33,247 nt of DNA. Origin: an uncultured Bacteroidota bacterium (GTDB lineage Bacteria > Bacteroidota > Bacteroidia > B-17B0 > Aurantibacillaceae). The stretch is taken from positions 1 to 33,247 of the forward strand of contig CALMMX010000152.1 of NCBI GenBank assembly GCA_937868545.1, in the 5' to 3' direction. Each line of letters opens with the position of its first letter. Position 1 is the first letter of the stretch. A program made the position numbers and the translations under genes. This document shows, piece after piece, positions 1 through 33,247 of this stretch. The notes beneath the pieces are model-generated. The model saw only the letters and a list, made by a program, of their open reading frames with translations. It was not told the DNA's origin and did not search any database.

Positions 1-103
1 AAACTGGGACACTTTATTAATAGAACGAGCTGGTATGAGTGGCACTTTAGTTTTATCAGATTTTACAATTAATGCAATTAATAAGTTTAAGGCTAAATCC
101 TAA
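1..103 (+). CDS. 3' end of an unidentified gene (partial)
   Basis: The second reading frame is open from the left edge to a TAA at 101-103 and encodes about 33 residues, containing LLIERAGMSGTLVLSDFT and ending NKFKAKS. The composition looks protein-like, but it is too short to assign a family. The next gene starts 15 bases after the stop on the same strand, so the two could be co-transcribed. It could in principle be a chance open stretch; the tight spacing is the main argument that it is real. Confidence 0.5.
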   Translation, partial: NWDTLLIERAGMSGTLVLSDFTINAINKFKAKS

Positions 104-118
104 TCACTTTCTGTTTAA

Positions 119-541
119 ATGAAAATTGAGAATCCATGTTCCGAAAAATATAGTAACATGCAAAAAACCTCTAATGGAAGGCATTGTAAGATGTGCCAAA
201 CCAATGTGGTTGATTTTACTAAATACAATGTAACTGAAATTGAAACGTATTTTAAAGAAAATGGCGGTCAAAAAGTTTGTGGTAGATATAAAAATTATCA
301 AATTAATACTCCTACAAAATTTGAAACGTTTGTGCTAAATTTAAAATCATATATTGATTTAAAAATAAAATTTACCCCAATAAAAATAGCAATGCTTGCT
401 CTTGTTTCAAGTTTATTAAGCTTAACAAGTTGTTTTATGGGTAAAAGAATGGAGCCAAATCACGAAAGACTTCAGAACCAAGAAGTAAATAACAATGATA
501 GTTTAAATTCAAAATCACCAATTATCAATAAAACAAAATGA
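119..541 (+). CDS. Small Bacteroidota membrane protein with N-terminal Cys motif domain
   Basis: This 140-residue protein has no N-terminal signal peptide. Residues 1-60 match my recollection of a short domain common in Bacteroidota: a PC near the start, then GRHCKMC, VVDFT and VCGR. C7, C23, C26 and C54 could form a metal or Fe-S site; that is inference. A hydrophobic segment at about residues 87-106 ends in a lipobox-like LTSC and would anchor the protein with the Cys domain in the cytoplasm. The tail is polar, rich in Asn and Ser. In relatives this domain often precedes TonB-type or carboxypeptidase-like regions; none is present here. It starts 15 bases after the preceding partial gene, and its TGA stop lies inside the terminator stem. 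Function unknown. Confidence 0.75.
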   Translation: MKIENPCSEKYSNMQKTSNGRHCKMCQTNVVDFTKYNVTEIETYFKENGGQKVCGRYKNYQINTPTKFETFVLNLKSYIDLKIKFTPIKIAMLALVSSLLSLTSCFMGKRMEPNHERLQNQEVNNNDSLNSKSPIINKTK

Positions 542-570
542 GATTCCAAATTGGAATCTCATTTTGTTTT
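530..570. terminator. Bidirectional rho-independent terminator between convergent genes
   Basis: Positions 530-549 are the exact reverse complement of 551-570, a 20-bp perfect stem around a single central base (the innermost pairs will open into a small loop). The stem starts with an A-run and ends with a T-run, so it can terminate transcription from both sides: the small Cys-motif gene from the left and yidC from the right. The stop codon of the left gene (539-541) lies inside the stem. Confidence 0.9.
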
Positions 571-585
571 AAATTTAAATACTAA

Positions 586-2472
586 TTATTTTTTAGTTGG
601 CTGTTGGCGTTGCTTAGCCATTTCTTCTAATTTAGCCTGAAACCCGCTTTTCTTTTCGGGCTTCTTCATATTTGCTAATAACTGCTCTCTTATTTTTCCA
701 TCATCAATAAATTTCTTCATTGCAAATGTTTGTAAGAATGTAATGATATTAGCTAAGAAATAATACCAACTTAAACCTGCTGCATAACTATTCATTACTG
801 CTAAGAAAATAACTGGCATTAAATACATCATGTATTTCATACCAGGCATTTGAGTTTGCTGTGGTTGTAACATGCTACTATTCATCCAAGTGTAAATAAT
901 GGTTGAAACAAACATCAACATAGCAAATAAACTCACATGGTCGCCGTAACCAAATACATTAAAACCAAAATTATAAATAGAGTCGTAAGTTGATAAATCA
1001 TCTGCCCATAAAAATGGCATTTGTCTTAACTCAATTGCTGCAGGGAAAAATGCGAATAAGGCAATTAAAATTGGAAACTGTAATAACATAGGTAAACAAC
1101 CAGATAGTGGATTTGCTCCTGCTCTTCGGTACAATGCCATCGTTTCTTGTTGCTTTTTCATAGGATCAGCATTATCCTTATACTTTTCATTTATCTCATC
1201 AATTTCAGGCTTTAAAACACGCATTTTAGAACTACTCATGTATGTTTTATAGGCAATAGGGAATAATATTGTTTTTAAAATAAGTGTTAGTATTAAAATC
1301 ATAATACCCTTATTTACACTTGGCATACTGTTTAATAAAGGGATAACCATCCATTTATTAATATAACTAAACACGCTAAATCCTGTTGGAATAATATCTT
1401 CCAAATCCATTTTATAGCCTTTTAAAGTATAATAATGAGTTGGACCAAAATAATAAGCCATACCAAATTTTTCATTTGCACTATGCTTATATGGAATTGT
1501 AAGCTGCGCATCAATACGTTTTACAATTGCATTAGATTCAGGATTTTGAAAAGTTTGCACATAACTTTCTTCTTTAGCAAATTCAGTATCTGCAATTAAA
1601 GTTGAATTAAAAAAATGCTGTTTAAAACAAACCCATTTAATATTTTGTTCGTTTAATTGAAACGCCTCATTTTTATGGGGATTCATGTAATCAACTCCTT
1701 CAACAGCTTGATTGTAATATACCGTGGCAACCTCTCTTTCTTTTTTAATGTCTTTTTCTTGTGTAGGCATGCTTTGAGCCAAATGAATTTTTACATTATT
1801 AGCTTTATTAGAAATGATAGATTGTAATCCAACAAAATTAACATCATAATCTAACATGTAATCATTCCCTTTTAATGTATAGGTGTATTCAATATACGCC
1901 CCAGGAGTTGCTGTTTCAAGTTTTAAAACCAATGTTTTAGAATCAGCACCATTTACAATAATAGATTTTTCAGATGGTTTAAAATAAAAACTATCTGTGC
2001 TTAACTTCATATTAGTGTATGCATCAAACTTAATTTCTTGAAAAGTTGAATCTTTATCAAATAAGATTAATGGTGCTTTTTGATTATAGCGATTATACTT
2101 TTTTAATTCAACTTTTTCTATATCTGCACCTTTTGTGGAAATGTAAATTTTAATATTTTCATTTTCCATGGTTACAACTTCTTTTGTACCAATAGTTGCA
2201 ACCGAAAAATCTTTGTATTGATTAGCTGCAATTGCAAGTTTTGCAGAATCAGACAATGTAGCCATTTCAGAAGCTACGGCTTCTTTCACCTTTTTTGAAG
2301 CCAGTTCAGATTTTACTTTCTCAGCTTCTTCAGCAGTTTTTGTGGCAAGTTCAACCGAATCTTTAATGAATTTAGTACGTGCAATTTGCTCTTTGTTTGG
2401 ACCAGATAATGCTAACCAGGTAATTAATATTACAGCAATTAAGCCAAGTCCAATAAGTGATTTTTTATCCAT
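586..2472 (-). CDS. yidC: Membrane protein insertase YidC
   Basis: YidC/Oxa1-family insertase, which inserts and folds inner-membrane proteins with or without SecYEG. The chosen ATG at 2472 gives 628 residues beginning MDKKSLIGLG, with the N-terminal anchor helix at about residues 5-25; an in-frame TTG at 2499 would add nine residues. A large periplasmic beta domain follows (roughly 60-350). The conserved core then has the amphipathic and first core helix (ILKTILFPIAYKTYMSSSKM), the cytoplasmic coiled hairpin (KMRVLKPEIDEINEKY), the NPLSGCLPMLLQFPI motif and further transmembrane segments to a basic tail. The groove position that is Arg in E. coli YidC appears to be Lys here. It is transcribed separately from the gene to its right, with a terminator between them, and stops at the bidirectional terminator. 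Confidence 0.96.
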   Translation of the reverse strand: MDKKSLIGLGLIAVILITWLALSGPNKEQIARTKFIKDSVELATKTAEEAEKVKSELASKKVKEAVASEMATLSDSAKLAIAANQYKDFSVATIGTKEVVTMENENIKIYISTKGADIEKVELKKYNRYNQKAPLILFDKDSTFQEIKFDAYTNMKLSTDSFYFKPSEKSIIVNGADSKTLVLKLETATPGAYIEYTYTLKGNDYMLDYDVNFVGLQSIISNKANNVKIHLAQSMPTQEKDIKKEREVATVYYNQAVEGVDYMNPHKNEAFQLNEQNIKWVCFKQHFFNSTLIADTEFAKEESYVQTFQNPESNAIVKRIDAQLTIPYKHSANEKFGMAYYFGPTHYYTLKGYKMDLEDIIPTGFSVFSYINKWMVIPLLNSMPSVNKGIMILILTLILKTILFPIAYKTYMSSSKMRVLKPEIDEINEKYKDNADPMKKQQETMALYRRAGANPLSGCLPMLLQFPILIALFAFFPAAIELRQMPFLWADDLSTYDSIYNFGFNVFGYGDHVSLFAMLMFVSTIIYTWMNSSMLQPQQTQMPGMKYMMYLMPVIFLAVMNSYAAGLSWYYFLANIITFLQTFAMKKFIDDGKIREQLLANMKKPEKKSGFQAKLEEMAKQRQQPTKK

Positions 2473-2533
2473 GATTAAGGAAATATTTTTAGGGTGCAAA
2501 TATATGCTTTTTTATATATGGATTTGCGCTAAA

Positions 2534-2573
2534 AAAACAAAGTCCAGCCTATTTTTAAGCTGGACTTTGTTTT
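2534..2573 (-). terminator. Terminator of the substrate-binding lipoprotein gene
   Basis: The left arm 2534-2548 (AAAACAAAGTCCAGC) pairs perfectly with 2559-2573, leaving a 10-base loop. Read on the minus strand, the stem is followed by a run of T, just after the stop codon at 2589, as expected for an intrinsic terminator of the minus-strand gene. It separates that gene from yidC. Confidence 0.88.
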
Positions 2574-2588
2574 AACTTTTTTTACCTA

Positions 2589-4358
2589 TTATTTTTTAGG
2601 CATTTTATCTTTTGGAATTAAATATACAGTAGTTAAATCCATATAATTCATTGCATTTTCAGGAAAATTACGAACGTTTAATTGCTCTAAACGGTAATTA
2701 TCTTCATAATAAATAGGCATAATTGGAGCATCTTCTAACATTACTTGTTCTGCTCTTGATAACATTTCGTAACGTTTTGCAATATTTGGTTCAGTAAATG
2801 ATAATGTAAATATTGAATCAAATCGAGCATTCTTATATCTAAATGTATTAATATATGATTTCTCAGTAGAATTTGCTGGAACATGTTTACCATAAAATAA
2901 AGTTAAGAATGTAGAAGGATCTGGATAATCAGCAGACCAACCAGCTCTCCACATATCAGGTTTACCTGAATAAATATTTTCTAAATGCTCAGAAAACGGT
3001 AAAGTCTGAATGTCTAAATCAATATTCAAATTTTCTTTAAACATCTTTTGTAAAACTTCAGCAATTAAAATGTTTTTATCACCGCCGCCACCATTAATTT
3101 GCAAGGTAGTTTTTGGGAAACCTTTACCATCTGGATAACCAGCTTTTTTAAGTAATTCTTTTGCTTTTGCTATATCAAAAGAATAACCTGTTAATCCTTT
3201 AAAATCATAACCATCTTTTTCAAATGATGAAACATATGGCACTAAACCATAATCTGCAGATGTTCCTTCGCCTTGCAATGTGAAATCAGCAATTTTATGT
3301 CTGTCAATTGCATAATTCAATGCTAAACGAACCTCTTTCTTACTAAATACTGGGCTCAATAAATTAAAACCAATATACGTAGTATTAAACGCTGACGAAT
3401 TTAATATTTGAAAATCTGTTTTTCTTTCTTTTGCGTGTTCTAAATCACCCATAATTTCATGGAAGATTTCAACTGGTAAACGATATACCATATCTAAATT
3501 ACCAGATTTAAACTCTAATATTTCAGCTTTTTTCTCATTTATAAAGGTATATTTTACACCATCCAAATATGGTAACTTATTACCAAATGAATCTACTCCA
3601 TAATAATCAGCGTTTTTCTTTAAGATTACTACTTCACCTTCTTTAATTGTTTCTAAATAAAAAGGACCTGTTCCAACTGGGTGAATTCTAAAATCTTGTG
3701 CATATTTATCAGTAGCTTCCTTTGGATAAATCCAGCAACCCGGCATAGCCAAAACATTTAAAAAACTAGCAAATGGCTCATTTAAAGAAATTTCAAGTGT
3801 AGAATCATTTACAACTTTTAACCCTTTAACAGGTAAAGTTTTGCCAGCTTTAGAAGCTTCATTTGCCTCATTTGCTCCAATTACATGATCTTTAAAAGTA
3901 ATACCAAATTGTGCGTTATTTGGATCTGCGCTACATAATTTCTCAAAACACACTTTTACATCATTTGCTGTAACTGCTCTTCCTTTTCCATCAGCAAAAC
4001 AAGCATCATTATGAAATTTAACTCCTTGGCGGATGTGGAATGTCCAAACTGTTTGATTTTCATTTGATTCCCAACGACTTGCAATAGCAGGAATTATAGC
4101 TAAATCCTTTTGCTCAAATTTTACTAATCCTTCGAAAATTTGAGTGCCAACGTGCATAGAGTTTATGTCGTTAATCGAAATTGGATTTAAACTTTTAAAT
4201 GTTTCTACCTCATTTAATCGCATAACACCGCCTAAGAAAATACCACCTTTGGCTTCTGACCCTTCGTGGTTTTGAGCAGTTTTATCAGAACATGAACTGC
4301 AAGATGCTAACCCTAATGTTAAGGTTGCAACTGCAAATGGAATAAAAAGTTTTTTCAT
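2589..4358 (-). CDS. ABC-type peptide substrate-binding lipoprotein (SBP family 5)
   Basis: Extracytoplasmic solute-binding protein of the DppA/OppA type (SBP_bac_5), which binds oligopeptides or similar solutes for ABC import. The ATG at 4358 gives 589 residues starting MKKLFIPFAVATLTLGLASC, a clear lipoprotein signal with the lipidated Cys at residue 20. This start is preferred over upstream in-frame candidates because it sits directly on the signal peptide. Family features visible include an N-terminal region with EGLVKF, WTFHIRQGVKFHN and TANDVK, and a second lobe with LALNYAIDR and a late GWSADYPDP motif. No permease or ATPase gene is adjacent, which is common for orphan family-5 proteins in Bacteroidota. 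It lies 73 bases downstream of the exonuclease III gene on the same strand. Confidence 0.92.
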   Translation of the reverse strand: MKKLFIPFAVATLTLGLASCSSCSDKTAQNHEGSEAKGGIFLGGVMRLNEVETFKSLNPISINDINSMHVGTQIFEGLVKFEQKDLAIIPAIASRWESNENQTVWTFHIRQGVKFHNDACFADGKGRAVTANDVKVCFEKLCSADPNNAQFGITFKDHVIGANEANEASKAGKTLPVKGLKVVNDSTLEISLNEPFASFLNVLAMPGCWIYPKEATDKYAQDFRIHPVGTGPFYLETIKEGEVVILKKNADYYGVDSFGNKLPYLDGVKYTFINEKKAEILEFKSGNLDMVYRLPVEIFHEIMGDLEHAKERKTDFQILNSSAFNTTYIGFNLLSPVFSKKEVRLALNYAIDRHKIADFTLQGEGTSADYGLVPYVSSFEKDGYDFKGLTGYSFDIAKAKELLKKAGYPDGKGFPKTTLQINGGGGDKNILIAEVLQKMFKENLNIDLDIQTLPFSEHLENIYSGKPDMWRAGWSADYPDPSTFLTLFYGKHVPANSTEKSYINTFRYKNARFDSIFTLSFTEPNIAKRYEMLSRAEQVMLEDAPIMPIYYEDNYRLEQLNVRNFPENAMNYMDLTTVYLIPKDKMPKK

Positions 4359-4431
4359 ACCTAAGTACATAAGTTTATAGTAACCACAAATATAATCTAA
4401 AATAATAAAAATCCTAAAAAAATTAGGCGTT

Positions 4432-5199
4432 TTATTTAAAATCCACCTCCAATAAAACTGGACAATGATCACTGTGCATAGCATCTGGTAAAATAACCGC
4501 ACGAGTTAAGTGTTTTTGAAGGTGATTTGCTACCAAATTATAATCAATTCTCCATCCCAAATTCTTACCTCTTGAGCCAGCACGATAGCTCCACCATGTA
4601 TATTGGTGAGGTTCAGTATTAAAATGCCTAAAAGAATCAGTAAATCCAGATTGTATAAATTGTTCAAACCACTCTCTTTCTTCAGGTAAAAAACCCGAAG
4701 TATTAGCATTTGATTTTGGATTATGGATGTCAATTGGTTTATGGCAAATATTATAGTCACCAACCAAAATTAAATTTGGAATAGTTTGTTTCAAATTATT
4801 TATATACTCCTGGAAATCGGCCAACCACTTCATTTTAAAGGCTTGCCTGTCATCTCCACTACTTCCACTAGGATGATAAGCACATAACACTGAGCAATCA
4901 CCATAATCAGCTCTAATTATTCTGCCTTCAAAATCATAATGCTCAATTCCACAGCCGTATTCAACGTGTTTTGGCTTTTGCTTACTAAAAATTGCTACTC
5001 CACTATACCCTTTTTTTTGAGCAGGATACCAATACAAATTATAACCCAATGCTTCAAATTGCGAAACATCAACCTGATCGGGAGTTGCTTTAATCTCTTG
5101 CAAACACAAAACATCCGGATTAGCTGCTTTTAACCAATCTACCAAGCCTTTATTCATTGCGGCACGTATACCGTTTACATTGTAAGTTATTATTCTCAT
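4432..5199 (-). CDS. xth: Exodeoxyribonuclease III (AP endonuclease)
   Basis: ExoIII/APE1-family Mg-dependent nuclease that cleaves at abasic sites and removes 3'-blocked ends in base excision repair. The 255-residue length is normal for the family. Signature residues are all present: TYNVNGIRA at the N-terminus, LCLQEIK (metal-binding Glu), YHPSG (active-site Tyr), GDYNICH (catalytic Asp and Asn), WRIDY, and the terminal SDHCPVLLE with the Asp-His pair. The start is the ATG at 5199, giving MRIITYN, which begins at the first beta strand as in homologues. It is divergent from the outer-membrane protein gene, with 58 bases between the starts. Confidence 0.97.
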   Translation of the reverse strand: MRIITYNVNGIRAAMNKGLVDWLKAANPDVLCLQEIKATPDQVDVSQFEALGYNLYWYPAQKKGYSGVAIFSKQKPKHVEYGCGIEHYDFEGRIIRADYGDCSVLCAYHPSGSSGDDRQAFKMKWLADFQEYINNLKQTIPNLILVGDYNICHKPIDIHNPKSNANTSGFLPEEREWFEQFIQSGFTDSFRHFNTEPHQYTWWSYRAGSRGKNLGWRIDYNLVANHLQKHLTRAVILPDAMHSDHCPVLLEVDFK

Positions 5200-5257
5200 A
5201 AAATATTATTAATGCTTAAAAATACAATTTCTATATTTATAAATCGTTATAAAGCTG

Positions 5258-8200
5258 GTGAGATTTTATTGTTTATACATACTTTTTTTTTGTTGCGTAC
5301 TAACGTATAATTTAACCGCGCAATCTAACTTTAAACAAAAACAAATTGTTGTAAAAAGTGATACTGTTTTTTTAGATTCATTAAGCTTAATTCCTGGTTC
5401 CATAAAATTAAAGTTAAAAGAAACCGAATTAGATAGTTCTGATTACAAAATTTATTATCCGTTAAAGGCAATTGTGTTTAAAAAAAAACGAGCAGATACC
5501 TTAATGGTTTACTATAAAACCTTTGCCTACAATTATGAAAAAACGTTTTCACACAAAAACACTTCGCTTTTAACTAAAGATTTATCACTTCCACAGAGCC
5601 CAATTTCATTGGCTTTTAGCGGAAGTGAAACACAAGCCGATGGTTTTATGAGTGATGGATTAAATAAAAACGGAAGCTTGAGCAGGGGCATAAGCTTTGG
5701 GAATAACCAAGATGTAGTAGTTAATTCTAGTTTGAATTTACAAGTGAGTGGTAAGTTAACACAGGAAGTAGATTTACTATTAGCAGCAACGGATGATAAT
5801 ATTCCATTTCAGGCAGATGGTACAACTGCGCAATTACAGGAATTTGACAAGGTATTCATGCAGTTATCAAATAAAACATCAAAACTAATTGTAGGTGATT
5901 TTCAATTGCAAAAACCCAACGGTTACTTTATGAATTTTTACAAACGCTCCCAAGGTTTATATTTTGCGAACAACTACCTTGATACCATTAATAAAAAAAC
6001 CGTAACCTTTAAAACACAACTAAGTGGTGCCGTTAGTAAAGGAAAATTTGCAAGAAATATTATACAAGGAACTGAAAACAATCAAGGACCTTACAGATTA
6101 AAAGGTGCAGATAATGAATTGTTTATTATTACTTTATCGGGCACAGAGCGGGTTTATATTGATGGGAAGCTACTGCAACGTGGGCAGGAAAATGATTATA
6201 TTATTGATTACAACACTTCAGAAATAACTTTTACTGCAAAACAAATTATTACAAAAGACAAGCGTATTATTGTTGAAATGCAATATGCCGAAAGAAATTA
6301 TGCACGTTCACTCTATTTTTTTAGTGAAGAAATTGATGCAAACAAATTAAAATTACGACTCAATTTTTTTGGAGAACAGGACAATAAAAACAAAACCTTA
6401 CAACAAACCCTTACCGACCAACAAAAACTTACACTTTATAATGTTGGCGACACACTTAGTAAAGCAACCACAAGTGGCGCAGAACTAATTCCATTTAACA
6501 CAACAGATGTTTTTTATTGGAAAAAAGACACCATTGTTTCTTCAGTAATATATCCAAAAATATTTGTGTATTCTACTAATGCAGATAGTGCTAAATACAG
6601 AGTAAAATTTAGTTATGTTGGCGAAAACAATGGGAACTACATACAAATTCCAAGCTCCGCAAATGGCAAAGTATATAAATGGGTAGTTCCAGTATTAGGC
6701 ATTCCACAAGGAAATTACGAACCCATAATACCACTAGTTACACCAAAGCAAAAACAAATGCTAACTGTTGGAGGTAATTATGTATTTGATAAAAATCACA
6801 ACATTGATATTGAAGGTGTTTATACCAAAAACGATATTAATACTTATAGCACTTTTAATTCATACAATGATGATGGCTATGGTGTAAAGCTTACAAGCAA
6901 TAACCTAAGTGCATTAAAAGAAGACAGCATAAAAAAACAAAATATAAACGCAATTTATAATATTGGTTACGAATACGTGCAACGCTACTTTAATCCAATT
7001 GAAAGATACAGAGCCATTGAATTTGAAAGAGATTGGAATAGACCAACAAGCGCGCCAATTAACACAGACCAACATGTTGGATTTGCTCAACTTGGAATTC
7101 AAAACAACAATAAAGCAAAACTACTTTATGGACTTTCTTTTTTTGACGAAGGATCTTTTTACAAAGGCTTAAAGCATAGTGTACAAAGTTTTTACAAAAC
7201 ACAAAAAAGTTCAATTGAATATAATGGTTCATATTTAACAAGTAATTACAACCTACTTTCAAGTAATTTCTATCGCCATAAAACAGCTTTATCACAGTCC
7301 TTTTGGAAACTAAAACTAAATTTATCTGATGAGTTTGAACAAAATAAATTTAAAAAAACTGGCGCTGATTCTTTAACCCCAAGAAGCTATCAGTTTTGGG
7401 AGTGGGAGGCAAACATTACAAACAAAGATACTAGTGGAAATTTATATAAACTTTTTTATAGAGAACGTAGAGATAAGCAGGCATATTCAAATGTTTTAAA
7501 AGACTCTACTTACGCCAAAAACACAGGCTTTTCAGCAAACATTAATAGCATTAGAAATCACCCACTTACCATTTTATTTACTTATAGAGAGTTGCAATTA
7601 AAAAATGCCAATCCATTATTTATTAAACCAGACAACACTTTGCTAAGTCGTATTGAATATGCTCCACGCTTTTTTAAAACTTTTATTACAACCAGTATGT
7701 TTTACGAAACTGGTTATGGTTTAGAAAATAAAAAAGAATATTATTATTTGTTAGTTGCAGCTGGACAAGGAACATATGCTTGGAAAGATTATAATGACAA
7801 CAACATTAAAGAATTAAATGAATTTGAAATTGCTCAATTTAGCGATCAAGCATTATACATAAAAGTTTATACGCCAACTAACCAATACGTAAAAGTATTA
7901 CACGACCAATTTAGTTTTTCAATGAATTTACGTCCATCAGTATTTTTAAAAGAAAACAACACAAAAGCATTAAAATTCATTGCTCGCTTTGCTACTCAAA
8001 CAGCTTATAGAGTTGATAAAAAATCTAATGATAATGGCAACCTTTTTACTTTTAATCCTTTAAATATAAATTTAAACGACACACTTCTAACTACTCTAAA
8101 TTCATCACTTCGTCAAAGTTTATTTTTTAATCAAAGCGCAGCGGTATTTGGAACGGATTATACGTTTCAAAATAATTTAAGCAAACAACTAAATACTAAT

Positions 8201-8743
8201 GGGTTTGAAACCCGCGGAAATACCAGTCATGAATGGCGATGGCGTTTGAACTTTACAAAAGCTTGGAGTATTAATAGCACAAACATTACAGGTATAAAAC
8301 AAAATGCATCGGAGTTTTTAGCATCGCGTAACTACAAAATTGAATTTTATGATTTAGAACAAAAACTAAGTTATCAGCCAAATACCACATTTAGAATTAG
8401 TTTAATATATAAATACAATCATAAACAAAACATTATAAAAGAAGGTTTTCAAAAAGCAGAAATTAACGATTTTGGGATGGAATTTAAATACAATCAATTA
8501 GACAAAGGGAGTTTAAACGGGAAATTTAATTTCATACAAATTACATATAATGACCTCGAAAACACTGCAGTAGCCTACGAAATGCTAAATGCCTTAAAAA
8601 CAGGCTATAACTACACATGGGGTTTAAGTTACCAACGCAACTTAAATAAAAACATGCAAATTAGTATTAATTACGATGGAAGAAAATCTCCTAATTCTAA
8701 AATTGTAAATATTGGCGGTGCTCAAGTAAGGGCATTTTTTTAA
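5258..8743 (+). CDS. Large outer-membrane beta-barrel protein, function unknown
   Basis: A 1161-residue protein with a signal peptide (residues 1-22, cleavage near TAQS). Residues about 138-236 carry the best conserved block (RGISFGNNQDVVVNSSLN, DNIPFQADGT, LQEFDKVF, VGDFQLQKP, YFMNFYKRSQG), which resembles large Bacteroidota outer-membrane proteins distantly related to SprA in this region. The rest is rich in alternating aromatic and polar strands typical of a barrel, and the chain ends in Phe-Phe, as many barrel proteins do. The start is a GTG at 5258 placed directly on the signal peptide; no ATG fits. A lipoprotein gene follows 68 bases later on the same strand and may be co-expressed. The precise role (transport, export or surface assembly) is not evident. 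Confidence 0.85.
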   Translation: MRFYCLYILFFCCVLTYNLTAQSNFKQKQIVVKSDTVFLDSLSLIPGSIKLKLKETELDSSDYKIYYPLKAIVFKKKRADTLMVYYKTFAYNYEKTFSHKNTSLLTKDLSLPQSPISLAFSGSETQADGFMSDGLNKNGSLSRGISFGNNQDVVVNSSLNLQVSGKLTQEVDLLLAATDDNIPFQADGTTAQLQEFDKVFMQLSNKTSKLIVGDFQLQKPNGYFMNFYKRSQGLYFANNYLDTINKKTVTFKTQLSGAVSKGKFARNIIQGTENNQGPYRLKGADNELFIITLSGTERVYIDGKLLQRGQENDYIIDYNTSEITFTAKQIITKDKRIIVEMQYAERNYARSLYFFSEEIDANKLKLRLNFFGEQDNKNKTLQQTLTDQQKLTLYNVGDTLSKATTSGAELIPFNTTDVFYWKKDTIVSSVIYPKIFVYSTNADSAKYRVKFSYVGENNGNYIQIPSSANGKVYKWVVPVLGIPQGNYEPIIPLVTPKQKQMLTVGGNYVFDKNHNIDIEGVYTKNDINTYSTFNSYNDDGYGVKLTSNNLSALKEDSIKKQNINAIYNIGYEYVQRYFNPIERYRAIEFERDWNRPTSAPINTDQHVGFAQLGIQNNNKAKLLYGLSFFDEGSFYKGLKHSVQSFYKTQKSSIEYNGSYLTSNYNLLSSNFYRHKTALSQSFWKLKLNLSDEFEQNKFKKTGADSLTPRSYQFWEWEANITNKDTSGNLYKLFYRERRDKQAYSNVLKDSTYAKNTGFSANINSIRNHPLTILFTYRELQLKNANPLFIKPDNTLLSRIEYAPRFFKTFITTSMFYETGYGLENKKEYYYLLVAAGQGTYAWKDYNDNNIKELNEFEIAQFSDQALYIKVYTPTNQYVKVLHDQFSFSMNLRPSVFLKENNTKALKFIARFATQTAYRVDKKSNDNGNLFTFNPLNINLNDTLLTTLNSSLRQSLFFNQSAAVFGTDYTFQNNLSKQLNTNGFETRGNTSHEWRWRLNFTKAWSINSTNITGIKQNASEFLASRNYKIEFYDLEQKLSYQPNTTFRISLIYKYNHKQNIIKEGFQKAEINDFGMEFKYNQLDKGSLNGKFNFIQITYNDLENTAVAYEMLNALKTGYNYTWGLSYQRNLNKNMQISINYDGRKSPNSKIVNIGGAQVRAFF

Positions 8744-8811
8744 CCTAACTTAACAAATTAAATACGGTTACCAAAACAAGGTTGTTGGCATCAATAGAAA
8801 AACCAACCACT

Positions 8812-9747
8812 ATGAAAAATTCAACAACCACTTTGCTAAAACTTTCGGGTATTGTTTTATGCGCTACTTGTATATTAATTTCTTGCGGACCCTCAAGAGA
8901 AGAATACAATAAAATGGAATCAATGGCTACTTCCTTTGCTGATTCAGTATCTACGCAAATTAATGCAATCCCAATTAAATCTACTATTAACGATAGCCTA
9001 AGAAGTTTTGTAAGAAAGGCTGATTTGTTTTTTAAAGTAAAAGATGTGAAGCAATCTACCTTTGATGTAGAAAGAATTGTAAATGATCATAAAGGCTATA
9101 TCACCACCTCTGATTTAGAAAGCCAAACTAACTCAAAAACCTCAACACGTATTAGTAAAGACAGTATGCAAGACATTATTAATTACACTGTAAAGAGCAA
9201 TGTATTAATTAGAGTTCCAAATACTGAATTAGATGCTACATTAACTCAAATAGCAGGCTTAGTTGATTACTTGGAGTATAGGAAAATTCATTTAGATGAT
9301 GTAACTAAACAATTTCAAACAGCAAAGCTTTCGGAAAAACGTTTTGATAAGCACAAACAAAGATTAGAAAAAGCAATTGATACAAAAGGGCAAAAATTAA
9401 ATCAACTTGTGGATGCTGAAAATGATTTAGTTTTAAAACAAGAAATTGCCGATAACACAAAAATAAATACCATGGAACTTATACATGATGTTACATACAG
9501 CACTGTATCAATTACCATGTATCAAAAAGAAACAGTTAAAACGGAAACCTATGCTTTTGCCGCTCCAATTGAACCATACAAACCAAATTTTGGCTCGAAA
9601 TTTATTACTGCAATAACTGATGGCGCAAGTATATTTGGAGAAATTTTATTGTTCTTTATAAGACTTTGGCCAATAGTACTTTTAATAATAGGTGTTATAT
9701 TCTTAATTAAATTAATTATTAAAAAGAAATGGCAGTTTATTAATTAG
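8812..9747 (+). CDS. DUF4349-type lipoprotein
   Basis: A 311-residue lipoprotein. The ATG at 8812 starts a signal peptide with lipobox LISC at residues 22-25; an in-frame upstream start at 8782 would add ten residues that do not fit a signal peptide. After the Cys comes a DUF4349-like layout: an N-terminal beta-alpha region (RKADLFFKVKDVKQSTFDVE, HKGYI, VLIRVPNTELDATL), a coiled coil at roughly 165-215, a second strand region (HDVTYSTVSITM) and a C-terminal transmembrane helix (about 275-303) followed by basic residues. Family function is poorly defined; membrane-associated stress or envelope roles have been proposed. It follows the barrel protein gene and ends at a terminator. Confidence 0.85.
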   Translation: MKNSTTTLLKLSGIVLCATCILISCGPSREEYNKMESMATSFADSVSTQINAIPIKSTINDSLRSFVRKADLFFKVKDVKQSTFDVERIVNDHKGYITTSDLESQTNSKTSTRISKDSMQDIINYTVKSNVLIRVPNTELDATLTQIAGLVDYLEYRKIHLDDVTKQFQTAKLSEKRFDKHKQRLEKAIDTKGQKLNQLVDAENDLVLKQEIADNTKINTMELIHDVTYSTVSITMYQKETVKTETYAFAAPIEPYKPNFGSKFITAITDGASIFGEILLFFIRLWPIVLLIIGVIFLIKLIIKKKWQFIN

Positions 9748-9761
9748 TTTATTTAAACTGC

Positions 9762-9806
9762 AAATAAGAGCATAAGGAAAATAGAATCGCCTTATGCTCT
9801 TTATTT
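9762..9806 (+). terminator. Terminator after the DUF4349 lipoprotein gene
   Basis: GAGCATAAGG at 9768-9777 pairs with CCTTATGCTC at 9790-9799, extended outward by an A-rich/T-rich pairing, with a 12-base loop. It begins about 15 bases after the stop at 9747 and is followed by a T-rich run. Confidence 0.85.
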
Positions 9807-9876
9807 ATTAAAATTTATTTTAAAAGTGAGATTCATTTAAAAAACTATACAGCTTATACATTACATTCTGTTTTCC

Positions 9877-9907
9877 TTTCAATACAATCATCATTTAACT
9901 ATATTTG
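9877..9907 (+). promoter_or_regulatory. Bacteroidota-type promoter for the PKD surface-protein gene
   Basis: TATATTTG at 9900-9907 matches the Bacteroidota -7 consensus TAnnTTTG exactly, and TTTC at 9877-9880 lies 19 bases upstream, close to the -33 TTTG. The ATG at 9925 follows 17 bases after the -7 box. Assigned by motif only. Confidence 0.6.
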
Positions 9908-9924
9908 ATTATAAAAGTTAAACT

Positions 9925-12021
9925 ATGATTAAAAATTACTTTGCATTTCAAGTTTTATTATTTCTTTCTTTTTTAGCTATTTCTAAATCTATTGTAGCTC
10001 AAAAAGAATCAAATATCTGGTATTTTGGAGAAAACGCTGGCCTTGATTTTAATGGTGGCCCACCTGTTGCTTTAACAGATGGAGTATTGAATTCACATGA
10101 AGGCTGTGCTAGCATTTCAAATAGTTTAGGGAGTATTTTATTTTATACTGATGGAGAAAACGTTTATAATAAAACACATAGTTTAATGCCAAATGGAACA
10201 GGTCTAATTGGAAGTGGTTATGCAACTCAATCCGCAGCAATTGTTCCAAAACCAGGAAGCTCATCTATATATTATATTTTTACTGTTTATGAAGGCTATT
10301 GGTCTAATGGTTTGTGCTATAATGAGGTTAATATGACATTAGATGGTGGGAAGGGTGATATTACAGCTATAAAAAATGTAGAACTAGTTATTCCTGTTAC
10401 AGAAAAAATAACAGTTGCTAGACATCAAAACGGAATAGATTATTGGGTAATTACAACTAGCAATAATAGTAGTAAATTTTATAGTTTTTTGGTGACGAGT
10501 GCAGGAGTTAGTTTAACACCAGTTACCAGCACAGCTGGTTTAGTAGCACCAATGCCTGATGGAATGGGGTGTATGAAATCTTCGCCAGATGGAAAATTCA
10601 TTGCACAAGTTCAATCTATGGGGCCAGCAAATTTTGAATTATTAAAGTTTGATAATTCTACTGGAATAGTAACAGATTTTATTGCTGAGTATTCGCTTCC
10701 AACTTTTGAAAGTTTTTATGGTGTTGAGTTTTCGCCGGATAGTAAAAAATTTTATGTGTCCGAAATTAGTTTTTATCATGATGGACTTTTTCAATACGAT
10801 TTAACATCAGGAATTGGTAGCACTATATTAAGTTCTAATGTTTCAGTAAGAAGCGTAGTTACCTCAACATCAACAACTGGTTCGGATGCTTATGCTGTTG
10901 GTGCCTTGCAACTTGCACCAGATGATAAAATATATATTGCAAAATGGTCTGGTACGTTTGGTGGGTATAAATATTTGAGTTGTATTCCTAATCCAAACGC
11001 ATTAGCCCCTTTGTGTGGATACATTGATAGTGCAGTTTATTTAGGAGGTAGAAAATGTAAATTAGGACTACCAAATATGATTCCTAAAATTCCGACAAAC
11101 AATCCAACTATTACTTATTCCAATTTATGTGCTAACTCCAGCACATCCTTTAGTCTTTCAAATGTAGGATTAACATCTGTAGTTTGGAATTTTGGAGATC
11201 CAAGCTCAGGTACAAGCAATACTTCAACAACCTTCACAACTAGTCACACATACAACACTGCAGGAGTTTATACTGTAAATGCCGTTGTTAGTTCTGCTAC
11301 AGGAACTAATATAGCTACATCTATAATTACTATAAACAATACACCAATTGTTAATTTAGGAGATGATTCTTTTTTATGTCCATTAAGTAATACAACTTTA
11401 AGTATAAGCAGTACCTACACAAATTATGTTTGGCAAAATGGTATTACTAATAATCACAATCAAATTGTATCATTGCCAGGTAAATATTGGGTTACTGTAA
11501 CAAACGAATGTGGAACTGTTTCTGATACTGTAATAATTAAATCTTTAAATAAACCCACTTCAAATATAAATGACACTACACTATGTTTACCAGAAGGTAG
11601 TTTTGTTTTCAATATAATAAATAACGCTCAAGCGCCACAAACGTTTTTATGGCATAACAATGTAACATCAAGTTCTAATACTATTGCTGAAGCAGGACTT
11701 TATTGGGTAACAATAACAAACCAATGTGGTTCTGTAACTGACACATTTATTGTAAGTGGTAAAGATTGTGAACTAATAATACCAAATGTAATTACAGCTA
11801 ATAATGATAACATAAACGACGTATTTAAAATACGTGGATTCGAATTAGGACAAGGATCGTTAAACATTTTTGATAGATGGGGAAAATCTGTTTACCAAAC
11901 AGAAAAATATTATAACGATTGGAGGCCAACTAATTTAGATGACGGAGTTTATTTTTATATAATTAATTATACTCTAACAAATAAATCCTATAAGGGATTT
12001 GTAACATTATTTAATAAGTAA
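9925..12021 (+). CDS. Secreted PKD protein with T9SS type B (gliding-associated) sorting domain
   Basis: A 698-residue secreted protein. The signal peptide is residues 1-25 (cleavage near VAQ). Residues about 28-380 form a propeller-like domain familiar from Bacteroidota surface proteins, with WYFGENAGLDF, HEGCASIS, LFYTDG, SPDGKFIAQVQ and FSPDSKKFYVSE. A PKD domain (WNFGDPSSGTS, HTYNTAGVYTVNAVV) follows, then two short repeats with YWVTVTNECG and YWVTITNQCG. The last ~80 residues (IPNVITANNDNINDVFKI, LNIFDRWGKSVYQ, LDDGVYFYII, KGFVTLF) are a CHU_C/type B sorting domain, which targets the protein through the type IX system. It has its own promoter and is convergent with the carotenoid crtIB operon. 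Cargo function unknown; probably an adhesin or structural surface protein. Confidence 0.9.
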   Translation: MIKNYFAFQVLLFLSFLAISKSIVAQKESNIWYFGENAGLDFNGGPPVALTDGVLNSHEGCASISNSLGSILFYTDGENVYNKTHSLMPNGTGLIGSGYATQSAAIVPKPGSSSIYYIFTVYEGYWSNGLCYNEVNMTLDGGKGDITAIKNVELVIPVTEKITVARHQNGIDYWVITTSNNSSKFYSFLVTSAGVSLTPVTSTAGLVAPMPDGMGCMKSSPDGKFIAQVQSMGPANFELLKFDNSTGIVTDFIAEYSLPTFESFYGVEFSPDSKKFYVSEISFYHDGLFQYDLTSGIGSTILSSNVSVRSVVTSTSTTGSDAYAVGALQLAPDDKIYIAKWSGTFGGYKYLSCIPNPNALAPLCGYIDSAVYLGGRKCKLGLPNMIPKIPTNNPTITYSNLCANSSTSFSLSNVGLTSVVWNFGDPSSGTSNTSTTFTTSHTYNTAGVYTVNAVVSSATGTNIATSIITINNTPIVNLGDDSFLCPLSNTTLSISSTYTNYVWQNGITNNHNQIVSLPGKYWVTVTNECGTVSDTVIIKSLNKPTSNINDTTLCLPEGSFVFNIINNAQAPQTFLWHNNVTSSSNTIAEAGLYWVTITNQCGSVTDTFIVSGKDCELIIPNVITANNDNINDVFKIRGFELGQGSLNIFDRWGKSVYQTEKYYNDWRPTNLDDGVYFYIINYTLTNKSYKGFVTLFNK

Positions 12022-12056
12022 TAAAGGCTAATAAATAACTAAAATAAATTATTGCT

Positions 12057-12147
12057 AAACTCAAATTTTCATCCAATTCCATTATTGGATTAAAATAAAT
12101 GTAGCCAAATTCATTAAATCTGTATTTGTTTGATTTGGAGAAAACCT
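12057..12147 (-). pseudogene. Relic of the 3' part of a response-regulator gene
   Basis: Two segments match the intact response-regulator gene at 18367-19056, in the same orientation. Positions 12057-12091 align ungapped with 18370-18404, the last codons of the gene, at 29 of 35 bases. Positions 12105-12144 are identical over 40 bases to 18636-18675, the interdomain linker, and 42 of 43 match to 12147. About 220 bases that separate these segments in the intact gene are missing here. In the relic the Tyr codon of GIGYKFEF reads TGA, the terminal stop is lost and the frame breaks after NQTNTDLMNL, so it is not functional. It sits between the convergent ends of the PKD gene and crtB, at the left edge of the carotenoid island. 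Confidence 0.85.
12105..12144. repeat. 40-bp direct repeat, left copy (flanks carotenoid island)
   Basis: Identical base for base to 18636-18675 in the same orientation. The pair brackets the complete carotenoid cluster at a distance of about 6.5 kb. The right copy is coding (the response-regulator linker FSPNQTNTDLMNLG); the left copy is non-coding. Confidence 0.95.
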
Positions 12148-12225
12148 ATTTGGAAAAAACGCACTGTTTTCTACTAGTCTAAAACAATTTTTATATTAGT
12201 TTCTTGACTTTTTTAATTAATAAAT

Positions 12226-13062
12226 TTATATAAGATTAAAACTGTTTCTTAAATAGCTGCTAGCCAAAAGGGTAATTTTATGAGTGTTATGAATACGAAT
12301 GCGTTTTTCTAATACATGTTCTACTTCTAATTTTTTTATTTTATTAAATAGGGAACGATAATAAATATATGCAATATACACACCTAATCTTGCCTTTTTT
12401 GGTAGCATTTTTAAGCCTTTTAGTCCATCATTAAAATCTGCTTCAATATCTTTTTCAATGGCAAGTTTAGTTTCCTTGTTCATTGTTTGCACATTTAAAT
12501 TAGGAAAATAAACTCTTCCCATGCCAATATAATCATCACTTAAATCTCGCAAAAAATTTATTTTTTGAAATGCTGAACCAAGCGACATCGCAAAAGGCTT
12601 TAATTTATCATATAATTCATTATTTCCTTCAACAAAAACTCTTAAACACATTAAACCCACAACTTCTGCACTACCTAAAATATAATCTTTGTAATTTTCT
12701 TCTGTATAATTTTTTTTCTCTAAATCCATAGCCATACTATTCAAAAATGTATCTATTAGATTTTTCTCAATTTTATACTTATTTACTGTTTTTTGAAAAC
12801 TATTTAAAATAAGGTTCAAACTTATACCTCTTTCAATACTTAGATAGGTTTCTCTTTTAAACTCTTCTAATAATACGGATTTATCAAAATCATGAAAACT
12901 GTCTACAATTTCGTCTGCTAACCTAACAAAACCATAAATACCATAAATTGATTCGTGAAAATCTTTATCCAAAAATTTAATACCTAAACTAAAAGAAGTA
13001 CTGTAATGGCGTGTTACCATTTTACTTGCTTTTTTGCTAACGTTATCAAATATTGCTTTCAT
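12226..13062 (-). CDS. crtB: Phytoene synthase CrtB
   Basis: Squalene/phytoene synthase family; condenses two geranylgeranyl diphosphates to phytoene, the first committed step of C40 carotenoids. It has 278 residues, typical length. The substrate-Mg motifs are visible: RLADEIVDS (D50, E51, D54, a variant of DxxxD) and NFLRDLSDDY (N169, R172, D173, D176, D177), with RVYFPN after the second. The ATG at 13062 gives MKAIFDNVSKK and lies 24 bases downstream of the crtI stop, so crtI and crtB form a minus-strand operon. Immediately beyond its stop lies AT-rich DNA and then the response-regulator relic. No convincing terminator is seen. Confidence 0.95.
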   Translation of the reverse strand: MKAIFDNVSKKASKMVTRHYSTSFSLGIKFLDKDFHESIYGIYGFVRLADEIVDSFHDFDKSVLLEEFKRETYLSIERGISLNLILNSFQKTVNKYKIEKNLIDTFLNSMAMDLEKKNYTEENYKDYILGSAEVVGLMCLRVFVEGNNELYDKLKPFAMSLGSAFQKINFLRDLSDDYIGMGRVYFPNLNVQTMNKETKLAIEKDIEADFNDGLKGLKMLPKKARLGVYIAYIYYRSLFNKIKKLEVEHVLEKRIRIHNTHKITLLASSYLRNSFNLI

Positions 13063-13086
13063 ATAAATTTTTCTAATTTTTATAAA

Positions 13087-14562
13087 TTAGTTTTTAAAAT
13101 AGTTTATAACTTGCTCTGCAGCCAATTTACCTGATATGATTGACGGAGGAACTCCTGGCCCAGGAACAGTTAATTGTCCTGTATAAAATAAATTTTTTAC
13201 TTTTTTACTTTTTATACTAGGTTTTAAATGAGCAGTTTGTAAAAGTGTGTTGGCTAAACCGTATGCATTACCTTTAAAGGCATTGTAATCATCAACAAAA
13301 TTAGTAGGTGCATATGATTTGAAATGGACCAAGTTTTGTTTTAAATCAAAGCCTGTTTTAATTTTAATTCTATCATTTACTAGATTAAAATAACTGGTTC
13401 TAATTTGCTCAGTATCTGTTAGCCCAGGTGCAACAGGAATTAATATAAATAAATTTTCATAACCATCAGGTGCAACAGTTGCATCTGTTTTACTTGGACA
13501 GCAAACATAAAACAATGGTTCATTTGGCCATGTAGGAGTTGTGTAAATTTCTTTAGAGTGCTTTGCAAAATCAGCATCAAAAAACAAATTATGATGAAGT
13601 AGGTTATTTACCTTTCCTTCGACACCAATATAATATATTAAACAACTTGGCGCCATTTTACGCGAATTCCAGTAGGATTCATCATACTTTCTAAATTTAG
13701 AATCCAGTAGTTTTTGCTCTGTATAATGATAATCTGCCGAAGAAATTAATGCGTCAAAATCATTACAAGTTTTGTTTGCAGTAAGCGTTTTAGCTAATTT
13801 GCCTTCAACATTTATTTTTTGAACATCTATACTTGTTTCGAATTTTACACCTAATTCAATTGCTAATTGATACATAGCATCTGCAATTTTTTGCATTCCT
13901 CCCATAGGATACCAGGTTCCAAGGGCTAAGTCGGCATAATTCATTAAACTATATAACGCAGGTGTTTGTTCAGGTAATGCGCCTAAAAACAAAACAGGAA
14001 ATTCTAGTAGTTGACGTAACTTTTCATTTTTAAATAGTTTATGAATATGGCTACTCATACTTTTAAAAACATCTAACTTAAAAACACCGCTTATAAGTTT
14101 TATGTCAAGTAATTCAGATAAATTTATTCCCGGTTTATAAACTAAATCATTTATTCCAACTTTGTATTTATACTCAGCCTCCTTTAAAAATATTTTTAAA
14201 TTTATACTGCTACCTTCTTCATAACGTTCAAATAATTGATAAAGTTCTTCTAATGAAGATGGAACGTCAAAATAATCATCTGTAAAGTAAACTCTATAAC
14301 TTGGGGAAAGGCGAACTAAATCATAATAATCTGATACTTTTTTGCCAAAATCAGCAAAAAATCTCTCAAAAACATCCGGCATCCAATACCAACTTGGTCC
14401 CATATCAAATGTAAAACCGTCCTCAGTATAACTTCTACATCTACCACCTATCATATCATGTTTTTCACAAACAGTAACATTATAGCCCTGTTTAGCTAAA
14501 TAGCAAGCAGATGATAGCCCACTAAATCCGGCACCAATTATTGTAATATTTTTGTTTGACAT
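13087..14562 (-). CDS. crtI: Phytoene desaturase CrtI
   Basis: FAD-dependent CrtI-type desaturase that converts phytoene to lycopene. It has 491 residues. The N-terminal Rossmann motif is IIGAGFSGLSSACYLAKQGY, followed by GGRCRSY and the CrtI hallmark FDMGPSWYWMPDVFERFF. The C-terminal FAD-binding end is FYTGQLTVPGPGVPPSIISGK. These match Bacteroidota CrtI more closely than the neighbouring paralogue does, so this copy is the best candidate for the full desaturase. It is the first gene of the crtI-crtB operon and diverges from the crtD gene, with only 35 bases between the start codons. Confidence 0.95.
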   Translation of the reverse strand: MSNKNITIIGAGFSGLSSACYLAKQGYNVTVCEKHDMIGGRCRSYTEDGFTFDMGPSWYWMPDVFERFFADFGKKVSDYYDLVRLSPSYRVYFTDDYFDVPSSLEELYQLFERYEEGSSINLKIFLKEAEYKYKVGINDLVYKPGINLSELLDIKLISGVFKLDVFKSMSSHIHKLFKNEKLRQLLEFPVLFLGALPEQTPALYSLMNYADLALGTWYPMGGMQKIADAMYQLAIELGVKFETSIDVQKINVEGKLAKTLTANKTCNDFDALISSADYHYTEQKLLDSKFRKYDESYWNSRKMAPSCLIYYIGVEGKVNNLLHHNLFFDADFAKHSKEIYTTPTWPNEPLFYVCCPSKTDATVAPDGYENLFILIPVAPGLTDTEQIRTSYFNLVNDRIKIKTGFDLKQNLVHFKSYAPTNFVDDYNAFKGNAYGLANTLLQTAHLKPSIKSKKVKNLFYTGQLTVPGPGVPPSIISGKLAAEQVINYFKN

Positions 14563-14600
14563 AATTTCTTAACTTATTAAACAAAAATCACTTAATATTG
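14563..14600. promoter_or_regulatory. Compact divergent start region for the two carotenoid operons
   Basis: Only 35 bases separate the crtI ATG (14562) and the proposed crtD TTG (14598). On the plus strand, TTTG occurs at 14551-14554 and 14555-14558, inside the crtI start region, and TAATATTG (14593-14600) resembles TAnnTTTG with one mismatch. On the minus strand GATTTTTG ends the run complementary to 14582-14589, also one mismatch from consensus. Both promoters must overlap each other or the coding ends, so one bound regulator could act on both operons. Motif-level evidence only. Confidence 0.4.
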
Positions 14601-16091
14601 TTTAACATATTAAACTTTATTATTAATACAATAAATATAATTGGTTCTGGGGTGGGCGGTTTGGCCACAGCTATAAGACTGGCGTCAAATGGCTTTGACC
14701 TAAATGTTTTCGAAAAAAACAGCTACCCAGGGGGTAAATTAACAGAATTTTATAAAGATGGCTACAGATTTGACAAAGGGCCTTCATTATTTACACTTCC
14801 TGAACTAATTGACGAATTAACCAAACTCTGCAATTATAAAATACCTTTTAATTATACTAAATTAAAAACCATTACTAATTATTTTTATGAAGACGGCACA
14901 ACCTTGAGTGGTTTTGCAGATCAAAAATTATTTGCAAAAGAATTAAGTGAAAAACTTGGTGAAAGTGAAGAGCGAGTATTTGAGTACTTAAAAAAAAGCA
15001 AATTTTACTATGATACTACAGCTGATTTGTTTTTAAATCAGTCTTTACACCAAATTAAAAATTTTATAAATATTAAAACTTTAAAGGGAATTGTTTGTGC
15101 ACCATTTTTAGGTTTAAATAAAACTATGAATTTGCAAAACGAGTCGCAGTTCAAAAATAAAAAAACAGTTCAACTTTTTAATAGATATGCTACCTATAAC
15201 GGTTCCGATCCTTATAAAGCTCCTGCTTTAATGAATATTGTTAACCATTTAGAATTTGGTCTTGGAGCTTATTTACCCGAAAAAGGTATGCATCAAATTA
15301 CAGAATATTTAATGGAGTTGGCCAAGCATGTTGGTGTTAAATTTTACTTCTCTCATTTAGTTACTGAAATAGTTATTAATAAAAACCAAGTAAATGGTTT
15401 AACAGCAAATGGCATTTTTTATAAAAGTAATTCTGTGGTAAGTGATGTGGATATGAATTTTTTATATCATAAATTACTTCCAAATGCCATTAAACCAAAA
15501 AAACTTCTTGAACAAGAAAAATCAAGTAGTGCTTATGTTCTTTACTGGGGAATCAAAAAAGAATTTAAAGAATTAGGATTACACAATATACTTTTTTCAG
15601 ATAACTATAAAGAAGAATTTAATTTTTTATTTGAAAACACAAAGCCTTATCACGATCCTACAATCTATATAAATATTACATCAAAATATTGTAAAAATGA
15701 TGCGCCTGATGGTTGTGAAAATTGGTTTGTAATGGTTAATGTACCGCACAATAAAAATAATAAGTCAATTGAATATGCAGCTGAATTAAGAACACATGTT
15801 ATAAATAAAATTAACCGTATTCTTAATACGCAAATAGAAAAATATATAGTAGTAGAAGAAAAGTTAGACCCTTTTGATATTGAGACTGAAACATCGTCTT
15901 TTGGAGGGTCGTTATATGGCAATGCAAGTAATAATAAGTTCTCTGCCTTTTTACGACATTCAAACTATAGTACAAAAATTAAAGGACTTTATTTAGTTGG
16001 TGGTAGCGTTCACCCTGGAGGTGGTATACCTTTATGCTTATTAAGTGGTAAAATTACCAGCAAAATTATTATTGAAAGAAACACCAAATGA
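14598..16091 (+). CDS. crtD: CrtD-like carotenoid 3,4-desaturase (CrtI family)
   Basis: Second FAD-dependent desaturase, 497 residues, with IIGSGVGGLATAIRLASNGF, GGKLTEFYKDGYRFDKGPSLFTLPEL and the C-terminal GLYLVGGSVHPGGGIPLCLLSGK. The SLFTLPEL and HPGGGIP variants set it apart from CrtI and fit the CrtD/1-hydroxycarotenoid 3,4-desaturase group. Adjacency to cruF, which makes its substrate, supports this. The reading frame has no ATG near the Rossmann strand; a TTG at 14598 gives eleven residues before INIIGSG and is the likely start. The stop overlaps the cruF start by four bases (ATGA), indicating translational coupling. It might instead be another CrtI-type desaturase or an isomerase. Confidence 0.8.
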   Translation: MFNILNFIINTINIIGSGVGGLATAIRLASNGFDLNVFEKNSYPGGKLTEFYKDGYRFDKGPSLFTLPELIDELTKLCNYKIPFNYTKLKTITNYFYEDGTTLSGFADQKLFAKELSEKLGESEERVFEYLKKSKFYYDTTADLFLNQSLHQIKNFINIKTLKGIVCAPFLGLNKTMNLQNESQFKNKKTVQLFNRYATYNGSDPYKAPALMNIVNHLEFGLGAYLPEKGMHQITEYLMELAKHVGVKFYFSHLVTEIVINKNQVNGLTANGIFYKSNSVVSDVDMNFLYHKLLPNAIKPKKLLEQEKSSSAYVLYWGIKKEFKELGLHNILFSDNYKEEFNFLFENTKPYHDPTIYINITSKYCKNDAPDGCENWFVMVNVPHNKNNKSIEYAAELRTHVINKINRILNTQIEKYIVVEEKLDPFDIETETSSFGGSLYGNASNNKFSAFLRHSNYSTKIKGLYLVGGSVHPGGGIPLCLLSGKITSKIIIERNTK

Positions 16092-16714
16092 TTAAATGGC
16101 GAAAATATGGGTTGTATTTTTTAATCTTGGTTTATATATCAGGGGCAATAGGAGTTGTTTATAATCCTGAATTCTTTTTGCCATTTACACCATTTACATT
16201 GCTGTATACCTGTATTGTATTTTTGTGTTATCAGCCAGTAAAAAATTTAAAATTTACTTTGGCATTTATTGGAATTGCTATTATTGGTTTTGTGAGTGAG
16301 GTTATTGGAGTTAAAACCGGATTAATATTTGGCCATTACTATTATGGTAATACTTTAGGAACAAAACTACTAGCTGTGCCATTAACCATTTCCATTAATT
16401 GGGCATTGTTTATTTCAATGGGAATTTTAATTAGCTCTTATTTTTTAAAAAACAAATGGGTAATTGCTATAGTAAGCTCATTAATTGTAACCAGTATAGA
16501 TGTTTTAATTGAACAATTAGCTAGTAACATAGATTTTTGGCATTTTAAAAATGAACTTGCTGGCATACATAACTACATTGGTTGGATGGTTATTACATTT
16601 ATAACAACATTGTTTTTTCAAGAGCCAATAAAGAAAGGCAGTATACCCATTAGTTTTATCATTTTATGTTTACAATTATTTTTCTTTGGATTAATCTTTA
16701 TTATAAACTTTTAA
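16088..16714 (+). CDS. cruF: Carotenoid 1',2'-hydratase CruF (DUF422 membrane protein)
   Basis: A 208-residue integral membrane protein with about six to seven hydrophobic segments, matching the CruF/Caroten_synth (DUF422) family. Characteristic features are GFVSEVIGVKTGLIFGHYYYG, VPLTISINWALF, DVLIEQLASNIDFW and HNYIGW. CruF adds water across the 1',2' double bond of the psi end of gamma-carotene or lycopene to give the 1'-hydroxy product used by CrtD. The ATG overlaps the crtD stop by four bases, and crtZ begins 22 bases after its stop, so it lies inside a tight four-gene operon. Confidence 0.88.
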   Translation: MIKWRKYGLYFLILVYISGAIGVVYNPEFFLPFTPFTLLYTCIVFLCYQPVKNLKFTLAFIGIAIIGFVSEVIGVKTGLIFGHYYYGNTLGTKLLAVPLTISINWALFISMGILISSYFLKNKWVIAIVSSLIVTSIDVLIEQLASNIDFWHFKNELAGIHNYIGWMVITFITTLFFQEPIKKGSIPISFIILCLQLFFFGLIFIINF

Positions 16715-16736
16715 AACATAAATTTGTTTAACAAGT

Positions 16737-17204
16737 ATGGAGTTATTTATAAATATTAGTATTGTTATTGTATCGTTTTTTGCAACCGAAGTTTCTGCAT
16801 GGGCAAATCATAAATATATTATGCATGGATTTTTATGGCACATACATTCTGATCATCATAAACGAGACCATAATAACTGGTTTGAACGTAACGACCTGTT
16901 TTTTTTAATATACGCAATACCAAGTTGGTTATGCATAATGTTTGGTATGATAAATAACTATGCGTGGTACACATGGGCAGGATTTGGGATTGCTTTATAT
17001 GGCTTAGCTTATTTTTTTGTGCATGATATAATTATACATCAGCGTTTTAAAATTTTAACAAAATCAACTAACTTTTATGTATTAGCATTACGTCGTGCGC
17101 ATAAAATGCATCATAAACACATAGGAAAAAATGATGGAGAAAGCTTTGGAATGTTATTTATAAATCCCAAATATTTTGCTGAAGCACGTAAACTAAAAGT
17201 ATAA
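16737..17204 (+). CDS. crtZ: Beta-carotene 3-hydroxylase CrtZ
   Basis: Fatty-acid-hydroxylase-superfamily non-heme di-iron enzyme that adds a 3-hydroxyl to a beta ring. It has 155 residues, normal for CrtZ. The histidine clusters that bind iron are visible in order: HKYIMH, HSDHHKRDH, HDIIIHQRF and HKMHHKH, between hydrophobic segments. The N-terminal helix contains FATEVSAWANH. It lies 22 bases after cruF and 14 bases before crtY. With only one ring expected on the predicted product, it would hydroxylate that single ring. Confidence 0.94.
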   Translation: MELFINISIVIVSFFATEVSAWANHKYIMHGFLWHIHSDHHKRDHNNWFERNDLFFLIYAIPSWLCIMFGMINNYAWYTWAGFGIALYGLAYFFVHDIIIHQRFKILTKSTNFYVLALRRAHKMHHKHIGKNDGESFGMLFINPKYFAEARKLKV

Positions 17205-17218
17205 AATGCATCAACAAA

Positions 17219-18370
17219 ATGATTAATCAATCAAAATATGATTTTATTATTGCAGGTTCTGGTTGCGCTGGCTTATCACTTGCCATTCAATTAAAACAAT
17301 CGAAACTTAGTTTTAATAAAATTTTAATTATTGATAAAGAAGTAAAAAATGTAAATAATCGAACCTGGTGTTTTTGGACCAATCAACCTATAAATTGGTA
17401 TGATGAAATTGTATTTAAACAATGGGATAAATTTATTTTTAAAACAGATACTTTAAATAAAGAGTTGTTTTTAAAACCATACAAATATAAGCTTATTAAA
17501 GGCTTAGATTTTTACACATACTGCTTAAACGAATTACAAACTGACAACCGATTTGAATTTGTAAATGATGAAATTGTTCAAATCAATTCAGAAGATAATC
17601 AAGCATTTGTAAAAACAAGTTCAAACAAGTTTTATGGCAAATATGTTTTTAATAGTGCAATAAGAACACATAACATAAAAAAAAATCATGTTAATTATAT
17701 TCAGCATTTTAAGGGTTTTGTTATTGAAACAGAAAATGAATGTTTTGATGATAACTGCCCTGTTTTTATGGATTTTAGCGTTAAACAATATAACGATTGT
17801 AGATTTGTATATATAATTCCATTTAGCAAAAAAAAAGCATTAATAGAGTATACAGGTTTTTCAGAAAAACCTCTAAAGGATGAAGAGTATGATGAAAAAT
17901 TAAACAACTACATTAATACTGTTTTAAAATTAGAGCGTTTTAAAATTAGTGAAGTTGAAACAGGAATGATACCAATGGCAGAAAGTGAATTTACGAATCC
18001 TTTTGGCAAAAGAGTTATTAATATAGGAACTGCTGGTGGAAATAGTAAACCTAGCACAGGTTATACTTTCTATTTTATACAAGAACAAACAAAAAAAATT
18101 ATTACTAATCTTGAAAACGGATTTAATCCCAACTATTTATTAACGAATAAAAAACGTTATAAATATTATGATAAAATATTATTAGATGTAATGAATAAAA
18201 AACAAATTTCGGCTAAAACTATTTTTGAGATTTTATTTCAAAAAAACAAACCGTATGAAATTTTATCCTTTCTAAATGAGGAAACTACTTTAGTTCAAGA
18301 TATAAAAATTATGAATTCAGTTCCTAAGTTAAAGTTTATACCTTCTGCAATTAAGAAGTTGTTTTTTTAA
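17219..18370 (+). CDS. crtY: Lycopene beta-cyclase CrtY
   Basis: CrtY-type flavoprotein cyclase, 383 residues. Family signatures: the N-terminal dinucleotide motif DFIIAGSGCAGLSLAIQL, NRTWCFW, a central IPFSKKKALIEYTGFS, EVETGMIPM, and GTAGGNSKPSTGYTF, the conserved cyclase segment before the C-terminus. It closes the beta ring on one end of the carotenoid; the presence of CruF and CrtD implies the other end stays open. It is the last gene of the crtD-cruF-crtZ-crtY operon. Its stop (18368-18370) overlaps the stop of the minus-strand response regulator, so the two genes meet tail to tail with no spacer and no terminator hairpin. Confidence 0.94.
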   Translation: MINQSKYDFIIAGSGCAGLSLAIQLKQSKLSFNKILIIDKEVKNVNNRTWCFWTNQPINWYDEIVFKQWDKFIFKTDTLNKELFLKPYKYKLIKGLDFYTYCLNELQTDNRFEFVNDEIVQINSEDNQAFVKTSSNKFYGKYVFNSAIRTHNIKKNHVNYIQHFKGFVIETENECFDDNCPVFMDFSVKQYNDCRFVYIIPFSKKKALIEYTGFSEKPLKDEEYDEKLNNYINTVLKLERFKISEVETGMIPMAESEFTNPFGKRVINIGTAGGNSKPSTGYTFYFIQEQTKKIITNLENGFNPNYLLTNKKRYKYYDKILLDVMNKKQISAKTIFEILFQKNKPYEILSFLNEETTLVQDIKIMNSVPKLKFIPSAIKKLFF

Positions 18371-19056
18371 AACTCAAACTTATATCCAATTCCTTTAATG
18401 GTTTTGATATAATTGTCTCCCAATTTTTCGCGTAGTTTTCTAATGTGAACATCAATGGTTCTATCACCAACAACAACCTCATCGCCCCACACCTGCTCTA
18501 AAATAAATTCACGTGTAAATACTTTACCTGGTTTACTTGCAAGTAACAACAGTAATTTAAACTCTTTTTTAGGGAACGTAATTTCTACATCATCCTTATA
18601 AACCGTATATTTTTCCTTATCTATTTTAATATCCCCCAAATTCATTAAATCTGTATTTGTTTGATTTGGAGAAAATCTTCTTAATAGAGCTTTTATTCTG
18701 CTTGTAAACACACGTGGTTTAATAGGTTTAGTAATGTAATCATCTGCTCCTACTTCAAAACCTGCAATTTGTGAGTAATCTTCGTTTCGTGCACTTAAAA
18801 ATGTGATTAAAACATCCTTTAAACCTTCAATTGCTCTCATTTCGCGGCAAGTATCAATACCATCCATGTCTGGCATCATTACATCTAAAACAATTAAATG
18901 TGGAATTTCTTTTTTAGCAATTGCAATAGCATCTTTACCATTTAATGCCGTAAAAACTTGATACCCTTCTTTGTTTAAATTATAGCTTAAAAAATCCAAA
19001 ATATCTTGTTCATCATCAACCAACAATATTTTAAAAGCGTTATTTTGAGAATTCAT
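18367..19056 (-). CDS. OmpR/PhoB-family response regulator
   Basis: A 229-residue two-component regulator. The receiver domain (1-122) has acidic residues D14-D15, the phosphoacceptor D58 (LIVLDVMMPDMDG), the Ser of FLSARNED and the Lys of YITKPIKP. The linker FSPNQTNTDLMNLG joins a winged-helix DNA-binding domain (about 135-229) with FPKKEFKLLLLLASKPGKVFTR, DRTIDVHIRKLREKLG and the terminal IKGIGYKFEF. No histidine kinase is adjacent, so the partner is encoded elsewhere. The start is the ATG at 19056; a consensus promoter and 11-bp direct repeats lie just upstream. Its last bases overlap the crtY stop, and a broken copy of its 3' part lies at the other end of the carotenoid island. A role in regulating carotenoids is possible but not shown. 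Confidence 0.95.
   Translation of the reverse strand: MNSQNNAFKILLVDDEQDILDFLSYNLNKEGYQVFTALNGKDAIAIAKKEIPHLIVLDVMMPDMDGIDTCREMRAIEGLKDVLITFLSARNEDYSQIAGFEVGADDYITKPIKPRVFTSRIKALLRRFSPNQTNTDLMNLGDIKIDKEKYTVYKDDVEITFPKKEFKLLLLLASKPGKVFTREFILEQVWGDEVVVGDRTIDVHIRKLREKLGDNYIKTIKGIGYKFEF
18636..18675. repeat. 40-bp direct repeat, right copy (inside response regulator)
   Basis: Identical to 12105-12144. Here it encodes the linker between receiver and DNA-binding domains on the minus strand. Recombination between the two copies would delete the carotenoid island and fuse the first two thirds of the regulator gene to the relic. Confidence 0.95.
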
Positions 19057-19072
19057 AATTTTAAATTATAAG

Positions 19073-19118
19073 CAAATTTACGAGTATTAACTCAATGCAA
19101 CGTTAAGCTAACATTAAG
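19073..19118 (-). promoter_or_regulatory. Promoter and PhoB-like 11-bp direct repeats upstream of the response regulator
   Basis: On the minus strand, TAAATTTG (19080-19073) matches the -7 consensus TAnnTTTG and lies 16 bases before the ATG. Upstream lie two adjacent 11-bp repeats, CTTAATGTTAG (19118-19108) and CTTAACGTTGC (19107-19097), identical at 8 of 11 positions. The GTTG end of the second copy is 17 bases from the -7 box and could be the -33 element. Eleven-bp tandem half-sites are how PhoB/OmpR-type regulators bind, and the TTAA[T/C]G cores resemble Bacillus PhoP boxes. Autoregulation is the simplest inference. Confidence 0.55.
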
Positions 19119-19123
19119 AATTT

Positions 19124-20953
19124 TTAACTCAATTCAAATTGCATGCGGTTTAGTTTGTAATACAAACCTTTTTCGTTGGCAATTAATTCTTGATGATTAC
19201 CCGATTCAATCACCTCACCTTTTTGCAACACAACAATTTTATCTGCATTTCTAATAGTAGATAATCTGTGAGCAATTACAATTGAAGTACGTCCAACCAT
19301 TAATTTATCTAAAGCTTCTTGAACCAAACGTTCACTTTCACTATCTAGGCTACTAGTTGCTTCATCTAATATTAAAATAGAAGGATTTTTTAATACAGCA
19401 CGAGCTATTGCAACTCGCTGGCGTTGCCCTCCTGAAAGTTGAATTCCTCTGTCACCTACACGGGTTTCAAATTTTTCGGGGAAACTCATTATAAAATCAT
19501 ATGCATTTGCTTGTTTGGCAGCTTCTATTACTTCCAATTCAGTACCATTTGGTTTTCCATACAATATGTTTTCTTTAATAGTTCCACCAAATAATATAAC
19601 ATCTTGTGGCACAATGGCCATTTGATTTCTTAATTCTGTTAACTCGTAATCCGTTGATCTTTTACCATCAATAAAATACTCTCCTCCATTTGGCTCATAA
19701 AAACGTAGTATTAATGAGGCTAAGGTTGATTTTCCACTGCCACTACTACCAACAAGGGCAATTGTTTCTCCAGCTTTTACTTTAAACGACACATCTTGAA
19801 GCACAACATAATCATTACGAGTTGGGTATCTAAAATGAATATTTCTTAATTCTAAGTCTCCATTTACTCTTTTAGTATTTGTTGCAGAGTTAAAAGCTAA
19901 ATTAATTTCTTCATTTTTATCGTCTATGATGTCAAAAACTCTGTCTGTTGCACCTAATGCACGTTGAATAGAGGCTAACTGCTCTGGCAATCCACCTAAA
20001 GAAGCAGCTACAAATAAGGATAACATCATAAAAATACCAAAATCTTCGCCTGATATTTTATTGTCATTTTTTAATAATAACATTTGATATAAAATAAAAA
20101 ATATTGAACCAAATACGCCCATAATGATAAATGCAAAAAAAGCACCTCTCATTACACCGTATTTAATTCCAAAATGCCTTATTTCACTAGTAACAGTATC
20201 GTATTTATTAATTTCAATTTTTTCGCTAGTAAACGCTTTTACACTTGTAATTCCCGTAAGAGCTTCAGAAACAATAATACTTGATTCAGAAATTTTATCT
20301 TGAAGTCCTTTTGAGTATTTACGAATTTTTCTTCCGTAAACTATTGCTACAAAAGCTATTGGTGGGATTATGATGATAAACCATTTTGCTACATCCCAAC
20401 CAGTATAGGTAACTAATAAAATTAAACCACCTGTTCCAACAATTGTTTGTCTAATAAGTTCTGTAACATTGGTTGTAAAGGCTTCTGAAATAACATTAAT
20501 ATCTGTTGCAACTCTGCTACTTAAATCTGCAACCTGATTTTTTGAAAAAAAACTCATTGGCATTTGCACCAACTTATTAAACGCCTCTGTTCTTATTCCT
20601 TTTAAAATATTTTCTGTAACAATAGAAAAAGTATAAACACGCCCAAAAGACACTGCCCCTTGCACTAAAAGTAAAATAAGCAGCTCAAATCCAGTTCCTG
20701 AAACAGAATCTTTGAATTTTTCGGGAGTTAAATTGTTTTGACCAAAATAACCAAACATTTTTCCAGCAATTAGTGGGAAAAATAAGCCCACTACTGCGGT
20801 ACCAAGCACAAAGAACATTCCCAGAATGAAAATCCACTTACTTTCACCAAGGTATTTAAACAATCTAAGTGATTTTTTAAAATTTTCGCGAGAAAACTTT
20901 GCTTTTGGAAGATCATCCTTATCTTTATGCTTAACGCCTGTAGCTTTTGCCAT
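19124..20953 (-). CDS. MsbA-like ABC exporter (fused permease and ATPase)
   Basis: A 609-residue half-transporter that would work as a homodimer. The N-terminal 340 residues form a type-1 exporter domain with about six transmembrane helices (first FILGMFFVLGTAVVGLFFPL). The C-terminal ATPase has Walker A GSSGSGKST, the Q-loop region MAIVPQDVILFGGTIKENI, the signature LSGGQRQRVAIARA, Walker B ILILDEATSSLD and the switch His in IVIAHRLST. This layout matches the lipid/multidrug exporter family (MsbA, BmrA); the substrate cannot be read from sequence, though lipid A or drug-type export is usual. The basic N-terminal tail is cytoplasmic. The response-regulator gene follows after 67 bases with its own promoter. 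Confidence 0.94.
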   Translation of the reverse strand: MAKATGVKHKDKDDLPKAKFSRENFKKSLRLFKYLGESKWIFILGMFFVLGTAVVGLFFPLIAGKMFGYFGQNNLTPEKFKDSVSGTGFELLILLLVQGAVSFGRVYTFSIVTENILKGIRTEAFNKLVQMPMSFFSKNQVADLSSRVATDINVISEAFTTNVTELIRQTIVGTGGLILLVTYTGWDVAKWFIIIIPPIAFVAIVYGRKIRKYSKGLQDKISESSIIVSEALTGITSVKAFTSEKIEINKYDTVTSEIRHFGIKYGVMRGAFFAFIIMGVFGSIFFILYQMLLLKNDNKISGEDFGIFMMLSLFVAASLGGLPEQLASIQRALGATDRVFDIIDDKNEEINLAFNSATNTKRVNGDLELRNIHFRYPTRNDYVVLQDVSFKVKAGETIALVGSSGSGKSTLASLILRFYEPNGGEYFIDGKRSTDYELTELRNQMAIVPQDVILFGGTIKENILYGKPNGTELEVIEAAKQANAYDFIMSFPEKFETRVGDRGIQLSGGQRQRVAIARAVLKNPSILILDEATSSLDSESERLVQEALDKLMVGRTSIVIAHRLSTIRNADKIVVLQKGEVIESGNHQELIANEKGLYYKLNRMQFELS

Positions 20954-21043
20954 TTTTTCCTTTTAAATGGGTGTAAAGGTAATCTTTAAATACTTTGAAA
21001 ACATTAAAAAAACATATATTTTAGCTACATCTTAATAAAAAAA

Positions 21044-21074
21044 TTTGCTGGAATATAAAATTCCATTATATTTG
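21044..21074 (+). promoter_or_regulatory. rpmH promoter, exact Bacteroidota consensus
   Basis: TTTG at 21044-21047 and TATATTTG at 21067-21074 are separated by 19 bases, an exact fit to the Bacteroidota sigma factor consensus TTTG-N19-TAnnTTTG. The ATG of rpmH is 41 bases downstream of the -7 box. Confidence 0.85.
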
Positions 21075-21115
21075 CACTCCATTTTTGATAAAACAACATT
21101 TAAAATTAATATATT

Positions 21116-21271
21116 ATGAAACGTACTTTCCAACCATCGCAACGTAAAAGAAGAAACAAACACGGGTTTCGTGAACGTATGGCATCTGCAAACGGACGCA
21201 GAGTGTTAGCTTCTCGTAGAGCAAAAGGCAGAAAAAAATTAACAGTTTCTAGCGAAAAAACTCACAAATAG
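21116..21271 (+). CDS. rpmH: 50S ribosomal protein L34
   Basis: This 51-residue basic protein reads [18 protein letters not shown], then [19 protein letters not shown] and KKLTVS, the standard L34 sequence. L34 is a component of the large ribosomal subunit. The C-terminal SSEKTHK is a short extension. It has its own consensus promoter upstream and a hairpin terminator downstream, so it is monocistronic here rather than in the rpmH-rnpA-yidC order found in many bacteria; yidC lies about 18 kb away. Confidence 0.98.
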
Positions 21272-21302
21272 TTTACTAACTACTTGTATTTATACTTATT
21301 GA

Positions 21303-21333
21303 AGCTATCCGTAATAAACGGATGGCTTTTTTT
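21303..21333 (+). terminator. rpmH terminator
   Basis: AGCTATCCGT (21303-21312) pairs with ACGGATGGCT (21318-21327) through nine Watson-Crick pairs and one G-U pair, with an AATAA loop. A run of seven T follows. It lies 31 bases after the rpmH stop and just before the next gene. Confidence 0.93.
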
Positions 21334-21364
21334 GTTATATTTACTTAAAACAAACCCAATTATT

Positions 21365-24361
21365 ATGCATAAAAAGATACTTCTACTTCTTCTTTTGCCC
21401 TTATTTAGCATTTCCCAAACTCAATCCATAATACAAGAACAAAGTTCTCATTACAAAAGCTACAATTTTGCATCAGATGCTAGTTGGGACAGCTTATTAA
21501 TGATTGAGAACAATACAACTACAAGAACATTAAGAACAAGTGCTGCACCTACTGCTAGTTGCAATTTAACTAAGCAAGTTTATGGCTGGCACCCATACTG
21601 GAGTGGGAGTGTTTATACAAGCTATGATTGGAGCATGATAAGCGAGTTTTGTTATTTTGATTACTCGGTAAGTCCAACTACAGGAAACAACACAAACACC
21701 TCATTTGTTTGGTCTACAAGCCCTGCTGTTACTGCAGCTCTTAGTCATAGTGTTAATGTACATTTTTGTGCAACCATGTTTAGTGGGCACTCTACCTTTT
21801 GGGCAAGCACAACCGCACAAAACAACTTTATTACAAATGCCATAAGCTTACTAAATAGTAGAGGTGGCAAAGGTATAAATATCGATTTTGAAGGCATGGG
21901 CTCATCCGACAGAGTTCCATTTAAAAACTTTATGATTAATTTGTGTAATCAAGTACATGCAGCTAATCCAAATTATAAAGTAACCATGGCTTTATATGCG
22001 GTAGATTGGAGCTCAACCTTTGACATGCCAGCATTAAATGCAGTGGTAGATAATTTTATAATAATGGGTTACGATTACTATTATTCTGGATCAGCGCAAG
22101 CTGGACCAGAAGCTCCACTCTATAATTTTCAAACTACCTACAATTATACATTATCAAAATCTATTACATACTATCTTAATTTAGGAGCCACAAAATCAAA
22201 ATTATTATTAGGATTACCGTGGTATGGCCGCGAATGGGAAACAGTGGGAGCTACAGCACCAAGCAGCACTACGGGAGGTTTTACATCTTCAAGAACCTAC
22301 TCTTATGTAAGAAACAATCCATCAATTTATTCTGCCACTGCAAAAAAATGGGAGGCAAATAGTTTTAATTCTTATTACTCTTTTCTTAGTGGTGGTGCTA
22401 ACAGACAATGTTTTATTGATGATGCCTACAGCATGAGAAGAAAATTTGATATGGTAAATCAAAGAGGATTGGGGGGAATTGGCATTTGGGCCTTGGGTTA
22501 TGATGATGGTTATACTGATTATTGGCAAGCTATTAAAGATAAATTTTCTACTTGTGCTACTGTACCTTGTACTGATAGTATTTACGATATGGGTGGACCA
22601 ACACGAAATTATTATGACAACGAAAATTATGCCTACACCATTTCGCCAACAGGGGCTAGTAAAGTAAGATTGTCTTTTAGTCAGTTTGATTTATTAGGTA
22701 GTGGTGACACCTTATTTTTATACGATGGTACATCTATTACTGCTCCCATAATTGGGGCTTATACAGGAACTACTAGTCCTGGCATTATCAATTCAACTGG
22801 AGCATCATTAACTGTTCGTTTTAAATCTAATGCAAGTGTTGTAAGGCCAGGTTTTAAAGCCATTTGGAATTGCATAAGTGATATTACTAGTCCTACAACC
22901 TTAGTAAATCCAATAGCTGGTTGGATTACCCAAGATTTTTCATCGAGCTATACAGACATAGATAACTCAGGTGGTGTAGGAATTGAAAAAAGTTATTACC
23001 AACCAACCTATTTTAATGGAACTGAGTGGAGAGCAAATGGCCTACGAGGTTTTTTTAATGATGACTTTAGTACAAGTGCTATAAGTAGCGATTGGACAAA
23101 TGCCACTGGTGTTTGGAGCAATGTAACTGGAGCATTAAATCAAACAGACGAAGCAAATTCAAACACAAATTTATATGCAACGGTAACACAAAGTTTATCA
23201 AATGCGTATTTGTACAATTTTAAAGGAACAATAAGCGGTACTGGAACAAACCGAAGAGGTGGAATTCACATCTTTTCTGATTCGCCTTCATTAACTAATA
23301 GAGGGAACAGCTACTTAATTTGGATGAGACCAGATAACGGTACTATTGAATTATACGAAACCATATCTAATGTATTATATGTTGTTAAAACAGTAACATA
23401 CACCGTTTTACCAAATACAGTATACGATTATAAAATTTCTTACGATAAAACAAGTGGCGAAGTAAAACTTTGGATTAACGATGTGTTTGTTTCATCATGG
23501 ATAGATGCAAGTCCGTTGACAAGTGCAACTGGCGTTTCGTTTAGAAGTGGTAATAGTAAATTTATTGTTGACGATTTTAAAGTATTTAGATCAAGAGGAA
23601 CTACATCAACCATATTGGTAGGTAGCGCCACCACTAACGATTTATTAAAAGAAAATGTAAGCCCTACTACTCCATCAGGTAAAATAAATAGTATTACTAA
23701 TGATTTAGCAAATAACATCTCATTAATAAATTCAACACTATTAGATATTGATTGGACTAAGCCTATTAAATCTACCTTAATAAAAGATGGAACAGCAAGT
23801 GATATTGATACAACCTATATTGCTACTCAACTTGATTTAAATTACACGGTTGCAAAAGACACCAACTCGGGAGTAACAAACTATTTTTATGCAATAGGAA
23901 CTACAGCAGGTGCAAAGGATATTACAAACTGGACATCAAACGGTTTATTAACTAATGCTACCCAAACAGGTTTGTCATTAGTAATGAGTCAAAAATATTA
24001 CATTATGGTAAAATGTATAAATGGCGCAGGTTTAATGAGTGATAGCACAGTAAGCGATGGCGTATTAAATTTGGGCTTAATAGGACTTGAAGAAAATAAT
24101 ATATTAAATAGTTTAAATGTATTTCCTAACCCAACTAATAACCATGCAACCATTAGCATTATTGGAACTAGTAATGAAAACGTTAGCTACCAATTGCTCA
24201 ATGAACAAGGTAAACTAATTGAGAAAAAAGATCTAATAATAAGTGCGGGTTTAAATACCCTTGAAATAAAACCACTAGAACTAAACTTAAGCAAAGGCGT
24301 TTATTTTATTAAGCTTACTAGTGCTAAGGGAACTATTTCAAAAAAATTAATTATAAATTAA
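21365..24361 (+). CDS. Secreted GH18-like glycosidase with CUB and lectin-like domains, T9SS type A
   Basis: A 998-residue secreted protein. The ATG at 21365 starts the signal peptide MHKKILLLLLLPLFSISQ; an upstream in-frame start would lie in the rpmH terminator. Residues about 66-390 are a GH18 (chitinase-like) barrel: YGWHPYWSG, the beta-4 motif GKGINIDFEG, MALYAVDW, NFIIMGYDYYY, LLLGLPWYGREW and GIGIWALGYDDG. The catalytic Glu is E176 with D174 present, but the outer acidic positions of DxxDxDxE read K169 and N172. A CUB domain follows (about 397-503), then a lectin/LamG-like region (about 566-750) and a type A sorting domain from about 917 (VFPNPTNNHATISI, KGVYFIKLTS). It probably acts on chitin or peptidoglycan-like glycans at the surface or outside the cell. 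Confidence 0.9.
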   Translation: MHKKILLLLLLPLFSISQTQSIIQEQSSHYKSYNFASDASWDSLLMIENNTTTRTLRTSAAPTASCNLTKQVYGWHPYWSGSVYTSYDWSMISEFCYFDYSVSPTTGNNTNTSFVWSTSPAVTAALSHSVNVHFCATMFSGHSTFWASTTAQNNFITNAISLLNSRGGKGINIDFEGMGSSDRVPFKNFMINLCNQVHAANPNYKVTMALYAVDWSSTFDMPALNAVVDNFIIMGYDYYYSGSAQAGPEAPLYNFQTTYNYTLSKSITYYLNLGATKSKLLLGLPWYGREWETVGATAPSSTTGGFTSSRTYSYVRNNPSIYSATAKKWEANSFNSYYSFLSGGANRQCFIDDAYSMRRKFDMVNQRGLGGIGIWALGYDDGYTDYWQAIKDKFSTCATVPCTDSIYDMGGPTRNYYDNENYAYTISPTGASKVRLSFSQFDLLGSGDTLFLYDGTSITAPIIGAYTGTTSPGIINSTGASLTVRFKSNASVVRPGFKAIWNCISDITSPTTLVNPIAGWITQDFSSSYTDIDNSGGVGIEKSYYQPTYFNGTEWRANGLRGFFNDDFSTSAISSDWTNATGVWSNVTGALNQTDEANSNTNLYATVTQSLSNAYLYNFKGTISGTGTNRRGGIHIFSDSPSLTNRGNSYLIWMRPDNGTIELYETISNVLYVVKTVTYTVLPNTVYDYKISYDKTSGEVKLWINDVFVSSWIDASPLTSATGVSFRSGNSKFIVDDFKVFRSRGTTSTILVGSATTNDLLKENVSPTTPSGKINSITNDLANNISLINSTLLDIDWTKPIKSTLIKDGTASDIDTTYIATQLDLNYTVAKDTNSGVTNYFYAIGTTAGAKDITNWTSNGLLTNATQTGLSLVMSQKYYIMVKCINGAGLMSDSTVSDGVLNLGLIGLEENNILNSLNVFPNPTNNHATISIIGTSNENVSYQLLNEQGKLIEKKDLIISAGLNTLEIKPLELNLSKGVYFIKLTSAKGTISKKLIIN

Positions 24362-24364
24362 TAT

Positions 24365-25289
24365 ATGAGCTTTTCAAAAATTACATTTACTGCTATACTC
24401 TTATTTATATTTACCAATGTGTTTTCTCAAAACATGGGTAATTTGCATGTACAAATTACATTAGATAATCAAAATGCATACACCAATAAATACATCAAAT
24501 TAACACTGTTAAAAAAAGATACTGTTTACACCAAACATTTTACTTCAAATGAAAACATAGTATGGAATTTAGATTCTATTCCTGTAGGAACGTATAACTT
24601 AAATGTGAACGTTGACAGTAATACAATTGCTAACTATCATGGACTAACCATAGAAAATAATAAAAAAAATAGTTATTACTATCATATGGAAAGCTCAAAA
24701 TACTCATTACATAAGGATAGTATAAATGATGATGAAAGGGAAAAAGTAGAGTTAACTATGAATGTGTTATACGGCAACAACGATTTTTATGAAACAAACC
24801 GCTACCAAAAAAACGAAATGCTCTCTGGTGAATTTTCGTTTAACATGTACAAGGCCGTTTTAAAACATTATTCGCTTGGCATTAAATATGGCTACCAATA
24901 TGCCAACACTAAGTTTTATAATGATACCACACGCTATTTAGGAAAACAAACACTATAGCTCAAACATTATTAATATAGGCTTTATAAATAGATTTACTTT
25001 TTTCAATAATCAAAAAACACACAATGATGGACTAAAACTGGACATTGGCATTATGTACAATTTCCCACTTTCATTTAAAGAAATAACAAGAGTAACAGAA
25101 AAAACAACACAAATTACCCGACACATTCATAGATACAATGATTTTTCGGCAATTGTAAGATTAGGTTACAAAAACATTGGTTTACAAGCCGAATACAACA
25201 TAACTAATTTTTTACTTATGAAGTATACCGAAATTCCTACACTTAGAGTTGGGTTGGTGTTTTATACTCCAAATATAGCTATGAATTAA
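24365..25289 (+). pseudogene. Frameshifted gene for a secreted/outer-membrane protein
   Basis: The first frame (24365-24958) encodes a signal peptide (MSFSKITFTAILLFIFTNVFSQ), a beta-rich domain (GNLHVQITLDNQ, IPVGTYNLNV) and the start of what looks like a membrane barrel, then stops at TAG 24956. The next frame is open from 24942 and continues as HYSSNIINIGFINRF, LKLDIGIMYNFPLSF and AIVRLGYKNIGLQAEYN to the stop at 25287. Removing one A from the AAACA run near 24947-24952 joins the two into one protein of about 307 residues. So either the gene is inactivated, the base call is wrong, or two fragments are made. It starts four bases after the GH18 gene and may be co-transcribed with it. Family not recognised. 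Confidence 0.75.
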
Positions 25290-25290
25290 A

Positions 25291-25406
25291 ATTCAACCGT
25301 CATTGCGAGGCACGAAGCAATCTCTTGGTTTAATACTAATTTTAAATGTTTTTTCGAGTCGACAGATTGCTTCACTACGTTCGCAATGACGATTAATGAG
25401 AACAAA
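25291..25406. repeat. REP/MITE-like palindromic element, copy A
   Basis: A 116-bp unit identical to 25535-25650. It has inverted ends: CGTCATTGCGAGGCACGAAG with GCAATCT on the left pairs with AGATTGCTTC and TCGCAATGACG on the right, enclosing about 40 AT-rich bases. The CGTCATTGCGA...GCAATCT arm is a recurring intergenic palindrome type in many genomes. No coding capacity is credible. Confidence 0.9.
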
Positions 25407-25438
25407 GTAAATTCAAGGCGAAAAGTAATCTTGAGGAA

Positions 25439-25520
25439 CGTCATTGCGAGCGAAACGCAGTGGAGCGAAGCAATCTCTTACTATTCAAAGATTGCCACGT
25501 CGTGCCTCCTCGCAATGACG
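25439..25520. repeat. REP/MITE-like palindromic element, middle variant
   Basis: It has the same terminal arms (CGTCATTGCGA at 25439 and TCGCAATGACG ending at 25520) and inner GCAATCTC/AGATTGC, but a shorter 11-base centre and different arm inserts: the left arm carries GCGAAACGCAGTGGAGCGAA, the right a complement of GAGGCACGACGTGG. It is a second subtype of the same family placed between two identical copies. Confidence 0.85.
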
Positions 25521-25534
25521 AAAAAACAATTTTT

Positions 25535-25650
25535 ATTCAACCGTCATTGCGAGGCACGAAGCAATCTCTTGGTTTAATACTAATTTTAAATGTTTTTTCG
25601 AGTCGACAGATTGCTTCACTACGTTCGCAATGACGATTAATGAGAACAAA
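25535..25650. repeat. REP/MITE-like palindromic element, copy B
   Basis: Identical over 116 bases to copy A, including the flanking ATTCAAC at the left and ATTAATGAGAACAAA at the right, beyond the palindrome itself. The duplicated unit is therefore larger than the hairpin, which points to a recent segmental duplication. Confidence 0.9.
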
Positions 25651-25947
25651 ATCACATTAAATCCATTTTAAATTAGTACTTCAAGATTATTTGAGGGGGG
25701 CAAACAATTAACTTTTAAATTTGTTATAAAACACAATGGTGTTAAAAAAGATTTAATAAATGAAAGTATACTACCATTAACAAAGTTCGTTTTAAATAAA
25801 ATTAAAACAGCACTCACCTACTATTAATATTTACACAAAAGTGATGAGTGCTTAAAAAGTGCAAATTATGGTTATTGGCATACAAAAATAGGTGCATTTA
25901 CCACAAAAATTTGCAAACAACAATGTATTTAACCACTTTTAAAGTCC
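25651..25947. other. AT-rich intergenic region upstream of the sensor kinase
   Basis: About 300 bases without a supported gene. It holds a 7-bp-stem hairpin with a long loop (GCACTCA at 25810-25816, TGAGTGC at 25845-25851) and a 51-codon open stretch (25672-25827) that lacks any ATG, GTG or TTG. TTTG at 25910-25913 could be part of a promoter, but no good -7 box follows. Confidence 0.4.
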
Positions 25948-28900
25948 TTGAAAAAAACAATTAATAACTGTATTTATATTTTATTTTGCCTTTGCACATT
26001 TTACAAAAATTATGCGCAAAATAACAATAACTATTACGTTGAAAAAAGACTATACACTTATAAAGACGGGCTTTCTGGAAGAATCGCAAAAAATGTTACT
26101 CAAGATAATAATGGCTATATTTGGATAGTAACCAATAATGGTTTATGTAGATTTGATGGAAAAAAATTTATTTCTTTCACGCAAAAATCACATGGATTAT
26201 ATAGTAATAATATTAATACTATTGTAAGCGACCACAATAATGCAATTATTATATCTTATTTTAATGATAAAACTAACTTTACATATGAACCTGGGCATAT
26301 AGATGTAATTGACATTAATACATTTAAAATAAAAAAATTAAAGGAACATTACGTTAATGTACCTTTTAAAGACAGTGATGTTTTTGAAGTAAGATCGGAT
26401 CCAGATGACACTCAACACGTTTATTTTACATTAAAACCATTAACCAATCTGCAAAACATGGTTTACATTACTTCAAACGTAATGTTGCTTAACAAAAATG
26501 GTCAATTTATAAAACAAACAATAAAACCTACCAAAACAATAAAATTCATAAATAATGGCTCTTCTATACAAGCCATTCTTGAGCCCTATTATACTGGCAT
26601 AAACATGATGGATAAAGCATTTGTTGTTTTAAATGATTCTACCATTATTTCAACCAAAGCAAATTTAGGTTCTGTAAATTATAAAGATGATAAAGGAGGG
26701 TTTTTATTAGATTACGAAAAAGATAAAATTCGAAAGTTCTATTACTTAAAAAACTTTTCAAATCTAAAAGAAATTAGCAAAACAGATACGTCTTTTCCTT
26801 ACTTTACATTTATAAATAGGATGCGCTATTATTACAATAGGTTAAATTTATCTGGTTTAGTTTTCAATAATAACAATTCTATATATTTATTTCAAAAAAA
26901 CAAAGACTTAATACCACTTTTAGACTCTACTGATAAAGAAGAATTTAAAAAAGCGAAAGTTCAATCAGTTTTTAAAGACAACATTGGAAACTATTGGCTA
27001 TCAACAAGTGAAGGACTTCTTAAAATTACAATCACAAAAAATAATTTCCATTTACTTTTTACTAATAAGCAAATCCCTTTTGGATTGAATAATTCTTCTC
27101 GAGGATTTTATAAATATAAAGATACACTACTAGTTGCAACATCAGATTTTATTGGGATTAAAAAACCACATGGAACCAAATTAATTAAAAGCAACAATAA
27201 CTTTGGATTTTGTGAAAGTTCAAATAAACTATGGAGTTCAAGTTCCAATATTCAAACAGTAAATATTCAAACAGAAAAAATTGAAAACAAAAACGCTAAA
27301 TTATTTGGCGAAGTATGGGCTATTTTTCCTTTTAAAACAAATCAATTACTTTTAGGTTGTACCGAAAAACCTTGCATATATAATACCGAATCTAATACAG
27401 TTACTAATATTAATGTTGGTAACTATTCAAGTCCAAATATTACTTACCGCTTTTTAAAAGATAGTCAAAACATATTAATTGTAGCCAATAATGGGATTTA
27501 TACTTTAAACAACCAAGGTAAAATTATTGATTGCTTTAACAAATTTCAAAAAGAAAAAAATAAAAAATTACTTGTAGAAGACATTAATGATTTACATATT
27601 GATAAAGACGGATTGTATTGGATTGCTACAGCATTTAATGGATTATATTGTTGGGACAGAAAAGGCAACACTATTGAATACTTTGGAGTAGACAATGGTT
27701 TTTTATCACTTACTCATTATAGAATTGAAGAAGATGCATTTAATAATTTATGGATAAGTACAGAATTTGGCTTGGCTAAATTCAATAAAAACACCAAACA
27801 AGTTAAAATATACACCGAAAAAGACGGAATACCACACAATGAATTTAATAGAACATCAAGTTTTAAAGATATTGATGGAACACTCTATTTTGGCGGTTTA
27901 AATGGTGTAACTTATTTTAACCCAAAAGATTTTATTGAAAACGAAGGCAACCTAAACTACCCATTTTTAGTAAATAATATAAGCGTTTATAATAGTGACA
28001 CATATTTAATACAAGATGAAACCAATAATTATTTTAAAGAAAAAAACATAACACTTACTGAAAATAAAAAAAATATTTCCATACAAGTCTTGCTGGTGGA
28101 TTTAGAAGATAGAACACACTTATATGCATATCAAATTGCTGGTTTAGAAAAGGAATGGAATTATACAAATGAAGGGATTATCAAATTAAATAATTTACCT
28201 TATGGCAAGTATACTATAAAAATAAAAGCTCAATGTGTAAATGGCTCATGGAATAAAACAGAACTTTTTATTAATTTAAATGTGCCTAAACCATTTTATA
28301 AAACATGGTTGTTTATTATAATTATTGTTGCAATAATTGTAATTACTATCTTTTTAATTATTAAACAACGCATTAAATCATTACAAAAACAAAACCAAAA
28401 ACTTGAACATATTGTTGACGTTAGAACGTTTGAATTAAGAGAATCTTTAGCTGAGCAAATTGCATTATTACAGGAAGTACATCATCGTGTAAAAAACAAT
28501 TTACAGTTTACTGCAGCTATGCTTGAAATGCAACTAGACACAATAAATGACAAAGAAAATTATGAAATTTTAAAAGAAACATCCCGACGTATTAATGCAA
28601 TATCATTAGTACACGAAATGCTTTACAATAAGGAAAAATTAGAATATGTTTCTGTAAAAGAATACTTATTTGAATTAATAGACAAGCTAAAAGAATTAAT
28701 TTATGATACTGAAGAAAAAATTAAATTTGAAACAGAAATTGATGATGTAAAATTTAACATTACAAATTGTGTTGCAATTGGGATGATAACTTCAGAAATT
28801 ATCAGTAACACAATTAAATATGCCTTTAACGAATCAACTAATCCTTTAATTACAATCAAATTAAGTGTCAACAACGATCAAAAATCACTACTCTATTCAA

Positions 28901-29064
28901 TTGCAGATAATGGAAAAGGAATGCCTGAAACTATAGAGAAAAAAGGACTTGGATTGCGATTAATAGATATTTTTTCGAGGCAAATGGGCGCCAGTTACGA
29001 AATGAAAAATAATAATGGTTTATTATATACATTTAAAATTCCTTATACACTAAATGAAAACTAA
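25948..29064 (+). CDS. Two-component propeller sensor histidine kinase (HisKA_2)
   Basis: A 1038-residue membrane sensor kinase. A TTG start at 25948 leads directly into a signal peptide (KKTINNCIYILFCLCTFYKNYAQ). The periplasmic part (about 30-720) has two-component-regulator-propeller repeats such as VTQDNNGYIWIVTNNGLCRFDG, IGNYWLSTSEGLLKI and DKDGLYWIATAFNGLYCW. A Y_Y_Y domain (YAYQIAGLEKEWNYTNEG) follows, then one transmembrane helix (about 785-808) and a cytoplasmic HisKA_2 domain with phosphoacceptor His at 845 (EVHHRVKNNLQ). The ATPase domain has EIISNTIKYAF (N box) and DNGKGMP. There is no fused receiver; the signal passes to the LytTR regulator whose gene overlaps it by 11 bases. The stimulus is unknown. 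Confidence 0.93.
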   Translation: MKKTINNCIYILFCLCTFYKNYAQNNNNYYVEKRLYTYKDGLSGRIAKNVTQDNNGYIWIVTNNGLCRFDGKKFISFTQKSHGLYSNNINTIVSDHNNAIIISYFNDKTNFTYEPGHIDVIDINTFKIKKLKEHYVNVPFKDSDVFEVRSDPDDTQHVYFTLKPLTNLQNMVYITSNVMLLNKNGQFIKQTIKPTKTIKFINNGSSIQAILEPYYTGINMMDKAFVVLNDSTIISTKANLGSVNYKDDKGGFLLDYEKDKIRKFYYLKNFSNLKEISKTDTSFPYFTFINRMRYYYNRLNLSGLVFNNNNSIYLFQKNKDLIPLLDSTDKEEFKKAKVQSVFKDNIGNYWLSTSEGLLKITITKNNFHLLFTNKQIPFGLNNSSRGFYKYKDTLLVATSDFIGIKKPHGTKLIKSNNNFGFCESSNKLWSSSSNIQTVNIQTEKIENKNAKLFGEVWAIFPFKTNQLLLGCTEKPCIYNTESNTVTNINVGNYSSPNITYRFLKDSQNILIVANNGIYTLNNQGKIIDCFNKFQKEKNKKLLVEDINDLHIDKDGLYWIATAFNGLYCWDRKGNTIEYFGVDNGFLSLTHYRIEEDAFNNLWISTEFGLAKFNKNTKQVKIYTEKDGIPHNEFNRTSSFKDIDGTLYFGGLNGVTYFNPKDFIENEGNLNYPFLVNNISVYNSDTYLIQDETNNYFKEKNITLTENKKNISIQVLLVDLEDRTHLYAYQIAGLEKEWNYTNEGIIKLNNLPYGKYTIKIKAQCVNGSWNKTELFINLNVPKPFYKTWLFIIIIVAIIVITIFLIIKQRIKSLQKQNQKLEHIVDVRTFELRESLAEQIALLQEVHHRVKNNLQFTAAMLEMQLDTINDKENYEILKETSRRINAISLVHEMLYNKEKLEYVSVKEYLFELIDKLKELIYDTEEKIKFETEIDDVKFNITNCVAIGMITSEIISNTIKYAFNESTNPLITIKLSVNNDQKSLLYSIADNGKGMPETIEKKGLGLRLIDIFSRQMGASYEMKNNNGLLYTFKIPYTLNEN

Positions 29065-29734
29065 TTTTAAAATATTAATTGTTGATGATGAAGTTTTAAT
29101 AGCTGAGTTTTTAAAAGATAAGCTAATGGCGATGGATTACACTAATATTGCTTTAGCACATAGCAGAAAACAAGCCTTTGAGTTAATTAATTCTTTTAAT
29201 CCAAACCTTATATTACTAGATATTCGAATGAAAAACGAAAGAGAAGGTATTGAAATTGCGGAAGAATTAAATAAAAATTATAATATACCTTTTATTTTTA
29301 TTACTGCTCATTCTGATAAAGATATTATTCAGCACGCGCTAAGCACTAAGCCATCAGGATACATAACAAAGCCGTTTAAAGCTATAGATATTTATGCCGC
29401 CGTGCACCTAGTTGAAACTAATATTGAAACAATAAATGAATCATTTTTACTTTTTAAAGATGGAACCGCTAACATAAAGTTAGCTACAGATACTATTTTA
29501 TTTGCCCAGAGTGATGATAATTATATACATGTTGTTACAAGCTCAAAAAAATACACATTGCGTAATACATTAGAGTGGTTTAGAGAAAATACACCAAGTC
29601 ATATGTTCCACCGCACTCACCGCTCCTATATTGTAAATATCAGTAAAATTACTAAAAGTACAACCAAGAGTGTGTTTATAAATCAAATTGAAATACCAAT
29701 ATCTAGAGGTAACCAACCAAACTTAGGAGAATAA
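29054..29734 (+). CDS. LytTR-family response regulator
   Basis: A 226-residue regulator. The receiver has D11-D12 (LIVDDE), phosphoacceptor D56 (LILLDIRMKNEREG), Thr of FITAHSD and Lys of YITKPFK. Residues about 130-226 form a LytTR DNA-binding domain (ILFAQSDDNYIHVVT, LEWFRENTPSHMFHRTHRSYIVN, ISRGNQ). The start overlaps the kinase stop by 11 bases, indicating translational coupling and a dedicated pair. LytTR regulators in Bacteroidota often control surface and exported proteins, and the next gene downstream on the same strand is a giant surface protein. Confidence 0.94.
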   Translation: MKTNFKILIVDDEVLIAEFLKDKLMAMDYTNIALAHSRKQAFELINSFNPNLILLDIRMKNEREGIEIAEELNKNYNIPFIFITAHSDKDIIQHALSTKPSGYITKPFKAIDIYAAVHLVETNIETINESFLLFKDGTANIKLATDTILFAQSDDNYIHVVTSSKKYTLRNTLEWFRENTPSHMFHRTHRSYIVNISKITKSTTKSVFINQIEIPISRGNQPNLGE

Positions 29735-29911
29735 ATTTTGTTTCAAATTCTTTTGATTTTAAAGCCCATGTAACAACATCAAATTTTACTGTTTTAATTC
29801 TCCAAAATTGTATTAATGAAATTAACTTTTCAATACTTTAGTTTTATATTCAATTCACATACATAAATCGGTAATTCACCCCATTTTTTTTAAAGTATGA
29901 TGTTCGTTTTT

Positions 29912-29919
29912 TATTTTTG
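29912..29919 (+). promoter_or_regulatory. Possible -7 box of the LamG surface-protein gene
   Basis: TATTTTTG fits TAnnTTTG and lies 22 bases before the ATG. At the -33 distance there is only a T-run without a clear TTTG, so the promoter may depend on an activator such as the adjacent LytTR protein. The rest of 29735-29941 shows no strong hairpin. Confidence 0.4.
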
Positions 29920-29941
29920 ATAAATATTAAAACTTATAACT

Positions 29942-32900
29942 ATGATAATAAACTATTTTAAAATTTTAGCAATTGCTGGTTGTCTTTTAGGAGCCAATTT
30001 CAATTCAGCAAAAGCACAATGCAACGTAAATACAGCCCCACCTAGCGTAAGTGGCTGTTCGTTTGGTGATCGGATCGATTTCTTTAGTATTAATGGTATT
30101 AGCTCTGGTGTATCTGCTGGATGCAGTGGAGGAGCTTTAGGATATTTAAACACAAGTGCCGTTACTTGGACCATAGTTTCTGGTGCCTCAACAACTTTTA
30201 GTGCAAATGTTGGTAGTGGTTCAACACCTCAAGGCTTTGGCATTTGGATTGATTTAAATAAAAATGGTGTATATGAACATGCTACCGAAAACATGTTTAA
30301 TAATAATCCATTTTTAGTACATGCTAATACTTTTACAATTCCAACCAGTATAGCATCTGGCACATATAACCTCAGAGCACGTTGTGCTTACTCTACAACC
30401 CAAGCAAGCGCTTGTGATAATATTGGTGGAGGTGAAGCAGAAGATTATGTAATAAAAATATTGGGTCCAGGAGCTGCTTTAAATTTTGATGGTGTAAATG
30501 ATTTTGTGAATGTACCTAACAACAGTAGTTTTAGTTTTGGTACTAATGATTTTACCATTGAAACATGGGCAAAAACAACTATGTCAATTGGTAATGCAGT
30601 AATGATAGGGAAAATATTCGGACCTAACAATTATTGGTTTGGAGTTGCGAGCGGTAAAGCTAACTTTTCTTTAATTGGTGGAACTGATGCAACTGGCACT
30701 ACCACAATTTCTGATGGAAACTGGCATCATTTAGCAGCTGTAAGGAAAAGCGGTGTTGTTTCACTATACGTAGATGGTGTTTTAGAAGCAACACAAGTCA
30801 ATACTGGTAACGCTACAATTAGTAATGACTTAGCTATTGGTAATTTTGGCGGAACTGGTTTTCACTATGCTGGTTCTTTAGATGAGGTTCGTGTATGGAA
30901 TCGTGGATTGTGCAGAGGGGAGCTGTTAAACAACAAAAATGGAGAGCTTACTTTACCTCAAACCGGTTTGGTAGCCTATTATAAATTCAACCAAGGGATA
31001 GATAACAGTAATAATACCACAGTTACAACTTTAACTGATTTATCAACTTTTGCTAATAATGGTACATTAAACAGCTTCGCTTTAAATGGTGCAACCTCTA
31101 ACTGGTTTGCTCCAGGTGCAGTTATTTCTGGTAGTACTGTTCCAGTTTTTGTAAGCCCAACTATTGCAATTGCAGGTCCTAGTTCAGTTTGTAATGGTTC
31201 ATCTATAACATTAACGGCTAGTGGTGTTAGTTCTTATACCTGGACTGCAGGACCAACCACAGCAACAAATGTAGTTTCACCAACAACAAACACTACATAT
31301 TCAGTAGTTGGTACAAATAGTTTAGGTTGTGTTTCTAATATGGCAACAAAATCAATAACAGTTAATGCATTACCTACAATTTCGGTAACAAGCGGTGCAA
31401 TTTGCTCAGGTTCTAGTTTTACAATGGTGCCAAGTGGCGCTAGTACTTATACTTTTTCAAGTGGAAGTGCTGTTGTTAGTCCTACAAGTACAAGTTCATA
31501 TTCAGTTACAGGTACAAATGCAGCTGGTTGTGTAAGTTCGCCTGCAACTGTTGCTACTATTACAGTTAATGCAACCCCAACAATAACAGTAAATAGTGGT
31601 GTTATAATTTCAGGGTCTAATTTTACATTAACTCCAAGTGGTGGCATTTCTTATACTTATTCACCAAGTGGACCAATTGTTAGTCCTACTATAACTACTA
31701 CTTACACGGTAATTGGCTCAAATGCATCAGGTTGTTTAGCATCAGTAATTTCAACAGTTTCTATTAATGGAGCTGCTTTAAATTTTGATGGTGTAAATGA
31801 TTTTGTTAATGTTGGCAATGCTTTAAATACTACATTAAGTGCTTCAAATAAAATTACAGTTGAAGCATGGGTAAAACCATCTACAAATACAGGTTTAGGG
31901 GTTATTGTAGGAAATTACTGTACTTCACCTGCAACTAATATGCAATATATGTTGCGCAGAGACGGAAATGTATATTCTTTTTGGACAAATAACGGAGGTG
32001 GTTTTACTAATGTAAATTCTGTAGCTACAGTTACAACTGGTGTTTGGCAACATGTTGCTGGTACTTGGGATGGAGTTAGTTTGAAAATTTATGTGAATGG
32101 CGTTTTATCTGGAACTACTGCTTATGCAGGTACAAATTTTATTTCATTAACAAATCAAACTTGGATTGGTGGAAATTCTATTAGTGAATTATTTAACGGA
32201 TCAATAGATGAAACACGTATTTGGAATCGTACTTTATGCCAAACAGAAATTCAAAATAACATGAATGGTGAAATTGCAACTACTGGTACAAACTTAATTG
32301 CTAACTACCACTTTAATCAAGGGTTATATGGTGCAGCAAACCCTACTGTTACTACTTTAATAGATGCATCTGCTAGTGCTTATACTGGAACACTAACTAG
32401 TATTGCTTTAACAGGTACTGTTTCTAACTGGGTAGCTCCAGGTGCAGTTACATCTGGTAGCACAGTTACAGCGTTTGTAAGTCCTACTGTTGCTATTACA
32501 GGAGTAAGTTCTATTTGCTCTGGCTCATCAACTACTTTAACTGCTAGTGGTAGCGTTTCATCTTATACTTGGACTGCAGGCCCAACCACAGCAACAAATG
32601 TAGTTTCACCAACATCAACCACTACATATTCAGTAGTTGGTACAAACACTTTAGGTTGTGTTTCTAATATGGCAATCCAAACAGTAACAGTTAATATTTG
32701 TTCTGTTGCCGAAGCTCTAAATTTTGACGGTGTAAATGATTATGTAAATTTAGGTTCTGGAATAAATACCCAATTTAATGGTACAAACAAAATAACATTA
32801 GAAGCTTGGGTAAAACCAACTACTAATTCTGGTTATGGTTCTATTGTTAGTAACTATGCTACTTCAGGAACAGGCTCGCAGTTTATATTAAGACGAGATG

Positions 32901-33247
32901 CTAACAATTATACATTTTTTACAAATAACGGAAGCTTAATCGCAGTTACATCTATTGCAACTGTTACATTAAACACTTGGACTCACATTGCAGGTACATG
33001 GGATGGAACTACTATGCGTATTTACGTAAATGGTCTGCCATCAGGAACAGCATCAGCATCAGGAAACTTTGTTACTAGTACAAACCAAGTTTGGATTGGA
33101 GGAGAGACTGCTGCTTTAGGTGAATATTTCAATGGATCAATTGATGAAGTTCGTATTTGGAAACGTACATTATGCCAAACAGAAATTCAAAATAATATGA
33201 ATGGTGAAATTGCAACTACTGGTACAAACCTAATTGCTAACTACCAC
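29942..33247 (+). CDS. Giant LamG/GEVED surface protein (partial, runs off the window)
   Basis: The frame is open from the ATG at 29942 to the last base, 1102 codons with no stop, so the protein is larger. A signal peptide (residues 1-25, cleavage near AKA) is followed by a GEVED-like domain (GFGIWIDLNKNGVYEH, EAEDYVIKI; about 95-173). LamG/concanavalin-like domains then start near residues 177, 610 and 925, each opening with ALNFDGVNDFVNV or a close variant and containing WH or WTH, YVDGV or YVNG, and DEVRVWNR. Between domains 1 and 2 and again between 2 and 3 are Ig-like linkers (SVCNGSSITLTASG, YTWTAGPTTATN). The repeats are near-identical at DNA level. A C-terminal T9SS sorting domain would be expected beyond the window. 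Probably an adhesin or glycan-binding surface protein. Confidence 0.9.
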   Translation, partial: MIINYFKILAIAGCLLGANFNSAKAQCNVNTAPPSVSGCSFGDRIDFFSINGISSGVSAGCSGGALGYLNTSAVTWTIVSGASTTFSANVGSGSTPQGFGIWIDLNKNGVYEHATENMFNNNPFLVHANTFTIPTSIASGTYNLRARCAYSTTQASACDNIGGGEAEDYVIKILGPGAALNFDGVNDFVNVPNNSSFSFGTNDFTIETWAKTTMSIGNAVMIGKIFGPNNYWFGVASGKANFSLIGGTDATGTTTISDGNWHHLAAVRKSGVVSLYVDGVLEATQVNTGNATISNDLAIGNFGGTGFHYAGSLDEVRVWNRGLCRGELLNNKNGELTLPQTGLVAYYKFNQGIDNSNNTTVTTLTDLSTFANNGTLNSFALNGATSNWFAPGAVISGSTVPVFVSPTIAIAGPSSVCNGSSITLTASGVSSYTWTAGPTTATNVVSPTTNTTYSVVGTNSLGCVSNMATKSITVNALPTISVTSGAICSGSSFTMVPSGASTYTFSSGSAVVSPTSTSSYSVTGTNAAGCVSSPATVATITVNATPTITVNSGVIISGSNFTLTPSGGISYTYSPSGPIVSPTITTTYTVIGSNASGCLASVISTVSINGAALNFDGVNDFVNVGNALNTTLSASNKITVEAWVKPSTNTGLGVIVGNYCTSPATNMQYMLRRDGNVYSFWTNNGGGFTNVNSVATVTTGVWQHVAGTWDGVSLKIYVNGVLSGTTAYAGTNFISLTNQTWIGGNSISELFNGSIDETRIWNRTLCQTEIQNNMNGEIATTGTNLIANYHFNQGLYGAANPTVTTLIDASASAYTGTLTSIALTGTVSNWVAPGAVTSGSTVTAFVSPTVAITGVSSICSGSSTTLTASGSVSSYTWTAGPTTATNVVSPTSTTTYSVVGTNTLGCVSNMAIQTVTVNICSVAEALNFDGVNDYVNLGSGINTQFNGTNKITLEAWVKPTTNSGYGSIVSNYATSGTGSQFILRRDANNYTFFTNNGSLIAVTSIATVTLNTWTHIAGTWDGTTMRIYVNGLPSGTASASGNFVTSTNQVWIGGETAALGEYFNGSIDEVRIWKRTLCQTEIQNNMNGEIATTGTNLIANYH
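31232..31346 (+). repeat. Ig-like linker repeat, copy 1
   Basis: A 115-base segment nearly identical to 32561-32675, encoding the YTWTAGPTTATNVVSPT...VVGTNSLGCVSNMA linker. Differences are a handful of single bases. Confidence 0.9.
32237..32311 (+). repeat. LamG-end repeat, copy 1
   Basis: A 75-base segment at the end of the second LamG domain (CQTEIQNNMNGEIATTGTNL) that matches 33173-33247 at 73 of 75 bases. Confidence 0.92.
32561..32675 (+). repeat. Ig-like linker repeat, copy 2
   Basis: Second copy of the 31232-31346 segment. It precedes the third LamG domain, so the repeating unit is LamG plus linker. Confidence 0.9.
33173..33247 (+). repeat. LamG-end repeat, copy 2
   Basis: Second copy of 32237-32311, at the end of the third LamG domain and at the edge of the window. 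The repeat very probably continues. Confidence 0.92.

Follow-up and report, generated by a model that had tools for sequence, protein, structure and literature searches.

The BIMEs of E. coli are mosaics of palindromic units, as is the array described here, and they are of the GTAG type, with sequences otherwise unlike it. In the CGTC superfamily of REPs, the tag CGTC (or TGTC/CCTC) stands at one end of the palindromic unit (Di Nocera et al. 2013, PMC3733652). In that paper, no CGTC repeat was found beside a transposase gene, and the authors left open what moves these repeats. The same source treats the REPINs of Bertels and Rainey as GTAG-type and places the Rickettsia repeats RPE-4 and RPE-6 under CGTC (PMC3733652). 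Ordered REPIN clusters are described in the original report as tandem near-identical REPINs, flanks included (Bertels and Rainey 2011, PMC3116915).

The window analysed here is the whole of contig C152 (33,247 nucleotides, G+C 30.7%), which comes from a 3.85-Mb, 384-contig, 82.9%-complete draft genome of an uncultured Bacteroidota bacterium. A sequence-only reading of the window had described three palindromic REP-like elements with a distinct subtype, C, between A and B, and the coordinates, the folds and the inverted-repeat structure all agree with this description. The elements, with bounds counted from CGTC to GACG, and their neighbours are as follows:

24365 to 25289, plus strand: upstream gene in two frames, 24365–24958 and then a second frame to the TAA at 25287–25289.
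25291 to 25534, plus strand: 244-bp composite unit (A + spacer + C + spacer), present in 1.5 copies and aligning to contig C307.
25298 to 25391, no strand assigned: element A, a tags-out inverted doublet of two CGTC units; DNA fold z −4.97, RNA fold z −5.91.
25298 to 25323, plus strand: unit A-left, CGTC-ATTGC-GAGGCACGAA-GCAAT-CT.
25364 to 25391, minus strand: unit A-right, CGTC-ATTGC-GAACGTAGTGAA-GCAAT-CT.
25439 to 25520, no strand assigned: element C, of a different subtype, a doublet of two longer-loop units; DNA fold z −4.25, RNA fold z −5.13.
25439 to 25476, plus strand: unit C-left, loop GAGCGAAACGCAGTGGAGCGAA.
25490 to 25520, minus strand: unit C-right, loop GAGGAGGCACGACGTG; the matching arm at contig C307 has a 24-base insert with a palindrome.
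25542 to 25635, no strand assigned: element B, a copy of A; identity over 116 bp including the flanks, 25535–25650.
25948 to 29064, plus strand: downstream gene, a regulator-propeller sensor histidine kinase.

A, C and B are REPIN-like doublets of CGTC-tagged REPs, each made of two units that stand face to face with the tags outward. Every arm follows one plan, i.e., CGTC-ATTGC-GA, a variable upper stem, GAA (or GTG) and GCAAT-CT, in which the middle varies around a fixed tag and lower stem. The modular arms with shared outer and inner pieces that had been proposed for the array are borne out, since GTCATTGCGA and GCAATC are present in 6 of 6 window arms, with the C of CGTC preceding each GTCATTGCGA. 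All six arms start with CGTC and contain the 5-bp lower stem ATTGC/GCAAT, followed by the tail CT; by this tag and the A/T start of the stem, found in 6/6 arms, the window units belong to the CGTC REP superfamily. The 10–22 bases that separate ATTGC from GCAAT are partly paired, mismatches included. Folded as DNA with a few flanking bases included, the elements reach z values of −5.0 (A, B) and −4.3 (C), and folded as RNA, −5.9 (A) and −5.1 (C), with 0 of 200 dinucleotide shuffles folding as stably in each case. Single arms folded as RNA showed no clear gain over shuffles (4 arms, z −1.8 to +0.1). No family reached its gathering score in an Rfam search of the window, and the array is absent from the list given by Tandem Repeats Finder at default score.

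The middle of the arm was analysed through 205 distinct loops (inserts) gathered across loci, 179 of which were used and 26 left out by length or 3′ end. Over all loci, upper-stem pairs 1–5 are Watson–Crick in 169/179, 108/178, 51/151, 96/148 and 86/125 loops, compared with shuffle means of 125, 47, 29, 42 and 39, respectively. For the GTDB loci only (123 of 142 loops used), the in-register counts are 118/123, 59/111, 37/107, 66/94 and 42/62, each reached in 0 of 500 shuffles. When the pairing is shifted by one base at the GTDB loci, 8 of the 9 testable pairings are no higher than shuffles, the exception being pair 3 at shift +1 (26/107 vs. 14.9). The variable middle is a second stem, in which pairing is kept while the sequence changes, i.e., the changes are compensatory. 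The earlier statement that the middle pieces swap therefore stands as to the variable middle, whereas the pairing statistics give its nature as a compensating upper stem. Quasi-palindrome correction during replication is an alternative source of stem complementarity that needs no selection, and this counts against the explanation that we favour below.

Elements A and B are identical at 116 of 116 bases, flanks included (25291–25406 and 25535–25650), just as had been read from the letters, and the identity takes in another 7 bases to the left of the elements and 15 to their right. A repeat finder reports the A/B pair as 123 nt at 98% with a spacing of 244, and A-C-B amounts to 1.5 copies of the 244-bp unit, with B opening the second copy. 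The reverse strand of contig C307 carries a diverged A+C unit: of 240 aligned bases, 215 are identical and 25 mismatched. There are also 25 gap positions, 24 of them due to a single insert in C's right arm, within which lies the palindrome TTCACT-GA-GCTTGTC-GA-AGTGAA. Because A and B share 7 + 15 flank bases and C307 carries the same A+C unit, and because A is identical to B and only 94% alike to its C307 counterpart, a local duplication, later than the composite unit itself, is the most likely origin of B, rather than a fresh insertion. An insertion hotspot, which had also been suggested, is rejected for A and B in view of the shared flanks and the second composite array on C307, both of which point to segmental duplication of a composite unit instead. 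The window array is ordinary for REP-type repeats. A similar but longer array of tandem heterodimeric doublets, with steps mostly of 83–85 bp, runs over 1.4 kb at locus L291 (contig C19 of genome G437).

The 3.85-Mb draft holds 20 copies of GTCATTGCGA vs. 2 of the backward-read pattern. For the two-part unit GTCATTGCGA..GCAATC, the count is 17 vs. 0, with 6 copies in the window and the other 11 spread over nine more contigs; thus neither the motif nor the unit is a matter of chance. The expectation that the genome holds further copies is confirmed by these 11 units, which are not random hairpins. In a survey of the phylum, the unit was found in 79 of 395 genomes, at 1 to 417 copies, and the backward control gave one match in each of 3 genomes. 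The tags-out doublet occurs in at least 119 stretches of GTDB genomes. Among the 80 matches listed, the lineages with the doublet presumably include, by title, Chloroflexota, Bacteroidota, Pseudomonadota, Desulfobacterota, Omnitrophota and Planctomycetota; we take further lineages among the matches listed to be Cyanobacteriota with Melainabacteria, Patescibacteria, Elusimicrobiota, Ignavibacteria, Zixibacteria and Abyssobacteria. Isolates with the doublet belong to Bacteroidota and Pseudomonadota, and about ten more phylum-level lineages are represented only by records whose titles suggest metagenome bins, which may include stray contigs. A literature search for CGTCATTGCGAG and for 9- to 12-mers, with the matching papers listed for the 11- to 12-mers judged by title, found no published description of the repeat sequence.

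Viral contigs carry the doublet as well, in 22 stretches tags-out, 7 tags-in and 13 head-to-tail, by patterns of unequal strictness (25, 28 and 28 fixed bases, respectively); the backward-read and rearranged control patterns gave 0 and 0. Two related viral contigs, IMGVR_UViG_3300022552_000049 (loci L266 and L269) and IMGVR_UViG_3300010330_000057 (L255), carry 24 and 11 CGTC units, most of which lie clear of the larger ORFs; by eye, the ORFs of both contigs look like phage structural genes. Their doublet matches number 7 + 7 (L266 + L269) and 6 (L255), vs. 1–2 for other viral stretches, and at megablast sensitivity no relative of the repeat-rich contig of L255 was found among phage records.

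The count of 417 units belongs to G002, a relative of the same class assembled as one contig of 3,925,976 bases. It gives 117 doublet matches with both strands counted, hence fewer distinct doublets, which commonly consist of a 25-base unit and a 31-base unit. As far as CGTC/GACG, no flank column of these doublets exceeds ~0.5 bit; within the element, the first 11 bases are set by the search pattern. Many ends in G002 are stuttered, with up to four CGTCATTGCGAG motifs; at loci L276–L283, the stutter runs outward, CGTCATTGCGAG plus a short, sometimes flank-like spacer being repeated 1–3 times on one or both sides. A second repeat type, TGTC-ATCCT (or ATGCT)-GA.., is nested centrally in seven long ATTGC doublets of G002, as six whole inner doublets and one shortened (e.g., L276:17021–17219, L277:5711–5858, L280:2931–3078 and others). 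In the genus of G002, doublets are found in 12 of 60 genomes, and G359 is without any unit. One doublet of G396 is identical over 72 bases to a doublet of G002, the two being different species of one genus. A doublet common to genomes G439 and G415 differs between them at one base, its flanks beyond CGTC being alike too, and three G439/G415 doublets (L284, L305, L307) share sequence past CGTC; therefore, the tag is not a clean boundary in all copies. No filled site could be paired with its empty counterpart, the genus-mates of G002 being too distant, at 63–77% identity over most matched stretches.

The array begins 9 nt past the stop of the upstream gene, directly after a frameshifted gene as had been claimed; the frame change is seen near 24950 and may be either a real frameshift or an error of the draft assembly. 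Neither part of this gene has a match in Pfam (the second part taken as 24960–25286), nor does the first part in NCBIfam. A GH18/T9SS-tail gene at 21284–24361 precedes it. With the upstream and downstream genes both on the plus strand, the array sits between unidirectional genes. By crude ORF calls, the 12 clusters of the 10-base motif in the draft comprise 5 in unidirectional, 4 in convergent and 0 in divergent gaps; of the rest, 1 falls within an ORF and 2 lie at a contig edge. One unit on contig C40 (L006:1501–1535) lies within a long ORF, whose start was perhaps called too far upstream. Eight 20-kb stretches of G002 hold 25 clusters (3 at edges, 1 inside an ORF); of the 21 placed, 12 are convergent, 9 unidirectional and 0 divergent, compared with 18, 37 and 19 among all gaps of at least 60 bases. 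Divergent gaps are thus avoided in this one relative. The bias is weaker at the GTDB loci, where 112 placed clusters divide into 82 unidirectional, 21 convergent and 9 divergent (290, 55 and 71 among 416 gaps), and where, of 152 clusters, 23 are inside crude ORFs and 17 at edges.

It had been asked whether the 116-bp unit occurs elsewhere with target duplications. A diverged copy of the 244-bp unit lies on C307, as noted above, and no abutting direct repeat of at least 5 bases was found in 140 doublet readings (some overlapping), namely, 23 from genus-mates (many from one tandem array), 36 from G002 and 81 from GTDB loci. Flanking matches of 4 bases were observed in 2 of 36 readings in G002 vs. 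0.26 expected (5 of 300 shuffles) and in 2 of 81 at the GTDB loci vs. 0.57 expected (35 of 300 shuffles); a short target duplication of fewer than 5 bases is possible.

We consider it likely that REPIN-like CGTC doublets spread as hairpins and that an A+C unit was then duplicated locally to give A-C-B. The CGTC doublets would fold into single-stranded hairpins, and it is as doublets, for the most part bounded by the CGTC tag, that the family would have spread through this genome and many others, probably by a processing of hairpin single strands that leaves no target duplication. At the window site, an A doublet and a C doublet would have come to adjoin, and slippage or unequal crossing-over would then have copied part of the resulting 244-bp A+C unit next to itself, which gave A-C-B. 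The array would now lie in the 3′ flank of the gene as a probably transcribed hairpin. The unit structure, the compensatory upper stems, the doublet arrangement, the other copies, the second composite array, the lack of abutting direct repeats of at least 5 bases and the avoidance of divergent gaps in one relative are what we observed; past mobility by hairpin processing, the local origin of B and the transcription of the array are what we infer.

As for the mover, the sequence-only reading had proposed mobilisation in trans by a REP-associated transposase. That the bacterium's own REP-associated tyrosine transposase (RAYT) moves the CGTC doublets in this way, as for GTAG REPs, is overall unproven and, in our judgement, rather doubtful. 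RAYT-like genes are present in the draft, with NF047646 scores that fall short, narrowly or clearly, of the curated cut-off of 80 (79.6 bits on C117, 70.9 on C83, 60.2 on C270, and an 80-residue fragment on C34), and the lack of target duplication fits HUH chemistry. In addition, PF01797 matches 66 of 79 unit-bearing genomes vs. 205 of the 316 others (Fisher p 0.001, odds ratio 2.7, without adjustment for genome size or relatedness). With the threshold set at 3, 5, 10 and 20 units, the odds ratio is 2.2–3.2, with p of 0.015, 0.09, 0.29 and 0.44 as the numbers fall (14 of 17 genomes matched at ≥10 units, 6 of 7 at ≥20), so the association weakens with copy number in significance only, not in strength. 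PF01797 missed the RAYT in G186 and two of the draft's own genes; the survey table therefore undercounts, and no single search proves absence. However, GTCATTGCGA is absent from the flanks (≤1.5 kb) of 31 of 31 Y1 loci, 13 of which come from genomes with the unit, and the 8-mer TCATTGCG is found in 2 of the 31. No motif is seen in the available flanks of three of the own RAYT-like genes, but two of these lie near contig ends in a draft that is 83% complete, where a motif could escape. Moreover, the C270 gene and its relatives in G198 and G186 carry another palindrome, ACC..CAGGTTT..AAACCTG..GGT, which turned up in 6 of 42 Y1-locus records, at 3 distinct places and at none of the 30 survey loci, vs. 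1 of 292 other records. At C270, ACCTGTCAGGTTTTAAAACCTGACAGGT lies ~200 bases upstream of the RAYT-like gene (a 181-codon open frame), and this ACCTGTCAGGT palindrome may be the cognate repeat of this RAYT subfamily. Its sites are L004:2088–2129 (contig C270 of the draft), L324:1440–3333 and L325:1807–1835; in G186, it stands in frame inside the RAYT gene. Finally, G002, with its 417 units, was searched in three ways, each without a match: PF01797 (E ≤ 0.001), the own RAYT protein (E ≤ 1) and NF047646 (E ≤ 10). Its genus-mate G437 (29 doublet matches) has a RAYT-like gene at 47 bits. An unlikely reading that would account for G002 is that the near-invariant CGTC-ATTGC-GA..GAA-GCAAT hairpin, in about a dozen phylum-level lineages, was spread by a broad activity other than a RAYT/IS200 transposase, with sister units (ATCCT/AGGAT, TTCACT/AGTGAA) sharing the GA..GA loop as a recognition feature; these lower stems are found nested in the ATTGC doublets of G002 and inside the C-type arm on C307, respectively. 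Such an activity, if real, would explain 417 units in a single-contig genome without a detectable Y1 transposase.

There are two further readings. If the elements were non-mobile, i.e., RNA regulatory or mRNA-end hairpins that selection maintains at the 3′ ends of genes and that multiply by gene conversion and duplication, the 3′-flank bias in G002 and in the draft, the strong folding of the doublets as RNA and the evident local duplications would all be in keeping. This reading is nevertheless quite unlikely given the 417 units of G002 against none in its genus-mate G359, the identical 72-bp doublet in G002 and G396, the patchy distribution over 79 of 395 genomes and the lack of any terminator-like site in the 1.2 kb around the array. 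Movement as MITEs by a DDE transposase, whose insertion sequence would end in CGTCATTGCGA, we hold to be very unlikely. The doublets do have terminal inverted repeats of at least 11 bases and are mostly 66–100 bp long, and the 4-base flanking matches in G002 are slightly in excess, but the 140 doublet readings showed no longer abutting repeat. Among the loci analysed, just 4 consecutive outward-closing motif pairs lie 400–3500 bp apart, and by eye none of the longest ORFs inside them is transposase-like, although the loci are short and larger parents could escape. The missing mover in G002 is worth testing, as this is a single-contig genome with no detectable RAYT; together with a RAYT subfamily that has a different flanking palindrome, it makes the question of the CGTC mover directly testable at the bench.

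The kind of repeat seen here is already known (REP/REPIN), and it compares with the described systems as follows. Like the CGTC-tagged REPs (PMC3733652), the window units have a terminal CGTC (CGTC or TGTC in the former), a stem that opens with A and T and frequent inverted dimers; they also lie mostly beside gene ends and have no linked transposase gene, which here refers to the Y1 class alone (0 of 31 loci with GTCATTGCGA). The four named CGTC families have stems of 8–9 bp, loops of 4–5 bp and a tail that is mostly CCA (PMC3733652), whereas in the window unit a lower stem of 5 bp (ATTGC/GCAAT) is followed by an internal loop, GA..GAA, and an upper stem that varies, and the tail is CT. By the text and table of that source, the unit is thus a variant of the CGTC type that differs from all four named families in its stem, its loop and its tail. 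The Rickettsia RPE-4, -6 and -7 (R. japonica, PMC3767692) resemble it as ATGAC-rich palindromes, and one Rickettsia rhipicephali record (L203) matches the doublet pattern; the RPEs differ in that they are often within genes (PMC3767692). With the REPINs of Bertels and Rainey (PMC3116915), the window elements share the hairpin-forming inverted doublet as the repeated unit, the tandem clusters with flanks and the compensatory changes, whereas the known REPINs lie near their RAYT genes, a linkage that was not found here in the gene flanks covered.
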